Positions 1 to 64,000 of a stretch of 64,000 nt of DNA are shown here, in pieces. This stretch comes from Acidobacteria bacterium SCN 69-37 (GTDB lineage: Bacteria > Acidobacteriota > Vicinamibacteria > Vicinamibacterales > SCN-69-37). The notes under the pieces were generated by a model that had not been told where the DNA came from, made no database searches, and saw nothing but the letters and a program-made list of their open reading frames with translations. The stretch spans positions 1 through 64,000 of the forward strand of contig MEDJ01000018.1 of the NCBI GenBank assembly GCA_001724025.1. The letters run 5' to 3'. Both the position numbers and the translations under genes were made by a program. Every line of letters starts with the position of its first letter. The stretch's first letter is position 1.

Positions 1-823
1 CGGGGCGCCCGCGCAGGTCGACGACGGCCCCGGCCGCCGCGGCCGCCGCGATGGCCGGCCGCTGCGCGGCGACGACAGGCACCGCAACTGCGGGCGTGCC
101 GAGCGCACAGGCCTCGTACAACGTGACGCCGCCGGCGACGACGGCCACGCCGGCCGACGACAGCCGGTCGGCCAGGCCGGTCCGCGCACGGATCCACCGG
201 CAGCCTGGTGGCAACGGGTCTCCTGCGGCCGGCCCGAATCCGGCCGCGAGATCGACGTGCAGGTGCGGGGAGAGGGCCACGAGCGCGGCGGCGATGCGGG
301 CGCCGATCCGGCGCACGTGCGCGCCGCCGCCGAGCGCGATCAACACGCGACGACGGTCGCGCGCGCGCGGCCGGCGCCGCCGAGCGGCGACGGCCGGCGC
401 GAGGATGGCCCACGCGGGACCGGCACGCCTCGTCGCCCAGCCGCCAGGCTGCGCGACGAGGCTGCCATCGACGACGAGGTCGGCGCCGCGCGTCTCTGCC
501 GGCGGCGCAGCGTCGACGATGACCGCGACCGGCACGCCCGCGCGGCGCGCCTGCCGGACGCGCCGCGCGCGGGTCGGCGCGGACGGGTCGTCGACGACGA
601 CCACGTCCGGCTGGAGCGTGCGGACCAGGTCGCGTCCTTCGTGGACGGACCAGCCGAGCGCCAGCGCGGCCGTGCGCGCCGACGCGCGGCCGCGCAGCAC
701 GATCTCGCGCGACACGCCGAGCGCATCGGCCAGCGCCCCGCAGCGGACGAGGTGGCCGAACCCCATCTCGGCGCCGGCCGCGGCAGCGAACAGCACGAAC
801 GGACGATGCGCGGCCCTCGTCAC
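1..823 (-). CDS. pseG: PseG-like UDP-sugar hydrolase / glycosyltransferase-fold protein (3' end outside window)
   Basis: I translated this frame directly; it starts with GTG at 823 and stays open to base 1, so the C-terminus is missing. Near residue 20 it has the signature GFGHLVRCGALADAL, which fits the GxGHxxRCxxLAxxL motif of PseG, the UDP-2,4-diacetamido-trideoxyaltrose hydrolase of pseudaminic acid synthesis. A MurG-like C-domain motif, GGVTLYEACALGTPAVAVPV, lies near residue 240. Pseudaminic acid commonly decorates flagellins, and the flagellin gene is about 800 bp away, so a role in flagellin glycosylation is a reasonable inference. The start overlaps the stop of the upstream gene (GTGA), implying translational coupling. 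It could instead be another sugar-nucleotide hydrolase or a glycosyltransferase of the same fold. Confidence 0.6.
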   Translation of the reverse strand, partial: MTRAAHRPFVLFAAAAGAEMGFGHLVRCGALADALGVSREIVLRGRASARTAALALGWSVHEGRDLVRTLQPDVVVVDDPSAPTRARRVRQARRAGVPVAVIVDAAPPAETRGADLVVDGSLVAQPGGWATRRAGPAWAILAPAVAARRRRPRARDRRRVLIALGGGAHVRRIGARIAAALVALSPHLHVDLAAGFGPAAGDPLPPGCRWIRARTGLADRLSSAGVAVVAGGVTLYEACALGTPAVAVPVVAAQRPAIAAAAAAGAVVDLRGRP

Positions 824-1263
824 GCCGCGTGTCCCCAGGGACCGAGCGCATCCTCGATCAATTGAAAGACGGTCCGCCAGCCGTGCAGGGCGGCCACGAA
901 GGGTTGCTCGATCGCGCGGGCGAGTCCCGGCCAATCGCCGTCGAGCTGCCGGGCGATCATCAGCGCCAGCGCGGTCTGCGTGTCACGTTCCACGGTCAAC
1001 TCGTGTTCGGTACACACCGCATCGAGATCCGTCCCGGCCGCGTCGGCCGTGACCATGGCCAGCGTCAGCAGCGTCTGCGCACTCTCGACCAGGTGCGACA
1101 GCCGCTCATGCGCCTCGCCGACGGCCAGCCGCCGGAACCGGCGCGCCGCATCGTAGGCCTGCGCCTCGACGGCATCGAGCCCTTCGAGCGCCGTGGCAAT
1201 GGCTTCGCGCACGAGCGCGGGACTCGGACGCGGTGACACGTCGGAGGCGGCCGTGTGCGACAT
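820..1263 (-). CDS. hypothetical alpha-helical protein upstream of pseG-like gene
   Basis: A 147-residue protein beginning MSHTAASD. It has no signal peptide or membrane segment, is rich in Ala, Leu and Glu, and appears almost wholly helical (for example the stretch around EAHERLSHLVESAQTLLTLAM). I do not recognise a family. Its stop overlaps the GTG of the PseG-like gene by four bases, so the two are probably one unit, divergent from fliC. A flagellin-modification or chaperone role is only suggested by position. A longer open frame extends upstream to 1464, but it would run against the fliC leader and lacks protein-like composition, so ATG 1263 is preferred. Confidence 0.55.
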   Translation of the reverse strand: MSHTAASDVSPRPSPALVREAIATALEGLDAVEAQAYDAARRFRRLAVGEAHERLSHLVESAQTLLTLAMVTADAAGTDLDAVCTEHELTVERDTQTALALMIARQLDGDWPGLARAIEQPFVAALHGWRTVFQLIEDALGPWGHAA

Positions 1264-1512
1264 GGCCACGACGATGTCGTCGTCGCGATCGCCGAGCGCT
1301 TGAGAGCTCCCGATCGTCGGTTCACCGACAGGGCCGCGCCGGTCAACCGTCACCGTCGACGGACTGGCTGGTACGGACTTGAATCGCAGATTCGACGAAA
1401 TCCGGCGCATTCCGAATGATTTCTCGGGACACGGCGTCTCGATGGGCAGCGGCGTCACGGCCATGGGTATGTTCCTCGGCCGAGAGAAAGGCGAGATTCC
1501 TGCCAGCTCCGC

Positions 1513-1539
1513 TAAAGAAACCCGGGCGTCCCCCGATTA
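1513..1539 (+). promoter_or_regulatory. sigma-28 (FliA) promoter of fliC
   Basis: TAAAGAAA at 1513-1520, an 11-bp spacer, and CCCGATTA at 1532-1539. The enterobacterial FliA consensus is TAAAGTTT-N11-GCCGATAA, so both boxes match 6 of 8 with the exact spacer. The predicted transcript starts near 1546, giving a leader of about 70 nt. It is the only recognisable promoter in the 353-bp space between the divergent gene at 1263 and fliC. A small palindrome, GTCGGT-TC-ACCGAC, also lies in that space at 1317-1330. Confidence 0.75.
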
Positions 1540-1573
1540 CCTCACCATGCCGGGCGGCTCGACGCCGTCCGCA

Positions 1574-1610
1574 CGGCCGGCATGGACGCCGGTCGCGGAC
1601 TCAAGGAGGA
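1574..1610 (+). promoter_or_regulatory. candidate CsrA-binding leader hairpin and Shine-Dalgarno of fliC
   Basis: Bases 1574-1595 can fold into an 8-bp stem (one G-U pair) with the hexaloop AUGGAC (1582-1587), which presents GGA, the core CsrA recognition element. A second GGA pair lies in the strong Shine-Dalgarno AAGGAGGA at 1603-1610, 6 bases before the ATG. A GGA hairpin plus a GGA-containing ribosome site is the known arrangement in CsrA-repressed flagellin leaders such as Bacillus hag. csrA and fliW are both in this window. Binding is inferred, not shown. Confidence 0.5.
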
Positions 1611-1616
1611 ATCGCA

Positions 1617-2417
1617 ATGGCTTCGTTCTCAGTTGTCTCGAACGTCTCGGCGGTCAACGCCCAGGCCAACCTGAACACCACCAACATCGGTCTGCAGAAG
1701 GCGCTCGAGCGTCTGTCGAGCGGCTACCGCATCAACCGATCGGGCGACGACGCCGCGGGGCTCGTCGTGGCCAACCAGTACCGGTCCGACGTCGCGGTCC
1801 TCACGCAGGGCCTGCGCAACGCGGGCGACGGCCTGTCATCCCTGCAGATCAAGGACGGCGCGCTCAACAACATCGCGAACCTGCTCGACCGGCTCTCGAC
1901 CCTGGCGACGCAGTCGGCGTCGGCCAGCTCGTCGGTGAACCGCAGCATCCTGCAGGCGGAATTCTCGGACGTGCTGACGGAGATCGGCCGTGAGGCGTCG
2001 GTCGCCGGGCTCGACACGGCGCAGGGCTTCTCGGTGTTCGTCAGCAGCAACGGTGCGAACGGCACGGTCGGCGGCACGATCGGCGCGGTCGACACGACGA
2101 CGCTCGGCATCGCGAGCCTGTCGGTCGCCACGGCGACTGACGCGCAGACGGCGGTGACGGCCGTCACGGCGGCCGTGGGCACGCTCGGCTCCGCCCAGGC
2201 GACCGTCGGCACCATCCAGAACCGGCTCCAGTACGCGATGTCGCTGGCGCAGTCGCAGATCACCAACAACAAGGCGGCCGAGAGCCGGATCCGCGACGCG
2301 AACATGGCCGAGGAGTCGGCCAACCTCACGCGCTACAGCATCCTGACGCAGAGCGGCATCGCGGCCCTCGCGCAGGCGAACCAGATGACCGGTTCGGTGC
2401 TCTCGCTGCTGCGATAG
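1617..2417 (+). CDS. fliC: flagellin
   Basis: A 266-residue flagellin, the subunit of the flagellar filament exported through the flagellar type III apparatus. The N-terminal D0/D1 helices are clear (NLNTTNIGLQKALERLSSGYRINRSGDDAAGL, shown here only as the family landmark SSGYRINRSGDDAAG), as is the C-terminal landmark SRIRDANMAEESANLTR ending in LLR. The central variable domain is short (about residues 135-190), so this is a compact flagellin. ATG 1617 is chosen because AAGGAGGA sits 6 bases upstream and the protein then begins exactly where flagellins do; a longer frame upstream is spurious. The promoter is sigma-28 type and the leader carries a likely CsrA site. Confidence 0.96.
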   Translation: MASFSVVSNVSAVNAQANLNTTNIGLQKALERLSSGYRINRSGDDAAGLVVANQYRSDVAVLTQGLRNAGDGLSSLQIKDGALNNIANLLDRLSTLATQSASASSSVNRSILQAEFSDVLTEIGREASVAGLDTAQGFSVFVSSNGANGTVGGTIGAVDTTTLGIASLSVATATDAQTAVTAVTAAVGTLGSAQATVGTIQNRLQYAMSLAQSQITNNKAAESRIRDANMAEESANLTRYSILTQSGIAALAQANQMTGSVLSLLR

Positions 2418-2444
2418 AGATCCCTGACGGTTATCGGCCACGGT

Positions 2445-2461
2445 CTACCGACAACCGGTAG
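2445..2461. repeat. small hairpin between fliC and fliD
   Basis: CTACCG and CGGTAG form a perfect 6-bp stem around ACAAC, followed by a second GC-rich segment. There is no T-run, so it is not a convincing intrinsic terminator. It may instead stabilise the abundant fliC message or attenuate read-through into fliD. Confidence 0.35.
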
Positions 2462-2520
2462 GCAGTGGCCGGTAGCCGGATCGCGGTCGTCGGTCGTCAT
2501 CTTTCTCTGCGGCTTCTCCC

Positions 2521-3831
2521 ATGAGCTCTGGCATCACCTTCAGCGGCTTCAACGACATCGACTTCAACGTGGTGTTGAACGCGATGATGACGCAGGCGAG
2601 CGTGCCGCTCACCGCGCTGCAGGATCGGCAGTCCGCGCTCAAGTCGCGACTGACGTCGTTCGAGACGCTCCGGACGCGCATCGATACTCTTCGTTCGGCC
2701 GCCGACGGGCTCAAGACGATGGACGCCGTGTCGACGACGGCCGGTACGTCATCCAACGCCGCGGCCGTCTCGATCTCGAGCGGGCCTTCCGCCACGCCCG
2801 CACACTACGACGTCGTCGTGACCAGCCTGGCGCGTGCGCAGGTGACCGCCTCGGCCGAAACCTTCGCCGACGCGGACACGACCGTCGTCGCCAGTGGCGG
2901 ATCGATCACGATTGGCGGCGTCGCGGTCGCGCTGGCCGGCGACACGACGCTGCAGGGCCTGGCCGACGCGATCAACGCGGCCAGCGACACGGGCGTGACC
3001 GCTGCCGTAGTGCAGACCGGCCCCGGCGCCTACCGACTCGCGCTCACCAGCGCGCTGACGGGCACGGCCCACGCCTTCACTGTCACCAATGGTCTGAGCG
3101 GCGGCGCGGGCATCTCGTTCGGGGCCAACGTGGTCGACGCGACGGACGCGGCGATCACGATCAACAACATCGCCGCCACGAGCAGTTCAAACGTCTTCGA
3201 CAATATCGTGCCCGGCGTGACGCTGACCGTTCAGCAGGCGAATCCGTCGGCCACCATCGGCCTGGACGTGGCGACCGACAACGGCGCCTTCGCCGAAAAG
3301 ATCGAGAAATTCGTCGCGGCCTACAACGACATGGTGGGCTTCCTCGAGGCCCAACGCGTGTCGGCGGGCACGGGCGACGAGCGCAGCATCGGCGGCGATC
3401 CGCTGCTGCGGCAGCTGCGCGGCAACCTCCGGTCGGCGCTGCTCGGGGCGCACGGCGCCGGGGCCTACGGCCACCTGGCCGAGGTCGGCGTCGAGTTCAC
3501 ACGCGACGGCACGCTGAAGCTCGACCGGGCAAAGTTCGATGCGGCGCTGTCGTCCAACCCGGACGACGCGCGCGCGCTGTTCGCGGGCCCTGACGGCGCC
3601 TTCCCGGCTGTCGATACGATGCTCGCGGAGTACACCGACACGACGGGTCTGCTCTCGTCGGCCCGCGATCGGATCAACAAGCAGATCACGCTCATGGACG
3701 GCCAGATTCTCGCCATGCAGGCGCGCCTCGCCATCCAGCGGGACGCGTTGCAGCGACAGTTCACCGAGGCCGACGCCGTGATGTCGCGGCTCAAGAGCCA
3801 GTCGGGCGCCCTCTCCAATCTCGGCATCTAG
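2521..3831 (+). CDS. fliD: flagellar hook-associated protein 2 (filament cap)
   Basis: A 436-residue FliD. It forms the pentameric cap at the filament tip that directs flagellin polymerisation. The N-terminus (ITFSGFNDIDFNVVLNAMM) and the C-terminal coiled region (RDALQRQFTEADAVMSRLKSQ) are typical of the FliD N and C domains, with a beta-rich Thr/Ala/Val middle. It lies 103 bp after fliC with no clear promoter of its own, so it is probably read from the fliC promoter. fliS follows after 37 bp. Confidence 0.95.
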   Translation: MSSGITFSGFNDIDFNVVLNAMMTQASVPLTALQDRQSALKSRLTSFETLRTRIDTLRSAADGLKTMDAVSTTAGTSSNAAAVSISSGPSATPAHYDVVVTSLARAQVTASAETFADADTTVVASGGSITIGGVAVALAGDTTLQGLADAINAASDTGVTAAVVQTGPGAYRLALTSALTGTAHAFTVTNGLSGGAGISFGANVVDATDAAITINNIAATSSSNVFDNIVPGVTLTVQQANPSATIGLDVATDNGAFAEKIEKFVAAYNDMVGFLEAQRVSAGTGDERSIGGDPLLRQLRGNLRSALLGAHGAGAYGHLAEVGVEFTRDGTLKLDRAKFDAALSSNPDDARALFAGPDGAFPAVDTMLAEYTDTTGLLSSARDRINKQITLMDGQILAMQARLAIQRDALQRQFTEADAVMSRLKSQSGALSNLGI

Positions 3832-3868
3832 ATCCGGGCCACTCCCGCATTTCGATCGAGCACGCACC

Positions 3869-4270
3869 ATGCACCACGCCGGCCGCGCAGCCCAGCACTA
3901 CATGCAGACCCAGGTTCGTTCGAGCAGTCCGCTCGAGCTCGTCGTCATGCTCTACGACGGCCTGCTGCGCTACACGGGCGCGGCGGTCGACGCGATGGCG
4001 CACAGGGACATCCGCGCCAGGCGGGATGCCATCTCGCGGAGCCTGGCCATCATCTGCGAGTTGCAGAGCACGCTGAACCTCCAGCAGGGCGGCGAGGTGG
4101 CCGTGCAGCTCGATCGGCTCTACACGTGGATGACTGAATCGCTCGTCGATGCCACGGTCCGACAGGATCCGGCGCCCATCCACGACGTGCGGCGCGTGAT
4201 CGAGACGCTGCGCGACGGCTGGCAGCAGGTCGCCACCGCGAGGCCCGCCATTCCGGAGCCCGCCGCATGA
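3869..4270 (+). CDS. fliS: flagellar export chaperone FliS
   Basis: A 133-residue FliS, the cytoplasmic chaperone that binds the C-terminal disordered tail of flagellin and stops premature polymerisation. Family landmarks are AAQHYMQTQVRSSSPLELVVMLYDGLL near the start (in short, the SPLELVVMLYDGLL motif) and a helical bundle thereafter; the length is normal. Its stop overlaps the next start as ATGA, so the two are translated together. Confidence 0.93.
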   Translation: MHHAGRAAQHYMQTQVRSSSPLELVVMLYDGLLRYTGAAVDAMAHRDIRARRDAISRSLAIICELQSTLNLQQGGEVAVQLDRLYTWMTESLVDATVRQDPAPIHDVRRVIETLRDGWQQVATARPAIPEPAA

Positions 4271-4740
4271 CGCCCGACGAGGCCGCTGGCCTGCTCGGCC
4301 AGTACGCTGCGGGCATCGACGCCGAACTCGCCCTCCTGCACCAGCTCGCCCGCGTGGCGCACGATCAACGCGCGGCCACGGCTGCGGCCGACTTCCAGGG
4401 ATTCAACGCGATCGCCGACAGACGCGATGCGATCATGCAGAGCCTCGTCTCGCTCGAAGACGGGATGCGCGAGGTCCGCGCCGCCCTGACGACGCACCGC
4501 GAGCTGGCGCGGCGGATCGACGGCTATGAAGCCGTGGTCGCGCGACATCGCGAGGCGACCGATCTGGTCAACGCGATCCTGGCGACCGATCAGCAGTCGA
4601 TCTCCGCACTGGCCGATGCCGAGCTCGCCCGCCGCAGCGCGATGGCAAGTCTCGAACGCGGAGAAACCACGCTGGCCGCCTACCGCCGAGTCCTCTCCCC
4701 CCCGATCTCCAGCGCGAAGCTCGTCGACAAGGTCGGATAG
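4267..4740 (+). CDS. putative flagellar chaperone of the FliT/FlgN type
   Basis: A 157-residue all-helical protein with heptad-like Leu/Ala spacing, translationally coupled to fliS by a 4-base overlap. The position directly after fliD-fliS is where FliT (the FliD chaperone) lies in many bacteria. Segments such as FQGFNAIADRRDAIMQSL resemble the FlgN/FliT helical hairpin fold. Primary sequence similarity in this family is weak, so the call rests mainly on size, helicity and context. Confidence 0.6.
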   Translation: MTPDEAAGLLGQYAAGIDAELALLHQLARVAHDQRAATAAADFQGFNAIADRRDAIMQSLVSLEDGMREVRAALTTHRELARRIDGYEAVVARHREATDLVNAILATDQQSISALADAELARRSAMASLERGETTLAAYRRVLSPPISSAKLVDKVG

Positions 4741-4749
4741 AGAGAGATC

Positions 4750-4786
4750 AGGTACGACAGGTACGACTGGTACGACAGGCGACAGG
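4750..4786. repeat. GGTACGAC tandem repeat unit
   Basis: Three copies of GGTACGAC(A/T) in close tandem, then GGCGACAGG, starting about ten bases after a stop codon. A near-identical unit lies at 52711-52738, also immediately after a flagellar gene stop. The rest of 4787-5017 has no gene or clear signal. Confidence 0.6.
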
Positions 4787-5017
4787 TGGGCCCGGCACGG
4801 CCTGGGGCCGTCCTTTCAGGAATGGCCGATACGACAGGCGGGCGACTGGTGGCGTCCGCCAGCGAGTGCGGTGGGCGCTCTGAACGTCGAGGCTGCTCAG
4901 GTCCGATAGAAGACGCCGATCCGAGTGTTCACGCGTGAATCGACGGGAACGGCAGGCACGACCGATGTGCACGCTCGGAACCCGCGCGTGCGACTTGCGT
5001 ATTGAGCAAGCACACTC

Positions 5018-5686
5018 ATGCGCTCCTGGTCTTCGTTCGCCGGCGTGGTGGACCGTTGGCACGCGTGGAGCCGCACGCAGCCGTGGTTGTATCGCTTCAC
5101 GCTGGTGAATCGGCTGCTGCTGGCGACCGCCTTCCTGCCGTCCGGGCTGGTCAAGGCCACGGGCCAGCGGTTCACGCATCTGCCCGTGTCGGATTCCGTC
5201 GGCTTCTTCTTCGAGGCGATGTACCGCACGGGCCCCTACTGGATCTTCATCGGCGTCGTGCAGTTGACGGCCGCTGTCCTCATCCTCATTCCACGGACGG
5301 CGCTGCTGGGCGCGCTGCTGTTCCTGCCTGTCGTCGCAAGCATCTGCCTGATCACGTGGGGCGTCGGGTTCAGCGGTACGGTGTGGATCACGAGCGCGAT
5401 GCTGTTGTCGGTCCTCTACCTGCTCTGCTGGGACAGCTGGCGCGTGTGGGAGGCCGTCACCCGGATCGTGCGGCCAGACGCATTCCGGAGTCGCGTGTGC
5501 GACGACATCACCCGCATCGAGGCGATTGGCTGGATCACGGGCATGGCCACGGGCGCTGGCCTTCTGCTGATCGCGCGCGGATGGCTGCCGCGCGCGCTGA
5601 CGCCACGACTTCTCGTCATCGGCCTTGTCGCCTGCGCGCTGGTTGGTACGGGCTGGCTGCTCACGTGGCGCCGCCACCGCACCTAG
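5018..5686 (+). CDS. DoxX-like integral membrane protein
   Basis: A 222-residue membrane protein. After a short amphipathic start it has a DoxX-type arrangement: helix around RLLLATAFLPSGLVK, then segments near 75-95, 97-120, 122-140, and two more between 168 and 215. The FLPSG(L)VKATG region resembles the conserved first helix of the DoxX family. The function is not established for this branch. It stands alone, with a hairpin just after its stop. Confidence 0.65.
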   Translation: MRSWSSFAGVVDRWHAWSRTQPWLYRFTLVNRLLLATAFLPSGLVKATGQRFTHLPVSDSVGFFFEAMYRTGPYWIFIGVVQLTAAVLILIPRTALLGALLFLPVVASICLITWGVGFSGTVWITSAMLLSVLYLLCWDSWRVWEAVTRIVRPDAFRSRVCDDITRIEAIGWITGMATGAGLLLIARGWLPRALTPRLLVIGLVACALVGTGWLLTWRRHRT

Positions 5687-5705
5687 CCCGCCGTCGACTC
5701 TCGTC

Positions 5706-5732
5706 CGCAACGACAGCTCCTCTCTCGTTGCG
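5706..5732 (+). terminator. possible weak intrinsic terminator after DoxX-like gene
   Basis: CGCAACGA (5706-5713) and TCGTTGCG (5725-5732) form a perfect 8-bp stem with an 11-base loop, followed by only TTT. It lies 20 bases past the stop. The short T-run makes efficiency uncertain. The rest of 5687-5856 shows nothing else. Confidence 0.4.
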
Positions 5733-5856
5733 TTTGAAGACGGAGGCTCCCTCGCGGCGTCTCCGATCGTACTTCCAGGGTGCCGGGTCAAGGCACTACT
5801 GCCGTGCAGCAGGATGATCCTGATACGCCGGGGGCACCTCGTCCTCGCCCGATCCG

Positions 5857-6078
5857 GTGCGCGGGCGGAAGCCCGAGCGGGTTGGCGGCACGCTCGTCCG
5901 GGATCCGCAGTGCGGCACGTACATTCCGCGGGACCGCGCGATCGCGCACACGTCCGGTGGAGCAACGATCGACTTCTGCTCGACGACGTGCCGGGATGAG
6001 TGGATGCGGGAAACCGCGGAGTCACGGCCCGATCTTGAAACCATGGAGCCCATGGAGGCAGGGAGACGCGCGGGGTGA
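5857..6078 (+). CDS. PP0621-like small metal-ligand protein
   Basis: A 73-residue protein with LVRDPQCGTYIPRDRAI followed by DFCSTTCRDEW. Paired Cys (PxCGTY ... FCSxxCR) is the pattern of the PP0621/YHS-like family, presumably a small zinc- or metal-binding fold. Many relatives start with a membrane helix, which is absent here: the frame is closed by TGA at 5821, so any anchor has been lost or never existed. The start is GTG. The last residues (ETMEPMEAGRRAG) are encoded by the left arm of a large palindrome (see 6041-6194), so the C-terminus may be repeat-derived. Confidence 0.65.
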   Translation: MRGRKPERVGGTLVRDPQCGTYIPRDRAIAHTSGGATIDFCSTTCRDEWMRETAESRPDLETMEPMEAGRRAG

Positions 6079-6194
6079 ACGCGACAGGGGCGTGCGAACG
6101 GTCCCCCTTTCGTGTCCACCCCGCGCGTCTTCCAGCCCGACGCTCGTCGCGCAAGCGGCACGCGTCATCTCTATGTCCTCCATGCGCTCCATGG
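6041..6194. repeat. composite inverted repeat
   Basis: Outer arms at 6041-6058 and 6177-6194 match in 17 of 18 positions when one is reverse-complemented (the first begins CCATGGAGC). Inner arms at 6064-6077 and 6117-6130 are a perfect 14-bp inverted repeat (AGACGCGCGGGGTG). The right side has an extra segment of roughly 40 bp. The left side runs into the end of the PP0621-like gene. The following 6195-6475 has no gene I can support. Confidence 0.7.
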
Positions 6195-6475
6195 TCCATT
6201 GTCCGCCGGCGCCAGATAGCCTCATCGTCCGTCCTTCTTTGAGCTTCGACAAGCCACGTGCTACCGTCCCCTTCTTCAGAGGCACAGGGACCAACGACGA
6301 GCGTCTCGAGCCGCCTCGGGACGCGCTCGATCTCCCGGTCCTGAAGGTTGCGGAGCCGTCCGACCACAAACCCAGGGTGAAGATCATCCGATGGGCGCGG
6401 CCGACGACCGCTGTCGGATTCGTGCTCGACGTGGAGTAAAGGAATCGGCCACCAGTGACGGTGAGAAGGATCTCG

Positions 6476-8512
6476 ATGTCCCGCAACGCAGTTCGACGCA
6501 GCTGGTCAGGTCTGGCCTTGGTCGCCTGTGCGTTGGTCGTGCTCTCGGCCGGCGTACGACCGCTCGCCCGGCAGGAGCCCCCAGCCGATCAGATGCCGGT
6601 ATTCCGCGCGGCCACCGATCTCGTCGAGGTCGACGTCTCGGTGCTCGACGGCCGTCGACGGCCTGTGCGCGACTTGACGGCCGCCGACTTCACGATCCTC
6701 GAGGACGGTCAGCCTCGGCCGCTCGAGACGTTCACGTTCGTCGATCTGCCCGACCGAGAGCTGTCGCGCGATGCCGCGTGGACGTCGGAGATCCCTCCGG
6801 ATGTCGTCACCAACCGTGCGATGGCCCAGGAGGGCCGCCTCGTCGTCATCCTGATGGACCGCACCATCCCGGTCGGGCAGCCTACGAATACAGCGCGGGA
6901 GGTGGCCACCGCTGCAGTCAACGAGCTGGGGCCTGGCGACATGGCCGCGCTCATCTCGACGAGCGGCGGTGTGCCGCAGAACTTCACGGCGGATCGGGCA
7001 CGTCTCCTGCGCGCGATCAACCAGCGTGACTGGAGTACCGCACCGTCCGGCGAAGCCCAGCAGATCGAAGCCGGCATCCACGCCGGGTTCGACGCGGCCT
7101 TCACACCGCTGACGGATGGGAGGTGTCTGTGCGGCCTCTGCGTGCCGGAAACAATCACCCGCGTCGCCGAAGCGTTGCAGGACGTGCCGCGCCGCCGGAA
7201 GTCACTGCTGTTCATCGGCAGCGACTTCATCGTGCAGGCGGGGCCGCAGCCGCAGCAGGGCGAACTCGGTTGCGGGCAGAAGCTCGAGGATGCGCGAGAG
7301 AAGATGTTCGCCGCGCTCGATCGATCGGGCGTGGTCGTGCACGGACTGGATCCGAGCGGCCTCGAGACGGTCGGGAGTCCGACGGCCGACGGCCGATGGG
7401 CAGTTCGCGGACCAGCGCGCATGCAAACGATGCAGCAGGCGCTGCAACGCCAGAACAACGTGCACGTGGTGCCTGACCACACGGGAGGCCGGACAATTAC
7501 CAACACGAACGCACCGCAGGCACAGGTGCCCGCTATCGTCAGCGAGAGTGCGTCGTACTACCTGCTCGGCTTCCGCCCGTCCGATGCCGATCCGGCCAGG
7601 CCCATTCGCTCCATCGAGGTCAAGGTCAATCGCCGCAACGTCGAGGTGCGCTCGAGACGACAGTTCTCGACACCGATGCCGGCGACCGACGGGCCCACCG
7701 CTTCGCCGATCGATCGGGCGCTCGATGGCCTGCTGCCGACCGCCCAGCTGCCGCTCGCCGTCAACCTCTCGGCATTTGCCACGCCGGGCGCGGTGAGACC
7801 GACGGTCGTGGCGTCGGTCGATCTCGACGCGTTCGCGCCTACCGACGACGCGACAACGAGACGCACGCCGATCGACGTGACGGTCGCGGCCTTTGACGCC
7901 ACGGGACGGCCGCGCGCCAGCGCGCGGCAGACGATCGATCTGGAGTGGCCGACTGCGACAGCGGCGGCTACGCGCGCGCGCCCCGAGGCGCTGACGCGGC
8001 TGGCGCTCGATCCGGGGGACTACGAGATCCGCGTCGCCGTCGAGAACACGTCGTCACAGCAGGCCTCGAGCGTCTTCTCGTACGTCACCGTCCCCGCGTT
8101 CGCCTCGCTGCCGCTCTCGTTGTCCACGATCGTCATCGACGCGCCGCGGCCGACGAACCACGTGCCACGCGAGGCGCTTCAGGATCTGCTGCCGGTTGCG
8201 CCGACGACGGCGCGCGCGTTCAGACGCGCAGGTGGACCGGTCGCGGCGTTCTTCCGCATCTATCAGGGCACGCGGCGAGACGACGACCTCCAGCAGGCAG
8301 CCGTGCGCGTCCGCATCGTCGACGCGCAGGATCGTACCGTGCGCGATGAAGGGCTCACGCTTGCCGCGTCCGCGTTCGGCGATGCGCGGGCAGCCGACTG
8401 TCGCATCGGCCTCCCGATCGCGCAACTGCCGCCCGGCGACTACCTGCTGCGGCTCGAGGTTGCGGTCGGCGAACGCCTTGCCGGCCGCGCGATGCGGTTT
8501 TCCGTGGAGTAA
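6476..8512 (+). CDS. VWFA-related acidobacterial domain protein, exported
   Basis: A 678-residue protein with a signal peptide (LVACALVVLSAGVRPLA). The VWFA-related domain typical of Acidobacteria is recognisable by FRAATDLVEVDVSVLDGRRRPV, DFTILEDGQPRPLETF and YYLLGFRPSD. The A-domain metal site is degenerate: LVVILMDRTI stands where DxSxS would be expected. A Cys cluster, GRCLCGLCVPE, is unusual. Role unknown; such proteins are numerous in this phylum and presumed extracellular or periplasmic. ATG 6476 is preferred over an upstream GTG because AGAAGGA lies 6 bases before it. Confidence 0.8.
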   Translation: MSRNAVRRSWSGLALVACALVVLSAGVRPLARQEPPADQMPVFRAATDLVEVDVSVLDGRRRPVRDLTAADFTILEDGQPRPLETFTFVDLPDRELSRDAAWTSEIPPDVVTNRAMAQEGRLVVILMDRTIPVGQPTNTAREVATAAVNELGPGDMAALISTSGGVPQNFTADRARLLRAINQRDWSTAPSGEAQQIEAGIHAGFDAAFTPLTDGRCLCGLCVPETITRVAEALQDVPRRRKSLLFIGSDFIVQAGPQPQQGELGCGQKLEDAREKMFAALDRSGVVVHGLDPSGLETVGSPTADGRWAVRGPARMQTMQQALQRQNNVHVVPDHTGGRTITNTNAPQAQVPAIVSESASYYLLGFRPSDADPARPIRSIEVKVNRRNVEVRSRRQFSTPMPATDGPTASPIDRALDGLLPTAQLPLAVNLSAFATPGAVRPTVVASVDLDAFAPTDDATTRRTPIDVTVAAFDATGRPRASARQTIDLEWPTATAAATRARPEALTRLALDPGDYEIRVAVENTSSQQASSVFSYVTVPAFASLPLSLSTIVIDAPRPTNHVPREALQDLLPVAPTTARAFRRAGGPVAAFFRIYQGTRRDDDLQQAAVRVRIVDAQDRTVRDEGLTLAASAFGDARAADCRIGLPIAQLPPGDYLLRLEVAVGERLAGRAMRFSVE

Positions 8513-8537
8513 GGAGACTCCCTGTCCGGCGTTGACG

Positions 8538-8774
8538 TCAGCCGAGATCGTCTCCCTCAGCCTCGTCCTCGTCGGACACCCACTCGATCAGGTCGCCTGG
8601 CTGGCACTTCAACTCACGGCAGAGCGCATCGAGTGTCGAGAAGCGGATGGCCCGCGCCTTGTTCGTCTTCAGGATCGACAGGTTGCCAATCGTGATGCCG
8701 ATGCGATCGGCCAGGTCGGTGAGCGACACGCGATTGTCGAGCAGCAGATAGTCGAGTCTGACGCGGATGGCCAT
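8538..8774 (-). CDS. YozG-type XRE/Cro family regulator
   Basis: A 78-residue helix-turn-helix protein: RLDYLLLDNRVSLTDLADRIGITIGNLSILKTNKARAIRFSTLDALCRELKCQPGDLIEW. This is the compact YozG/Cro-type DNA-binding domain (shown in full only as the family landmark LADRIGITIGNLSILKTNK). It has an acidic tail. It follows the DUF2975 gene by 6 bases, the usual pairing for this subfamily, where the regulator is thought to control the membrane partner. Confidence 0.85.
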   Translation of the reverse strand: MAIRVRLDYLLLDNRVSLTDLADRIGITIGNLSILKTNKARAIRFSTLDALCRELKCQPGDLIEWVSDEDEAEGDDLG

Positions 8775-8780
8775 GCCGCC

Positions 8781-9413
8781 TCAGATCGTCAGGGCCTGAT
8801 CTTCGTCGAGCCGCGTGCCGGCCCGGAAGACTTCGGAGATGACGAGGATGATCAGGGCTTCGAAGATCACGACGACGTTCAGATCGGGCCGCGCGAGGAA
8901 GTGGACACCGCTGGCCTGGAAGTGGCTGACCGTGTAGTAGCCGTACGCCATCCCGACGGCCACACGCGCGGCCTCGCCAAGCAGCAGCACCCAGGCGATC
9001 CGCCTGATGCGGGTGGCATTGACCGGGACGAACGGGTGGCCTTCGCGGAGTGTGCGGAACACGGCGCGCAACTGCGTCACGATCCACCACAGCAGCGCCA
9101 GCGAACCTGCAAGCGCGACAGCGACGCCCGTCAGGAACAGGCCGCGCGGCGGTGCAAACGTCAGCAGCCCCTCGGCACGTACGTCGCGGATTGCCGCCCT
9201 GTCGATGCCGAGTCCCGGCGCACTCGCCTCGAGCGCGGGCGCGTCGAGGCCGAACGCCACCGGAATGTCCATCTCGCCGGTCGAGACGTCGAACCACAGC
9301 GGCAGCACGGCCAGGAAGATCGTGGCCACCGTCGCCATCGCGATTCCCCACCAGGCGACGTTCAACACGATGCTCAGCAGCGACGCCACCGATCGTCTGC
9401 CCACGACGTTCAT
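8781..9413 (-). CDS. DUF2975 membrane protein
   Basis: A 210-residue protein with four predicted membrane segments: residues 10-40, 98-120, 142-165 and 180-198. The region FRTLREGHPFVPVNATRIRRIAWVLL carries the DUF2975 landmark (L-R-x-G-x-PF---N-x-x-RIR-x-IAW). ATG 9413 is preceded by GGAGGA. Paired with the YozG-type regulator just downstream; the biochemical role of the family is unknown. Confidence 0.8.
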   Translation of the reverse strand: MNVVGRRSVASLLSIVLNVAWWGIAMATVATIFLAVLPLWFDVSTGEMDIPVAFGLDAPALEASAPGLGIDRAAIRDVRAEGLLTFAPPRGLFLTGVAVALAGSLALLWWIVTQLRAVFRTLREGHPFVPVNATRIRRIAWVLLLGEAARVAVGMAYGYYTVSHFQASGVHFLARPDLNVVVIFEALIILVISEVFRAGTRLDEDQALTI

Positions 9414-9501
9414 GAGTCCTCCAGTTGCCAGGCAGCGGCGGAACGAAATGAGCTCGGTGGCGTTCTGGACGAGAACCGTCTGGCCACCCGCCGCCCTATG
9501 A

Positions 9502-10530
<1,029 letters not shown>

Positions 10531-10574
10531 GCGGCATGGGCTGGCACGAGACCGGCCCTTGCGGCAACGCGCCA

Positions 10575-11010
10575 TCACGGCCCGAGCAGCGCGGCAGGTA
10601 CGACGGCGATGCCGTCACGTCGGCGGTAGGCCGTGCGTCCCGTCGTCACGACCACCGCGTCGAGCAGATCGTCGCCGATCGTCGCGGCCAGCCACCGCAG
10701 ATTCCGCACGTCCGCGTCGTCGACACGTTGCGTCAGCTTGACCTCGATGGCGACGACGCGCCGATCGCCGCGTTCGACGATGAGATCGATCTCGCGCAGG
10801 TCGCCTCGCGTACGCAGATGACGCACGGAGGCTTCGGCCGCCTGCGCAAAGACGCGGACTGACAGCGTGACGAGCGACTCGAAGAGATGTCCGAGCAGAA
10901 CACCGTCCCGCGGCAGCGGCGGACCGATGGGCTTCGCATCGAGCAGCGCTCCGGCGTCCGCGCCAAGCAGACGCGCAGCCAGTGCGGGATCGGCAAGATG
11001 GAGCAGCAGC
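10575..11010 (-). pseudogene. C-terminal remnant of an AAA ATPase with DUF4143 domain
   Basis: The minus frame here encodes the usual C-terminal half of a DUF4143 ATPase: HLADPALAARLLGADA, then GHLFESLVTLSVRVFAQAA, REIDLIVERGDRRVVAIEVKL and a terminal AYRRRDGIAVVPAALLGP. The ATP-binding N-terminal half (Walker A, about 200 residues) is missing. Homology ends almost exactly where the divergent permease gene begins (ATG 11012). Frame is intact within the remnant. It looks like a gene cut off by a rearrangement that brought in the permease. Confidence 0.7.
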
Positions 11011-11011
11011 C

Positions 11012-13693
11012 ATGACGACGCTCCGCGTCTGGCTCGCGCGCCTGGCGGGACTCTTCCGCCGATCGGCACGCGATCGCGCGCTCGACGACGAGATCCGCGC
11101 GCACATCGCCGATCTCGCCGACGACCTCGCTGAACGCGGGATGTCGCGCGCCGACGCAGCCACAGAAGCTCGACGACAGTTCGGCGGCGTGGACCGGATC
11201 AAGGCGTCGTATCGCGATCAGCGCGGGTGGCGGCCGCTGGAGGAACTGCTGCAGGACGTCCGCTACAGCGTTCGCACGCTTCGTCGCGCTCCGCTCTTTG
11301 CTGCGGTCGCGGTGCTGACGCTGACCTTGGGCGTGGCCGCCAACGCGGTGATGGTCGGTGTTGTCGACCAGATGCTCCTGCGACCGCCCGCCGGCATTGG
11401 CCGCGCCGACAGTGTGCGACGCGTGTACTTCCACACGGACGACCAGCAGCGCGTGACCGGTCCTGTGGCCGTCCGAGCGTTCAACTATCACAGCTATCCC
11501 GTAGTCGCGGCCATCAGGAACAACGTCGCGGCCTTCGACGTCTCCGCGGCCACGTACCGGACAGACGTTTCGGTCGGCGGTGGCGCCGACGTGCAGTCCG
11601 CGCACGTCGAGCTCACGAATGCCGACTACTTTCGCGTGCTCGGTCTTCGACCTGCCGCCGGCCGCTTCTTCACCGCGGACGAAGACCGTGTGCCGGACGC
11701 CGATCCGGTCGTCGTCCTGAGTCATCGATTCTGGATGCGCGAGCTTGGCGGGAGTCCACAGGTCCTCGGCAGCCAACTGCTGGTGGAAGGCGCGCTGCTG
11801 ACGATCGTGGGGATCGCACCGCAAGGGTTCTCGGGTATCGACAGGCAGCCAGTCGACTTCTGGGTACCGATCGGCACGTTGGGGCGGCTCCTGCTTGGTC
11901 CTCAATGGGAATCGGACTACGGTCGCTTCGCGTTCGGCATTGTCGCGCGGTTGTCGGCAGACGCCACAGACGAGATCGCGAACACGCAGGCAACTGCGGC
12001 GTATCGAGCAAGCCTCGAGGCGGCGGATCAGTCGCCGTGGATGCAGGATCCGCACGCCTCGGCGTTCGCCGTCCCACTCAGCGGCCTCCATGCACCGACC
12101 GGCATCGCCGCGGAGGGCCGCGTGGGCCTGTGGCTTCTGGGTGTGTCGGTTGTGGTGCTGCTGATCGCCGGCGCCAACGTGGTGCAGTTGCTGCTGACGC
12201 GCACCCTCACCAGACGTCGAGAGATCACGATGCGTCTGGCGCTCGGCGCAAGCCGCGGCCGGCTCGTGCGTCAACTGCTGACCGAGTCGACAATCCTCGC
12301 TGCGCTCGCGGCCACGACAGCCCTGGCCGTCACCTACCTCGGCGGCCGGCTGGTTCAGCAGTTGCTCCTGCCCGGCTTCGCCTGGGACGAGCGCGTCATC
12401 GACGTGCGGATGCTCGTCGTCGCGCTTGGCGTCGGCGTGCTGCTGGCGCTCGTCACCGGACTGGCGCCCGCGATCTTCGGCCTCTCGAACAGCCACCGCG
12501 ACGGACTGCGACCGGCGCGCGTCACCACAGGACGAACGGGCGCGTTACGCGGCGGTCTCCTCGTCGTGCAGACGGCGTTCTCGGTCGTGCTCCTCGTGGG
12601 TGCCGGTCTCTTCGCGAAGAGCCTGTACGCCGTGCGCACCCATGATGTCGGCGTCGACCTCGAGCGCGTGCTCGAAGCAACGCTCCCCGGCCGGCCCGGC
12701 GGTATCAGCGCTGCTGACGCCGAGACTCTCTACACGTCGAGCCTCCAACGGCTGGCTGTCATCCCCGGCGTCGAACGCGTTGCGATGACGTACCGGATGA
12801 CGCCGGTGGCGATCCGCGTGGAGGGCGCCACCGACGACAGGCACGAACGCGCCGTTCCCATGATGACGGTCGTGACGCCCGACTACTTCGCGACGATCGG
12901 CGCGTCGATCGAATACGGTCGCGACCTGACGCGTGACGACGACCGTCTCGCCGTGCGCGTGGCCGTCGTGAACCGCGCGCTCGCCGCAGAATACTGGTCC
13001 GGAGGCGATCCGCTCGGATAATGCCTGCATCTCGGCAGCGATTCGACCTGTACCGAGGTCGTCGGCGTGGTCGAAAACACGCTGCTCGACGATCGCACGG
13101 ACACGGCCCACAGTCGGCTGTTCATCCTGACCTCACACCCGTTCGGCGCCGGGGCTCCGACGCGCATGCTGGTTCGGACCAGCCACGACGCCCGCTCGCT
13201 CGTCCCCGCGGTGCGCACCGTCCTGCAGACGCTGACGCCGGCCATGCCCTTCGTCCAGGTGCAGACGATGGAGGATTTGACGGCACCGCAACTCCGGCCC
13301 TGGCGACTCGGGACCACCATGTTCCTTCTCTTCGGCTCGGCGGCCATGCTCATCGCGTCCGTGGGCCTGTACAGCACCGTGGCCCACGCGGTCTCGCAGC
13401 GTACGCACGAGATCGGCGTCCGAACCGCACTCGGCGCCTCACGGTGGCGCATCGTGATGCTGGTCAGCACGCACAGCGCCGTGACCGTCGCGATCGGCCT
13501 TGCCATCGGTCTTGTCGCGGCTTCCGTGGCGGCGCCGCGGCTCGCCGGCCTGCTGTATGACACGACCCCACACGCTCCGGTCGTGTTCGTAACCGTAACC
13601 GCTGTGTTGTTCGTCTCCGCCGTGGTCGCCGCCGTCGTGCCGGCCAGACGGGCTACTCGCGTAAATCCGCTCGACGCGCTCAAGATGGAATGA
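11012..13693 (+). pseudogene. ADOP-family ABC transporter permease interrupted by an in-frame TAA
   Basis: An acidobacterial duplicated orphan permease: N-terminal helical tail (LDDEIRAHIADLADDLAERGMS), then MacB-like periplasmic and FtsX-like membrane modules twice over. An in-frame TAA at 13019-13021 follows GDPLG, and the same frame resumes at once with CLHLG and continues without a shift through VENTLLDD to the typical end NPLDALKME. In intact relatives the motif reads GDPLGKCLHLG or similar, so a single Lys/Gln codon has become a stop. The downstream part could restart at GTG 13067 (208 residues). Either a recent nonsense mutation, a read-through site or a sequencing error. Without the stop the protein would be 893 residues, a normal length. 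Confidence 0.85.
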
Positions 13694-13694
13694 T

Positions 13695-14345
13695 CTACAC
13701 GGTTCCCGTCACCGGCCGTCGTCCCGCCAGCAGCGTCAGTTCCCGCCATTTCCAGTGGCAGTCGACATCGACGAACCCGATGTCGCGCAGCCACGCAAGT
13801 TGCGTCTCGACATCGAGCAGCTTGTTCGACGGGTCGTCGTCTTCCGGGCGGACGTCGAGCCGCGTGAGGAACTCGAGGTGCAGTTCTGGCGTCGGCGACG
13901 CGACGTGTTCGAGATTGCAGAACACGCCACCTGGGACCAGGCGATCGAAAATCTCCCGATACAGCGTTCGCTTGCGTTCGTCTCCGAGGTGGTGAATCGC
14001 GAAGCTCGACACGATGGCATCGAAGGCGCCGAGGTCTGGCAGCGGACGTTCGAGGTCGTGCTCGATGACGCGCACGGCGGGATCGTTACCGAAGCGCTCG
14101 CGCAGCCGTTCCAGCATGGCCGGCGAAAAGTCGAGGACGACGGCTTCACGCGGCTCGCAGGCGGTTCGTACGAGACCGAGCAGCCGTCCGTCGCCACTGC
14201 CGAGATCGAGCACTCGTGGCGGCTGATCCGACAGCCACTCGAGCAGTGCCTGCTCGCCGGCCACGCGATGCGGCATCGTGTCGGCGCGCTGCAGATACTG
14301 CGTGGCATGTTCGGGTTCGGACCAGAGGTTGACGGCATCTGTCAT
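13695..14345 (-). CDS. class I SAM-dependent methyltransferase
   Basis: A 216-residue methyltransferase. Motif I is RVLDLGSGDGRLLGLV near residue 45; the acidic end of strand 2 is AVVLDFSPAMLERL; motif IV is FDAIVSSFAIHHLGDE, and post-motif LVPGGVFCNLEHV. The substrate cannot be told. It resembles Methyltransf_25/12-type enzymes acting on small molecules. The stop codon is two bases from the end of the permease gene, in convergent orientation. A longer upstream frame overlaps the divergent DinB gene and is not supported. Confidence 0.8.
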   Translation of the reverse strand: MTDAVNLWSEPEHATQYLQRADTMPHRVAGEQALLEWLSDQPPRVLDLGSGDGRLLGLVRTACEPREAVVLDFSPAMLERLRERFGNDPAVRVIEHDLERPLPDLGAFDAIVSSFAIHHLGDERKRTLYREIFDRLVPGGVFCNLEHVASPTPELHLEFLTRLDVRPEDDDPSNKLLDVETQLAWLRDIGFVDVDCHWKWRELTLLAGRRPVTGTV

Positions 14346-14408
14346 GACCCGAGTGTCAGAGGCGTTCGCGCGGAAGTCAAAGTGCTGATAGTCGGATAAG
14401 CTCCCGGC

Positions 14409-14906
14409 ATGGATCTCCTCGACCGCCTGCTCGCCCACGATGCGTGGACGACGCGCGAGCTGCTCCGGCGCTGCGCGGGACTGACCGACGAACAGCTCGA
14501 CGCCGACTTCGACATCGGTCATCGAACGCTGCGCCGGACGCTGCAGCACCTCGTGTTCAACCTGGACGTCTGGAGCGGGCTCATCGCCGGTCGCATCCGG
14601 TCGCGCGACGATGTCCGGCGGCCGCCGAGCACGATCGAGATGCTGATCGAACGCCTCGATCGTGCGGCGTCGGTGCTCGCGACCACGGCGCGCGACGTGG
14701 CCGACAGAGGCGGCTGGGACGACGCCTGGCTCGACGTGCTCGACACGCCTCCCGTCACGAAGACCTACGGCAGCGCCATCGCCCACGTCATCACGCACGG
14801 CGCACACCACAGGGCGCAGGCGCTCTGGATGCTGAAGCAGTCGGGACTCCGCGACCTGCCTGCAGGTGATGTGTTCAGCTGGGAGCGGCGGCAGGCCGCC
14901 GGGTGA
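14409..14906 (+). CDS. DinB family protein
   Basis: A 165-residue four-helix-bundle protein starting MDLLDRLLAHDAWTTRELLRRC. Putative metal-binding His residues lie in helix 2 (LQHLVFNL) and in the C-terminal HVITHGAHHRAQ, which matches the DinB HxxxH pattern. DinB relatives include thiol transferases and many uncharacterised proteins. Divergent from the methyltransferase, 63 bp apart. Confidence 0.82.
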   Translation: MDLLDRLLAHDAWTTRELLRRCAGLTDEQLDADFDIGHRTLRRTLQHLVFNLDVWSGLIAGRIRSRDDVRRPPSTIEMLIERLDRAASVLATTARDVADRGGWDDAWLDVLDTPPVTKTYGSAIAHVITHGAHHRAQALWMLKQSGLRDLPAGDVFSWERRQAAG

Positions 14907-14960
14907 TCTCACCGTCAGCGGCCCGCCTCCGTATGCCGGGCGCGCACACGCGCCTCGCGG

Positions 14961-15725
14961 TCAGTCCGCGATGGCCTCGCGTGCCTGCGTTTCGAGCCAG
15001 ACCATCATCTGCTTCCACGGCACGGATCCGTAGCTGATGCGCGCCACGCCAAGTTCGGCCAGGCGCGGCCGCGGCGGCACGCCGGGTAACGCGATGATGT
15101 TGACGGGCAGGGCGACGGCGGCGCAGAGCGCGCCAATCAGCGCCTCGTCGGCCAGGCCCGGGGCGAAGAACCCGTGCGCGCCGGCCTGTTCGTACGCCTT
15201 CGCCCGCTCGACGGCCTGATCGAGCATCGCGCGGTCGTGCCGATCGCGCGGCGCCTTCAGGAAGATGTCGGTCCTCGCATTGACGAAAGCCCCGACCTCT
15301 TCCGCGATGCGACAGGCCGCCTCGAGACGCGGCACCTGAACGGCAAGGTCGTGCAGGCCGCTGCCGCCGATCACCTGATCCTCGAAGTTGAAGCCGATGG
15401 CGCCGACCTCCATCGCGCGCGCGATCGAGGTCGCCACCGTCTCGGGCGGCACGCCGTAGCCGCCCTCGAGATCCACCGTCACCGGCAGATCGGTCGATGC
15501 CACGATCCGCCGGATGTTGTCGATGGCCGTGTCGATCGGAATCTGCTCGCCATCGGCGTACCCGAACGCCATCGCCACGGGCGCACTGCCGGTCGCGAGC
15601 GCCTGTGCCCCGGCCGCAGCGACCGCTTTCGCACTGCCCGGATCCCAGATGTTGTAGAGGACCACGGGGTGGCCCTTGACGTGCAGGCTGTGGAACGTTT
15701 GCGCCTTCGACGCGTGATCGATCAT
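14961..15725 (-). CDS. isocitrate lyase / PEP mutase family protein
   Basis: A 254-residue TIM-barrel enzyme. Landmarks are VVLYNIWDPGSAKAV (substrate loop), VTVDLEGGYG (metal-binding acidic residues), GFNFEDQV and AFVNARTD, in the standard order of the PEP phosphomutase/ICL superfamily. The KKCGH loop of true isocitrate lyase is absent, so a C-C or P-C lyase on an unknown oxoacid is likelier. ATG 15725 (MIDHASKAQTF) is chosen because GGGGGTGT lies about 6 bases before it. Confidence 0.8.
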   Translation of the reverse strand: MIDHASKAQTFHSLHVKGHPVVLYNIWDPGSAKAVAAAGAQALATGSAPVAMAFGYADGEQIPIDTAIDNIRRIVASTDLPVTVDLEGGYGVPPETVATSIARAMEVGAIGFNFEDQVIGGSGLHDLAVQVPRLEAACRIAEEVGAFVNARTDIFLKAPRDRHDRAMLDQAVERAKAYEQAGAHGFFAPGLADEALIGALCAAVALPVNIIALPGVPPRPRLAELGVARISYGSVPWKQMMVWLETQAREAIAD

Positions 15726-15889
15726 CGTATACACCCCCCGGATGATCTTACCTGCATCGAGAGCCACGGACCTTGCGGGCGATCAAGAGACCGCCTCCCC
15801 GCGCCGTCGTGCCGCCCGCCGGCGGGCCCTCGAGCCACGCACGCGATGGGGGGTACGCGCAGTCCACACGGACGGGATAGAGTGCCACA

Positions 15890-16420
15890 GTGGACATCCC
15901 GGTGACCCCGGCGCCGATCGCCGGCCCGCGTCTGCCCGTCCGTGATTCGCGGCGTGGCGTCTTATCGACAGTGCGCGCGCTGCTGGCCGGCCTCTGTCTC
16001 GTCGCGATCGGGCTGATCGGTGTGCCGGCCACGGTCCTGGCACAACAGTCCGACGATCCGCAGGCCGCTCCGCCCGTCTATACGCCCGATGCCCGCACGC
16101 TGGATCGGGTGCAGTCGGGCGTCGAGGCCGATACGCCCGTCACGCTCGACACGGACCGCCTCACCTTCTATCTGAGCGTGACCGAGTCGCGTCCCACGTT
16201 CGCCGACTATCTCCGCGGCACGGGCAAGTGGTTCGAGATCAGCCCGATCGAGCCGCCGTCGGGTGCGCTCTCCAGCAGGGGCCTGGCCGGCGGCGCCGGC
16301 ATCGACCTGCTGTCGATCTTCCGCAGCATGAACCGGGCGCTCGAGGAACGGAAGGCCCGGCAGATCCGCCGGCAGATCGACAGCGAACTCGACGCCATCC
16401 AGGGTCGGCGCACCCGCTGA
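15890..16420 (+). CDS. hypothetical exported or membrane-anchored protein
   Basis: A 176-residue protein beginning with GTG. One hydrophobic segment (VRALLAGLCLVAIGLIGVPATVLA, about residues 28-51) ends in an A-x-A-like cleavage site before QQSDDPQ. The mature part contains LTFYLSVTESRPTFADYLRGTGKWF and a charged helical C-terminus. I do not recognise a domain. It is followed by the YeiH-type transporter after 43 bp on the same strand, so they may share a transcript. Confidence 0.6.
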   Translation: MDIPVTPAPIAGPRLPVRDSRRGVLSTVRALLAGLCLVAIGLIGVPATVLAQQSDDPQAAPPVYTPDARTLDRVQSGVEADTPVTLDTDRLTFYLSVTESRPTFADYLRGTGKWFEISPIEPPSGALSSRGLAGGAGIDLLSIFRSMNRALEERKARQIRRQIDSELDAIQGRRTR

Positions 16421-16463
16421 CATCCCGGCGCCTGCGCCGCCCCGCTCTGGTATCCTTCGCCGC

Positions 16464-17741
16464 ATGCCCACGCCAGCGCCAGCGCCAGGCCGCCAGATCG
16501 GCGAGGATTGGCTCACCGTCATCCTCGGCTTCGCCCTCATCGCGCTCACACTGGTCGGCTTTCGTCCCGCGACGCCCGGATTCGCGTGGGACACCGCCAC
16601 CATCGGGACGCTGCTCGCCCCCGGGAACCTGACCGCATCGCTGACGTTCGGCGCTTACCTCTTGATCGCCGCCACGCTCGGCATGCTCGCCATGGGCGAG
16701 CGCGCCCGGCCGTTCGTCGTCGCCTTTCCGGCGGTGTTCGTGCTGGCCTGGCTGGCACTGGCGCTCGAAGGGGCCGCGTTCATCCAGGCGTGGGGATTCG
16801 AATACGTCATCTTCAGCCTGGTGATCGGCCTGCTCATCAGCAACATCGTGGGCGTGCCGGCGTGGCTCCAGCCGGCGGTGCGGACCGAGTACTTCATCAA
16901 GACCGGACTCGTCCTGATGGGCGCGACGATCCTGTTCGGCGGCATCATGCGCGCCGGCATCTTCGGCATCGTGCAGGCGCTACTGGTCATCGTCGTGATC
17001 TGGTACGCGGCGTTCTGGCTGGCCCGGCGTTTCGGCGTCGATGACGAGTTCTCGACCATGCTCGCAACCGCGGTGTCGATCTGCGGCGTGTCGGCAGCCA
17101 TCGCGGCGTGCGGGGTCATCCAGGGCGATCGGAAGAAGCTGTCGTACGTGACGTCGCTCGTGCTGATCGTGGCCGCGCCGATGATGATCCTCATGCCCTG
17201 GGCCGTGCGCGCGTTCGACATCCCCGAGCTCGTCGGTGGCGCGTGGGTCGGCGGCACGATCGACACGTCGGGCGCCGTCGTCGCCGCCGGCGAGCTGATC
17301 TCCGAGTCGGCCATGAACGCTGCGGTCATCGTCAAGTTCTCGCAGAACGCGATGCTCGGCGTGGCGGCCTTCGCCCTGTCGGTCTGGTGGACGATGCGGG
17401 AAGGCGGCGCGACCGGTCAGGCCGTCTCGCTGCGCGTCATCTGGGACCGCTTCCCGAAGTTCGTCATCGGGTTCGTGCTGGCCTCGCTGCTCTTCTCGTT
17501 CGTGCTGAGCGACGCGATCGTCACCGAAACCGGCGGCCTGATTCGCAGCCTGCGCACCTGGTGGTTCGCGCTGGCGTTCGTCTGCATCGGTCTCGAAACA
17601 CGATTCGGCGATCTCGTCAGCATGGACGAAGGACGCCCGGCCTTCGCGTTCCTGATCGCCCAGGCGCTGAACGTCGTCTGGACGCTCGTTGTCGCCTGGC
17701 TCCTGTTCGGTGGCGTCCTGTTCCCCGCGCCGGATCTCTAG
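16464..17741 (+). CDS. YeiH-type putative sulfate exporter family transporter
   Basis: A 425-residue polytopic protein with about eleven membrane helices. Landmarks: FSLVIGLLISNIVGVP, TEYFIKTGLVLMGATILF, TAVSICGVSAAIAACGVI and WVGGTIDTSGAVVAAGEL, all conserved in the UPF0324/YeiH family. Substrate specificity in this family is not well established; sulfate or sulfonate export has been suggested for some members. A TauE/SafE-type protein, also linked to sulfonates, occurs at 59370. Confidence 0.85.
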   Translation: MPTPAPAPGRQIGEDWLTVILGFALIALTLVGFRPATPGFAWDTATIGTLLAPGNLTASLTFGAYLLIAATLGMLAMGERARPFVVAFPAVFVLAWLALALEGAAFIQAWGFEYVIFSLVIGLLISNIVGVPAWLQPAVRTEYFIKTGLVLMGATILFGGIMRAGIFGIVQALLVIVVIWYAAFWLARRFGVDDEFSTMLATAVSICGVSAAIAACGVIQGDRKKLSYVTSLVLIVAAPMMILMPWAVRAFDIPELVGGAWVGGTIDTSGAVVAAGELISESAMNAAVIVKFSQNAMLGVAAFALSVWWTMREGGATGQAVSLRVIWDRFPKFVIGFVLASLLFSFVLSDAIVTETGGLIRSLRTWWFALAFVCIGLETRFGDLVSMDEGRPAFAFLIAQALNVVWTLVVAWLLFGGVLFPAPDL

Positions 17742-17792
17742 TGGAGGACCGGCAGATGGACGGCACTCACACTTTTCGTGTCCTCCCTCCCC

Positions 17793-18323
17793 TCACGGTG
17801 TCCCGTCCGAACGCAGCAGGCTGAAGAACGCGCGCCATGGGCCGACGGCGTCGCCGTGGCATCGCACCAGGACGCGTGAGATCTGCGCGACGTGTGCGTG
17901 GTCGTGTGTGGCCCAGGTGGCGAGCAGCTGAGCGGCGGTCACAACACCCAGCTGTGGATGCTGCGCCTGCCGTTCCAGGTCCGCGGACGTGAGACGCAGG
18001 TCGTCCAGCGCTGTGAGGTTCTCGGCGCGCCGCTGCGCGAACGCGTCCAGCAGCGCGTCGACCGACCATTCGGCGTAGCGCTGACGACCTCGTTCGCGAT
18101 CCATCGGCCTGAACCGCCGATCATCGTCAGCCTCGAAGAACACGCGCAGGCGCGGCAGCCAGTTGTGCTCTTCGGTGTCGGTCAGATGGCAGAGGACCTC
18201 GAACACGGTCCAGTGTTCGGGGGCTTCGCGGTACGACAGTACTTCGGCGGACAGCGTCGTCGTCAGGGCTCGAAGCACCGATGGGGTGGCCTCGAGATGG
18301 CCGCGCGCGATCTCGAGGGTCAC
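17793..18323 (-). CDS. DinB family protein (MocR-linked)
   Basis: A 176-residue DinB/DUF664-like four-helix protein. His residues are in WTVFEVLCHLTDTEEHNWLPRL and in the C-terminal ATHDHAHVAQISR, the expected metal-site positions. It starts with GTG 18323, overlapping the MocR stop as GTGA, so it is translated with that gene. The substrate is unknown. Convergent with the YeiH-type gene across 51 bp. Confidence 0.82.
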   Translation of the reverse strand: MTLEIARGHLEATPSVLRALTTTLSAEVLSYREAPEHWTVFEVLCHLTDTEEHNWLPRLRVFFEADDDRRFRPMDRERGRQRYAEWSVDALLDAFAQRRAENLTALDDLRLTSADLERQAQHPQLGVVTAAQLLATWATHDHAHVAQISRVLVRCHGDAVGPWRAFFSLLRSDGTP

Positions 18324-19783
18324 GACGCACCGCCGTTCGCCCGACCGCCGCGGGCCTGCAACTCGTGCGCGATCCGGCCGAGCGTGCGTACCGACCTCGC
18401 GATCCGATCGGACCACGGGTGTCCGCAGTTCAACCGGATGCAGTGCTCGAAGCCGCCCTGCGGCCCGAACATCGGCCCGGGCGCAATGCTGATGCCTTCT
18501 GCCCTGGCGCGCCTGAACAAGTCCATCGCGGCGACGCCGGGAATCTCGCACCAGAGCACCACGCCGCCCTGCGGCCGACTGAGCGCGACGCCCTCGGGAA
18601 ACGCTCCGGCCACGGCCTCGCGCATACGCGCCACCTGATCGCGGAACGCGCGCCGCACGCGGCGCAGATAGCGATCGTACCCGCCGTTGCGCAGGAAGTC
18701 GGCCACCGCGAGGACCGGCAGCGTGGCGCTGGCCAGCGACTGCGAGCGCTTCAGCGCCAGGACGCGGTCGTGCCACCGACCGGCCGCGATGTATCCGACG
18801 CGATATCCCGGGGCGAGCGTCTTCGAGAACGATCCACACAGCAGGACGCCCCCGTCGAGATCGTCGGCCTTGAGACACCGCGGCCTCGATCCCTCGTGCT
18901 GCAGATCGCCGTAGATGTCGTCCTCGATGATCGGCACGCCCCGTTCCGCCAGCAGACGCACGAGCGCACGCTTTCGATCGTCAGGCATCAGACACCCGAC
19001 GGGATTGTGGAAATTCGCGATGAGCAGGCACGCGGCAACCCGCGTGCGACGCATGGCCTCCTCGACGCGCCGTGGATCGAGGCCCAGCGTGCTGTCGATT
19101 GGCACCGGCAGCGCACGCAGTCCCCGATCGCGCAGCATGCTGGCCACGCCAAAATACGTCGGCGCCTCCACGAGCACGGTCTCGCCGGGCCGGCACGTGG
19201 CCTGGAGCGCCAGCGACAGCGCTTCCGTGCAGCCATTGGTGACGACCAGATCGTCGGGCACCAGCCGGCCGCCCCACTCGAGCGAGCGTCGCGCCAGCAC
19301 GCGCCTCAGGGCATCACTGCCGGGCGCCACGTCGTACGCGAGGCTCGAATCACCCAGCCGCCGAGCGATGACGCCCATCGTTCGGTTGAGCGCCTGCGCC
19401 GGCAGCAGTGCACCAGACGGCACCGCCGCGCCGAGCGGCACGAGGCCGGGATGGCTCGAGTCGCCCAAGACCGTCGCGAGCGGATCGAGCCCCGCAAAGT
19501 CCGTGATGCGCGGACGCGCCGGCGCGACGCGAGGTTCCCGCAGCGCGTCGGCCCGCTGTGCCCGTACGAAAAAGCCGGTTTTCGGCCGCGCCTCGATCAG
19601 GCCGCGGGTCTCGAGCGTCGCGTACGCGTGGAGCGCGGTCGGCACGCTGACGCGCTGCTGGCGCGAGAACGCCCGCACCGACGGCACGCGATCACCCGGC
19701 TGCAGCGCGCGAGCCTGAATGAGGCCGGCCAGCAGGTCGGCCAGCCGCTGATAGACCGGTTCGCGCGCAGATACGAGCGCCAT
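18320..19783 (-). CDS. MocR/GntR-type regulator with aminotransferase domain
   Basis: A 487-residue fusion. Residues 1-75 form a GntR winged helix (VYQRLADLLAGLIQARALQPGDRVPSVRAFSRQ, landmark LQPGDRVPSVRAFS). The rest is a fold-type I aminotransferase domain with VVTNGCTEALSLAL, NFHNPVG, IIEDDIYGDL and the PLP lysine in GSFSKTLAPGYRVGYI. Such proteins use PLP or an aldimine as effector. The promoter region shared with the divergent DUF2917 gene contains a striking nested palindrome. ATG 19783 is chosen; an alternative ATG lies at 19804. Confidence 0.88.
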   Translation of the reverse strand: MALVSAREPVYQRLADLLAGLIQARALQPGDRVPSVRAFSRQQRVSVPTALHAYATLETRGLIEARPKTGFFVRAQRADALREPRVAPARPRITDFAGLDPLATVLGDSSHPGLVPLGAAVPSGALLPAQALNRTMGVIARRLGDSSLAYDVAPGSDALRRVLARRSLEWGGRLVPDDLVVTNGCTEALSLALQATCRPGETVLVEAPTYFGVASMLRDRGLRALPVPIDSTLGLDPRRVEEAMRRTRVAACLLIANFHNPVGCLMPDDRKRALVRLLAERGVPIIEDDIYGDLQHEGSRPRCLKADDLDGGVLLCGSFSKTLAPGYRVGYIAAGRWHDRVLALKRSQSLASATLPVLAVADFLRNGGYDRYLRRVRRAFRDQVARMREAVAGAFPEGVALSRPQGGVVLWCEIPGVAAMDLFRRARAEGISIAPGPMFGPQGGFEHCIRLNCGHPWSDRIARSVRTLGRIAHELQARGGRANGGAS

Positions 19784-19812
19784 GGAACGACGATGCCCCG
19801 ACATGCCAGCGA

Positions 19813-19896
19813 CTGAACAGATACAGACAGCTGCTTTCTTATATTGTACAGATTCTACTGTACTAGGTGATCTCGCGACCAGCTGCATCTGTTCAG
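19813..19896. promoter_or_regulatory. nested palindromic operator between mocR-type gene and DUF2917 gene
   Basis: Inner palindrome: GTACAG (19846-19851), 6-bp spacer, CTGTAC (19858-19863). Outer palindrome: CTGAACAGAT (19813-19822) and ATCTGTTCAG (19887-19896). Both are perfect and share exactly the same centre (19854.5). The inner part is AT-rich against a GC-rich background, as expected for overlapping divergent promoters. The likely ligand is the adjacent MocR-type regulator. Confidence 0.7.
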
Positions 19897-19925
19897 GCCG
19901 ACGACGACGGGCCACGATCGTCCTC

Positions 19926-20210
19926 GTGACTTTCCACCTCCCCGCCGCGCGGCTCCAACGCATCGACGCCCGCGATCGCATCGACGCGCTCGTCGTCCTC
20001 GACGGCTGCCTGTGGCTGACGACCACACCGGCCGATGACGACATCATCCTGCGGACCGGCGACACGTGGGTCGCAGACCGATGCTGGCCAGTCGTGCTGC
20101 AGACGATCCAGGCGACCACAATCAGGCTCGTCCTGCGGGACGAGCAGGTCCCAGCCGAACACTCCGTGACCTCGGAACTCGATGAGCGCAACAGGTCGGT
20201 GCGTGCGTGA
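19926..20210 (+). CDS. DUF2917 domain protein
   Basis: A 94-residue protein starting GTG (VTFHLPAARLQRIDARD). The segment VVLDGCLWLTTTPADDDIILRTGDTWVADR fits the DUF2917 pattern of a Trp-Leu-Thr followed by D/G-D-x-x-L-x-x-G (landmark GCLWLTTTPADDDIILRTG). Members are small beta-rich, cupin-like proteins of unknown role. DUF2917 genes are often found divergent from GntR/MocR regulators, as here, which suggests it is the regulator's target. Confidence 0.65.
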   Translation: MTFHLPAARLQRIDARDRIDALVVLDGCLWLTTTPADDDIILRTGDTWVADRCWPVVLQTIQATTIRLVLRDEQVPAEHSVTSELDERNRSVRA

Positions 20211-20280
20211 GGTTCGGATTCCGGAGGCTCCGAGAGTCAGATCTCCGGGGCTCCGAAGATCCCGGCTTCGACGATCGCGG

Positions 20281-21207
20281 TCAGCGTCGGGCGACGACGA
20301 ACGATGCGTGATCGACGAAGCCGAGCGATTCGTACAGCCGCACGGCCGGGGCGTTCGACGATGCGACGAGCAGGCTGGCTCGCTCGTAGAAGCGGCTGGC
20401 TTCCGCGAGCGCTGTCGCGACCAGCCGGCGTGCCAGGCCCCGACCGCGCGCGGCCGGATGGACGGCCAGCTGCGCGATGTGAGCCACGCCCGTCCCGAGA
20501 TCGGTCAGCATGATGCCGCCGGCCAGTCGACCATCGCGCCGACCATCCGCCGGATCCACCACGACCACGCTCGACTCCGGCAGGAACCAGCCGCACCCGG
20601 TCCCGGCCACGATCGTCTCGATATATTGCTGCCACTCGGCGGACGTTCCGCCAGGAGCGAACGCGCGAATCCCCGGCTGCTGCCTGTACGCGGCGTCGCA
20701 GAGCGCGGCCATCGCCTCGGCGTGATCGTGCCAGCGCGCGATCCCGCCATCGAGTCGTTCCTGCCCGCCGATCCGCCCGCACATCAGGTATCGGTAAGGT
20801 TCGACGGCAAACCCGCGGCTGGCGAGCACGCGCCCGAGGTCCGGGTGCGCGTCACGCACGCAGACGATCGTGGCCGCGGAGGTCCGGGCCTCGTCCGACG
20901 CGATCAGATCGTCAACGAGCGCAGCGATCACACGCGCGTCCCGGCCGGCGAGCGCCATCACCTGGAGATATCCGTTGTGCGGCACGTAGGCGGTCCAGCC
21001 CGCGGGCCGGCCGCCATCGTCGCTGGCGACCAGACCGGGCAGCTGTCCGGCCTGCCGCGCCGGATCGACGACCTGCCACGGCTCGGCGATATCCCACGCC
21101 AGGGTGCGACGCCACGCGTCGACTTCTGCACGAATCAGCGGGAGGACGTCGGCGGCGGCGCAGCGACGCCAGTCGCGGCACGACACGGATCCGGTCGGCA
21201 CCGTCAT
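20281..21207 (-). CDS. GNAT family N-acetyltransferase
   Basis: A 308-residue protein. The C-terminal GNAT domain has the acetyl-CoA motif AHIAQLAVHPAARGRGLARRLV followed by NAPAVRLYESLGFVDHASFVV. The N-terminal half looks like a second, degenerate GNAT fold. The acceptor is unknown. It follows csrA by 12 bp on the same strand, so it may be read as the last gene of the sigma-28 operon flgM-csrA. Confidence 0.82.
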   Translation of the reverse strand: MTVPTGSVSCRDWRRCAAADVLPLIRAEVDAWRRTLAWDIAEPWQVVDPARQAGQLPGLVASDDGGRPAGWTAYVPHNGYLQVMALAGRDARVIAALVDDLIASDEARTSAATIVCVRDAHPDLGRVLASRGFAVEPYRYLMCGRIGGQERLDGGIARWHDHAEAMAALCDAAYRQQPGIRAFAPGGTSAEWQQYIETIVAGTGCGWFLPESSVVVVDPADGRRDGRLAGGIMLTDLGTGVAHIAQLAVHPAARGRGLARRLVATALAEASRFYERASLLVASSNAPAVRLYESLGFVDHASFVVARR

Positions 21208-21219
21208 TGCCGGCCTGTC

Positions 21220-21468
21220 CTACGACGTGCCGGCGGCCGGGACCTTGCCCTTCAGGCGGGCCACCAGGGTGGGAATGGCCGTCGACGACGCGGCAGCCGC
21301 GGCGTTGGCGGCGCGAATCTGATCGTAGACCTCGCGCCGATGGACCGGCACGTGCGGGGCGGCGTTCACGCCGATGCGGACGCTGTCGCGGCCGACGCGC
21401 AGCACCTTCACCTCGATGCCGTCGCCGATGACGATCGCTTCGTCGACCTTCCGGGTGAAGACGAGCAT
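21220..21468 (-). CDS. csrA: carbon storage / translational regulator CsrA
   Basis: An 82-residue CsrA. MLVFTRKVDEAIVIGDGIEVKVLRVGRDSVRIGVNAAPHVPVHRREVYDQI is the canonical core (landmark VRIGVNAAPHVPVHRREVY), including the RNA-binding R44-equivalent in HRREVY. An extra C-terminal tail of about 20 residues ends in PAAGTS. CsrA blocks translation of GGA-bearing leaders and is sequestered by FliW, whose gene lies 4 bases upstream. The probable target here is the fliC leader (1574-1610). Confidence 0.93.
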   Translation of the reverse strand: MLVFTRKVDEAIVIGDGIEVKVLRVGRDSVRIGVNAAPHVPVHRREVYDQIRAANAAAAASSTAIPTLVARLKGKVPAAGTS

Positions 21469-21472
21469 CGGC

Positions 21473-21871
21473 CTAGTCTACCGGCAGCGGGTGATCGACG
21501 CGATACGGACTGTCGACCGCGATGATCTGGATCCCGCGCATCGTCCCGGGGTTGATGACCACCGGCGCGCGCAGGTTGGCGGTGGCGCGGCCGTCCTCGT
21601 GCGCGGCCACGATCGCCAGCCACAGCAGCGGTTCACGTTCGTGCGCGGCCAGCCGTGCCAGATCGATCCTGTCGAGCGTCGTCGGGTAACCCTGATCGAC
21701 CACGCGGGGATCGACGGCGACGAACGACGGCGCTTCATCCGTGACGCCCTGCATCACGGTGAACGGCGCCATGTCCGGCGAGGCGACGAGGACGAACCGG
21801 CGATGGGCCTCGAAGCCCGGCAGGCCCTCGGGAAAGGTGACGACGCCATCGATGGCCGACGACTGAATCAT
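21473..21871 (-). CDS. fliW: flagellar assembly factor FliW
   Basis: A 132-residue FliW with VTFPEGLPGFEAHRRFVLV at the N-terminus and a C-terminal half ending ANLRAPVVINPGTMRGIQII, both hallmarks. FliW binds either flagellin or CsrA; when flagellin is exported, freed FliW titrates CsrA and relieves repression of flagellin. The start overlaps the flgL stop (ATGA) and csrA follows 4 bases later, the standard partner-switch arrangement. Confidence 0.95.
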   Translation of the reverse strand: MIQSSAIDGVVTFPEGLPGFEAHRRFVLVASPDMAPFTVMQGVTDEAPSFVAVDPRVVDQGYPTTLDRIDLARLAAHEREPLLWLAIVAAHEDGRATANLRAPVVINPGTMRGIQIIAVDSPYRVDHPLPVD

Positions 21872-22755
21872 CGCAGGTAGTCCAGGAGCGACTGGCGCTC
21901 GGCCGTGCTCACCGCCGCCAGGGCTGCACGATAGCTCGTATCCGCCTGGCCCAGGCGCGTGATCGCCTCGGCGACGTTCACATCCTCGAGCGTCGACCGG
22001 CGGGTCTCGGCCGCGCGACGCAGCGTGGACAGCCGGGACGCGAGATCATCGAGGTTCCGCTCGTCGGCCCCGAGCGATCCGAGCGCGTGCTGCGTACGCA
22101 CGAACGCGCGCTCGACCGAATCGAGTCCCGTCTGGATGGCTGCGCCGTCGGCGTTCTCGATGGCCGTGGCCAGGTTGTCGAGCACCGTGAACAGGTCCTC
22201 GGCGTCGGAGCCCTGCACGATGCGCTGGCCATCCACCGTCACCGCCACCGATCGGCCGCGTTCGATGTCGACACGTGTGACGTCGGCGTTGCCCTGATAG
22301 GTCCACGTCCCGCCGCTGTCGGCGTACGGCACGCGATCGACGTGCGTACCGGCGAACAGATACGAGCCTTGGAACGACGAGTTGACGTCGGCGAGCAGCG
22401 CGTCGCGGAGGCTGCGCACCTCGGCGGCCGCCGCCGCGCGGGCGGTCGGGGTCACGTGATCGCCGCGCGCGCTCATGCCGGCGACGCTGACGGCGGTCAG
22501 CTTGTCGGTCATCCCGGAGAGCACCGAGTCGATGGCCGCAAGCCTCGAGGCCGCCGACTGGTTCGCCCGGCTGTAGGCATCGAGCGCACCGATCGTCGCG
22601 CGCTCGCCAATCGCCTGCTGCATCGCCAGCGGATCGTCGCCGGCCCCGGCCAGGCGCTTCCCGGAGGCCACCTGCTGCTGCGCCGTGGCGAACTGCGAGC
22701 TGGCCGTCTCGATCGCGCTGAGGCCATCACGAATGGGATCGAAGAGGATTCGCAC
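21868..22755 (-). CDS. flgL: flagellar hook-associated protein 3
   Basis: A 295-residue FlgL, one of the two hook-filament junction proteins. The N-terminal helix ATAQQQVASGKRLAGAGDDPLAM (landmark VASGKRLAGAGDDPLAM) and the C-terminal helix DVNVAEAITRLGQADTSYRAALA resemble flagellin ends. The GTG start shares one base with the flgK stop. Length is usual for FlgL. Confidence 0.93.
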   Translation of the reverse strand: MRILFDPIRDGLSAIETASSQFATAQQQVASGKRLAGAGDDPLAMQQAIGERATIGALDAYSRANQSAASRLAAIDSVLSGMTDKLTAVSVAGMSARGDHVTPTARAAAAAEVRSLRDALLADVNSSFQGSYLFAGTHVDRVPYADSGGTWTYQGNADVTRVDIERGRSVAVTVDGQRIVQGSDAEDLFTVLDNLATAIENADGAAIQTGLDSVERAFVRTQHALGSLGADERNLDDLASRLSTLRRAAETRRSTLEDVNVAEAITRLGQADTSYRAALAAVSTAERQSLLDYLR

Positions 22756-24125
22756 TATCGCACCATCGCCATGAGGGAATCGAGTGTATCGAGGATCGTC
22801 GTGAAATACCGCGCGCTGGCCTCGTACGATCGCTGATACCGGATGAGATTCGCGGCCTCCTCGTCGAACGACACCCCGGACTGCTGATCGCGCAGCCGCT
22901 GGAGCTGCTTGACGATCTGCTCGCGCGTCCCCAGCGAGGCCTGTGCGGCGCTGATGTCCGATCCGACCTGGTACGCGATGTTCGCCCAGGCCTCGGCCGC
23001 CGTCGCCGATCCCCCGCTCATCACGCGCGATTCGCGCAGCGCCGCGATGGCCCGCGCCACCTGGTTGTCACCCGCCGCGGCCGTGCCCGACGCCGCCACC
23101 ATCCCGGCATCGGCGGCCACGGTGGCTGACACGGACAACGTTGCCGCGGCCCCGGTCACCGACGCCGGCGGCGTGAAGAACGGCCCGCCCGCGCCTCCCT
23201 GGCTGTCGACGCCCGTGGCGTGCACGGCATTCACCTGCGTGGCGATGTCGTAGGCCAGCCTGTCGACCGCTGCCTGGTAGGACGGAATCGTGGTATCGCG
23301 CAGGTCGATCAGCGCACCGATGCGGCCGCCGGTCACCTTGCCGGTCACGTCGAAGTCCGCCAGGTGCAGCGACACGAAGCCCGACGGCGGCTCCGGCGTC
23401 GCCGTCACCGGATAGGCATTGGCACCGACGACGAGCGCGTGACCACTCGAGACGGTCACGTCGACAGCGCCATCGGGCCGCTCGATCAGGCTGATGTTGG
23501 CCAGTTCGGCCATGCCTGCCAGGGCCGTGGTTCGTTCGTCGCGGAGCGCCTCGACGTCCACGCCGCCGGTCACGATCCGCGCGTTGAGTTGCGCCACGCG
23601 CGTGGCCAGGCTGTTGAACTCGCTGACCGCGGCCACGATCGACTGGTTGTGCACGGCCTGCGCGTCCGTCAGCCGCGTCGACAGCGCGTTGAAGGCATCG
23701 CCCAGCGCCTGGCCCGCGCGCACGACGCCCTCGCGCGCCGGCGCCGACGTCACATCACTGGCCAGCAGTGAGAAGGCATCGAAGAACGACGTGATCTGCA
23801 CGTCGAGCGACTCGCCCGGCAACCCGATCATCGCGTCGACGCCGCGGAGCCCGGCCAGCGTCGTCTCGTCGGACGCCCGGCCGCCCTGCTCGCGCGCAAG
23901 CTGGGTCTCCAGGTAGTGATCGCGCAGCGCGCGGATCTGTAGCACCTCGACACCGCGGCCGGCCTGCATCGAGGCGTTCGGCGCAATCTCGGCGAGATCC
24001 ATGCGCCGCCGGACGTAGCCGGTCGTGTTGACGTTGGCGATGTTCTGACCCGTGACGTCGAGCCCGGTGCGGGCCGCCGTCAGGCCGCTCGTCGCGATCG
24101 TGAGGCTGCCGAAGAGTCCTGCCAT
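22755..24125 (-). CDS. flgK: flagellar hook-associated protein 1
   Basis: A 456-residue FlgK. N-terminal rod/hook signature LTAARTGLDVTGQNIANVNTTGYVRR; C-terminal NLIRYQRSYEASARYFTTI (landmarks GQNIANVNTTGYVRR and LIRYQRSYEASARY). FlgK sits at the hook-filament junction beneath FlgL. It is 4 bases from flgN, its predicted chaperone. Confidence 0.94.
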   Translation of the reverse strand: MAGLFGSLTIATSGLTAARTGLDVTGQNIANVNTTGYVRRRMDLAEIAPNASMQAGRGVEVLQIRALRDHYLETQLAREQGGRASDETTLAGLRGVDAMIGLPGESLDVQITSFFDAFSLLASDVTSAPAREGVVRAGQALGDAFNALSTRLTDAQAVHNQSIVAAVSEFNSLATRVAQLNARIVTGGVDVEALRDERTTALAGMAELANISLIERPDGAVDVTVSSGHALVVGANAYPVTATPEPPSGFVSLHLADFDVTGKVTGGRIGALIDLRDTTIPSYQAAVDRLAYDIATQVNAVHATGVDSQGGAGGPFFTPPASVTGAAATLSVSATVAADAGMVAASGTAAAGDNQVARAIAALRESRVMSGGSATAAEAWANIAYQVGSDISAAQASLGTREQIVKQLQRLRDQQSGVSFDEEAANLIRYQRSYEASARYFTTILDTLDSLMAMVR

Positions 24126-24129
24126 CGTC

Positions 24130-24477
24130 CTAGCCCCTCGATGCCATCATCGCCGGCGTCGTCGCGACGACAGCCGGCGTCATCGACGGCCGGCCGTGAC
24201 GGCCATAGTCCGACACGCCCATCGCGATCACGAGCCCCGACGCCGCCGCGCCCATCGCCCGGCAACGCGAAAGCTTGTGTCGGGCCTCGTCGATGCGGCC
24301 ACGAGTGTCGGGATTGCGGGAAATCATGGTGAGATCGGCGGTCTGCATACCGCTGACGGCCGAGGCGAGCGTCTCTTCCGCCAGCAGGACCGCGTCGGCG
24401 CGACCGGACTCGAGCGCCGCGGCAAAACCGTCGAGCGACTCGATCAGCACGGTGAGGGCATCAGGGGAGGGGGTCAC
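24130..24477 (-). CDS. flgN: FlgN-like chaperone
   Basis: A 115-residue helical protein beginning GTG (VTPSPDALTVLIESLDGFAAALESG). A segment near residue 40 (AEETLASAVSGM) and a later helix match the general FlgN layout, and it lies between flgM and flgK as usual. It would escort FlgK and FlgL to the export gate. The C-terminus is Met/Pro/Ala-rich. Sequence conservation in FlgN is poor, so context carries much of the call. Its start lies 17 bases inside the end of flgM. Confidence 0.68.
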   Translation of the reverse strand: MTPSPDALTVLIESLDGFAAALESGRADAVLLAEETLASAVSGMQTADLTMISRNPDTRGRIDEARHKLSRCRAMGAAASGLVIAMGVSDYGRHGRPSMTPAVVATTPAMMASRG

Positions 24478-24802
24478 GGGACTCGAGGAGCGAATCGATG
24501 ATGCGACCCGCCAGCGCCTCGGGATCGGCCCCGAGCTGCCCGGATTCCAGCAGCTGGCGCGCCCGCGCCACGGCTTCGGGACGCACGTCGCCCGAGACGG
24601 CGGCCGCCCGGACGGCATCGTCGGCCAACCTGATCGTTCCAGACAATGTCACCGCATCGGCCGGAGGGTCGGACGGCGGCGCAACCGACCGGACCTCGTC
24701 GACCGTCACGGTCGGCACGTCCTCGGCCCGCACCGACCGCACGTCCTCGGCCTTCACGGGCTGGACCTCGCGACTCGATTCCGCGCGTGGCTCTACTTTC
24801 AT
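24461..24802 (-). CDS. flgM: anti-sigma-28 factor FlgM
   Basis: A 113-residue protein whose C-terminus carries the FlgM signature: VRPEAVARARQLLESGQLGADPEALAGRIIDSLLE (landmark VARARQLLESG and IIDSLLE). The N-terminal half is an Asp/Val/Pro-rich, probably disordered repeat (VxxEDVxxVxxEDV), consistent with an exported anti-sigma factor. It is the first gene after a sigma-28 promoter. ATG 24802 is chosen; an upstream ATG at 24841 would begin inside the promoter's downstream region. Confidence 0.85.
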   Translation of the reverse strand: MKVEPRAESSREVQPVKAEDVRSVRAEDVPTVTVDEVRSVAPPSDPPADAVTLSGTIRLADDAVRAAAVSGDVRPEAVARARQLLESGQLGADPEALAGRIIDSLLESRDPLP

Positions 24803-24852
24803 GGTGTGTTCGCTCCCGAGCGTCCTGGGCCCGAATTCCATCCCTGCGTGCG

Positions 24853-24879
24853 TAATCGGCCCGGCCGGGCGCGACTTTA
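24853..24879 (-). promoter_or_regulatory. sigma-28 (FliA) promoter of flgM-flgN-flgK-flgL-fliW-csrA
   Basis: On the minus strand: TAAAGTCG (24879-24872), an 11-bp spacer, GCCGATTA (24860-24853). The -10 box matches the consensus at 7 of 8 positions and the -35 box at 6 of 8, with exact spacing. The predicted start is near 24846, about 45 bases before flgM. Confidence 0.78.
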
Positions 24880-24881
24880 GC

Positions 24882-24920
24882 GGGAGGCTGGGAGGCGACA
24901 GGCCGGAAGGAGCCTGGAAG
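24882..24920. repeat. GGAGGCGACAGG dispersed repeat
   Basis: A purine-rich unit, GGGAGGCTGGGAGGCGACAG followed by GCCGGAAGGAGCCTGG. Related copies form the perfect hairpin at 29064-29143 and lie at 60126-60175. It occupies the gap between the flgM promoter and flgJ; the remainder of 24921-24975 has no gene. Confidence 0.65.
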
Positions 24921-24975
24921 ATTCATCGGCGGGAAGGCGGAGAGGCCTCCGGGTGCGCCGGCCGGAAAACGGCGT

Positions 24976-25761
24976 TCAGCGGCTCGCATACAACTTCCCC
25001 ACGCCATCGTGCGGGTCGATGGGCTTGCCGTGCTCGAGCACCTCGAAGTGGAGATGCGGCCCCGTCACGCGCCCCGTGGCGCCCGACAGGCCGAGGGTCT
25101 GGCCGTCGACCACTGTCTCGCCCGCCGCAACGCGAATCTCGGACAGGTGCGCATACCGCGTCGATACGCCGTTGGCGTGTTCGACGATCACCGTCAGGCC
25201 GTATCCGCCCTGCTCACCCGCGAACGTCACCTGCCCTGTCTGCGCCACCGGCACGTCGCGCCCCACGGGCATGGCAATGTCCACGCCCGCGTGAAACTTC
25301 GCGCCGCCGGACACGGGGTGCGTCCGCCACCCGAACGCGGACGTCATCCGCCCCTCGAACAACGCGGCGCGCGTCACCGGCGCCGACGTGGGCATCGCCA
25401 CCGCGTCCATCGCCGATGCCGGCATGCCCAGCCCGCCGGTCGCGGTGTCGATCGCTCCGGCTTGCCGCGCAAGTGGCTCCAGCATCGACTCGGACAGCCC
25501 GAAGCCCCCCGCACGACTCAGCGCGAGACTCAGCTCGCTGAACATGACGTCGCCCAGCGGGCCCCCGCCGAACCCCGACGCCTCCTCGTCGGCCTCGAAC
25601 AGCGACGATCGCATCTGCGAGAGCATCTGCGACAGCAGCAGCGCTTCGAACTGCGCGGCGAGCTGACGCAGCTGCTCCGGGCTGCGCGCCGCGTCGGCGG
25701 CCGTCGGTGTGGCCGCGGCGCCGGCGCCGACGAGATCGATCGGTGTGGGGATCCCGCTCAC
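24976..25761 (-). CDS. flgJ: FlgJ-type rod-binding domain fused to M23 peptidase
   Basis: A 261-residue two-domain protein. Residues 25-95 are the FlgJ N-terminal rod-binding domain (LRQLAAQFEALLLSQMLSQMRSS and MFSELSLALSRAGGFGLSESM). Residues 130-250 are a LytM/M23 metallopeptidase with the zinc ligands in KFHAGVDIA (HxxxD) and GPHLHFEV (HxH). It would cap rod assembly and cut peptidoglycan peptides for the rod to pass. Enterobacterial FlgJ carries a glucosaminidase instead. Last gene of the big operon, 10 bp after flgI. Confidence 0.88.
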   Translation of the reverse strand: MSGIPTPIDLVGAGAAATPTAADAARSPEQLRQLAAQFEALLLSQMLSQMRSSLFEADEEASGFGGGPLGDVMFSELSLALSRAGGFGLSESMLEPLARQAGAIDTATGGLGMPASAMDAVAMPTSAPVTRAALFEGRMTSAFGWRTHPVSGGAKFHAGVDIAMPVGRDVPVAQTGQVTFAGEQGGYGLTVIVEHANGVSTRYAHLSEIRVAAGETVVDGQTLGLSGATGRVTGPHLHFEVLEHGKPIDPHDGVGKLYASR

Positions 25762-25771
25762 GGTCGTCTCC

Positions 25772-26911
25772 TCACAGGATGACGATCTCGGCGCGCAGGG
25801 CGCCGGCCGCCTTGAGTGCCTGCATGATCGCGATGATGTCGCGCGGCGAGGCCCCGAGCGTGTTGAGCGCGCTGGCCACCGCGTCGAGCGTCGTCCCTTC
25901 GGCCATCGAGACCATCCGCGCCGTCCCCTCGCGCACGTCCACCTGCGTATTCGGCACGACCATCGTCTCGCCGCCGGAGAACGGCGCCGGCTGGCTCACG
26001 TCGAAGCGCGTCGTGATGCGCACGGACAGGTTGCCGTGCGCCACCGCGGCAGGTCCGAGCTGGACGTGGCCGCCCACGACCACCGTCCCCGTGCGTTCGT
26101 TGATGACGACGCGCGCGACCACGTCGGTATCGATCGGCAGCGTCTCGAGCTGCGCCATCAGCGCGGGGACCGACGTCCGGTACAGCTCCGGCACCGCCAG
26201 GCTGACGCTGCCGGGATCGAGCGCCTCGGCCGCGGGCGTGCCAAGGAAGGCGTTGATCGCCTGTGCCACGCGGGCAGCGGTGACGAAATCCGGTTCACGC
26301 AGCGCGAACGTGAGGCGATCGATCGTGGCCGCTTTCGCCTCGGGCGCCGACTGCACGATCGCGCCGCCGGGAATGCGCCCCACCGTCAGGTGATTCACCT
26401 GGACGCTCGATCCGCCGCCGCCCCCACCGAACCCGCCAATCGACAGCGGTCCCTGCGCGAGCGCGGCCACTTCGCCGTCCGGTCCGCGCAGCGGCGTCGG
26501 CAGCAGCGTGCCGCCCTGCAGGCTCCGCGCATCGCCAATCGACGACGCGATCACGTCGATCCGCGCGCCCGTCCGCTGATAGGGCGAGATCTCGCCGGTC
26601 ACGAGCACGGCGGCAATGTTCTCCACCTTGACCTGGTCGGCCGGGACCACGAGGCCGAAGCGCGACAGCATGTTGGTGAGCGACTGCGTGGAAAACAGTG
26701 TCTGGCGCTTGTCGCCCGTCTTGTTCAGGCCCACGACCAGACCGTAGCCCATCAACGGCGCGGGGCTCGCGCCCTGCAGCGTCACGAGATCCTTCAGCCG
26801 CGATTCGGCCCGTGCCGCCGTCGTCGTCGGTACGACGGTCGTCATCGCCGCCATCGTTGCCAGCGCGATCACCCACCGTCCCGTACGCACACTTCGCATC
26901 TCGGCCTCCAC
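25772..26911 (-). CDS. flgI: flagellar P-ring protein
   Basis: A 379-residue FlgI with a signal peptide (VIALATMAAMTTVVPTTTAARA). Landmarks: LKDLVTLQGASPAPLMGYGLVVGLNKTGD, GARIDVIASSIGDARSLQGGTLL and the C-terminal DIIAIMQALKAAGALRAEIVI. It forms the periplasmic P ring around the rod, which implies a diderm envelope. flgH lies immediately upstream with no spacer. Confidence 0.96.
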   Translation of the reverse strand: MEAEMRSVRTGRWVIALATMAAMTTVVPTTTAARAESRLKDLVTLQGASPAPLMGYGLVVGLNKTGDKRQTLFSTQSLTNMLSRFGLVVPADQVKVENIAAVLVTGEISPYQRTGARIDVIASSIGDARSLQGGTLLPTPLRGPDGEVAALAQGPLSIGGFGGGGGGSSVQVNHLTVGRIPGGAIVQSAPEAKAATIDRLTFALREPDFVTAARVAQAINAFLGTPAAEALDPGSVSLAVPELYRTSVPALMAQLETLPIDTDVVARVVINERTGTVVVGGHVQLGPAAVAHGNLSVRITTRFDVSQPAPFSGGETMVVPNTQVDVREGTARMVSMAEGTTLDAVASALNTLGASPRDIIAIMQALKAAGALRAEIVIL

Positions 26912-27562
26912 CTAGAAAATCTTGTTCAGGATGCGAACGAGCCAGCCCGGGGTCAGGCTGTCGCGCATCAACCCGGCGCTGAGCGACTGGATGCGCAGCT
27001 GGCCGACCTGCGTCGACAGCACGACGTTGCCCGGCCGGATGTCCGCCGTACGCACCACGCCTGACAGGACGACCACGCTGCGATCCCCGTTGATGTCCAC
27101 CTCGCGCACGCCCTCGACGACGAGATCGCCGCTCGGCAACACCTCGACGACACGCGCGGTGAGCGTGGCGAACAGTTCGGTCGTCCGCGTGGTGCCGCCC
27201 GATCCGTTGAACGACGTCGACGTCGACATCGGGAGCACGCGCCCCAATTCCGTCCCGATCCGGCCGGGAAACGCGGCGCTCGCGCTGCCGTTCTTCCCGA
27301 TGTTCGATTCGGCCGATCCCGACGCACTCAGACTCTCGACGACGCGGATCGTGACGAGGTCGTTGACGTAACGTGCCCGCTGATCGCTGGTCAGATCGGT
27401 CATCCACCCGGCACGGCCCGCATGCCCCGTGTCCCGCGCCGACTCGAGATAGCGCGCGTACACGTCCTCGTAGCTGACGGGCGCCTGCGACTGCGCCGCT
27501 GCCGGTGCCGCCAGTCCTACGCCGAACACGATGGCCCACACGACCGCCGTTTCACCGCGCAT
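26912..27562 (-). CDS. flgH: flagellar L-ring protein, without lipobox
   Basis: A 216-residue FlgH. Landmarks: DLVTIRVVESLSASGSAESN and VEGVREVDINGDRSVVVLSGVVRTADI, with the terminal GWLVRILNKIF. FlgH is normally a lipoprotein, but here the N-terminus (VVWAIVFGVGLAAPAAAQSQ) is a plain signal peptide and I see no cysteine anywhere in the protein. The L ring may therefore be held without a lipid anchor. The start overlaps the flgA end by 11 bases. Confidence 0.92.
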   Translation of the reverse strand: MRGETAVVWAIVFGVGLAAPAAAQSQAPVSYEDVYARYLESARDTGHAGRAGWMTDLTSDQRARYVNDLVTIRVVESLSASGSAESNIGKNGSASAAFPGRIGTELGRVLPMSTSTSFNGSGGTTRTTELFATLTARVVEVLPSGDLVVEGVREVDINGDRSVVVLSGVVRTADIRPGNVVLSTQVGQLRIQSLSAGLMRDSLTPGWLVRILNKIF

Positions 27563-28256
27563 ATCCCACCTCGACCAGGCCTTCCCGCACCACCCGGCCG
27601 CGCAGGCTGCGCCGCGATCCGGGGTTCACCACACGGATCACGTCGCCGGGGTTGCCGCCGTCGGCGGCCGTCACTTCGGCACTCACCTGCACGTCGCCGG
27701 CCATGGCGACTGCCGTCACGCGGTCGCCCGGTTCCACCGTCCGTCGCAGCGCCACGGCCCCCGGCATCACGATGGCCGCACTCGGGATCGTGCGCAGCAC
27801 GCGGCTGCCGATCACTTCGTCGGCGCCGGGCAGACGGCGCAGCGGCACCTGCTGCACCTCGCCCGTCACGATCTCGACGTCGTCGGACGTCACCGTCGTG
27901 CCGCGCGGGAGATCGCGCCGCGCCACGGCGTGCGCGGCCACGACGCGCAGGGACGCCGTGCCCAGCACGCGCGACCCGCGCGCCGGCACCAGCACCACAC
28001 GCATGGGCCGCCCGAGCTTGGCGGCCGGATCGATGCGCGCGTCGACGAAACGGTCCGCCGCACCGGCCGGCAGATCCAGGGCGACGATCTCGACGACCGC
28101 GTCGGTGCCGAGCTTTGCGGTGGCGGCCCGAATCAGCACGTCGCGCGCCGTGCCCTCCGCGGGATCCGCGGCCAGCGTGGCCGTGGCCAGCAGCAGAACC
28201 GCGGCCAGGAGGGCGGGCCGCGCCCGCACGATCGCGCGAGACATGGTCGTCATCAC
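27552..28256 (-). CDS. flgA: flagella basal body P-ring formation protein
   Basis: A 234-residue FlgA, the periplasmic chaperone for P-ring assembly. Signal peptide: ARPALLAAVLLLATATLAAD. The SAF-like domain has HAVARRDLPRGTTVTSDDVEIV, and the C-terminus GDVIRVVNPGSRRSLRGRVVREG is a family hallmark. Its start overlaps flgG by four bases (ATGA). Confidence 0.93.
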   Translation of the reverse strand: MMTTMSRAIVRARPALLAAVLLLATATLAADPAEGTARDVLIRAATAKLGTDAVVEIVALDLPAGAADRFVDARIDPAAKLGRPMRVVLVPARGSRVLGTASLRVVAAHAVARRDLPRGTTVTSDDVEIVTGEVQQVPLRRLPGADEVIGSRVLRTIPSAAIVMPGAVALRRTVEPGDRVTAVAMAGDVQVSAEVTAADGGNPGDVIRVVNPGSRRSLRGRVVREGLVEVGYAR

Positions 28257-29041
28257 CGCACCAGGTTGTTGACCTGCGACAGCATCTCGTCGGCGGCGCG
28301 CACGACGCGCGAGTTCGCTTCGTACGCGCGCTGACCAATGATCATGTTCACCATCTCCTCGACGACGCTGACGTTCGAGTCCTCGAGGAAGCCCTGGGTC
28401 AACGTGCCGCGGCCGTCGACGCCCGGCGCACCGGGTTCGGCCTCGCCGGAGGCCGTCGTCGCCGCGAACAGGTTGCCGCCAAGCGGCCGCAGGCCGCCCT
28501 CGTTCGCGAAGTTCGCGATTTCGAGCGTGCCGAGGCGCTCGGGCGCCGTCTGACCCGCCACGACGGCCGAGACGACACCATCGCGCGAAATCGAGATGGT
28601 CGTCGCGTTGGGCGGCACGGTGATCTGCGGCTCGACGGCGTACCCCTCGTTCGTGACCAGCAGGCCCTGTGCGTCCAGGTGAAAGTTGCCCGCGCGCGTA
28701 TACGCCGTCGTCCCGTCGGGCATCGTGATCTGGAAGAAGCCCTCGCCCTGGATGGCCACGTCGAGCGGCACGGACGTCGCGCGCATGTTGCCGGTGCTGA
28801 AATTGCGGGACGTCGCCACGGCGCGCGTGCCGAGTCCGACCTCGAGCCCGATCGGGACCTCGGTCGTCTCGGAGGCCGACGCGCCGGCGGATCGCACCTG
28901 CTGGTAGACGAGATCCTCGAACTCGACGCGCGCCTTCTTGAAGCCGGTCGTGTTCACGTTCGCCAGGTTGTGCGCCACGTTGTCGATGTTCATCTGCTGC
29001 GCATTCATGCCGCTCGAGGCGGTGTACAGGGCGCGAATCAT
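28253..29041 (-). CDS. flgG: flagellar distal rod protein
   Basis: A 262-residue FlgG. N-terminal MIRALYTASSGMNAQQMNIDNVAHNLANVNTTGFK (landmark NLANVNTTGFKKARVEFEDL) and C-terminal EEMVNMIIGQRAYEANSRVV are textbook. The protein forms the distal rod. The 121-bp gap upstream of it, before flgF, holds the perfect hairpin repeat. Confidence 0.96.
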   Translation of the reverse strand: MIRALYTASSGMNAQQMNIDNVAHNLANVNTTGFKKARVEFEDLVYQQVRSAGASASETTEVPIGLEVGLGTRAVATSRNFSTGNMRATSVPLDVAIQGEGFFQITMPDGTTAYTRAGNFHLDAQGLLVTNEGYAVEPQITVPPNATTISISRDGVVSAVVAGQTAPERLGTLEIANFANEGGLRPLGGNLFAATTASGEAEPGAPGVDGRGTLTQGFLEDSNVSVVEEMVNMIIGQRAYEANSRVVRAADEMLSQVNNLVR

Positions 29042-29063
29042 AGGTACCTCACTGAATAGGCGG

Positions 29064-29143
29064 GGAGGCGACAGGCTGGGAGGAGGCTGGAAGGCGGGAA
29101 GGAGGCCGAAAGCCTTCCAGCCTCCTCCCAGCCTGTCGCCTCC
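29064..29143. repeat. perfect 31-bp inverted repeat between flgF and flgG
   Basis: Left arm 29064-29094 and right arm 29113-29143 are exact reverse complements over 31 bases, separated by an 18-base loop; the left arm begins GGAGGCGACAGGCTGGGAGG. A single-copy version of the same unit lies at 24882-24920 and at 60126-60175. In RNA it would be an extremely stable stem inside the flagellar transcript. Confidence 0.85.
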
Positions 29144-29162
29144 AAGCCTTCAACCATCCCGG

Positions 29163-29891
29163 TCACACCCGTCTCCCCAACTGCTCGATGGCCTTGCCGT
29201 CGACGTCGTTCATCAGCATCGAGATGGATTTCTGCAGCGCCTCGAAACCGCGCGAGACGCTGGTGATCGCGGCCAGGCGATCGGCAATCGAGACGTTGGA
29301 CTGTTCCAGCGTGCCCGCGCGGACCGCCGGGGCGGCCACCGCGACCGCTGGCTGATCCCCGGCGCCGAGCAGCGTGCCCTGCTCGCGCGTCATGCGGGCC
29401 GGATCGGCAAACGCGATCACGGCCAGCCGGCCGGCGCGCGTGACGCCGTTCCACACGGTGCCGTCGGCGTCCACGTTCAATTCCCCTTCGCGGTCGCCGA
29501 CCACGATCGGGCCGTCGACACCCTTCACCGCGTACCCGTCCTCGGTCACCAGGCGACGATCGGCGTCGAGCGTGAAGTGCCCGTTGCGCGTGTAGCGATC
29601 GCCGTCAGCCGTTTCCACGACGAAGAACCCGTCACCGTCGATGGCCAGGTCGAGCGGACGGCCCGTCGAGGCCAGGGCGCCATCGCGCACGTCGAGTCGC
29701 ACGTCGCCGAGTGACGTGTCGATCGCCGTGTCGAGCGTCCGCTCGAACTGCGCGCGCTCGGCCACCACGCGCGCCTGCCGCTCGCCCTTGTACCCGGCGG
29801 TGCCGATGTTGGCGATGTCGGTCGCGATCCGATCGAGCTCGTCGGCGCGCGCGCGGAGTCCGCTCAGCGCGATGTAGTGGCTGCCGGCCAT
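29163..29891 (-). CDS. flgF: flagellar proximal rod protein FlgF
   Basis: A 242-residue FlgF. MAGSHYIALSGLRARADELDRIATDIANIGTAGYKG gives the rod signature (landmark IATDIANIGTAGYKGERQ), with LDLAIDGDGFFVVE near residue 80 and the C-terminal RGFEALQKSISMLMNDVDGKAI. ATG 29891 has GGAGG 4-5 bases upstream. It overlaps the preceding DUF2802-like gene by 28 bases. Confidence 0.92.
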   Translation of the reverse strand: MAGSHYIALSGLRARADELDRIATDIANIGTAGYKGERQARVVAERAQFERTLDTAIDTSLGDVRLDVRDGALASTGRPLDLAIDGDGFFVVETADGDRYTRNGHFTLDADRRLVTEDGYAVKGVDGPIVVGDREGELNVDADGTVWNGVTRAGRLAVIAFADPARMTREQGTLLGAGDQPAVAVAAPAVRAGTLEQSNVSIADRLAAITSVSRGFEALQKSISMLMNDVDGKAIEQLGRRV

Positions 29892-30307
29892 GCCGCCTCC
29901 TTCGACGCCTTCGGTCCCGCGGCCTGCGCCAGTTGCAGGTGCAGCCGCACTTCGCTCTCCGACAGCGCTTCCTGGCCCGCGATGTCCGCCACCTCGTCGC
30001 CCTTGCGCGCCGCGGCGACGACGCGGCGGCTGACGGCCGCACGCGTCGCGCGTGGCGTCGGCGTCCGGCCCGCGCGCTGCTGCTGCAGCTCGCGCGCCAG
30101 CGTGGCCAGGCCGGCCTCGGTCGTGTCGGTCAGTAACGCCAGGCCATCGGCCAGACGGCTGAGGCGCTCGCGGATGTGCGCCAGCTCGTCGAGCCGGCGC
30201 GCGGCCCACAGCACCAGGACCGTCTGCACGAACAACACGCCGCCCACGATCACCGCGATGGTCAGCAGCAGGCCGTGCTCCGGCGCGAACAGTGATGTGA
30301 CGGTCAT
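29864..30307 (-). CDS. membrane-anchored DUF2802-like protein
   Basis: A 147-residue protein. One membrane helix near residues 13-35 (LLLTIAVIVGGVLFVQTVLVLWAA) is followed by a coiled-coil segment (LDELAHIRERLSRLADGLALL). A C-terminal module, VVAAARKGDEVADIAGQEALSESEVRLHLQLA, resembles the helix-turn-helix-like end of DUF2802 proteins found in proteobacterial flagellar/chemotaxis clusters. The start overlaps the upstream fliN/fliY stop as ATGA. Function unknown; tight coupling to fliN and flgF suggests a basal-body role. Confidence 0.55.
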   Translation of the reverse strand: MTVTSLFAPEHGLLLTIAVIVGGVLFVQTVLVLWAARRLDELAHIRERLSRLADGLALLTDTTEAGLATLARELQQQRAGRTPTPRATRAAVSRRVVAAARKGDEVADIAGQEALSESEVRLHLQLAQAAGPKASKEAAWPAATTSR

Positions 30308-31044
30308 CCTCGTCCCTCCAGATCCGCCGGGCGGCGCCCGCCCGCGATCTCCGTGATGCGCACGCCGTAGTTCCCGGCGACGATCACCACCTCGCCTCGT
30401 GCCACGAGACGTTCCCCCACGAGCAGTTCGACGGGCTCGTCCGGGGCGCGGCCCATGTCGACCACGGCGCCCGGCCCCAGGTCGGCCACGTCGCGCAGCG
30501 GCATCACCGCGCGGCCGAAGCGCACGACGAGCGGCAGATCCACCTCGAGCACGGCTTCGAGCCGTGAATCGTGCAGCGGCGCCGGCGAGGGCGCCTCCGC
30601 CGGCGCCAGTTCGGCGGCCACGCGGAACGTGGCCGTCGCGCCGTCGCCGAACGCGACGGTGACGATGTCGCCGGCCTCGGGCGCGCCGGTGCGGCGCGCC
30701 CGGGGCGCCCCGGCCAGCAGGCCCGCGGCCTCGGGCGTCAGTTCGACGGCCGAGGCCAGCTGCGTGGCCAGCGCCGCCAGCACTTCGGTGATGGCGGCGT
30801 CTGACGGCGCCTCGTCGGCCGGCCGCGCGCGCGTCGCGCACGCGGCGGCCGACAGCGCGTCGGTCCAGATCACGAACCGGCCCGTGGCGGCGCCGCCAAA
30901 CGGCACCGCCACGGTCCATCCCTCGCCGGTCGTGCCCGGGGCGTCGATGGCCGAGACCGTTCCACCGAACGCGACCGCACACGCGCCGGGCAGTTCGCGC
31001 ACCAGCGCGCGTGCCAGATCCTGCTGAGTCAACGGGGTGGCCAT
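30304..31044 (-). CDS. fliN: flagellar switch protein FliN/FliY-like (long form)
   Basis: A 246-residue protein whose C-terminal 75 residues are a SpoA/FliN domain: SRLEAVLEVDLPLVVRFGRAVMPLRDVADLGPGAVVDMGR and ELLVGERLVARGEVVIVAGNYGVRITEI (landmark RLVARGEVVIVAGNYGVRI). The N-terminal 150 residues are Ala-rich and resemble a CheC-like or degenerate FliY domain. This is the first of two FliN-domain proteins in the locus (the other at 40021). Adjacent to fliM. Confidence 0.82.
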   Translation of the reverse strand: MATPLTQQDLARALVRELPGACAVAFGGTVSAIDAPGTTGEGWTVAVPFGGAATGRFVIWTDALSAAACATRARPADEAPSDAAITEVLAALATQLASAVELTPEAAGLLAGAPRARRTGAPEAGDIVTVAFGDGATATFRVAAELAPAEAPSPAPLHDSRLEAVLEVDLPLVVRFGRAVMPLRDVADLGPGAVVDMGRAPDEPVELLVGERLVARGEVVIVAGNYGVRITEIAGGRRPADLEGRG

Positions 31045-31045
31045 C

Positions 31046-32023
31046 TCACATCACTCCTGCGGCCGCCGGGTCGTCACGCCCTTCGACCTGTACGAACAGC
31101 CGGCCACGCTCCGACGCCAGCCGCCCGGCCATCTTCCGCACGCCGTTCACGAACACGTCGATCGGGCTGTCGGCCGACAACGGCAGCGCCACGACCTCGC
31201 CGGGCCGGAGCGCCAGCACCGCACCGGTCTTGAGCCGCGTCCGAATCAGGGGCACGACAGGCACCGGGACACGCCCGAGGTTTTCCGTGAGCCAGGCGCG
31301 TTCGACGGGCGTCAGCGCCCGCTTCTGCCGCTGCCATGCGCTGGCCACCTGTCCCTCGGCGGCCTCGACGACGTTCGTCGGGATGCAGAGGTGCACGGCA
31401 CCGCGGACATCGCCCACTTTCAGATCGAACGTCACGGCGCAGACAATCTCGGCAGGCGCCGCGACCTGCAGCATCTGCGGCCGCGTTTCGCGGCCGCGGA
31501 TGCTGAACGCCAGGCTGGCCACCGCCCGCCAGCCATCGGCCAGGCCGTCGAGCAGCAGCATCACCACCTCGTCGATCACGTTCTGCTCGATCTCGGTGAG
31601 CGGCCGCGCCATCGGCGGCGTCTGCCCGGTGCCGCCGAGCATGCGATCGATCATCGCGAAGGCCACGCCGGGCCCGATCTCGAGGGCGCCGAGCTCGTCG
31701 AACGGCGCGATCCCGACCGAATAGAAGGCCGTCGGATCCGCCAGCATCGCGAGGAACTGCTGATAGGCCACCTGCTCGACCGACGCCACCGACAGCGTGA
31801 TCGTCGTCCGCAGGTAGGCCGACAGCGATGTCGAGAGATTGCGCGCGGCCCGCTCGTGCAGGAACTGCAGCGCGTGCATCTGCTCCTTCGACACGCGATC
31901 CGGCCGCCGGAAGTCGTAGCGGACGACCGGTCCGGTTTCGCGTGGCGTGGACCGGGCGCGGCCCGTGCCGGCCGCCACGGTCAGCAGCGCGTCGATCTCG
32001 GCCTGACTGAGCACGCGGTCCAT
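31046..32023 (-). CDS. fliM: flagellar motor switch protein FliM
   Basis: A 325-residue FliM. The N-terminal CheY-binding peptide is MDRVLSQAEIDALL, followed by YDFRRPDRVSKEQMHALQFLHERAARN and GGTGQTPPMARPLTEIEQNVI (GGxG motif). The C-terminal SpoA-type domain ends at RLFVQVEGRDDP. Start ATG 32023 places the conserved LSQxEIDxLL at residue 5 as usual. The CheY peptide implies chemotactic switching, though che genes are elsewhere. Confidence 0.95.
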   Translation of the reverse strand: MDRVLSQAEIDALLTVAAGTGRARSTPRETGPVVRYDFRRPDRVSKEQMHALQFLHERAARNLSTSLSAYLRTTITLSVASVEQVAYQQFLAMLADPTAFYSVGIAPFDELGALEIGPGVAFAMIDRMLGGTGQTPPMARPLTEIEQNVIDEVVMLLLDGLADGWRAVASLAFSIRGRETRPQMLQVAAPAEIVCAVTFDLKVGDVRGAVHLCIPTNVVEAAEGQVASAWQRQKRALTPVERAWLTENLGRVPVPVVPLIRTRLKTGAVLALRPGEVVALPLSADSPIDVFVNGVRKMAGRLASERGRLFVQVEGRDDPAAAGVM

Positions 32024-32024
32024 C

Positions 32025-32765
32025 TCAGTGCGCCTCCCGCGGGACAATCCACTCGCGCATCAGGGACCGCAGGCGCGCGATGGCCTGCGTGCGTAGCTGC
32101 GAGACGCGCGACTCACCCACGCCGATGACGAGTCCGATCTCGGCCAGCGTCATCTCCTGCTCGTAGGACATCGCGAGAATCTGGCGTTCACGCTCGGGCA
32201 ACTGGACGATGGCGGCCGCGAGCCGCGCGCGCAGTTCACGGCGCTCGAGCTGCCGGTACGGCCCCTGGTCGTCGATGGCCACCTCGAGCAGGTCGACCGA
32301 CTCGTCGCTCGTGCCCGACGGCTGCAGGACGGCCACTTCCGCCATGCGCAGTTCATCGAGCTTCGCGTCGTAATCGCGAACCGAGACGCCGAGCGACGCT
32401 GCAATCTCCTCGGCCTCGGGTTCGCGGCCGAGGGTGTGTCGCAACTGGGTCATGGCTCCATCCACGTCGCGCTGCAGCTTGCGCAGCGACCGCGGCACCC
32501 AGTCGAGTCCGCGCAGCGCGTCGAGCATGGCGCCGTTGATACGGCGCCGCGCGAACGCGTCGAAGGGCACGCCGAGCGAGGGCTGATAGCGGTTGGCGGC
32601 CTCGATCAACCCGAGGACGCCGACGCTGACCAGCTCGGACAGCTCGACCTGCGAGGGGAGCCGGCGCCCGAGCCGGCTGGCCATCGACTTGACCAGATCG
32701 ACGTGAGCCAGCACCAGCGCATCGCGCTGGGCGGCATCGACAGCCGGCGCCATCGTCATGCGCAT
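32025..32765 (-). CDS. fliA: sigma factor 28 for flagellar operon
   Basis: A 246-residue FliA/WhiG-type sigma factor. Region 2 contains LVSVGVLGLIEAANRYQPSLGVPFDAFARRRINGAMLDALR; region 3 RSLRKLQRDVDGAM; region 4 ERERQILAMSYEQEMTLAEIGLVIGVGESRVSQL (landmark LAEIGLVIGVGESRVSQLR). ATG 32765 has GGAGG 7 bases upstream. It overlaps the flhG end by 10 bases. Its targets here are the promoters at 1513 and 24879. Confidence 0.95.
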   Translation of the reverse strand: MRMTMAPAVDAAQRDALVLAHVDLVKSMASRLGRRLPSQVELSELVSVGVLGLIEAANRYQPSLGVPFDAFARRRINGAMLDALRGLDWVPRSLRKLQRDVDGAMTQLRHTLGREPEAEEIAASLGVSVRDYDAKLDELRMAEVAVLQPSGTSDESVDLLEVAIDDQGPYRQLERRELRARLAAAIVQLPERERQILAMSYEQEMTLAEIGLVIGVGESRVSQLRTQAIARLRSLMREWIVPREAH

Positions 32766-33622
32766 CGGGGAGCCTCCATCGTGGCGGCCGGCGATCCACG
32801 CTCGATCCGCCCGGGCGGTGCCGGCCAAGGCCCCCCGGATCCGTTCGGCCGCGCCGAGGCGAGCCGTGACGCCACGCGGCGGATGCACCCGGTGGCCGGG
32901 CCCGCGACGTCGGCGCCGAGCAGCAGCGGCATCTGCGCGAACACCGACTCGCGCACCTGCCGGTCCTCGAGGACGTGCCCGTCGTAGCGCAGCGTGCGGC
33001 CGAGGAACCTGTCGGCCGCGAGGGAAATCTGCCGGAACACGAGCCCACCCTCTTCCGAGTCGCGCGCCGAGTTGACGACGACGCCAATCGGCTTGGCCGC
33101 ATCGGCAGCGGTAATCAGCTTGATCACGGCGTAGGCATCGACGACGGCCGCCGGGTCGTACGAGGTGACGACCAGCGCGTAGTCGGCCAGACGGATGACG
33201 TCGAGCACGGTGTCGGCAATGCCCGTGGCCGTGTCGAAGAACAGGAAGTCGAGATCGCGTCCCGCCTCGTCGATCGCCGCGGCCAGCCGGAGCCAGCGAT
33301 CGTCATCGAGCGCCGTGAGCGCGCGCACGCCGCTGCCGGCCGGGATGATGCGCACGCCCGACGGACCGTCGAGCGTGATCTCGTCGATCCGCTTGACCCC
33401 CTCGAGCACGGCCCCGAGGTGCACCTCGGGCGTCAACCCGAGCATCACGTCGATGTTGCCGAGCGCGAAATCGGCGTCGAGAATGCCCACGCGGTGGCCG
33501 AGCCGCGCCATCGCCACGGCGAGGTTGATGGTCAGGCTGGTCTTGCCGACACCGCCCTTGCCGCTCGTCACGGCGATTCGGGTCGCTCGGGGCCGGGGCT
33601 CGGCCGAGGCGGTCAATGACAC
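32756..33622 (-). CDS. flhG: MinD-like ATPase controlling flagellar number
   Basis: A 288-residue FlhG/FleN/YlxH ATPase. The deviant Walker A is TSGKGGVGKTSLTINLA, followed by VGILDADFALGNIDVMLG and DFLFFDTATGI. With FlhF it sets flagellar number and placement. GTG 33622 is chosen because GGAGGA lies 7 bases before it. The N-terminal DQAxxLR motif that stimulates FlhF in Bacillus is not visible. The C-terminal 40 residues are Pro/Arg-rich and overlap fliA's start. Confidence 0.9.
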   Translation of the reverse strand: MSLTASAEPRPRATRIAVTSGKGGVGKTSLTINLAVAMARLGHRVGILDADFALGNIDVMLGLTPEVHLGAVLEGVKRIDEITLDGPSGVRIIPAGSGVRALTALDDDRWLRLAAAIDEAGRDLDFLFFDTATGIADTVLDVIRLADYALVVTSYDPAAVVDAYAVIKLITAADAAKPIGVVVNSARDSEEGGLVFRQISLAADRFLGRTLRYDGHVLEDRQVRESVFAQMPLLLGADVAGPATGCIRRVASRLASARPNGSGGPWPAPPGRIERGSPAATMEAPRCA

Positions 33623-34659
33623 GAGTAGTCCTCCGTTGCCGGCTCGCGCAGCAGCGCGGCGGCCAGGCTGGCGGGCGTCGCACGCCAGAGATCGTCGGGA
33701 ATCCGCTGGCCCGTCGTCAGGTACGACACGGGCAGCCCCTGCTCGCGGACGACCGACAGCAGCGGCGTCACCGACTCGCACTCGTCGAGTTTCGTGATGA
33801 CGACGCGCGCCGGCGCCAAGGGCGCGTATCGGTCGAACACGCGCCGGGCGACCGGAGCCGAGGTGTCGGCGGCCAGCACCAGGTGCGTGCGCACGTGGCG
33901 ACGCTGGCAGAGCACCTCGAACATGCGGGTAGCCTCGCCGTCGGCGGCCGACCGGCCGGGCGTGTCGACGAGGATCGGATTGCGCGCGTGCGTCAGCGCG
34001 GCCTGCAGTTCCTCGGCGCTGCGGGCGGCCCGGAACGGGACGGCCAGCACCTCGGCGTAGCTGCGCAGCTGCTCGATCGCCCCGGCGCGGAAGCCGTCGG
34101 CCGACACCAGGTTCAACGCGCGGCGATGCCGCACGCGTTCCTGCGCGGCGATCTTCGCGATCGTCGTGGTCTTGCCGACGCCGGGCGGGCCGACGAAGAT
34201 CTCGCAGCGCTCGTAGTCGGCCGGGGCCCCGGAAAGCGGCTCGAGTTCGGCCGACAGGGCACGCCTCAGCGCGCGATCGGATCCGCCGCGGCACTCGGCA
34301 TCGGTCAGACGCGCGGTCACCGCTTCGGCGAGCGATGCGGGCAGTCCGGCCGCCACGAGCCGCGCCGTGACGCCGGCGCGGGCGCTGTCATCGGGCGAAC
34401 GATGTCGGCGCGACGTCACCGGTGTCCGGGGCGCCGACAGATCCGGCGTCTCGATCGGCGTCGACGGCGGTGTCTCGACGAGCGGTTCGGGCCGCTCGGC
34501 CGCGGCCGTCAGCCGGACCACGCGCGTGCCGAGCCAGCCGCGCCAGCCGGGCGCCGGGACCAGTTCCGTCGACAGCACCAGCGCGTCGGGCCCCAACTGG
34601 GCCCGCACTTCCGCGAGGGCTTCGCGCACGGTCGGACGGTAAACGCGTTTGACGTGCAT
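33613..34659 (-). CDS. flhF: SRP-like GTPase FlhF
   Basis: A 348-residue FlhF. N-terminus MHVKRVYRPTVREALAEVRAQLGPDALVLST is the B-domain signature (landmark EVRAQLGPDALVLST). The NG GTPase core has GPPGVGKTTTIAKIAA (G1), SADGFRAGAIEQL, LVDTPGRS (G3; second residue pair normally TPG) and VITKLDEC (G4). It positions the flagellum at the pole or elsewhere. One base separates it from flhA. Confidence 0.93.
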   Translation of the reverse strand: MHVKRVYRPTVREALAEVRAQLGPDALVLSTELVPAPGWRGWLGTRVVRLTAAAERPEPLVETPPSTPIETPDLSAPRTPVTSRRHRSPDDSARAGVTARLVAAGLPASLAEAVTARLTDAECRGGSDRALRRALSAELEPLSGAPADYERCEIFVGPPGVGKTTTIAKIAAQERVRHRRALNLVSADGFRAGAIEQLRSYAEVLAVPFRAARSAEELQAALTHARNPILVDTPGRSAADGEATRMFEVLCQRRHVRTHLVLAADTSAPVARRVFDRYAPLAPARVVITKLDECESVTPLLSVVREQGLPVSYLTTGQRIPDDLWRATPASLAAALLREPATEDYSCH

Positions 34660-34660
34660 G

Positions 34661-36706
34661 TCAGTCGAGCGTGGCCACCGAGACCACGCGCACCTGCGCC
34701 GGGATCTCCGCGTGCGACAGCACCGCGATGTGCGGCAGGGCACGCGAGAACAGTCGCCAGAGGTGTGGGCGCAGCATCGGCGAACACAGGAGCACAGGTT
34801 GTGCCAGATCTTCCGTGGCCAGCGCCTCGGCCAGGCGGCTCGCCAGGGCCTGCGCGCGATTCGGGTCGAGCGCCAGGACCGCACCGCGATCGGTGCGCGT
34901 GAGCGACGCGACGAGCGCGTCCTCGAGCGTCGGCGACAGCGACAGGACCGCCAGTTCGCCGTTCTCGCCCTGGTAGCTGCGGCAGATCGATCGGCCGAGG
35001 GCCGTGCGGACCGATTCGACGTGGACGTCGGGATCCTTCGAGACCGACGCGGCATCGGCGAGCGCCTCGAGGATGGTCATCAGGTCGCGGACCGGCACGC
35101 GCTCGCGCAGCAGCTGCTTCAGCACGCGCTGCACGTCGCCGACCGACACGATCTTCGGCACCAGTTCCTCGACGAGCTTCGGCGCGGTCTCGCCGACGCG
35201 ATCGATCATGTCCTTCGTCTGCTGGCGCGTGAGCAGATCGGGCAGGAACGTCCGCACGACTTCCGACAGGTGCGTCGACACGGCCGTGGTCGGATCCACG
35301 ACCGTGTAGCCGGCGGCCAGCGCCTGGTCGCGGCGATCCTGCGCCACCCAGACCGCCGGCAGGCCGAACGCCGGCTCGCGAGCCGCGATCCCCTCGACCG
35401 CCTGCGTCACCGTGCCCGGATTGATGGCGAGCAGCCGATCCGTGTAGAGCTCGCCACGCGCCACTTCCACGCCCTTGACGAGGATCGCGTAGACGCGCGG
35501 ACCGAGCTGGAGGTTGTCCGAGACGTGCACGGGCGGGACGAGCAGCCCGGTCTCCGTCGCAATCTGCCGGCGGATCGCGCGCACGCGATTGAGCAGCGTG
35601 CCGCCGCGCGTCTCGTCGACGAGCGACACGAGCGCATAGCCCACCTCGATGCCGAGCGGATCGACGGGCGCGATCGGGTCGCCCTGGTCGCCCGCTGCGG
35701 CCGTCGTCCCGGGCGCCGGGGCGGCCGTGTCGGGGGTGTCGAGTTCGCGCCTGTTGGCCCACGCCGCGCCGCCGAGCACGAGCGCGACGAACAGGAACGA
35801 CGCCTTCGGCAGTCCCGGCACGAGCGCCAGCGCCACGAGCACGCCGGCGGCCACGGCCAGCGGCCGCGATCGCGCGAGCAGTTGCACCGCCACTTCTTCG
35901 CCGAGGTTCGACTCGGCCGCCGCGCGGGTCGTGATCAGACCGCCGGCCATCGAGACCAGCAGGGCGGGAATGGCGGTGACCAGGCCTTCGCCCACCGTCA
36001 GGATCGTGTAGGTCTGGAGCGCGGTCGTCAGATCCACGCCGTGCATCGCCACGCCGATGATCAGGCCCGCGACGATATTGACGCCCGTGATGAGCACCGC
36101 GGCCAGCGAGTCCCGCTGCGTGAAGCGGATGGCGCCGTCCATCGCGCCATAGAAGTCGGCCTCGCCGCGCAGCCGCTCGCGCCGGGCGCGCGCTTCCTGA
36201 TCGGTGATGATGCCGGCGTTCAGGTCGGCATCGATCGCCATCTGCCGGCCGGGCATCGCGTCGAGGGTGAACCGGGCCGTGACTTCCGAGATGCGGACCG
36301 CGCCATGGTTGATGACGAGGAACTGGATGGCCACCAGCACCAGGAACACGACCACGCCGACGACGAAGTTGCCGCCGACGACGAACTGGCCGAAGGCCAT
36401 GATCACGTGGCCGGCTGCGTCGACGCCCTCGTGGCCGTGCAGCAGAACGAGCCGCGTCGATGCCACGTTGAGCGCCAGGCGCAGCAGCGTCAGCAGCAGC
36501 AGCAGCGAGGGGAAGACCGAGAACTCGGTGGGCTGCCTGACGTAGATGGCCGTGAACAGGAGTACGACGGCCAGGCCGATGTCGATCGACAGCAGCAGAT
36601 CGAGCACGAACGTCGGCAGCGGCACGATCATCAGCAGGACGACTGCGATGATCGCCGCCGGGGCGATCAGGAACGACGCGCGGAACGGGGCCGCCTGGGT
36701 GCTCAT
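34661..36706 (-). CDS. flhA: flagellar type III export gate protein FlhA
   Basis: A 681-residue FlhA: eight N-terminal membrane helices and a large cytoplasmic domain that docks chaperone-substrate complexes. The FHIPEP-type motif region is clear: FTLDAMPGRQMAIDADLNAG, followed by ARRERLRGEADFYGAMDGA. The export gate uses proton motive force. The start overlaps flhB's stop (4 bases). Confidence 0.97.
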   Translation of the reverse strand: MSTQAAPFRASFLIAPAAIIAVVLLMIVPLPTFVLDLLLSIDIGLAVVLLFTAIYVRQPTEFSVFPSLLLLLTLLRLALNVASTRLVLLHGHEGVDAAGHVIMAFGQFVVGGNFVVGVVVFLVLVAIQFLVINHGAVRISEVTARFTLDAMPGRQMAIDADLNAGIITDQEARARRERLRGEADFYGAMDGAIRFTQRDSLAAVLITGVNIVAGLIIGVAMHGVDLTTALQTYTILTVGEGLVTAIPALLVSMAGGLITTRAAAESNLGEEVAVQLLARSRPLAVAAGVLVALALVPGLPKASFLFVALVLGGAAWANRRELDTPDTAAPAPGTTAAAGDQGDPIAPVDPLGIEVGYALVSLVDETRGGTLLNRVRAIRRQIATETGLLVPPVHVSDNLQLGPRVYAILVKGVEVARGELYTDRLLAINPGTVTQAVEGIAAREPAFGLPAVWVAQDRRDQALAAGYTVVDPTTAVSTHLSEVVRTFLPDLLTRQQTKDMIDRVGETAPKLVEELVPKIVSVGDVQRVLKQLLRERVPVRDLMTILEALADAASVSKDPDVHVESVRTALGRSICRSYQGENGELAVLSLSPTLEDALVASLTRTDRGAVLALDPNRAQALASRLAEALATEDLAQPVLLCSPMLRPHLWRLFSRALPHIAVLSHAEIPAQVRVVSVATLD

Positions 36707-37779
36707 AACATCAGCCGCTTCATCCGGACCAGGTACGCCAGCACCTCGGCCACGGCACCGAACAGGTCGGCGGGAATGGTGTCGCCGACCTCGGCGTGCT
36801 TGTGCAGGGCGCGTGCCAGCGTGACGTTCTCGACGATCGGCACGTCGTGCCGGCGGGCAATCTCGCGAATCCGCGCCGCCATGTGGTCGGCGCCCTTGGC
36901 CACGACGCGGGGCGCGGCCATCTCGCTGCGTCGATACTCGAGCGCCACCGCGTAGTGTGTCGGGTTGGTGACCACGACGGTCGCCGTTTCGACAGCCTTC
37001 AGCATGCGGTTGCGCGCCATCTCACGCTGGATCCGACGCACGCGGGCCTTCACTTCCGGCCGGCCGTCGTTCATCCGCGACTCGTCGAGCACTTCCTGCC
37101 GCGTCATCTTCAGGCCCGAGTACCAGTGCCAGTACTGGATCCCGTAGTCAGCGGCCGCCAGCACGACAAGCACGAGGCTCGTCCGCCACAGCAGCGTCCA
37201 CAGGCGATCCCAGGCCACGCGACCCGACTCGACGGCGGTCATGCCCATCAGTCCGGGTGCCTGCACGGAGAACTCGTGCACGATCAGGTACCCGACCGCG
37301 CCCACGAGCACGATGCCGATGAGCGACTTGCCGAGTTCCGGCAGCGCGTGCGTCGGCTTCAGCCGTGCCAGGCCCGACGCCGGACTCAGCCGCTCCCAGT
37401 TCAGCTCGAGCGCCTTCGGCGAGAACGACCACCCGATCTGCGCGAAGCTGGTGCCGACCGACAGCAGGCCCGCGATGAGCGCCGGCGGACCGGCGACCTG
37501 CAGCAGCAGGCCGGCCTCGGCCCAGAGCAGCCCCTCGATCGTGCCGGGCACGAGGGCCACGTGAGCCCGATCGGCCAGCGTGCTGAGCCCGATCGAGATC
37601 CGGCCGGCCAGTCGCGTCAGCATCTCGAGACCGAGCCACGCGAGGCCGAGCGTGACCGCCGCCAGCGACACGGCACTCGACAGATCGCGGCTGCGCGCCA
37701 CCTGCCCCTTCTCGCGCGCATCCCTGATGCGTTTGCCTGTCGGTTTTTCTGTGCGTTCCCCTGTCTGCGACGCGGCCAT
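36703..37779 (-). CDS. flhB: flagellar type III export switch protein FlhB
   Basis: A 358-residue FlhB with four membrane helices and a C-terminal cytoplasmic domain. The N-terminus ERTEKPTGKRIRDAREKGQVARSRDL and the autocleavage motif NPTH (near residue 272, in VVVTNPTHYAVALEY) are intact, so it can switch export from hook to filament substrates together with FliK. Confidence 0.96.
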   Translation of the reverse strand: MAASQTGERTEKPTGKRIRDAREKGQVARSRDLSSAVSLAAVTLGLAWLGLEMLTRLAGRISIGLSTLADRAHVALVPGTIEGLLWAEAGLLLQVAGPPALIAGLLSVGTSFAQIGWSFSPKALELNWERLSPASGLARLKPTHALPELGKSLIGIVLVGAVGYLIVHEFSVQAPGLMGMTAVESGRVAWDRLWTLLWRTSLVLVVLAAADYGIQYWHWYSGLKMTRQEVLDESRMNDGRPEVKARVRRIQREMARNRMLKAVETATVVVTNPTHYAVALEYRRSEMAAPRVVAKGADHMAARIREIARRHDVPIVENVTLARALHKHAEVGDTIPADLFGAVAEVLAYLVRMKRLML

Positions 37780-37785
37780 GTCCGA

Positions 37786-38544
37786 TCACCTGAACCCGGC
37801 GGCGAGGCGGGCCGCCAGGTCGAACACCGTCGGCACGAACCGCGCCACCACGGCGGGCAGGCCCACGAGGCTGGCGGCCAGCACCAGCAGGCCAACCACG
37901 ATGCGCACGGGCGCGCCGGCCACGATCACGTTCAGGGCGGGCGCCACGCGCGCCAGCAGCCCGAGGCCGAACTCGATCAGCAGCAGCACGGCGACGACGG
38001 GAATGGCGATGCGCAGGCCGATCACGAAGACCGCGCCGAGCAGATCCGCCACCGTGTCGGCGAGCGTGCCGCCGATGGCGCCGAAGCCGATCGGCAGCGC
38101 GGTATACGAGTCGGCCAGTGCCCGGATCAGCGTGTGGTGCACGTTGGTCGCCAGGCACAGTACGACGACGACGTTGGCGTACAGCAGCGCGAGGACGTTG
38201 TTGCGCACGCCCGACTGGGGATCGATCAAGGAACCGAGTGAGAGGCCGATTTGATACGCGATGAAATGGCCGGCGAACTCCGCTGCCCCGACCAGCACGC
38301 GCACGGCCATCGCGATGGCCAGGCCGATGGCCGCCTCGCGCAGCACGACGACAACCAGGCCCGTGGCCGGCAGGCTCGGCGGGACCGGCGCCGTCATGGC
38401 CATCAGCACGGCCAGCATCAGTGTCAGGCCGACGCGCACGGCGGTTGGCGCGTGGAGCGCCCCGAAGAACGGCGTGCCGATGACGATCATGCCGGGTCTG
38501 ACGAGCAGCAGCGCGAGGCCCGCGACGAGGTCGAAGCCGGTCAT
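37786..38544 (-). CDS. fliR: flagellar type III export protein FliR
   Basis: A 252-residue polytopic protein. RPGMIVIGTPFFGALHAPTAVRVGLTLML near the start and AEFAGHFIAYQIGLSLGSLIDPQSG in the middle are FliR hallmarks (landmark IAYQIGLSLGSLIDPQ). It forms the export channel core with FliP and FliQ. The start overlaps the fliQ end by four bases. Confidence 0.95.
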   Translation of the reverse strand: MTGFDLVAGLALLLVRPGMIVIGTPFFGALHAPTAVRVGLTLMLAVLMAMTAPVPPSLPATGLVVVVLREAAIGLAIAMAVRVLVGAAEFAGHFIAYQIGLSLGSLIDPQSGVRNNVLALLYANVVVVLCLATNVHHTLIRALADSYTALPIGFGAIGGTLADTVADLLGAVFVIGLRIAIPVVAVLLLIEFGLGLLARVAPALNVIVAGAPVRIVVGLLVLAASLVGLPAVVARFVPTVFDLAARLAAGFR

Positions 38545-38810
38545 CGCACCAGGTCGGGCAGTTGCAGGAACAGGGTGCGCGCGAAGCCGGTGACCACGCG
38601 GAGCATCCAGGGGAACGTCAGCGCGAAGACGACGAAGATCGCCGCCGCCCGCGGGATGAACGACAGGATGTTGTCCTGCACGGACGTCACCGTCTGCAGG
38701 ATGCTGACGACTACTCCCACGATCAACCCCACCACGAGCATCGGCAGGGCCACGACGATGGCCGTCTCGATCGCCTGACGCACGACACCAAGGACGAGGG
38801 ACTCAGACAT
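38541..38810 (-). CDS. fliQ: flagellar type III export protein FliQ
   Basis: An 89-residue protein with two membrane helices. Landmarks: VRQAIETAIVVALPMLVVGLIVGVVVSILQTVTSVQDNILSFIPR (in short SILQTVTSVQDNILSF) and the terminal FPWMLRVVTGF. Standard length. It is separated from fliP by 114 bp containing an inverted repeat. Confidence 0.95.
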   Translation of the reverse strand: MSESLVLGVVRQAIETAIVVALPMLVVGLIVGVVVSILQTVTSVQDNILSFIPRAAAIFVVFALTFPWMLRVVTGFARTLFLQLPDLVR

Positions 38811-38848
38811 GGGTGCAAGAAGATGCGATCAACTGGGAAGTTAGAAGT

Positions 38849-38914
38849 CAGAAGTTCGAAGTTCGGGGAAATTCGAACTTCGAAGTTTTCCGACGTTCTA
38901 ACTTCGAACTTCTG
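38849..38914. repeat. TTCGAA-rich inverted repeat between fliP and fliQ
   Basis: CAGAAGTTCGAAGTT (38849-38863) and its exact complement (38900-38914) flank a centre containing further TTCGAA/AACTTCG copies. The block is much AT-richer than its surroundings. Similar to no other repeat in the window. It would form a hairpin in the flagellar transcript. Confidence 0.75.
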
Positions 38915-38924
38915 AGTTCTGGCT

Positions 38925-39671
38925 TCACAAGAAGCTCCTCACCACCGATCCCACCAGCAGGTTCCAGCCGTCGATCATCACGAACAGCAGCACCTTGAAC
39001 GGGAGCGAGATCATCATGGGGGGCAGCTGCATCATGCCGACCGAGAGCAGCACCGTCGAGACCACCAGGTCCACGAGCAGGAACGGGACGAACAGGAAGA
39101 ACCCCATCTGGAAGCCGGTCTTGAGCTCCGAGATGGCAAAGGCCGGGATCACGACGCGCATCGGCAGTTCGTCGGGCGAGGCCGGACGCTCGATCCGCGC
39201 CAGGCCGGCGAACAGCGCGAGATCGGCCTCGCGCGTCTGCCGCAGCATGAACTCGCGCAGCGGCGGTGCCCCACGCTCCATCGCCGTCGTCACGTCCATC
39301 TGTCCGGCGATCACCGGCTGGATGGCCAGTTCATTGATGCGCGACACCGTCGGCGCCATGATGAACGCCGTCAGGAACAGTGTGAGCCCGACCACCATCT
39401 GGTTCGACGGGATCTCCTGCGTGCCGAGCGCCTGCCGCAGGAAGTGGAAGACGATCGCGATGCGCGTGAACGACGTCATCATCACGAGCACTGCTGGCAG
39501 GAACGTCAGCAGCGTCATCAGGACGACGATCTGAAGCGGCGCCGAGACGGTACCCACCCCGTCGATCTGGACCGACAGATCCTGCGGGGCCTGCGCCAGT
39601 GCCACCGACGGCATCGCGACGACGCCGAGTACGACGGCCCCCAGCGCCGAGAGACGACGGGCGCGGATCAT
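38925..39671 (-). CDS. fliP: flagellar type III export protein FliP
   Basis: A 248-residue FliP with a cleavable signal peptide (SALGAVVLGVVAMPSVALAQ), as usual. Landmarks: MMTSFTRIAIVFHFLRQALGTQEIPSNQMVVGLTLFLTAFIM and SELKTGFQMGFFLFVPFLLVDLVVSTVLLSVGMMQLPPMMISLPFKVLLFV (landmark SVGMMQLPPMMISLPFK). Core of the export pore. Overlaps the fliO stop by four bases. Confidence 0.96.
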   Translation of the reverse strand: MIRARRLSALGAVVLGVVAMPSVALAQAPQDLSVQIDGVGTVSAPLQIVVLMTLLTFLPAVLVMMTSFTRIAIVFHFLRQALGTQEIPSNQMVVGLTLFLTAFIMAPTVSRINELAIQPVIAGQMDVTTAMERGAPPLREFMLRQTREADLALFAGLARIERPASPDELPMRVVIPAFAISELKTGFQMGFFLFVPFLLVDLVVSTVLLSVGMMQLPPMMISLPFKVLLFVMIDGWNLLVGSVVRSFL

Positions 39672-40024
39672 GCCCGTGCGTCTCCGTCTCCGGCCGTTGC
39701 ACGCGAGACCGCCTCGTCGAACGTCGGCAGCGGCGCCAGCTCGGTCAGCAGCGTGACACCGTTGGGCGCCAGTCCCAACAGCAGCCGCCGCCCTTCGATC
39801 GAGACAATCGCCACCGATCGGCGTTCGCCGAGCGAGAGCGCCGACTCCACGCCCATGCCGCGGCCGCTGCGCCGCAGCGCCTGCTGACGTCGCAGCAGCC
39901 AGGCCAGCGCGGCCAGCAACGCCAGCACCACGGCCAGCGCCCCGAGCACGCGCCAGACCGAGGGCACCAGGTCGGGACCGGCCGTGCCGAGCACGTCCGT
40001 CTGCGCGAACACGAGCCAGCTCAC
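39668..40024 (-). CDS. fliO: flagellar biosynthesis protein FliO
   Basis: A 118-residue protein starting GTG (VSWLVFAQTDV). A single membrane helix (VLGALAVVLALLAALAWLLRR, about residues 25-45) is followed by the FliO-like cytoplasmic part LSLGERRSVAIVSIEGRRLLLGLAPNGVTLLTEL. FliO assists FliP ring assembly. The start overlaps fliN's stop as GTGA. Confidence 0.85.
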   Translation of the reverse strand: MSWLVFAQTDVLGTAGPDLVPSVWRVLGALAVVLALLAALAWLLRRQQALRRSGRGMGVESALSLGERRSVAIVSIEGRRLLLGLAPNGVTLLTELAPLPTFDEAVSRATAGDGDARA

Positions 40025-40323
40025 GCGATCTCCTGACCGGCCGGCGGCAGCACGCGTCCGATCCGCAGCGACACGTCGTCGCCGGCCATCACGACTTCGC
40101 CGGCGAACATCGGGATGCCACCCACGCGGACCTCGAGATCCGACCCGGCCGCCTGCTTCAGGCGAATCACGGTGTCGACGGCCAGCGTTGCGCACTCGCG
40201 CACCTTCACCGTCGTCGTGCCGAGCACGATGTCGACAGGAGAGGGCACGTCCATCACCCAGCGCATCGCGTCGAGCGAGGCCGGCGCGTCAGAACTGGAC
40301 GACGAACTCGGAGAAGAGGACAT
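40021..40323 (-). CDS. fliN: flagellar switch protein FliN (short form)
   Basis: A 100-residue FliN. WVMDVPSPVDIVLGTTTVKVRECATLAVDTVIRLKQAAGSDLEVRVGGIPMFAGEVVMAGDDVSLRIGRVL is a complete SpoA domain (landmark VGGIPMFAGEVVMAGDDVSLRI). A Ser-rich N-terminus precedes it. ATG 40323 gives the usual length. It overlaps fliL's end by 35 bases. With the 246-residue protein at 30304 the locus has two FliN-domain proteins. Confidence 0.9.
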   Translation of the reverse strand: MSSSPSSSSSSDAPASLDAMRWVMDVPSPVDIVLGTTTVKVRECATLAVDTVIRLKQAAGSDLEVRVGGIPMFAGEVVMAGDDVSLRIGRVLPPAGQEIA

Positions 40324-40765
40324 CGACGACCTTCCCGCCAGACAGCACCGGTTCGAGCCGATCGGCAATCGCGGTCTTGAGCGCGCTCTTGCCCTCGGGC
40401 GTCACGAGCGCGCCTGCCGTCTGTTCCGTGAGGAGCTCGAGAATCTCGGATCGCATGCGCGACACCACGACAGGTGTGGTCAACACCTTCTCGGCGGACC
40501 GCGCGTCTTCGAGGACGAGCTGCAGGTTGACCTTGAGGAAGCGGTTACCGGCGCCGTCGGCGAGGTTCACCATGAATGGCTCGAACGGGACGAGCCCGCG
40601 CTCCGACAGCGGGATCTCGCGCGGTGCCGCGGCCACACCGGCCGTGCGCGACACCCACCAGTACGCGCCGCCGCCACCGCCGGCCAGGCCGACGACGAGC
40701 AGCAGGATCATCAGGCCCTTGCCGCGTGCCTTGCCTGCCACGGGCTGGAGTTCGGGGGTCGACAT
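40289..40765 (-). CDS. fliL: flagellar basal body-associated protein FliL
   Basis: A 158-residue FliL: one N-terminal membrane helix (LMILLLVVGLAGGGGGAYWWV), then a periplasmic SPFH-like domain with FEPFMVNLADGAGNRFLKVNLQLVLED and the terminal DVLFSEFVVQF. It supports the stators. motA and motB, often adjacent, are absent here. Confidence 0.93.
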   Translation of the reverse strand: MSTPELQPVAGKARGKGLMILLLVVGLAGGGGGAYWWVSRTAGVAAAPREIPLSERGLVPFEPFMVNLADGAGNRFLKVNLQLVLEDARSAEKVLTTPVVVSRMRSEILELLTEQTAGALVTPEGKSALKTAIADRLEPVLSGGKVVDVLFSEFVVQF

Positions 40766-40766
40766 G

Positions 40767-41072
40767 TCAGCGATGCCTCGTCAGCGGCTCGAACGCCTGG
40801 CGTAGCAGGGTCTCGGCCTGCGCGCGCGAGAGTGGCGCGGCGGCCTCGGCCGCCGCAGGAGCCGGGGCCGCGGCCATCGGCGACGACGGCGTGGAGGCCT
40901 CGGCGGCCCGATCGCGATCGAGCGACTGGACGAGGTCGTCGAGGAACGTCATGAACTCGGTGCTGGTGACGGCACCGTCGTGGTTGACGTCGGCACGACG
41001 AACCAGTTGATCGACCAGCGACGAGCGATCGCCGCCGGCCGCAGTGACTGATGGAGACAGGCTGTTGATCAC
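40767..41072 (-). CDS. EF-hand protein in flagellar operon
   Basis: A 101-residue protein with one canonical EF-hand loop at residues 28-39, DVNHDGAVTSTE (ligand positions D1, N3, D5, G6, V8, E12 all conserved). It is preceded by a helix with hydrophobic spacing (LVDQLVRRA) and followed by FMTFLDDLVQSL. The remainder is Ala/Pro-rich and ends with a helix (AQAETLLRQAFEPL). Two bases separate it from fliL and 18 from fliK. I know of no standard flagellar protein matching it; calcium binding is inferred. Confidence 0.65.
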   Translation of the reverse strand: MINSLSPSVTAAGGDRSSLVDQLVRRADVNHDGAVTSTEFMTFLDDLVQSLDRDRAAEASTPSSPMAAAPAPAAAEAAAPLSRAQAETLLRQAFEPLTRHR

Positions 41073-41090
41073 GAGGACACTCCCGGGCCG

Positions 41091-42851
41091 TCAGGCCACG
41101 ACTTCGAACCGTCCGCCGGAGTCCGGCCGCCGACGACGCGGCTGTCGCGGTTCGCCCTGCTGTCCATCACGACTCGTGCCATCGTCCTGACGGTCGCGGT
41201 CGGCCGACGCCGGGGGCTCGTGGACCTCCAGCCGATCGAGCGTGAGTTGCTGACCCGCGAGGTTCTGGCGCAGCAGGTGCTGGTGGCCCTGCAGCCACTC
41301 GCGCACGACGGGCGCGTCGGCCTCCACGCGGGCCGTGACCTGTCCCTGCTCGACGGACACGCGCACGGTCACGTCGCCGAACTGCCGTGGATCCAGACGG
41401 ATATGCGCTTCGCCACCGTTGCGGAGGATCTGCAGACGGATGGCCTGCACGATCTGTCCGCTGGTGTCGGACGGCAGCGCGTCGGCCGGCACGAACGATG
41501 CGAACGACGTGACGGGCGCTGCCGGCGCAGGCGGTGCCAACCGCGGTGCCGCGTGTGCACCGAGGTTGAAGCCGGGAGCGCCGTCGCCACCCTCCGATGA
41601 CGGTCGGCCGGACGGCGGTGACGGTGGGACGTCATGCCGATCGGAGTTCCTGGAGACGCCGAAGCCACCACGGGAGCCCTGCGGCTGTTCGAGTTGTTCG
41701 GAGCCCTGGGGTGTCAGCCCCGGGGAATCCTCCCCGCGACTGACGCCGCGGCGCCCTGACGGAGGCGCGCCCTGAGTCGACGCGGGCGCATCGGCGCTCT
41801 GGCGTCGGTCGGCCACGTCGAGGCCCTGCGGCGATCCGGTCGCGTCGGCATCCTGCGCCTGCCCGAGCCGTTCGGCGGCGGGTGACTGTCCAAGTCGTGC
41901 TGCGGCCTGGGGCTGGTCGAACCTCTCGGAGCCCTGAGGCAGCTCGCGTCCGTCGGAGCCCTGGGGCTGTCCGGGCCCCTCGGGGCCCTGGGGCTTCAGC
42001 CCCAGGGAATCCTCCCCACGACTGACGCCGCGGAGATCCGACAGACGCGCGCCCTGAACCGGCGCGGGCGCATCAGCGCTCTGGCGTCGGTCGGCCACGT
42101 CGAGGCCCTGCGCCTGTCCGAGCCGTTCGGCGTCCGGCGACTGTCCGCGCCATGCTGCGCCCTGAGGCTCCTCGAGTCCTTCGGAGCCCTGAGGCAGCGG
42201 CTCGCGTCCGTCGGAGCCCTGGGGCTTCAGCCCCAGGGAAGCCTCCCCGCGGCTGACGCCGCGGGGCTCCGGCAGACTCGCGCCCTGAACCGACGCGGAC
42301 GTATCAGCGCCCCGGGATCGTTCGGGCGAGTCGACGCCCTGCGGCGGTGCGGGCCGTTCGGCGTCCGGCGTTTGTCCGAGCCATCCGGCTCCCTGAGGCT
42401 GTTCGAGCCCTTCGGAGCTCTGGCGCGGCTCGCGTCCGTCGAAGCCCTGGAGCGCCTCGCGCCCGTCGGAGCCCTGGAGCGGCTCGCGTCCGTCGGAGCC
42501 CTGGGGCTTCAGCCCCAGGGAAGACTCCTCACGACTGACGCCGCGGGGCTCCGGCAGACCACCGGCTGACGACTCGGGGAACGCCGGGACCGGCACGACG
42601 CGCGCGGCCGCTGCCGCGACCTCGTCGTCGGCAGCGGCCGCGTCGGCGTCGGGATCGTCCGGCGCGTCGGCAGACGCCGGCACGCCATCGTCCGATGGCG
42701 TGCCGGCGTCCACGGGCGCGCCGAACGCGGCAAGTGTGTCGAGGAACGACGCGGCGTCGTTCGCCGGCGCGGCCTGCCCGGCCCCCTTCGGGGGACGGGC
42801 GGCGGCGCCGGCGGCGGACGCCGCACCGGTGAGCGGCGGAAAGGCCAGCAC
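41091..42851 (-). CDS. fliK: flagellar hook-length control protein FliK with repeat-expanded centre
   Basis: A 586-residue protein. The C-terminal FliK domain is clear (about residues 465-560): IVQAIRLQILRNGGEAHIRLDPRQFGDVTVRVSVEQGQVTARVEADAPVVREWL (landmark AHIRLDPRQFGDVTVRVSV). The N-terminus is Ala-rich. The central 300 residues (about 100-400) are low-complexity repeats with four copies of RGVSRxExSxGLxPQG and many QGSDGREP-like units. At DNA level these contain the 22-bp palindrome also found between genes. FliK measures hook length and triggers the FlhB switch, so the expansion could bear on hook length. GTG start. Confidence 0.88.
   Translation of the reverse strand: MLAFPPLTGAASAAGAAARPPKGAGQAAPANDAASFLDTLAAFGAPVDAGTPSDDGVPASADAPDDPDADAAAADDEVAAAAARVVPVPAFPESSAGGLPEPRGVSREESSLGLKPQGSDGREPLQGSDGREALQGFDGREPRQSSEGLEQPQGAGWLGQTPDAERPAPPQGVDSPERSRGADTSASVQGASLPEPRGVSRGEASLGLKPQGSDGREPLPQGSEGLEEPQGAAWRGQSPDAERLGQAQGLDVADRRQSADAPAPVQGARLSDLRGVSRGEDSLGLKPQGPEGPGQPQGSDGRELPQGSERFDQPQAAARLGQSPAAERLGQAQDADATGSPQGLDVADRRQSADAPASTQGAPPSGRRGVSRGEDSPGLTPQGSEQLEQPQGSRGGFGVSRNSDRHDVPPSPPSGRPSSEGGDGAPGFNLGAHAAPRLAPPAPAAPVTSFASFVPADALPSDTSGQIVQAIRLQILRNGGEAHIRLDPRQFGDVTVRVSVEQGQVTARVEADAPVVREWLQGHQHLLRQNLAGQQLTLDRLEVHEPPASADRDRQDDGTSRDGQQGEPRQPRRRRPDSGGRFEVVA
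41704..42520. repeat. in-frame palindromic repeats inside fliK
   Basis: Four 22-bp units at 41704-41725 (imperfect), 41986-42007, 42217-42238 and 42499-42520. The last three are identical perfect palindromes with arms CCCTGGGGCT and AGCCCCAGGG around TC. Spacing is 282, 231 and 282 bp, all multiples of three. Between them lie partial TCGGAGCCCTG units. Confidence 0.85.
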
Positions 42852-42870
42852 GGGTCAGCGATCCGCGCGG

Positions 42871-44136
42871 CTATCGCTTGAGGTTGAGCGTGTCGACGAG
42901 CAGTTCGTCGGCCACGGTGATGCCCTTCGAGGACGCCTGGTAGCCGCGCTGCGCCAGGATCATCTGGGTGAACTCGTGCGCGATGTCGACATTCGACGCC
43001 TCGAGCGCGCTGCCGATGATCACGCCGCGGCCCCCGGTCCCGGCCGTGCCGACCATCGGCTGGCCCGACGCGTCGCTCTGCGCGTACATGTTCGTCCCGA
43101 GCTTCACCAGGCCTGCCGGGTTGTTGAACGTGGCGAGGGCCAGTCGCCCCACCGACACGGTCTGCCCCATGCCGAACGAGGCGATCAGGTTCCCCTCCTG
43201 ATCCACCGACACGATCGACGACGGCGCGCCGCTCGTGGTGCCGTTCTGCGTGACCGACGCGGTGGCCGAGGGCGCCCCGTATCCGGTCAGCGACGACACG
43301 CCGTTCGTGTTGACGATGTCCCAGTTGATCGTCGAGGCCGCCGCGCCGTTCGTCCAGGTCGGCGTGGTGATGGCCACGTCGGACACGACGCCGCCGTTGA
43401 CCGATGTCAGCAGACCGCTCGTCGAGAATCCGATCGTGCCCGTGGCCACCTGCGACGGCGTGCCGGCCGTGCCGCCGGTCACCTCGGCCCCCGGCACCGT
43501 CACGGAGTACGACCAGGCATTGGCCGCGGTCTTCGTGTAGGTGACCGTGGCCACGTGGGGAATTCCCAGTGAATCGTAAATCTCGACGGGTGCCGCGTAG
43601 GTGTCCCCCACGGCCGCGCTCGCGTCGAGGTTCGTCAGCGTCGACATTCTCGACGTGGCCACCGGCGGACGCAGCACCCCGGGCGGCGCGACGATGGCCG
43701 CCGGCGCACCGGACGTGTCGATCAGGCCCGTGGCCGGATCGACCGCCGTGTAGCCCATGACCGGCAGGCCCGACGAGGTGACGAGCATGCCGTCGGCGTT
43801 GAAGTTGAAGTCACCGGCGCGCGTGTACGTCCGGTTCACACCGGTCCCGACCACGAAGAACCCGTCGCCCTGGATCGCCACGTCGGTCGGCACGCCGGTC
43901 TTGTCGACCGATCCCTGCGTGAACGTGGTGCGGATCTGCCCCACCGACACGCCGAGCCCGATCTGCATCGGATTGACGCTGGGTCCGCCGACCGACTGCG
44001 CCACGAGGTCGACGAAGTTGACGTTGCTGCCCTTGAACCCCACCGTGTTGAGGTTCGCCAGGTTGTTGCCGATGACACTGAGCTTCTGCTGATTGGCGGC
44101 CAGGCCCGACAGGCTGGCCGAGAACGAACTGGACAT
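42871..44136 (-). CDS. flgE: flagellar hook protein
   Basis: A 421-residue FlgE. N-terminus FSASLSGLAANQQKLSVIGNNLANLNTVGFKGSNVNF and C-terminus EFTQMILAQRGYQASSKGITVADELL are the rod/hook signatures (landmark VIGNNLANLNTVGFK). Between them is a Thr/Gly-rich beta region containing VAIQGDGFFVVGTG. Hook subunit. It is 19 bp from fliK. Confidence 0.95.
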   Translation of the reverse strand: MSSSFSASLSGLAANQQKLSVIGNNLANLNTVGFKGSNVNFVDLVAQSVGGPSVNPMQIGLGVSVGQIRTTFTQGSVDKTGVPTDVAIQGDGFFVVGTGVNRTYTRAGDFNFNADGMLVTSSGLPVMGYTAVDPATGLIDTSGAPAAIVAPPGVLRPPVATSRMSTLTNLDASAAVGDTYAAPVEIYDSLGIPHVATVTYTKTAANAWSYSVTVPGAEVTGGTAGTPSQVATGTIGFSTSGLLTSVNGGVVSDVAITTPTWTNGAAASTINWDIVNTNGVSSLTGYGAPSATASVTQNGTTSGAPSSIVSVDQEGNLIASFGMGQTVSVGRLALATFNNPAGLVKLGTNMYAQSDASGQPMVGTAGTGGRGVIIGSALEASNVDIAHEFTQMILAQRGYQASSKGITVADELLVDTLNLKR

Positions 44137-44146
44137 GTGCTTCTCC

Positions 44147-44440
44147 TTAGGAACCCGAGGCCACCGGATCGGCCGTCGTCGAGGTGGGCGCGGTCTGCGC
44201 CAGGTCGGCGGCGGCGCGCAGTGCGGCGATGTCTTCCTTGATCTGCTGCAGGCTCTCGAGCGAGCTGAACTGCGCCAGCTGCGCGAGGAATTCGCCGTTC
44301 TCCTGCGGCTGGAGTGGATCCTGGTGCTGCATCTGCGTGATCAGCAGCTGCAGGAACGTGTCGCGGCCGAGCGCGTCAGGCTTGGCGGCCGGCTCGGCGT
44401 CCGTGGCTCCCGTGGTTCCCGATACCCCCGTCACGCTCAT
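44147..44440 (-). CDS. flgD: short hook-capping protein FlgD
   Basis: A 97-residue FlgD. Only the N-terminal conserved domain is present: LGRDTFLQLLITQMQHQDPLQPQENGEFLAQLAQFSSLESL (landmark LLITQMQHQDPLQPQ). The C-terminal Tudor/Ig-like part of larger FlgDs (200+ residues) is missing. The stop is followed directly by the flgE ribosome site. The short form is probably functional as a hook cap since other short FlgDs exist. Confidence 0.9.
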   Translation of the reverse strand: MSVTGVSGTTGATDAEPAAKPDALGRDTFLQLLITQMQHQDPLQPQENGEFLAQLAQFSSLESLQQIKEDIAALRAAADLAQTAPTSTTADPVASGS

Positions 44441-44898
44441 CTGTCATCTCCCGAGGCGTCGGCCATGACGTATCGCAGCCGCGCCAGTTCATCGATCACC
44501 TTGAGTTCCTGCCGGAGCTGCTCGGCCCTGAAGCGCCGGAACGCCCGTTCCTGCATGCGCTCGAGCGCCAGTCGTCGCTGCCGTGCCTGTCGCCAGCGCT
44601 GCTCGGCCTGCCGGACCGCCTCGGCCAGCATCACCACCTCGTGCCGTTTCGCGGCGAGGTCGTTGGTGAGCCTGACGATCCAATTCCGATGCCACATGAA
44701 CGTCGCCACGTCGCTGCCGTGCCGCTCGAGGATCTGCAGACGCTGCTGCGCGGTGCGGCGCACCCCATCGGCCACGGCCGCCACACGCTCGGCCTCGCGA
44801 ACGGCGGCCTCGGCACGCGCCCGGGCGAGGCCGGCCTCGTGTTCCTGCGTGCGCCGGAGTTCGAGCGCCGCCGCGGCGCGGAAGCGGAACTCGCTCAT
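44437..44898 (-). CDS. fliJ: flagellar export protein FliJ
   Basis: A 153-residue coiled-coil protein (FRFRAAAALELRRTQEHEAGLARARAE, later ERMQERAFRRFRAEQLRQELKVIDELA). Arg/Glu/Ala heptads run nearly the full length, as in FliJ, the ATPase stalk. The start overlaps the fliI stop (ATGA) and the stop overlaps the flgD start. Confidence 0.85.
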   Translation of the reverse strand: MSEFRFRAAAALELRRTQEHEAGLARARAEAAVREAERVAAVADGVRRTAQQRLQILERHGSDVATFMWHRNWIVRLTNDLAAKRHEVVMLAEAVRQAEQRWRQARQRRLALERMQERAFRRFRAEQLRQELKVIDELARLRYVMADASGDDR

Positions 44899-46226
44899 GC
44901 GGTGAGGACCGAGAGCTGGGCGACGTGGTCGGTCAGCCGACCGGACATGTCGGCGGGCTGACACAGGAAGCGGCCGATCGCATCGCGTCGCGCGAGCGCC
45001 GTGTCGATCCGCGGATTGCTGCCGGCGACGTACGCGCCCACGCTCACCAGGTCCTCGTTGTCGCGCAGCGTGGCGAGCCACTCGCGCACGGTCGCCGCGT
45101 GCGCGCGGTGCTGCGGCGTGGTCACGTCGGGCATCGTCCGGCTGATGCTCGGCAGGACGTCGATGGCCGGGTAGTGATTGCGGGCGGCCAGGTCGCGCGA
45201 CAGCACGATGTGGCCGTCGAGGATGCCGCGCACCGCGTCGGCGATCGGTTCGTTGTGATCGTCGCCCTCGACGAGCACCGTGTAGAACGCCGTGATACTG
45301 CCGCGGCCACGGAGCGCCCCCGCGCGCTCGAGCAGGCCGGGCAGCCGCGCGAAGACCGACGGCGGATAGCCCTTGGCCGTCGGCGGTTCGCCGGCCGCCA
45401 GTCCCACTTCGCGCTGCGCCATCGCGAAGCGCGTAACCGAGTCCATCATCAGCAGCACGTGCAGGCCGCGGTCGCGGAACGCCTCGGCAATGGCCGTGGC
45501 CGTGTACGCGGCACGCTGACGCGTCAGCGGCGGGCTGTCGGAGGTGGAGACGACCACGACGGATCGCGCGAGGCCGTCGGGGCCGAGGTCGTGTTCCAGG
45601 AAGCTGCGCACCTCGCGGCCGCGTTCGCCGATCAGCCCGAGCACGACGACGTCGGCCTCGGTCCCGCGCGCCATCATGCCGAGCAGCGTGCTCTTGCCGA
45701 CGCCGCTGCCGCCGAACACGCCGATGCGCTGGCCGCGGCCGCACGTCAGCAGCGCATCGATCGCCCGCACGCCCGTGCCGATCGCCTGCCGGATCGGTTC
45801 ACGCGCCATCGGGTTGAGCGCCTCCGGCCTGAGCGGCGCCTGATCGATCGTGCCGAGCGGACCGTGGCCATCGATCGGGCGACCGAGCCCGTCGATGACG
45901 CGGCCGAGCAGCGACGTGCCGACAGGCACGGTCAACGCCCGGCCGCGCGACACGATGCGATCGCCGGGCCGGATCCCGGTCGTGTCGCCGAGCGGCACGG
46001 ACAGCAGCCGGCCGTCGCGGAAGCCGACGACCTCGCACGGCAGCGGCCGACCGCGGCCGGTCCGTACCTCGCAGATCTCCCCCACGCTGGCGGCCGGGCC
46101 GTTCGATTCGAGCAGCAGCCCGACGACCCGCGCGACCTTGCCGATCACCGGCGCCGGCTCGATCTCGGCGATCCGCGCGACGTAGCGGCCGAGTCCGAAC
46201 GTGTCGTCAGCTGCCGATGACCACAC
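44895..46226 (-). CDS. fliI: flagellum-specific ATP synthase FliI
   Basis: A 443-residue ATPase of the export apparatus. Walker A is GVFGGSGVGKSTLLG (GxxGxGKST), followed by VVLGLIGERGREVRSFLEHDLG and LLMMDSVTRFAMAQREVGLAAGEPPTAKGYPPSVFARLP (landmark MMDSVTRFAMAQREVGLA). GTG 46226 is chosen over ATG 46256 because GAGGAGGA lies 8 bases before it and the longer start would overlap fliH by 50 bases. Confidence 0.96.
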   Translation of the reverse strand: MWSSAADDTFGLGRYVARIAEIEPAPVIGKVARVVGLLLESNGPAASVGEICEVRTGRGRPLPCEVVGFRDGRLLSVPLGDTTGIRPGDRIVSRGRALTVPVGTSLLGRVIDGLGRPIDGHGPLGTIDQAPLRPEALNPMAREPIRQAIGTGVRAIDALLTCGRGQRIGVFGGSGVGKSTLLGMMARGTEADVVVLGLIGERGREVRSFLEHDLGPDGLARSVVVVSTSDSPPLTRQRAAYTATAIAEAFRDRGLHVLLMMDSVTRFAMAQREVGLAAGEPPTAKGYPPSVFARLPGLLERAGALRGRGSITAFYTVLVEGDDHNEPIADAVRGILDGHIVLSRDLAARNHYPAIDVLPSISRTMPDVTTPQHRAHAATVREWLATLRDNEDLVSVGAYVAGSNPRIDTALARRDAIGRFLCQPADMSGRLTDHVAQLSVLTA

Positions 46227-46944
46227 GATCGCGATCCTCCTCGCCCGCGTCGACATCGTCGCCGAGCAGTTCGCGCGCCATCTCGCGGATCTGCGCCTCG
46301 ATCCCCACCTCGATCGTTCCGAAGGTCGAGGCGACGAGGCAGCCGCCGCGTGCGATGGCGGCGTCGGCCGTCACTTCCACGGTCTGGCCGACGTCGAGCG
46401 CGCCGGCCGTCCGGATCGCCTCGAGATCGGCGGGATTGAGCTGCAGGCGCACCGCCACGTTCTCGCCGAGCCGATCGATGGCCAGGCGCGCCAGCGCCAC
46501 GAGGCGATGGCGATCCTGCGTGACCTCGCGGTGCAGGATACGCTCGGCCATCGCCAGCGCCAGGCGGACCAGGTCGCGCTCGGCCCGTCGCATCAGATCG
46601 CCGCGCACGGCGGCAAGATCCCGGATGGCCGTGGCCAGGTCGGCGGCCATCGCATCGAGCCGCGCCGTCGTGTCGGTCTCGGCCGCCTGCTGGCCGTCGA
46701 TGACCCCGCGCGCATACGCCTGCTGCTCGGCGATCGCGACGGGATCGATGACCGGCGCCGGTACGGGCGGCGGTTCGACGGGCCGTTCGCGGATCGGGGG
46801 TGTCACGATCGGTTCGGGCGCGACAGGCGCCGCCATGGGCGGCAGCAGCGGCACGATGGCCAGCGGCCCCGCAGGCGGCAGCCCCTGCCACGCGAAGCGG
46901 TCGGTCGTCACCGAGGACGACAGCCGCCGGGCGCTACGTGACAT
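46207..46944 (-). CDS. fliH: flagellar assembly protein FliH
   Basis: A 245-residue FliH, the peripheral stalk and negative regulator of FliI. A Pro-rich N-terminal part (residues 20-75) precedes a helical region and the C-terminal domain with LVRLALAMAERILHREVTQDRHRLVALARLAIDRL and VRLQLNPADLEAI (landmark VRLQLNPADLEAIR). It overlaps fliG's end by 11 bases. Confidence 0.88.
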   Translation of the reverse strand: MSRSARRLSSSVTTDRFAWQGLPPAGPLAIVPLLPPMAAPVAPEPIVTPPIRERPVEPPPVPAPVIDPVAIAEQQAYARGVIDGQQAAETDTTARLDAMAADLATAIRDLAAVRGDLMRRAERDLVRLALAMAERILHREVTQDRHRLVALARLAIDRLGENVAVRLQLNPADLEAIRTAGALDVGQTVEVTADAAIARGGCLVASTFGTIEVGIEAQIREMARELLGDDVDAGEEDRDRVVIGS

Positions 46945-47953
46945 ACGGCTCTCCGGCCCCGGCGCCCGTGGTGATCAGGCCCTCTTCCTCGAGCTTGCGT
47001 GCCACGGCGACGATCTCCTGGTGCGCCTTCTCCACCTCGCGGAGCCTGACGGCGCCGAGCACTTCCATCTCTTCCTTCATCAGGTCGACGGCGCGCCGCG
47101 ACATGTTGGTAAAGAACCGTTCGCGGATCGCCTCGCTTGCGCCCTTGAGCGCCAGCGTGAGCACCTTCTTGTCGGCGCGGTTGATGATCTCGCGAATGCC
47201 CGTCTCCTCGATGTTCACCAGATCCTCGAAGACGAACATCAGGTTGCGCACGGCCGTGGCCGTGTCGGGGGCGAGCGCCTCGAGCCGCTCGAGCGCCGGG
47301 CTGCGGACGCCGCGATCGAGGCAGTTGAAGAGCTCGGCCACCGCGCGGACGCCACCGCGCTGTTCGCGCGTCTGTCCGCCCAGCCCGCGCAGGCGCTGCT
47401 CGATGACGGTCGAAATGCGGGCAATCACGTCTGGCGGAATCTCGCCGAGGCTCGCAATGCGCAGCAGCACATCGCTGCGCATGTCGTCGGGCAGCTGCTC
47501 GAGCAGCTGCGCAGCCACCTGCGACGGCAGGTGCGCGAGGATCAGCGCCGTGGTCTGCGGGTGTTCGCCGAGGAAGAACTTCGAGAGCTGCGTCGGGTTG
47601 GCGCGCTCGAGCGAGGCAAACCCGGCGCTGGTGTTCATCGACTGCACGATCCGGTCGACGATGCGCCGCGATTGATCGGGACCGAGCGACCGCGCGAGCA
47701 TCCGCCGGGCCTGCTCCACACCGCCGAGGGCCGGCCGCGAGGCCCCGGCCGACGAATTCAATTCCATCAGCACCTGTTCGCCCAGCTCGTGCGGCACGGC
47801 GTCCAGGGCCGCGATCTCGCGCGCGATCGACTCGATCTCGTGCTCGCCGAGGAACTTGAACACCGACGCCGCGCTCTCTTCACCCAGGGCCACGAGCGCA
47901 ATGGCGGCCTTGCGCGCGCCGCTGACCGTCGTCGCCTGTGTCGTTGCCGTCAT
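46934..47953 (-). CDS. fliG: flagellar motor switch protein FliG
   Basis: A 339-residue FliG. GARKAAIALVALGEESAASVFKFLGEHEIE opens the N-domain; EHPQTTALILAHLPSQVAAQLLEQLPDDMRSDVLLRIA is the middle-domain EHPQ motif; the C-domain torque helix is LKGASEAIRERFFTNMSRRAVDLMKEEME (landmark ALKGASEAIRERFFTNMS). Rotor protein contacting the stators. Confidence 0.97.
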   Translation of the reverse strand: MTATTQATTVSGARKAAIALVALGEESAASVFKFLGEHEIESIAREIAALDAVPHELGEQVLMELNSSAGASRPALGGVEQARRMLARSLGPDQSRRIVDRIVQSMNTSAGFASLERANPTQLSKFFLGEHPQTTALILAHLPSQVAAQLLEQLPDDMRSDVLLRIASLGEIPPDVIARISTVIEQRLRGLGGQTREQRGGVRAVAELFNCLDRGVRSPALERLEALAPDTATAVRNLMFVFEDLVNIEETGIREIINRADKKVLTLALKGASEAIRERFFTNMSRRAVDLMKEEMEVLGAVRLREVEKAHQEIVAVARKLEEEGLITTGAGAGEPYVT

Positions 47954-49617
47954 CGCCGATCCTCCGAAATCCAGCCGCGGACGATCCGCGCCACCTGCTC
48001 GGGCTCCTCGTGGGCGAGCTTCGCCACGCGCTGCGTCAGCACGGGCAGCCGCCGGTCCTCGACCGGGACCATGGCATCGAGTTCCGCATCGATCTGCCCT
48101 TCCATCTCACTCACGGTCGGCAGGCGCGCCGCCGACGCCGCGGCCGGCACGGGCAGCGCGGGCGCCGGCGCCACAATCGTCCCGATCCGGCCCAGCAGCG
48201 GTCGCAGCACGCCGAAGAACGCAAAGGCGGCAATCAGGAGGATGACGAGCAGACGTGCGCCTGCGGGCCAGTGGTCGCGCACCAGTTCGAGCGCCTGCGT
48301 GCCGATGCCCGGCGTCACCTCGTCGCCGGTGTCAGGCGCCGTTTCGAACGCGATATTCTCGACCGTGAGTTGATCGCCACGGGTCGGATCGAGCCCGACG
48401 GCTGCCGCCACGATGGACTGGACCCGCTGGATGCCTGCCGGTTCCCACGCCCGGGTCGTCACCTGCACGGCGCCGTCGCCCCCCGTCGTCGCCACGCGTT
48501 CGTCGTCGAGGATGACGGCCACCGAGAGTCGCGCCAGCTGCCCCTGCGGGCTGACCGTGTGCCTGACGAGCTTGCTGACCTCGTAGTTGGTGAGTTCGGT
48601 CGAGCGACCGGGCCCGGATGTCGGGTTGGCCGGCACGGCGGGCGGCGTCGCGGGCGTGGACGTCGAGAGCGCGGGCGGCTGGTTGGCGCGCGCGCCCGCC
48701 ACACCGGCCGACGCCAGGGTCGCCGGTCCCGTTTCCGTCGACGTTTGTCGACTGCGGACGACCGTGTTCGGATCGAAGCGCTCCTCGGTTTCCTCGATGA
48801 TGTCGCCGCGCAGGTGCGCCGCGACGTTCACGCGCACGCGCCCGATGCCGACGACCGGCTCGAGCATCGCGAGCACCTTCGTCGACAGGTCGCGCTCGAT
48901 CTGCTGCTGGCGTTCCGCCTGCGACGCGTTGAGTCCGGCCGGTCCCTCGTCCTCGTCCGGCTTCGTGAGCGGCCGCCCCTGGTGATCGACGATCATCACG
49001 GACTCGGGGCGCAGGCCTTCCACGCTCGACGACACAAGCCCGGCAATGCCGCGCACCGTCGCGGCCGAGAGCGGCCGGTTGCCGCGCAGCCGCAGGGCCA
49101 CCGACGCCTTGGCCGGTTCCGATCGATCGATGAACAGCGAGTCCTTCGCCATCGCGATGTGCACGCGCGCACTGGCCACGTCGGCGATGCTGGCAATCGT
49201 GCGCGCGAGTTCGCCCTCGAGCGCGCGGCGGTAGTTGACCTGCTCCAGGAACTCGGTGGTGCCGAACGCCGTGCGATCGAAAATCTCGAACCCGATCCGG
49301 CCGGCCGACGGCAGCCCGTCGGACGCAAAGGCGAGGCGCAGCTCGTCGACGCGCTCGACCGGCACGCTGATCGATCGGCCGCCGTCACCCAACTGGTACG
49401 GCACGTTGTCGGCCTTCAGCCGGCTGACGACCGAGCTGGCGGTCTCGGCATCCATGTCGGCGACGAGCAGCGTGTAGGTCGGCGCGTTGATCCAGTACGC
49501 CGATCCAACGACGATGGCGACGACGGCGACGAACATGCCGGCCAGCCCGGCCAGCTGTGCCTTCGACAGCTTCGCCGTCAGGGTCTTCAGTTGAGACAAC
49601 AGGTGTTCGATGTTCAC
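47950..49617 (-). CDS. fliF: flagellar MS-ring protein
   Basis: A 555-residue FliF. Two membrane helices: residues 20-42 (LAGLAGMFVAVVAIVVGSAYWI) and about 440-460 (LLVILLIAAFAFFGVLRPLL). Between them is the YscJ/FliF ring-building domain (LSKAQLAGL..., DGLPSAGRIGFEIFDRTAFGTTEFLEQVNYRRALEGELARTI, landmark AFGTTEFLEQVNYRRALEGEL). The C-terminal tail binds FliG. Fifteen bases after fliE. Confidence 0.96.
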   Translation of the reverse strand: MNIEHLLSQLKTLTAKLSKAQLAGLAGMFVAVVAIVVGSAYWINAPTYTLLVADMDAETASSVVSRLKADNVPYQLGDGGRSISVPVERVDELRLAFASDGLPSAGRIGFEIFDRTAFGTTEFLEQVNYRRALEGELARTIASIADVASARVHIAMAKDSLFIDRSEPAKASVALRLRGNRPLSAATVRGIAGLVSSSVEGLRPESVMIVDHQGRPLTKPDEDEGPAGLNASQAERQQQIERDLSTKVLAMLEPVVGIGRVRVNVAAHLRGDIIEETEERFDPNTVVRSRQTSTETGPATLASAGVAGARANQPPALSTSTPATPPAVPANPTSGPGRSTELTNYEVSKLVRHTVSPQGQLARLSVAVILDDERVATTGGDGAVQVTTRAWEPAGIQRVQSIVAAAVGLDPTRGDQLTVENIAFETAPDTGDEVTPGIGTQALELVRDHWPAGARLLVILLIAAFAFFGVLRPLLGRIGTIVAPAPALPVPAAASAARLPTVSEMEGQIDAELDAMVPVEDRRLPVLTQRVAKLAHEEPEQVARIVRGWISEDRR

Positions 49618-49632
49618 GGGTGAGTGACGTCC

Positions 49633-49929
49633 TTACACGGACATGCGCATGACGTCCTGGTAGGCCTGGACGACCTTGTTGCGAATCTGTACGGTCAACT
49701 GGAGCATCTGCTCGGCGCGCTGCATCGCGATCATCGCCTCGTGCACGTCGCCGCTGCCGTCGAGCATGCGGCCGATGGCCTGGTTCGCTTCGCCGGCCGA
49801 TCCTTCGACCGCGCCGATCAACTGCTTCAGCGCGTCGCCGAATCCGGCTTCCTGCGACGACACGCCCGTCGTCGGCTTCGTACCGACGGTGGGCGCGGCC
49901 CCGATGAGACTCAGCGGATCAATCGCCAT
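49633..49929 (-). CDS. fliE: hook-basal body complex protein FliE
   Basis: A 98-residue FliE, the adaptor between MS ring and rod. The C-terminal signature DVHEAMIAMQRAEQMLQLTVQIRNKVVQAYQDVMRMSV is complete (landmark AMQRAEQMLQLTVQIRNKVV). ATG 49929 shares one base with the flgC stop. Confidence 0.95.
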   Translation of the reverse strand: MAIDPLSLIGAAPTVGTKPTTGVSSQEAGFGDALKQLIGAVEGSAGEANQAIGRMLDGSGDVHEAMIAMQRAEQMLQLTVQIRNKVVQAYQDVMRMSV

Positions 49930-50351
49930 CACGACCTCGCCAGATCGAGGGCCCGCTGCACCGTATCGCGGATGAGCCCGATGGCGGTCAGGTTCGCCTG
50001 ATAGGCGCGCGCCGCGCCGAGCATGTCGACCATCTCCTCGGGCACGTCGACGTTCGGGACGGCCACGAAGCCGTTCTCGTCCGCGTCGGGATGCGACGGC
50101 TCGTAGCGACGCCGGAAGTCGGACGTGTCCTGGACGATCTCCGCCACGCGGACGCCGGCTGCCTGCACGGAGAACGGCGTGTCGGCCTGGACGGACTCCA
50201 GCACGACGGCCCGCCGCCGATAGGGCTGGCCGTCGGGACCGCGCGTCGATTCGGCGTTGGCGAGGTTCGAGACGGCCACTTCCATGCGCGCGCGCTGGGC
50301 GTCGAGCGCACTGGCGCTGGCATTGATCGCAGACGAAAGGGTCGAGGCCAT
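49929..50351 (-). CDS. flgC: flagellar proximal rod protein FlgC
   Basis: A 140-residue FlgC. DAQRARMEVAVSNLANAESTRGPDGQPYRRRAVVLE at the N-terminus and VPEEMVDMLGAARAYQANLTAI at the C-terminus (landmark ARMEVAVSNLANAESTRGPDG) are standard. Two bases from flgB. Confidence 0.95.
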   Translation of the reverse strand: MASTLSSAINASASALDAQRARMEVAVSNLANAESTRGPDGQPYRRRAVVLESVQADTPFSVQAAGVRVAEIVQDTSDFRRRYEPSHPDADENGFVAVPNVDVPEEMVDMLGAARAYQANLTAIGLIRDTVQRALDLARS

Positions 50352-50353
50352 GA

Positions 50354-50758
50354 TCAGCGTCCTTCGTTGATGGCGTAGCGCACCAGGCGGAACTTCGCCG
50401 CGAGTACTGTCTGGGCGCGGGTGAATTCACCGGTGGCGCGGGTCAGGTCGAGCAGTTCCCTGTCGATCTGGACGTTGTTGCCGTCACGCCGCGCGGCCAG
50501 ACCCGCGGTCTCGGCCACCTCGCTGCGCACGCCGGAGGGGCTCGCCTGCGCGCCGAGGTGTCGCGCGTCGGTCGTGGCCACCCCTGCCGCGGCCAGGTGA
50601 TCGTCGAGTGCATCGAGGAAGCGCACCTCTTTGGTGCGGTACCCGGGCGTATCGAGGTTCGCCAGGTTGCCGGCCGCCGCGGCCTGGCGCTGGACCGCCT
50701 GCGTCAGGTGCCGGCCAAGGGCCGCCGTGATCGCGCCGTCACTGAGGGGATCGGACAT
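50354..50758 (-). CDS. flgB: flagellar proximal rod protein FlgB
   Basis: A 134-residue FlgB, first gene of the large minus-strand operon. AVQRQAAAAGNLANLDTPGYRTKEVRFLDAL (landmark AGNLANLDTPGYRTKEV) and the C-terminal FTRAQTVLAAKFRLVRYAINEGR are typical. ATG 50758 has GGAG at normal distance; an ATG four codons upstream is the alternative. A sigma-54 promoter lies about 85 bases upstream. Confidence 0.95.
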   Translation of the reverse strand: MSDPLSDGAITAALGRHLTQAVQRQAAAAGNLANLDTPGYRTKEVRFLDALDDHLAAAGVATTDARHLGAQASPSGVRSEVAETAGLAARRDGNNVQIDRELLDLTRATGEFTRAQTVLAAKFRLVRYAINEGR

Positions 50759-50842
50759 TCCACACTCCATCCCGGTCCGGCGGTGTCCGGGCGTTCGCGC
50801 GGTGCGCCGCCTCGGACCCGTCGCCCGTGCAGGGGGCAGTTG

Positions 50843-50858
50843 TGCAAGAGGAATGCCC
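50843..50858 (-). promoter_or_regulatory. sigma-54 promoter of the flgB operon
   Basis: Minus strand reads GGGCATTCCTCTTGCA. GG (-24) and GC (-12) are separated by exactly 10 bases, and the TTGCA element is complete, against the consensus TGGCACG-N4-TTGCA. The predicted start is near 50832, giving a leader of about 75 nt. It would drive the flagellar genes down to flgJ. Confidence 0.7.
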
Positions 50859-51037
50859 GATCGGCAGGAGCCGCGATCGGGGAAAAGCCACGGATTGGGA
50901 AAGAATCCGCCGGATCGACACGCGCACGCGGCCGTCCCGGTGACGACGGCCCGACACGATCGACCGGACGGCCGACACCACGCGGAGGGTCGGGGCCCCT
51001 GTCAGGTTCGGCCCGCGGTGGTCGGTCCACCGAGGCC

Positions 51038-51123
51038 CTGGTGTCGGGTCAGACAGCGGGGTGTCGCCGATCTGACCGCAGTTGGACGGTGTGCAGTCCG
51101 ATCTGTCAAAAATCAGACACCAG
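51038..51123. promoter_or_regulatory. candidate enhancer (UAS) for the sigma-54 activator
   Basis: GGTCAGA (51047-51053) and TCTGACC (51071-51077) are a perfect inverted repeat. TCTG (51102-51105) and CAGA (51114-51117) form a second, and CTGGTGTC (51038-51045) pairs with GACACCAG (51116-51123). The cluster lies about 70-150 bp before the regulator's own promoter and roughly 200 bp from the flgB promoter, normal enhancer distances. No coding sequence is evident in 50771-51297. Confidence 0.5.
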
Positions 51124-51189
51124 CGCTCGACTCGGCGTCGGGTCCATGACAGTGTCCAGCATGCGTGCAACAACGCGCAGCAATGCCGC

Positions 51190-51205
51190 TGGCACGGCAG
51201 TTGCC
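51190..51205 (+). promoter_or_regulatory. sigma-54 promoter of the activator gene
   Basis: TGGCACGGCAGTTGCC: the -24 element TGGCACG is a perfect consensus, followed by 4 bases and TTGC. The predicted start is near 51216, about 80 bases before the GTG. The activator therefore probably needs sigma-54 itself, implying autoregulation or a second activator. Confidence 0.8.
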
Positions 51206-51297
51206 TTAAAGGAGGTCGCTCTCCGGCCGTGTCAATCGGCACGCTCGGACAAAGCATGAATGCGGGACCGCTCGTCCCCCTCCCCGAGGAGTCCAGA

Positions 51298-52704
51298 GTG
51301 TCTGTCTCAGATCGTGCCCGGCCGACCGTGCTCGTGGTGGAAGATGAAAATGAATCGCGCCAGATGATCGTCGATTCGCTCGAGGCGGCGGGATTTGCCG
51401 CAGCCCAGGCCGCCAGCGCCAGCGACGCGCTCTCCCGGCTCGACGGCTTCGCGTACGATGCGCTGGTCGTCGCGGTCCAGCTGCCAGACGGCGACGGGCT
51501 GGACCTGCTCGACGAAGCGCTGTCGCGCTACCCCGACCTGCGGTGCGTGGTCACCACGGGCTTCGGCAGCATCGACCACGCGGTCCGTGCCCTCAAGCGC
51601 GGCGCTGTCGACTTCCTGATCAAGCCGTTCCAGCTCATCCAGCTCGTGCAGGTGCTGAAGACGTCGCTCAGCGAGCGGCGCCTCCAGTCGGAAAACGCCG
51701 AGCTGAAGGCCCGGCTCAACGATCGGTTCCGCTTCGGCAGCCTGATCGGGACCAGCGCCGGCATGAAGCGCCTGTTCACCACGCTCGAGCTGGTCTCCCC
51801 CATGAACAGCACGGTGCTGATCCAGGGCGAGACGGGGACGGGCAAGGAGCTGGTGGCGCGCACGATTCACCACAACAGCCCGCGCCGCGACCAGCCGTTC
51901 GTCGCGTTCAACGCCGCGGCCATTCCGGAAGGGCTGGCCGAGGCCGAGCTGTTCGGCCACGTGAAGGGCGCGTTCACCGGTGCGGTCAACGCGCGCGTCG
52001 GCCGGTTCGAGGCGGCCGACAAGGGCACGCTCTTCATCGATGAAGTGTCGTCGATGAGCATGGCACTGCAGGCCAAGCTGCTGCGCGCACTGCAGGAGCG
52101 CGAGGTCGAGCGGGTCGGCACGTCGAAGCCGATGAAGATCAACGCGCGGGTCATCGCCGCGACCAACGACGACCTGCTCGGCATGGTGCGCGAGGGCACG
52201 TTCCGCGAGGACCTCTACTATCGCCTCAACGTCGTGCGCGTCATCCTGCCGCCGCTCCGCGAGCGGCGCGAGGACATTCCCGTGCTGGCACAGCACTTCG
52301 TGCAGGAATCCTGCGCCAGCAACGGCCTGGCGCCGAAGACCCTGAGCCAGGGTGCGCTGCGGCTGCTGATGAACTACACGTGGCCGGGCAACATCCGCCA
52401 CCTGCAGAACGCCATCGAGCACGGGGTGACGATGAGCGGCGACCACCGGGAGATCCTGCCCGAGACGCTGCCCGACGAACTGCTCGCCCCGTCGGGGCTG
52501 ACGGCGGTCAGCCTGCCGGCCACGCCCGACGAGGGCATCAACTTCGTGTCGACCATGACGCAGGTGGAGCGGGAACTGATCCTGCGCTACCTGGCCAAGG
52601 CCAACGGCAACAAGCGCCAGGCCGCGCGCCTGCTCAACCTCAGCCGCACGACGCTGATCGACAAGCTGCACCGGTTGGGCGTGACCGACACGTCGGCAGC
52701 GTAG
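51298..52704 (+). CDS. sigma-54-dependent flagellar activator with atypical receiver domain
   Basis: A 468-residue NtrC-family protein. Residues 9-125 are a receiver domain with the acidic pair E15/D16, the switch T in VVTTGFGS and K in DFLIKPF, but position 59, where the phosphorylated Asp should be, is Ala (codon GCG, in YDALVVAVQLPDGDG). The AAA+ domain has Walker A GETGTGKE (177-184) and the sigma-54 contact GAFTGA (224-229). The C-terminal Fis-type helix-turn-helix is NKRQAARLLNLSRTTLIDKL. GTG 51298 has GAGGAG 6 bases before it; in-frame ATG 51256 and GTG 51229 are alternatives. Divergent from the flgB operon, so probably its activator (FlgR/FleQ role). Confidence 0.88.
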   Translation: MSVSDRARPTVLVVEDENESRQMIVDSLEAAGFAAAQAASASDALSRLDGFAYDALVVAVQLPDGDGLDLLDEALSRYPDLRCVVTTGFGSIDHAVRALKRGAVDFLIKPFQLIQLVQVLKTSLSERRLQSENAELKARLNDRFRFGSLIGTSAGMKRLFTTLELVSPMNSTVLIQGETGTGKELVARTIHHNSPRRDQPFVAFNAAAIPEGLAEAELFGHVKGAFTGAVNARVGRFEAADKGTLFIDEVSSMSMALQAKLLRALQEREVERVGTSKPMKINARVIAATNDDLLGMVREGTFREDLYYRLNVVRVILPPLRERREDIPVLAQHFVQESCASNGLAPKTLSQGALRLLMNYTWPGNIRHLQNAIEHGVTMSGDHREILPETLPDELLAPSGLTAVSLPATPDEGINFVSTMTQVERELILRYLAKANGNKRQAARLLNLSRTTLIDKLHRLGVTDTSAA

Positions 52705-52710
52705 AGCTTC

Positions 52711-52763
52711 AGGTACGACTGGTACGACTGGCGACAGGAGCCCCGGGACTGACGCCCCGGGGA
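52711..52763. repeat. GGTACGAC repeat plus GC palindrome
   Basis: AGGTACGACTGGTACGACTG followed by GCGACAGG, close to the unit at 4750-4786. It is followed directly by a member of the CCCC...GGGG palindrome family (GCCCCGGGACTGACGCCCCG). Further on, to 52860, degenerate CCTCGTAGCC repeats fill the gap; no gene seen. Confidence 0.6.
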
Positions 52764-52874
52764 ACTTCCTGCCGCCTCGTCGTCTCGTGGCCGACTGGTC
52801 TCGTAGCCCTGTGGCCTCGTAGCCTCGTAGCCTTGCAGCCCAGCAGCCTCGCAGCGCCGCCGCGGCCCCAGCCT

Positions 52875-53408
52875 TTACCGCACCGTCAACTCGACGCTCT
52901 GCCGCATCGTGCCCCAGTCGATGTGGAGCGTGCCGCCGGCAGGCGTGTCGTCAATCGAGAACGTCAGCTGTTCGGCGGCCTGCGGGGCGGTGCCGGCGCG
53001 CATCGCGGTGCGGCCGAGATCCTGACCCTGCGGATACGGGACGCCCCACCCATCGGGCGCCTTGCTGACGATCAGATCCCACGCGCCGGCACCGGTCCGC
53101 GTATAGAGCCCGTACGTGCCGGCGGGCACGTCGAGCGTGCCGATCCGCAGCGGCCGGCTGGTCTCCAGCCGCGTCCGCTCGTCTGCCCCGGTGCGCCACT
53201 CCTGGCCCCACCACTCGAACCCGTCGAGCGCCCGTCCCTTCAGCGACGGCCGGCCGTACGTGATCGAGATGGTGGCCCCATCGATCGTCCAGTCCGTCTT
53301 CACGTGCGGGTTCGGCCCCTTCGAGGGGACGTCCGTCGTCTGCTGCGCGTGCAGGCCCAGAACGCATACGGCCGCCAGTGCGGCCGCAGTCAGGATTACT
53401 CGTCGCAT
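52875..53408 (-). CDS. DUF2911 exported protein
   Basis: A 177-residue protein with a signal peptide (VILTAAALAAVCVLGLHAQ). Landmarks: ISITYGRPSLKGRALDGFEWWGQEWRTGADERTRLETSRPLRIGTLDVPAGTYGLYT (in short WGQEWRTGADERTRLET and DVPAGTYGLYT) define DUF2911, a beta-rich family of unknown role common in Acidobacteria and Bacteroidetes. ATG 53408 has AAGGAG about 10 bases upstream; a longer start at 53456 is less likely since the signal peptide would then be internal. Confidence 0.82.
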   Translation of the reverse strand: MRRVILTAAALAAVCVLGLHAQQTTDVPSKGPNPHVKTDWTIDGATISITYGRPSLKGRALDGFEWWGQEWRTGADERTRLETSRPLRIGTLDVPAGTYGLYTRTGAGAWDLIVSKAPDGWGVPYPQGQDLGRTAMRAGTAPQAAEQLTFSIDDTPAGGTLHIDWGTMRQSVELTVR

Positions 53409-53597
53409 GTGTGCTGTGCTCCTTCGCGAATGACGCGTTGCGGCGCGGGGAACCAACGTCCGGAACGCGCGCTGAATGTCGAGCGAGGAGCGTACTACGC
53501 GCCGCGGGCGGCGGTGTGAAGACGGCGTGAAGCCGGTGGCGCAAACGGCTGCGGGCCGCGCGACGGCACGGCTGCCGGTCTGTCGGGCGGCCCCCGC

Positions 53598-53660
53598 GTA
53601 GGGGCGCCCCCCGCGAGGGGGCGACGCATGCCATAGGGGTGACGCATGCGTCGCCCCTAC
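53598..53660. repeat. GTAGGGGCG palindromic repeat
   Basis: GTAGGGGCG (53598-53606) pairs with CGCCCCTAC (53652-53660); inside, GGGGCGACGCATG (53618-53630) pairs with CATGCGTCGCCCC (53645-53657). The rest of the gap 53409-53597 has no gene. Confidence 0.65.
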
Positions 53661-53665
53661 ACGGG

Positions 53666-54319
53666 CTAGTACCGGCGCTTCGTCTGGCGGCGGATGTCGA
53701 ACTTGGCCGTGTCGGCCACGGCCATCACGGCCATGACGCCGGCCTGGACCGGGTCGCTCACCACGAGATCGGCCGCCTCGGCGACGCTGCCCGCCATGTT
53801 GAGCGAAATGACCGGGAGCCCGGCCGCCCGCACCTCTTCGACCGCGTGCGTGATCTCGCCGCCCATGATCGATCCGGCCAGCACCAGCAGCTTCACGCGC
53901 GGCAGCCGGACGACGGCGCGGACGGCGGCCGCGAGTTCCTTCTCGCCGACGAGCGGAATGGTGTCGATCGAGATGCGCTCGCCGCGGATGTTGTGCCTGT
54001 CGGCCTCGGAGATCGCGCCCATGGCCACGAATCCCACCTGCGCGCCGCCGCCGGCCACCACGATGCGCTTGCCGTAGATTTTGCCCATCGGCGGGATCGG
54101 ATCCACCCCGGTCACGCCCGACACCGCGCGCAGCCCCTCGACCACGGCCGAGACGTCGCGCTCCGCCAGCGTGAACTCGAAATCGATTTCGGACAGCGGC
54201 GCCCCGCCGTGTAGATCGACAGACGTGATGTTGGCGCCGTGATCGGCGAGGACCTTGGTGAGCCGGTGCAGGAGACCCGGTTCGTCGGTGGCGGAAACGA
54301 CGAGGGCGTGGGACGTCAT
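53666..54319 (-). CDS. ACT domain protein with DUF5612-like C-terminus
   Basis: A 217-residue protein. Residues 1-75 are an ACT domain ([34 protein letters not shown], landmark [20 protein letters not shown]). The rest contains [43 protein letters not shown] and [19 protein letters not shown], a nucleotide-binding-like fold matching DUF5612, best known from methanogens. It presumably senses an amino acid. ATG 54319 gives the usual ACT start. Confidence 0.65.
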
Positions 54320-54364
54320 GAGAAACAGATGATACAGGGCCGGGAGGCTCGCGATGTTCCGGCC

Positions 54365-54386
54365 CCTCGGGGCTTCAGTCCCGAGG
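54365..54386. repeat. 22-bp palindrome (dispersed family)
   Basis: CCTCGGGGCT, then TC, then AGTCCCGAGG: one mismatch from perfect. Same family as the copies at 55585, 60202 and inside fliK. Confidence 0.7.
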
Positions 54387-54440
54387 AGGCACCGCCGCAC
54401 GTTCGAAGCGCCCGTGCGTCGCCGGTCGTATGATGCGGGC

Positions 54441-55514
54441 ATGAGCATGCGCTGCGCCCTTGCGTTCGTGGCCCTGGTTCCGCTGGCTGCCTGTGGTGGC
54501 AGGGAGCCGGCCGTCGAGGAGGCGCGGCCCACGGTCGTCTCGGTAGCCGCAGCCCGCACCGACGAACTCCGCGACGTGGCCAGCGTCTCGGGCACCATCG
54601 TGCCCTCGTCGGTCGCGGACCTCACGATTTACGCACCCGAAGCCGCGGAAATCCTGGAACTGCCGAAGAAGCCGGACGACCCGGTCCAGATCGGCGACGT
54701 CCTCGTGCGGTTCGACATTGCGTCGCTCAATCAGGAGCTGGCGGCGCTGGAACTGGAGGTCCTCGACGCGCAGTCGCGGTTCGACAGGGCGCAGTCCGAA
54801 CTGACGCGGCAGGCCGATCTGTTCGCGCGCGGCATCGCGTCGCGGAACGCGCACGAAGACGCGAAGCTCGCGCAGGCCACGGCCGAGTCGGCCCTGGGTG
54901 CGGCACGCAATCGACTCGACACCGCACGCGCCGGCCAGACTCGCAGCGTGATTCGCGCCACGTTCTCCGGCGTCGTGGCCGGCCTCTGGCACGCTGAGCG
55001 CGACACCGTCCGGCCGGATCCGAGCGATCCGATCATCCGCATCATCGATCCCTCGCGCGTCCAGGTGTCCGTGCAGCTGCCCATCGTGCAGCTCGCGCGC
55101 GTGGTGCCCGGCCAGACCGCCACCGTCAGGGCGATTGCCGGGGCCGTCGACGAAGAGGCGACGGTGGCCTCGAAGGCCCAGCTCATCGATCCGGCGGCAC
55201 CGACGGGCGAGGTACGACTGAACTTCGTGCAACCGGCCACGCTGCCGCTCGACACGCCGGTGTCGGTGTCGATCCTGCTCGATCGCCGCGCCGAGGCGGT
55301 GATTGTCCCGACGCAGGCCGTGATTCGCGACGAGGCCGGCACCTGGGTCATGGTCGCCGGCGAGGACGGGATCGCACGCCGGCGGGCCATCCGGCAGGGC
55401 CTGGTCGCCGGCCAGCTGACCCAGATCGCCGACGGCCTCAGCGACGGCGAACGTGTCATCATCAGCACCCCCGCAGACATCGTCGACGGCGAAGCCATCG
55501 CGATTGCGAGGTGA
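54441..55514 (+). CDS. RND efflux periplasmic adaptor lipoprotein
   Basis: A 357-residue membrane fusion protein. The lipobox LAAC (signal [12 protein letters not shown]) marks a lipoprotein anchored to the inner membrane. It has a lipoyl-like half ([23 protein letters not shown]), a helical hairpin ([35 protein letters not shown], landmark [21 protein letters not shown]), the second half [13 protein letters not shown] and a C-terminal beta-barrel with [17 protein letters not shown]. No RND pump or outer-membrane channel follows; a permease relic does. Confidence 0.87.
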
Positions 55515-55584
55515 GAATCGGCTGCCGACTGCCGGCTCAGGGTGCCACGTTTGGCGCGGCGGCGGGCCACCGCGCTTTTCGGAG

Positions 55585-55606
55585 CCCCGAGGCTTCAGCC
55601 TCGGGG
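55585..55606. repeat. 22-bp palindrome (dispersed family)
   Basis: Arms CCCCGAGGCT and AGCCTCGGGG around TC, perfect. Preceded by TTTTCGGAG, identical to the context at 60194-60201. Confidence 0.8.
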
Positions 55607-55619
55607 GACCAGCCGGGAC

Positions 55620-55776
55620 GCCATCAGGTTCGGTCACCCACACCACGGGATTCGACGCACTCTCGCTTGGCGCAGCGTGGCTCGCCGTCGCCATCGTCGT
55701 CACGCTGGCCGCCATCGAACCCGCCATCCGAGCGGGCCGCATCCAGCCGGCGGAGTTGCTTCGGCAGGAGCGATGA
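55620..55776 (+). pseudogene. C-terminal relic of an ABC/ADOP permease
   Basis: The frame ending at 55776 reads GFDALSLGAAWLAVAIVVTLAAIEPAIRAGRIQPAELLRQER. A last membrane helix followed by PAIRAGRIQPAELLRQE (landmark) is the standard end of MacB/FtsX-type permeases (usually PAxRAxRxxPxxALRxE). Nothing upstream continues it: a repeat and the end of the adaptor gene lie there. It is a remnant of a lost permease. Confidence 0.65.
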
Positions 55777-55789
55777 CCGGTGGCCGCGA

Positions 55790-56557
55790 CTATCTCTTCT
55801 TCCCCGTCCGCACCTTCGTCTCGACCTCGCGAACGACGACCGCCGGCAGTCGAGCGCGATACCGATCGATGAATGCCAGCACCGCCGTCGAATCGTGGGG
55901 CGCGAGTGCGCGCAGCGCCCACGACAGGGCCTTCGCGAGCATCGGCGTGACGTCGCGGACGACGGTGCGGCACACGAGCAGCGTGCGGCGTACGTCCCCG
56001 CGTCCACCACGTGACGGGACGTTCAGCGCCACGGTCGAGACGAGCGCCGTACGCCGCCACCAGGGATCGTCGGCGCGCACCCACGCCAGGACATCGGCGT
56101 CCGTCAGGAACCCGAGCCGCCATGCCGGTCCCGTCACGGACGTCGCGAAAGCGTCGACCGATGCCCAGTTGTCGTGGCCGCGGCCCAGCCGCTCCGCCAC
56201 GGCGCGGTCGACGAGCGCCAGCGCGTCGTGTCGTCGCTCGAGCAGTTCGTATCCCACCTGTCTGCCTTCGATGGACCCGCGCGCGGAAAGCGCCAGCGCG
56301 AGACTCAGGATGGATGCCGGCGTCTGATCCGCCGTCGCCGCCGAAAGCTGACGGACCACGCGCCTGACCGCGGGAATCGGCACGCCGAGCCACGACAACC
56401 GTGTCGGCGCGTATCCCGACGAGAGGAACGCGCGACGCGCGGGAAGGGCGTACGGTCGCAGCAGCGCGTCGACGCGCGACGCCAGTGCCGCGCTCGTGGC
56501 CCGGGCGGTGCGACGGCTCCTACTGGACCTGGACCGGCCGCGCGTCGATGCCGCCAT
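55790..56557 (-). CDS. AlkD-like DNA alkylation repair protein
   Basis: A 255-residue HEAT-like repeat protein. The region FLSSGYAPTRLSWLGVPIPAVRRVVRQL and GHDNWASVDAFATSVTGPAWR (landmark NWASVDAFATSVTG), then WWRRTALVS, fit the AlkD superfamily, which removes alkylated bases without base flipping. The catalytic Asp (in DxF/NW..VD) appears present. The start overlaps the citramalate synthase end by 38 bases, so the N-terminal Arg-rich 25 residues may not be translated; a start further in is possible. Confidence 0.78.
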   Translation of the reverse strand: MAASTRGRSRSSRSRRTARATSAALASRVDALLRPYALPARRAFLSSGYAPTRLSWLGVPIPAVRRVVRQLSAATADQTPASILSLALALSARGSIEGRQVGYELLERRHDALALVDRAVAERLGRGHDNWASVDAFATSVTGPAWRLGFLTDADVLAWVRADDPWWRRTALVSTVALNVPSRGGRGDVRRTLLVCRTVVRDVTPMLAKALSWALRALAPHDSTAVLAFIDRYRARLPAVVVREVETKVRTGKKR

Positions 56558-58124
56558 GGGTCAGGTCGGCCGCGCGCATCCGTTCGAGCTGCACGGCATC
56601 GACGAGCGCTTTCCAGCTGGCCTCGATGACGTTGTCGGACACGCCGACGGTCGCGAACGTGCGGTGCTCGTTGGCCCACTCGATCAGCACGCGCACCTTC
56701 GCGGCCGTGCCTTTGTAGGAATCGAGCACGCGGACCTTGTAGTCGACGAGCTCGATATCGACGACGGCCGGGAAGATGGGGGTGACGGCCTGGCAGAACG
56801 CCTCGTGCAGCGCGTTGAACGGGCCATGGCCGGTGATCGTGACCGTGAGCGGTCCCTGGTCGGCCTGGAGCGACACCGTCGCCTCGGCGCGCGGCCCGTC
56901 GCCGCCCTCCGACCGCATCGTCACCTGGTAGCCGAGGATGTCGAAGACGCGCTCACCGGGCGCGAGCGCCTGCCTCACGATCAGCTCGAACGACCCCTCC
57001 GCCGATTCGAACTCGTAGCCCTCGTACTCGAGCTGCTTCACGCGATCGAGCAGCGCGCGCCGCGCGTCGGCATCGAGCCGGCTCGCCAGGCCCTGCTGCT
57101 CGAGCTTGTAGAGGATGTTGCCGCGTCCCGAGAGATCGCTCACGAGCACACGCTGGCGATTGCCCACCAGTTCGGGCTGGATGTGCTCGTATGTGGCCGA
57201 GTCCTTCAGCACCGCCGCCACGTGGATACCGCCCTTGTGGGCGAACGCGCTTCGTCCGACGAACGGTTGATCGTTGCGCAACGGGAGGTTGGCGAGATCG
57301 GCGATGTACGCGCAGAGCGAGGCCAGGTCCTTCAGCCGTTCGCGGCCGACGGTCTCGTGGCCGAGCTTCAGTTCGAGGTTCGCGATGACCGATGCGAGAT
57401 TCACGTTGCCGCAGCGTTCGCCGTAGCCGTTCAGGCAGCCCTGCACGTGCGTCGCACCGGCCGCGACAGCGGCCAGGGCATTGGCCACGGCCAGGTCGGA
57501 GTCGTTGTGCGGGTGGATCCCGATGACCGTGTCGACGCGCCGGCGCACCTCGGCCACGATGTCGCCGAGCCGCGCGGTCTGCGTGCCGCCGTTCGTATCG
57601 CACAGACACAGCACATCGGCCCCGGCGCCGACCGCGGCCTCGAGCGTGCGCAGCGCGTAGTCCGGATTGGCGCGGTAGCCATCGAAGAAGTGCTCGGCGT
57701 CGTAGATGACCTCGCGGCCGTGATCCTTCAGGTGCCTGACGGTCTCGGCAATCAGGACGAGGTTCTCGTCGAGGGTGATCCCGAGCGCCCGCGTGACGTG
57801 GAAATCCCAGGTCTTCCCGAAGATCGCAACAGCGGGCGTATTGGCTTCGACGAGAGCCTGCACGCTCGGATCCTCGTCGACGCGGTACCGCGCCAGGTGG
57901 GTGGCCCCGAAGGCCGTCAGCTTCGCGTGGCCGAGCGTCAGGTCCCGGGCGCGCGCAAAGAACTCGCGATCCTTGGGATTCGACCCCGGCCAGCCGCCCT
58001 CGATGTAGTCGATGCCGAACGCATCGAGCTTCTGCGCGATCAGCAGCTTGTCATCGACCGAGTAGGAAACGGCCTCGCCCTGAGTGCCGTCGCGGAGCGT
58101 GGTATCGAAGGTCGCGATCTTCAT
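56520..58124 (-). CDS. cimA: (R)-citramalate synthase
   Basis: A 534-residue enzyme condensing pyruvate and acetyl-CoA to citramalate, the first step of the threonine-independent isoleucine route. DRE-TIM barrel motifs: FDTTLRDGTQGEAVSYS, WPGSNPKDREFF, ICDTNGG-type LCDTNGGTQ and the metal site GIHPHNDSDLAVANALAA; the C-terminal LeuA-type allosteric domain (residues 385-515) includes GPFNALHEAFCQAV. The length and GWPGSNPKD motif separate it from 2-isopropylmalate synthase. Confidence 0.92.
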   Translation of the reverse strand: MKIATFDTTLRDGTQGEAVSYSVDDKLLIAQKLDAFGIDYIEGGWPGSNPKDREFFARARDLTLGHAKLTAFGATHLARYRVDEDPSVQALVEANTPAVAIFGKTWDFHVTRALGITLDENLVLIAETVRHLKDHGREVIYDAEHFFDGYRANPDYALRTLEAAVGAGADVLCLCDTNGGTQTARLGDIVAEVRRRVDTVIGIHPHNDSDLAVANALAAVAAGATHVQGCLNGYGERCGNVNLASVIANLELKLGHETVGRERLKDLASLCAYIADLANLPLRNDQPFVGRSAFAHKGGIHVAAVLKDSATYEHIQPELVGNRQRVLVSDLSGRGNILYKLEQQGLASRLDADARRALLDRVKQLEYEGYEFESAEGSFELIVRQALAPGERVFDILGYQVTMRSEGGDGPRAEATVSLQADQGPLTVTITGHGPFNALHEAFCQAVTPIFPAVVDIELVDYKVRVLDSYKGTAAKVRVLIEWANEHRTFATVGVSDNVIEASWKALVDAVQLERMRAADLTHGGIDARPVQVQ

Positions 58125-58307
58125 GGCAGGGAGGACATTGTACTGCGTCCCGCCGGCAAGCGACGGAGCGGGACCGCAGCTCCTTCACGTCCGCGCGCTC
58201 GCACCGGCCCCAAGGCCCCGCCCCTCACGCGCCCCGGGACATACCGACGGGCCCTGGGGCCCCGACAGGCCCCACAAGTCGGTGCCGCGGACCAGTACCC
58301 GCTCCGT

Positions 58308-59213
58308 CTATGCCTGGGCCCTGAACCCGATCCGAATGGTGCTGCCGCACCGATCGCCGGGGAGAAACACGGCGTTGCCACCCGCCTGCCTGGCCACGCC
58401 GTGGGCCGTCAGGGCGCCCATCGTGGCGGTCCAGCCGCCGGGACGGTCCGTCCAGGTCGCGTCGAAAAAGCGAACAGCGGCAGCCGGCGGTACCTGCACG
58501 GTGTCCTGCACGATCTCGACAGCCCGCAGTTCGCGTCCCGCCACGTCGAACGACACCCGCACCGTACCGCCCTCTGCGTCGTCCATCAGTCCCAGCGTCG
58601 CGAGGACCGCGCCGGTGACGCCGGTCGTGACGAGCACGGCGTCCACGGCAACGACGGCATTCGCGTCGGACGCCTGGACCTGCCACGACAGACCGGACAG
58701 CCGACACTCGGGTGCCAGCCCCTGGCGCAGCGGTTCGATCAGCGACGCCATCGGCGTCGGCTTCATCGTCCCGCGATGCCGGCCATCCAGAATCGCCGAC
58801 GCCTTCAACAGCCAGGTCGCGCGCCATGCCTGGGCCCGGACCAGGGCCAGCCCCACGCGCCTGGCGAGCGGCGACGTCTCGGCGGCCAGCATCGAGGCCG
58901 CCGATGCAATCGTCGCAATCTCGTCGCTCACCTGCCCCATCACGCGGTCACTGCGGCGATGACGCTCGAGACCAACGGCCGACTCGGGCCGCTCGGCCGG
59001 GACCGTGGCCTCGGGCGCGTCCCCGCGATCGCGGCGGCTCGTCAGTTGTTCGACATAGTGGGTATCCGCACGCATGCGGTAGGTCGAGGGGAGACCCTCA
59101 CGGGCGGGACGGGCTGTCGGGGACTCCGGCGGAACGTCATGCAGGTCGGACGCAAAACGCTCGGGTATGCCACGCCTTCCGAGAGAGGGTTCGGAAGCTT
59201 CGATGTCTGACAC
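58308..59213 (-). CDS. hypothetical protein with degenerate GHKL-like ATPase domain
   Basis: A 301-residue soluble protein. Its second half has the layout of a histidine-kinase ATPase fold: VAVDAVLVTTGVTGAVLATLGLM, then GGTVRVSFDVAGRELRAVEI and a C-terminal GALTAHGVARQAGGNAVFLPGDRCGSTIRIGF, which resembles the G2 region of GHKL ATPases. No HisKA His box and no clear N box are visible, so it may be a pseudo-kinase. GTG 59213 has GGAGGT 6 bases upstream. The interval 58125-58307 upstream of cimA holds no gene. Confidence 0.45.
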   Translation of the reverse strand: MSDIEASEPSLGRRGIPERFASDLHDVPPESPTARPAREGLPSTYRMRADTHYVEQLTSRRDRGDAPEATVPAERPESAVGLERHRRSDRVMGQVSDEIATIASAASMLAAETSPLARRVGLALVRAQAWRATWLLKASAILDGRHRGTMKPTPMASLIEPLRQGLAPECRLSGLSWQVQASDANAVVAVDAVLVTTGVTGAVLATLGLMDDAEGGTVRVSFDVAGRELRAVEIVQDTVQVPPAAAVRFFDATWTDRPGGWTATMGALTAHGVARQAGGNAVFLPGDRCGSTIRIGFRAQA

Positions 59214-59369
59214 GGTGGAACCTCCACACACTTACACGACAACGAACGACGAACGAAGGTCGCATCGTAACAAATGCGGGGACGCCGCGCACCGACACAC
59301 CGTCGCCACGCCCCGTTGTCTGCTCCGGGGTTGACGTCGGTCTCGCTGACAGCGAAGATCCGTCGGCCC

Positions 59370-60125
59370 ATGCTCCTGCTGCCCGATCTCACGCCGATCC
59401 AGTGGCTGCTCGTCATCACCGGCGCGGCCGGCATCGGCATCACGAAGGCCGGCTTCTCCGGCGTGGGCTTCGTCCACCTGCTCATCTTCGCCTTCGTCTT
59501 CGGCCCGCGGGAATCGACCGGCCTCATCCTCCCGATGCTCGTCGTGGGCGACGTGCTGGCCGTCATCGCCTTCCGCCAGCACGCCCGCTGGGACTACATG
59601 CGGCACATGCTGCCGCCCGCCTGTCTCGGCGTGATCGTCGGCGCCCTCGTCATGTGGCGCGTCACCGACGACAGCCTGTTCCGGCCGCTGATGGGCTGGA
59701 TCCTGATGGCGCTGACCGTCATGCAGCTCGCACACATGGCGCGACCGCAGCTGTTTGCCGGGGCCCCGCACTCGCGGCCGTTCGCCTGGGCCATGGGACT
59801 GCTGGCCGGCTGGACGACGATGCTCGCCAACGGGGCCGGCCCGATCATCACGCTGTTCACGCTGGCGATCGGCCTGCCCAAGTTCGAGCTCGTCGGCACG
59901 GGTGCGTGGTTCTTCCTGATCATGAACGCATTCAAGCTGCCGTTCAGCTACGCCCTCGGCCTGATCGGCGGCTCGTCGCTCGCGCTCAACCTCGTCCTCA
60001 TCCCGCCCATCGTCATCGGCATCGTCGTCGGCCGGTGGCTGACCCATGCCGTGCCGCAGCGCCTGTTCAACGCCGTCCTGCTCGTACTGACTGCCGTGGC
60101 GGCCCTGCGATTGGTCTGGGGATGA
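59370..60125 (+). CDS. TauE/SafE family sulfite exporter-type permease
   Basis: A 251-residue polytopic protein with about eight helices. AAGIGITKAGFSGVGFVHLLIFAFVFGPRESTGLILPMLVVGDVLAV (landmark GITKAGFSGVGFVHLLI) and LLAGWTTMLANGAGPIITLF are the two family repeats. The substrate (sulfite, sulfonate or other anion) cannot be told. ATG 59370 is taken as start; a longer frame would add an Arg-rich head overlapping the divergent gene's leader. Confidence 0.85.
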   Translation: MLLLPDLTPIQWLLVITGAAGIGITKAGFSGVGFVHLLIFAFVFGPRESTGLILPMLVVGDVLAVIAFRQHARWDYMRHMLPPACLGVIVGALVMWRVTDDSLFRPLMGWILMALTVMQLAHMARPQLFAGAPHSRPFAWAMGLLAGWTTMLANGAGPIITLFTLAIGLPKFELVGTGAWFFLIMNAFKLPFSYALGLIGGSSLALNLVLIPPIVIGIVVGRWLTHAVPQRLFNAVLLVLTAVAALRLVWG

Positions 60126-60223
60126 GAGGAGGCTGGGAGGCGACGGGCCGGGAGGAGACAGGAAGACTGGGAGGCGTTCAAGGCCTCGACGACTTTCGGA
60201 GCCCCGAGGCTTCAGCCTCGGGG
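60126..60223. repeat. GGAGGCGAC unit followed by a 22-bp palindrome
   Basis: 60126-60175 carries GGAGGCTGGGAGGCGACGGG and GCCGGGAGGAGACAGG, a relative of the units at 24882 and 29064. 60202-60223 is a perfect 22-bp palindrome (arms CCCCGAGGCT/AGCCTCGGGG) identical to 55585-55606. They occupy the space between the convergent TauE/SafE and MFS genes. Confidence 0.75.
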
Positions 60224-60285
60224 GAGACGGGCGATTGGGCGACGCGGCTGCGGGAGGGTGAGGCACGTTTCCGCCCGGTTCCGCG

Positions 60286-61458
60286 TCATCCCCGTCGCCA
60301 GATGACCACCATCGCGACGAAGCCGGCCGCGAGCAGGGCGGCGACGGCCAGGGCTCCGGCCTGCGGAACAGCCGGATACAGGTACAGGGACAGCGCGCCG
60401 ACGGCCGGGCCGGCGAAGACGCCCAGGCCGATGCCCGCCTCGTGGAGCCCGCCGTGCTCGGCCTTGGCCTCGCCGAGATCCATCGCGTAGAAGAGCGACG
60501 AGTAATACGCCATCCCCGTGGCCGCGCCGAACACGATCTGGCCGACCACGAGCACGAGCACATTCGGCGCCAGGACAATCCCGAGGAAACTGACGACGAG
60601 CAGCACGTACGAGGCCGCGAGCCAGCCGAACCGATAGTGCCAGCCCGGCCACTGCCACAGCACCGCGAACGCCACCAGCCGCGCAAAAAACCAGATCGCG
60701 CAGAAGAGCCCCACCTGCGTGGGCGAGAATCCCAACGCCGCCGCCAGACCGGGCATCACGGCCAGCAGCGTGTAGATCGCCACATAGGCCAGCGGATTGG
60801 CCAGCCACGCGAGTTGCAGGAACGTCCGTGCCCTCGGTGGGGATGACAACGGTGCGGGCGGCCGTTCGACGGTCGCCATCGCGCTGCCGGCGTGCACCGG
60901 CAGCCACGGACGACGGCACAACCATGCGAGCCCTGCCAGCGCGATCAGCATGATGGCCGCCGGAATCTCGAACACGAGACGTGGTCCGAGCCAGTCGTAG
61001 AGCGGCCCGCCCGTGAAATACGCAAACGCCGCGGAACCCGACCACGTGAGGTTGTAGATGCCGACCGCGTGCGGGACGCGATCGGGCGGTTCGCCGGCAA
61101 TCGTCATCGCTTCGAGCGCCGGCCACACGTGGAGCAGCGCCACCGTGTAGGCCACGACCACCACGAGCAGTCCGGCCGCGGAGGGCACGAACGCGCCCGC
61201 GATCAGGCAGATCGACAGGCCCGCGAAGCCCACAGCCAGGCTCACGCCGTGTCCGCGGCGCTCAGCGAACCGGCCGCCCCACCACGCCGCGCCGATATAG
61301 ATGGCGCCGTGCAGCGCGGCCACGCCGAGGTTGGCCCGATCGTCGAACCCGAACCGATCGCGCAGCAGGAAGAACAGGTAGCTGAAGTGGTAGAAGGTCG
61401 CAATCGTCGTGAGGGACGCGGCAACCAGGGTGCCGATCGTGAAGAGGCGGGACGACAT
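60286..61458 (-). CDS. MFS transporter
   Basis: A 390-residue protein with twelve predicted helices. ANLGVAALHGAIYIGAAWWGGRFAERRGHG gives the MFS loop 2-3 pattern (GGRFAERRG), and a second copy of the fold begins near residue 215. The ligand is unknown. Divergent from an IclR-type regulator with 54 bp between them, suggesting that regulator controls it. ATG 61458. Confidence 0.85.
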   Translation of the reverse strand: MSSRLFTIGTLVAASLTTIATFYHFSYLFFLLRDRFGFDDRANLGVAALHGAIYIGAAWWGGRFAERRGHGVSLAVGFAGLSICLIAGAFVPSAAGLLVVVVAYTVALLHVWPALEAMTIAGEPPDRVPHAVGIYNLTWSGSAAFAYFTGGPLYDWLGPRLVFEIPAAIMLIALAGLAWLCRRPWLPVHAGSAMATVERPPAPLSSPPRARTFLQLAWLANPLAYVAIYTLLAVMPGLAAALGFSPTQVGLFCAIWFFARLVAFAVLWQWPGWHYRFGWLAASYVLLVVSFLGIVLAPNVLVLVVGQIVFGAATGMAYYSSLFYAMDLGEAKAEHGGLHEAGIGLGVFAGPAVGALSLYLYPAVPQAGALAVAALLAAGFVAMVVIWRRG

Positions 61459-61512
61459 CGTGGCGCGGCCCGGCCAGCGGGCGGCGCAAGGATGGTAGCG
61501 CAGTCGCCCGGA

Positions 61513-62319
61513 ATGCCCGATAATCGGGCGCCTGTGACGACCGATCCGGACTTCATGCAGTCGCTCGCGCGGGGCCTGACCGTCATGCGCGCGCTGGCCG
61601 CGCACGGCCCGGCGCTGACCGCGAGCGAGATCGCCAGGCTGACGGGCCTCTCGCGGGCCGCTGCCGGACGCTGCCTGCACACGCTCGTCGTCACGGGCTA
61701 CGCGACGAGTGCGGGAGGCGCCTACCGCCTCGCGCCCACGGTGGTGTCACTGGCCTCGCCGTTCCTCGCGGCCACACCGTCGGTGCTCGGGGCCGCGGCC
61801 CTGGCGCGCGTGGCGCAGCCGCGGCTCGAGCAACTCGCCGCCCATCTCCACGAGTCGTCCTCGCTGGCCGTGCTCGACGGCGACGAGGTGGTGTATCTGG
61901 CGCGAGCGGCCGCACGACGAATCCTCTCGATCGAACTGGCCGTGGGCAGCCGCCTCCCGGCCGCCGTGACCTCGATGGGACGCGTCCTGCTGGCCGCACT
62001 CGACGAGCCGCTGCGCAGCCAGGTCCTCGCGCGCGTCCGGCTCGACGCGCATACGCCGCGCACGATTGTCGATCGGCACCGGCTCGACGTCGAACTCGAC
62101 ACCGTCCGGGCCCAGGGCTTCGCCATCGTCGATCAGGAACTCGAACTCGGCCTGCGATCGATTGCCGTCCCCGTGCGACGCGCTGACGGGGTCGTCGTCG
62201 CGGCCATCAACGCCGGCGTCCACGTCGCCCGCGCCGACACGACGGCCCTCCGCCGGGAGTTCCTGCCCGCGCTGCAGCAGGCCGCGGCATCGATTGCCGC
62301 GGCCCTCGTCACAGGATGA
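61513..62319 (+). CDS. IclR-family transcriptional regulator
   Basis: A 268-residue IclR regulator. Winged helix: FMQSLARGLTVMRALAAHGPALTASEIARLTGLSRAAAGRCLHTLV (landmark LTASEIARLTGLSRAAAGRCL). The effector domain ends in RSIAVPVRRADGVVVAAINAGVHV. The MQSLARGL start resembles the PcaR/PobR group, which act on aromatic catabolism. GTG 61534 is an equally good start; it would leave the palindrome at 61515-61529 as an upstream operator. Confidence 0.9.
   Translation: MPDNRAPVTTDPDFMQSLARGLTVMRALAAHGPALTASEIARLTGLSRAAAGRCLHTLVVTGYATSAGGAYRLAPTVVSLASPFLAATPSVLGAAALARVAQPRLEQLAAHLHESSSLAVLDGDEVVYLARAAARRILSIELAVGSRLPAAVTSMGRVLLAALDEPLRSQVLARVRLDAHTPRTIVDRHRLDVELDTVRAQGFAIVDQELELGLRSIAVPVRRADGVVVAAINAGVHVARADTTALRREFLPALQQAAASIAAALVTG
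61515..61529. promoter_or_regulatory. palindrome at the IclR start
   Basis: GCCCGA-TAA-TCGGGC, a perfect 6-3-6 dyad in the narrow gap between the IclR and MFS genes. It could be the regulator's operator, or part of the coding sequence if the ATG at 61513 is used. Confidence 0.45.
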
Positions 62320-62393
62320 GGATGTGCGGAGCCGCGACGTCCGGAGCCCTAACGCGTTGACGTCCGGGGGCCCGCAGCAGCCAGCCGCACCGC

Positions 62394-63419
62394 CTACTTC
62401 ACATGCGTGTCGAGAAAGGCGATGACGGTCTGCCAGGTCGGCGTGAACGGGGTCGGGTTCGTCACGCGGCAGCCGTCGGCGCTGGTCGTCCGCATGGTGG
62501 CGGCCGCGCGCGTGGCGTCGTCTGTCAGGAACGCGTTCCACGGCCCGTGCCCGGCCGTCGGCAGGCTGATGAACGCGGACTCGTGGCAGGCCTTGTTGAG
62601 CGCCATGTACAGCCGTTCACCCTGATTGTGCGGTACCAGCGGATCCGAGTTCCCGTGCAGGATCATCAGCGGCGGATCGCCGGCACTGATATACCGGACG
62701 GGATCGGCGGCGCGCACGCGATCGGCGCATGCCTGGATGGCACACCCGATCAACTGCGACTCCGGCGAGTCCGTCGCGTCGTGGCAGAAGCCGCCCGTCG
62801 CGCACGGCTGGAGCATCCAGCGATCCATGTCGAGAAAATCGGTCGGCGGATAGAAGGCCACGGCCGCGCGCACGGTGCTCGGCACGCCGGTCGTGCCCAC
62901 CGTGCCCTCGAGTTCAGGGACGTCGCCGGTCAACGCGGCCATCGCCGTGGTCCAGCCGCCCGAACTGTCCCCCATGATGGCGATGCGATCCGGATCGATC
63001 CGGTACGTCGCCGCGTTCACGCGCAGCCACCGGATGGCGGCCTTGATGTCGTGAAGCTGACCGGGAAACCTGACGTTCGTACTCGATCGAATGGACACGC
63101 CGGCCACGATGTAGCCCGCCGGGTTCAGGCGGGCGGCCACGCCGGCCGCCGTGCTCCGGCCGTTCTCCGCGCGCCAGGCCGATCCGCCGGTCCAGATCAC
63201 GACGGGCAACGCGGACGAGGCGCCGGCCGGCACGTAGAGATCGAGTTTGTGCCCCACACTCGTGGCCGGCTCCGGCGGCGCGTAGTCGATGTTTCCGTGG
63301 GTCGGCGCCGGGCCCTGCGGTGCGCTGCCGCGCCCGCCTCGCCCGTCGCCGGGCGCCTGTGCGGCCATCTGTCCTGTCAGCACGAGCGCGAGTCCCGCGC
63401 CCAGGAGTATCCGCAGCAT
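62394..63419 (-). CDS. exported alpha/beta hydrolase
   Basis: A 341-residue BD-FAE/esterase-lipase-like hydrolase with a signal peptide (LRILLGAGLALVLTGQMAAQA). HKLDLYVPAG, VVIWTGGSAWR (oxyanion region, normally HGG; here TGG), the nucleophile in IMGDSSGGWTTA (GxSxG, GDSSG), Asp in GNSDPLVPHNQ and His in TAGHGPWN complete the triad. Substrate unknown; carbohydrate esters are possible. ATG 63419 has GGAGG about 8 bases before it. Confidence 0.82.
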   Translation of the reverse strand: MLRILLGAGLALVLTGQMAAQAPGDGRGGRGSAPQGPAPTHGNIDYAPPEPATSVGHKLDLYVPAGASSALPVVIWTGGSAWRAENGRSTAAGVAARLNPAGYIVAGVSIRSSTNVRFPGQLHDIKAAIRWLRVNAATYRIDPDRIAIMGDSSGGWTTAMAALTGDVPELEGTVGTTGVPSTVRAAVAFYPPTDFLDMDRWMLQPCATGGFCHDATDSPESQLIGCAIQACADRVRAADPVRYISAGDPPLMILHGNSDPLVPHNQGERLYMALNKACHESAFISLPTAGHGPWNAFLTDDATRAAATMRTTSADGCRVTNPTPFTPTWQTVIAFLDTHVK

Positions 63420-63512
63420 TCGTCGCCTCCGGCTGCCGAGCGTAGTGAGCGACCCGGCGCCTGTCAACATCGTCCCGATCGCGTCGATCACGATTGACGC
63501 CCAGCGCACACG

Positions 63513-64000
63513 TCACTGTCGATCGGGCGGCCCCAGCAGCGGCCGCATCAACTCGACGCGAATCCGGTAACCGGCCTGGTTCGGGTGAATCCGATCGGCC
63601 ACCCACAGATCCTCGCGTGGCTGCCCCTCGGGGGTCAGCATCGCGTGCCAGAGGTCGATGAACGACACGCCCGGCTGCGTCTCGATCCAGGCCTGCACGA
63701 CGTCGTTCGTTCGCCGCCGCACCTCGGCCTGCTCCCAGCGCCCAGGTCCGGGCGTGATACTCGAGAACGCGATCGGCACCGCCGGCAGCGCGGCCCGCAC
63801 GCGCGTGACGAATGCCTGGACATCCGCGAGCACCTGTTCGGGTGTCCGGCCATTGTTCACGTCGTTGCCGCCGACGTGCATGACGATCAGGCGCGGGGCG
63901 TACGGCAGCACCAGGCGATCGACGAAATACAGCAGATCCGACGTCTGAAACGAATCGATGCCGCGGTTGACGACCGTGTAGCCCGGCAGATCCTCGGCCA
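63513..64000 (-). CDS. SGNH/GDSL hydrolase (5' end outside window)
   Basis: The frame is open from the window edge. Translating past 63911 gives PGYTVVNRGIDSFQTSDLLYFVDRL before the previously visible part, so the gene extends beyond 64000. Block II Gly (NRGID), block III HVGGND and block V DRIHPNQAGY mark an SGNH hydrolase. The catalytic Ser block lies outside the window. Probably an exported esterase; 93 bp upstream of the alpha/beta hydrolase on the same strand. Confidence 0.8.
   Translation of the reverse strand, partial: AEDLPGYTVVNRGIDSFQTSDLLYFVDRLVLPYAPRLIVMHVGGNDVNNGRTPEQVLADVQAFVTRVRAALPAVPIAFSSITPGPGRWEQAEVRRRTNDVVQAWIETQPGVSFIDLWHAMLTPEGQPREDLWVADRIHPNQAGYRIRVELMRPLLGPPDRQ

Follow-up and report, generated by a model that had tools for sequence, protein, structure and literature searches.

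The central region of the flagellar ruler gene fliK in Acidobacteria bacterium SCN 69-37 carries four in-frame copies of an inverted REP doublet, an element otherwise dispersed, mostly between genes, through this genome and found on both sides of its only RAYT (REP-associated tyrosine transposase) gene. With considerable confidence, the repeats can be attributed to a RAYT-associated doublet that entered the fliK linker once, was tandem-duplicated to four copies and survived by tolerance, with no change in hook length needed. The insert appears to be something that a floppy linker tolerates rather than a new function.

FliK and its repeat-bearing centre

A profile search of the open reading frame places a PF02120 (Flg_hook) domain at aa 474–545 (E 5e-16), and in its flagellar operon the gene is preceded by flgD/flgE and followed by an EF-hand-like ORF and fliL, with fliI as a further neighbour; the C-terminal domain and the operon setting together identify the product as FliK. 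The small ORF between fliK and fliL (40767–41072, minus strand) has weak EF-hand/dockerin similarity, below the Pfam cut-offs, and a plasmid search using FliK as query returned no match. In an AlphaFold model, pLDDT mostly exceeds 70 at ~461–544 only and is about 30–45 almost everywhere outside the C-terminal domain; the model was built from two sequences only and is weak as evidence for disorder, and the repeat-bearing centre may, on this prediction, be a disordered linker.

Table 1. Coordinates of fliK, its repeats and related elements. Positions refer to the window (the whole 64,000-nt stretch that was analysed), except for the RAYT gene.
Feature	Position	Strand	Description
fliK	41091–42851	−	586 aa; N-terminal region, then a repeat-bearing centre predicted to be disordered, then the export-switch domain at the C-terminal end (aa ~460–545)
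Repeat unit 1	42275–42556	−	282 bp: doublet, 9-aa QGSDGREPL-type repeats and tail
Repeat unit 2	42044–42274	−	231 bp; aligned to units 1 and 3 it shows gaps of 24 and 27 nt
Repeat unit 3	41762–42043	−	282 bp
Repeat unit 4	41650–41761	−	truncated: doublet and about 50 nt
REP doublet copy 1 (LPEPRGVSREESSLGLKPQGSDG)	42498–42559	−	94% to copy 2; palindrome 1 at 42499–42520
REP doublet copy 2 (LPEPRGVSRGEASLGLKPQGSDG)	42216–42278	−	both hairpins perfect: 42217–42238, 42245–42266
REP doublet copy 3 (LSDLRGVSRGEDSLGLKPQGP)	41985–42046	−	90% to copy 2; GGAG foot of palindrome 1 mutated
REP doublet copy 4 (RRGVSRGEDSPGLTPQGS)	41703–41754	−	most decayed; 88% to copy 2; palindrome 1 with 3 mismatches
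Intergenic degenerate REP	54365–54386	+	without GGAG foot
Intergenic REP	55585–55606	+	CGGAG foot; CCCCGAGGCTTCAGCCTCGGGG variant, second most frequent stem type genome-wide
Intergenic REP	60202–60223	+	CGGAG foot; CCCCGAGGCTTCAGCCTCGGGG variant
Sole RAYT gene	L031:1384–1950; G000:C1:290286–290594	−	doublets on both sides

An inverted REP doublet in frame in fliK

Exact copies of the 22-mer CCCTGGGGCTTCAGCCCCAGGG lie at 41986, 42217 and 42499, and a copy with three mismatches at 41704; the four are spaced 282, 231 and 282 nt apart and all share one codon phase at their starts in ORF 41091–42851(−), and shuffled versions of the window gave 0 matches. These positions, spacings and the common frame had been recorded in a first-pass annotation and stand, while its description of a perfect 22-bp palindrome does not: the 22-mer has 10-nt arms about an asymmetric TC/GA centre, and the element is therefore directional. 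The same annotation derived the peptide SLGLKPQG from this palindrome, correctly, yet thereby captured only half of the repeat, as a second palindrome begins 6 nt past each palindrome 1. This second palindrome is perfect in copy 2 (CCCCGCGGCTGACGCCGCGGGG, 42245–42266, followed by CTCCG), has decayed at 42527, 42014 and 41732, and encodes PEPRGVSRG. The real unit in fliK is the whole inverted REP doublet of ~61 nt, of BIME/REPIN type, with hairpin centres 28 bp apart; its entire translation appears in the FliK protein as PEPRGVSRGEASLGLKPQGSD, and about 84 aa of FliK derive from the four doublets.

The copy-2 doublet matches 48 places in the genome, four in fliK and 44 elsewhere, the best match outside fliK being 89% over 61 nt. 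Alignments of the fliK doublets to many genomic doublets span 61–64 nt at up to 89% identity, with E down to 1e-16, against one match for the reversed control, and the translation of an intergenic doublet at C1:287037 would be EPRGFSLGDVSLGLKPQGSDG, compared with EPRGVSRGEASLGLKPQGSDG in fliK. The earlier proposal that a dispersed intergenic element lies in frame in fliK, with a host stretch amplified, is borne out by these 44 further places, which also dispose of the objection that the intergenic copies might prove unrelated in a genome-wide alignment. An independent origin or a chance resemblance of the fliK palindromes was rejected on the same doublet matches.

The genomic REP family and its RAYT

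In sequence the fliK palindromes agree with the predominant REP-type repeat of the genome (4.43 Mb in 25 contigs, the one genome of the species), in which the proposed count of the palindrome returned 192 exact GGGGCTTCAGCCCC cores, with 0 for the reversed control, and 145 GGAG-footed exact 26-mers, both strands counted. A census of elements and genes with a home-made, crude gene caller covered a 46.5% sample (2.06 Mb) and contained 159 REP elements, in which the GGAG foot is conserved at 97–100% per position and the stems covary by compensating changes (CCCTGGGG/CCCCAGGG, CCCCGAGG/CCTCGGGG, CCCCGGGG). The commonest stem (59 of the 159) is that of palindrome 1 as found identically in three fliK units. 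The three intergenic relatives listed earlier for the window fare unequally: the copies at 55585 and 60202 have the CGGAG foot and are ordinary members of the family, and that at 54365 is weaker and footless.

Pairing is frequent, a second hairpin lying within 60 nt of 50 of the 159 sampled REPs compared with 1.8% of random places, and eight foot-outward pairs have centres 27–29 bp apart; intergenic doublets share the fliK layout of CGGAG foot, hairpin, 5–7 nt, hairpin and CTCCG foot. The elements avoid genes: 15 of 104 lay inside genes in a first sample, compared with 85% for random positions, and 19 of 159 lay inside crudely called genes in the larger sample, compared with 85% for random 22-mers. 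Most of these 19 were rejected as truly coding: of those inspected, most lie in antisense ORFs (beside gyrB, beside a gene for a DUF7133/HEAT/cytochrome protein, and antisense to an AP-endonuclease-like gene) or at the ends of genes.

The RAYT gene is identified by NF047646 (108.4 bits, cut-off 80), is the genome's only Y1_Tnp gene and, with the same doublets on each side, forms a typical REPtron, an arrangement which suggests that the REPs are mobilised by this single RAYT. Classification as REP-type follows from a high-copy short hairpin that is mostly intergenic, flanks a RAYT and has a conserved 5′ foot, and as a BIME/REPIN-type doublet from two REPs inverted a short distance apart.

Structure and divergence of the repeat units

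Homology between the fliK units extends through the non-REP part, across whole units; clear genomic homologues are confined to the doublets (about 4 × 63 nt of the fliK centre), and a genome comparison found essentially none for the remaining ~170–220 bp of each unit, such that the picture of a fliK centre built from the element holds for the doublets and not for the rest of the 282-bp units. Pairwise dS between units is 0.14–0.26 and dN likewise 0.14–0.26 (dN/dS about 1), and the amino acids therefore look nearly unconstrained, with the reading frame kept. Palindrome 1 is invariant in three units at 22 of 22 positions, compared with 110 of 168 three-way invariant columns, and the longest invariant run across the three has a permutation p of 0.008, for a site picked for being conserved. 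Duplication followed by drift alone does not fully explain this identity amid diverged units, and gene conversion by other REPs is a possible contributor.

Tandem REP feet or half-elements (CGGAGCCCTGG...) have also been observed beside an intergenic REP at L258 (G000:C9:86500–86598), resembling the 9-aa QGSDGREPL repeats of fliK. A REP origin of these peptide repeats is suggested by such arrays; free CGGAGCCCYG heads show no genome-wide enrichment (75, compared with 92 for the reversed motif).

Comparison with related genomes

The footed 26-mer, with 145 copies here, numbers 10 in all across 148 other genomes from the order, and the same-genus genome has neither a footed 26-mer nor a RAYT. 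A search of these 148 genomes found no fliK peptide repeat, nor do the FliK proteins of relatives contain it, which answers the doubt whether it might be conserved in species without the element and marks the event as lineage-specific; with both element and repeat absent from related genomes, the event can be assigned to a branch of the tree. None of 29 RAYT loci from other genomes carries the REP core of this genome. One genome of another family (G019; L245–L249), with 104 core copies, was considered as a bearer of the same REP family and rejected, the copies inspected having mostly a GTAG foot and different outer stems; the 14-nt core common to both genomes apparently reflects convergence of separate REP families.

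FliK lengths in relatives are 542 aa (same genus), 492 aa and mostly 505–650 aa, and the start may be misplaced in two longer ORFs (770 and 810 aa). At 586 aa the protein is of ordinary length, within the relatives' range, and the earlier suggestion that the repeats lengthened the hook ruler finds no support in this comparison. The relatives' linkers are not reliably alignable, so that insertion and replacement of an older linker are indistinguishable.

In-frame REPs in other genes

Two further genes, for a DrrA-type ABC ATPase and MutL, carry in-frame REPs. The DrrA-type gene (L152:7542–8615; G000:C5:32542–33615) has two REPs plus repeats between the ATPase and C-terminal parts; TIGR01188 matches both sides of the REP-derived stretch, SPGAEAPGLREEGDVSRQADLNGAPRLRQDGDKSPQADPDGAPGLRPRGD, and the protein has about 45 residues more than the orthologues of relatives. 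In mutL, a REP with a GGAG foot lies in frame (L227:590–660; G000:C11:~60590–60660) in the linker between the Pfam domains DNA_mis_repair and MutL_C, with no net length gain. The in-frame REPs of FliK, the DrrA-type ATPase and MutL all fall in variable regions, as expected if harmless insertions are those that survive.

Origin and maintenance of the fliK repeats

The fliK palindromes are best read as in-frame copies of the RAYT-associated inverted doublet, its CGGAG feet pointing outward. Comparison with relatives suggests that a single doublet inserted, within putative boundaries, into the predicted disordered middle of fliK after the split from the nearest known congener, and that a ~282-bp stretch containing it was then duplicated in tandem to four copies, in an order that we infer from the homology observed between units. 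As this homology includes the non-REP part, one insertion followed by tandem duplication is the simplest account. The insert may have been kept since almost any sequence that preserves the frame is tolerated in this part of FliK, and, with total length in the normal range, the account requires no altered hook length.

Alternatively, each unit might owe its palindrome to a separate REP insertion, or to renewal by gene conversion from the ~190 genomic copies, an unlikely course that would account for palindrome 1 being the same in three units, and equal to the commonest genomic stem, while the other unit sequence diverged. It sits poorly with four copies at the same position of homologous units in the same frame; moreover, the second palindrome shows one and the same unusual centre, GGCGTCAG (i.e. 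CTGACGCC), in all four units, and among the sampled elements a perfect CGCGGCGTCAGCCGCG stem is seen a single time, within fliK, features which together point to one founder. A broader proposal, in which REP doublets are a recurrent coding source for disordered linkers (FliK, MutL, DrrA-like) and ongoing REP-driven recombination maintains palindrome identity while altering unit number and hook length among strains, is quite doubtful. Convergence of a GC-rich, repetitive linker on the intergenic palindrome through chance or codon bias, with which the unenriched free heads would agree, is scarcely credible given the long genomic alignments and their near-empty reversed control.

Function offers two further readings. 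The repeats could be adaptive, a module by which hook length is set or varied and whose repeat number differs from strain to strain: insertions and deletions in Salmonella FliK alter hook length, a fliK duplication has been selected there as a suppressor (PMC6972891), and the units here differ by in-frame gaps of 24 and 27 nt. The ordinary length of the protein, a dN/dS of about 1 between units and the occurrence of the genome's other in-gene REPs in unrelated proteins nevertheless make this unlikely. Retention of the hairpins for a nucleic-acid role in fliK mRNA, such as translation pausing or mRNA processing, would fit the folding of doublet RNA copies 1–3 at −51 to −57 kcal/mol (z about −3 relative to shuffles), but decay is evident in copy 4 and in the second palindromes of three copies, and relatives manage entirely without the element, leaving such a role very improbable. 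Single insertion, tandem duplication and tolerance thus remain the preferred reading, and the locus cleanly illustrates a selfish hairpin of DNA joining the protein of a conserved machine and being amplified there, as well as offering a natural test of sequence freedom in the linker of the flagellar ruler.

Relation to known systems

Two REP superfamilies, GTAG-tagged and CGTC-tagged, have been described with RAYT (TnpA-REP) proteins (PMC3733652, PMC6006769). The present family resembles REP/BIME/REPIN and RAYT systems in its ~22-nt high-copy, mostly intergenic hairpins, covarying stems, conserved foot and inverted doublets, and in a single RAYT gene flanked by the same elements; its (C)GGAG foot differs from the GTAG/GTGG of the first superfamily, and it is filed as REP-type and not as a GTAG REP, while its consensus, with a CGGAG foot, lacks the CGTC tag of the second. 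A non-GTAG REP family plus its transposase is thereby added for Acidobacteriota.

Translated palindromes of other kinds provide analogies. The palindromic elements of Rickettsia and Wolbachia (RPE; Ogata et al.) are selfish palindromes translated, and apparently tolerated, in otherwise conserved proteins (PMC2229807, review), as the fliK palindromes appear to be; RPE are rickettsial and of 105–146 bp, whereas the element here is a ~61-nt doublet of an acidobacterial genome, and the likeness is one of analogy only, with no sequence relation claimed. PARCEL repeats are palindromic coding repeats specifying a 25-residue amphipathic motif, in ORFs to which no function is assigned (PMC2996958); fliK likewise has tandem coding repeats with dyad symmetry, the elements being unrelated. 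Like Salmonella FliK, in which linker length matters (PMC6972891), the protein combines a C-terminal switch domain with a flexible linker, although its linker composition is different and partly REP-derived.

Intragenic REPs are themselves already known, including in-frame dimers and clusters encoding 20–30 and 43–82 aa (PMC3733652), and those described there share with the present cases in-frame dimers within real genes, DNA repair genes (here mutL) included. Relative to those descriptions, the fliK doublet is distinguished by a duplication that took along about 200 bp of host codons and gave four copies within a ~300-aa linker of a flagellar protein, and the details that appear new are the GGAG foot and the tandem coding amplification of a doublet plus host codons in a flagellar ruler protein.
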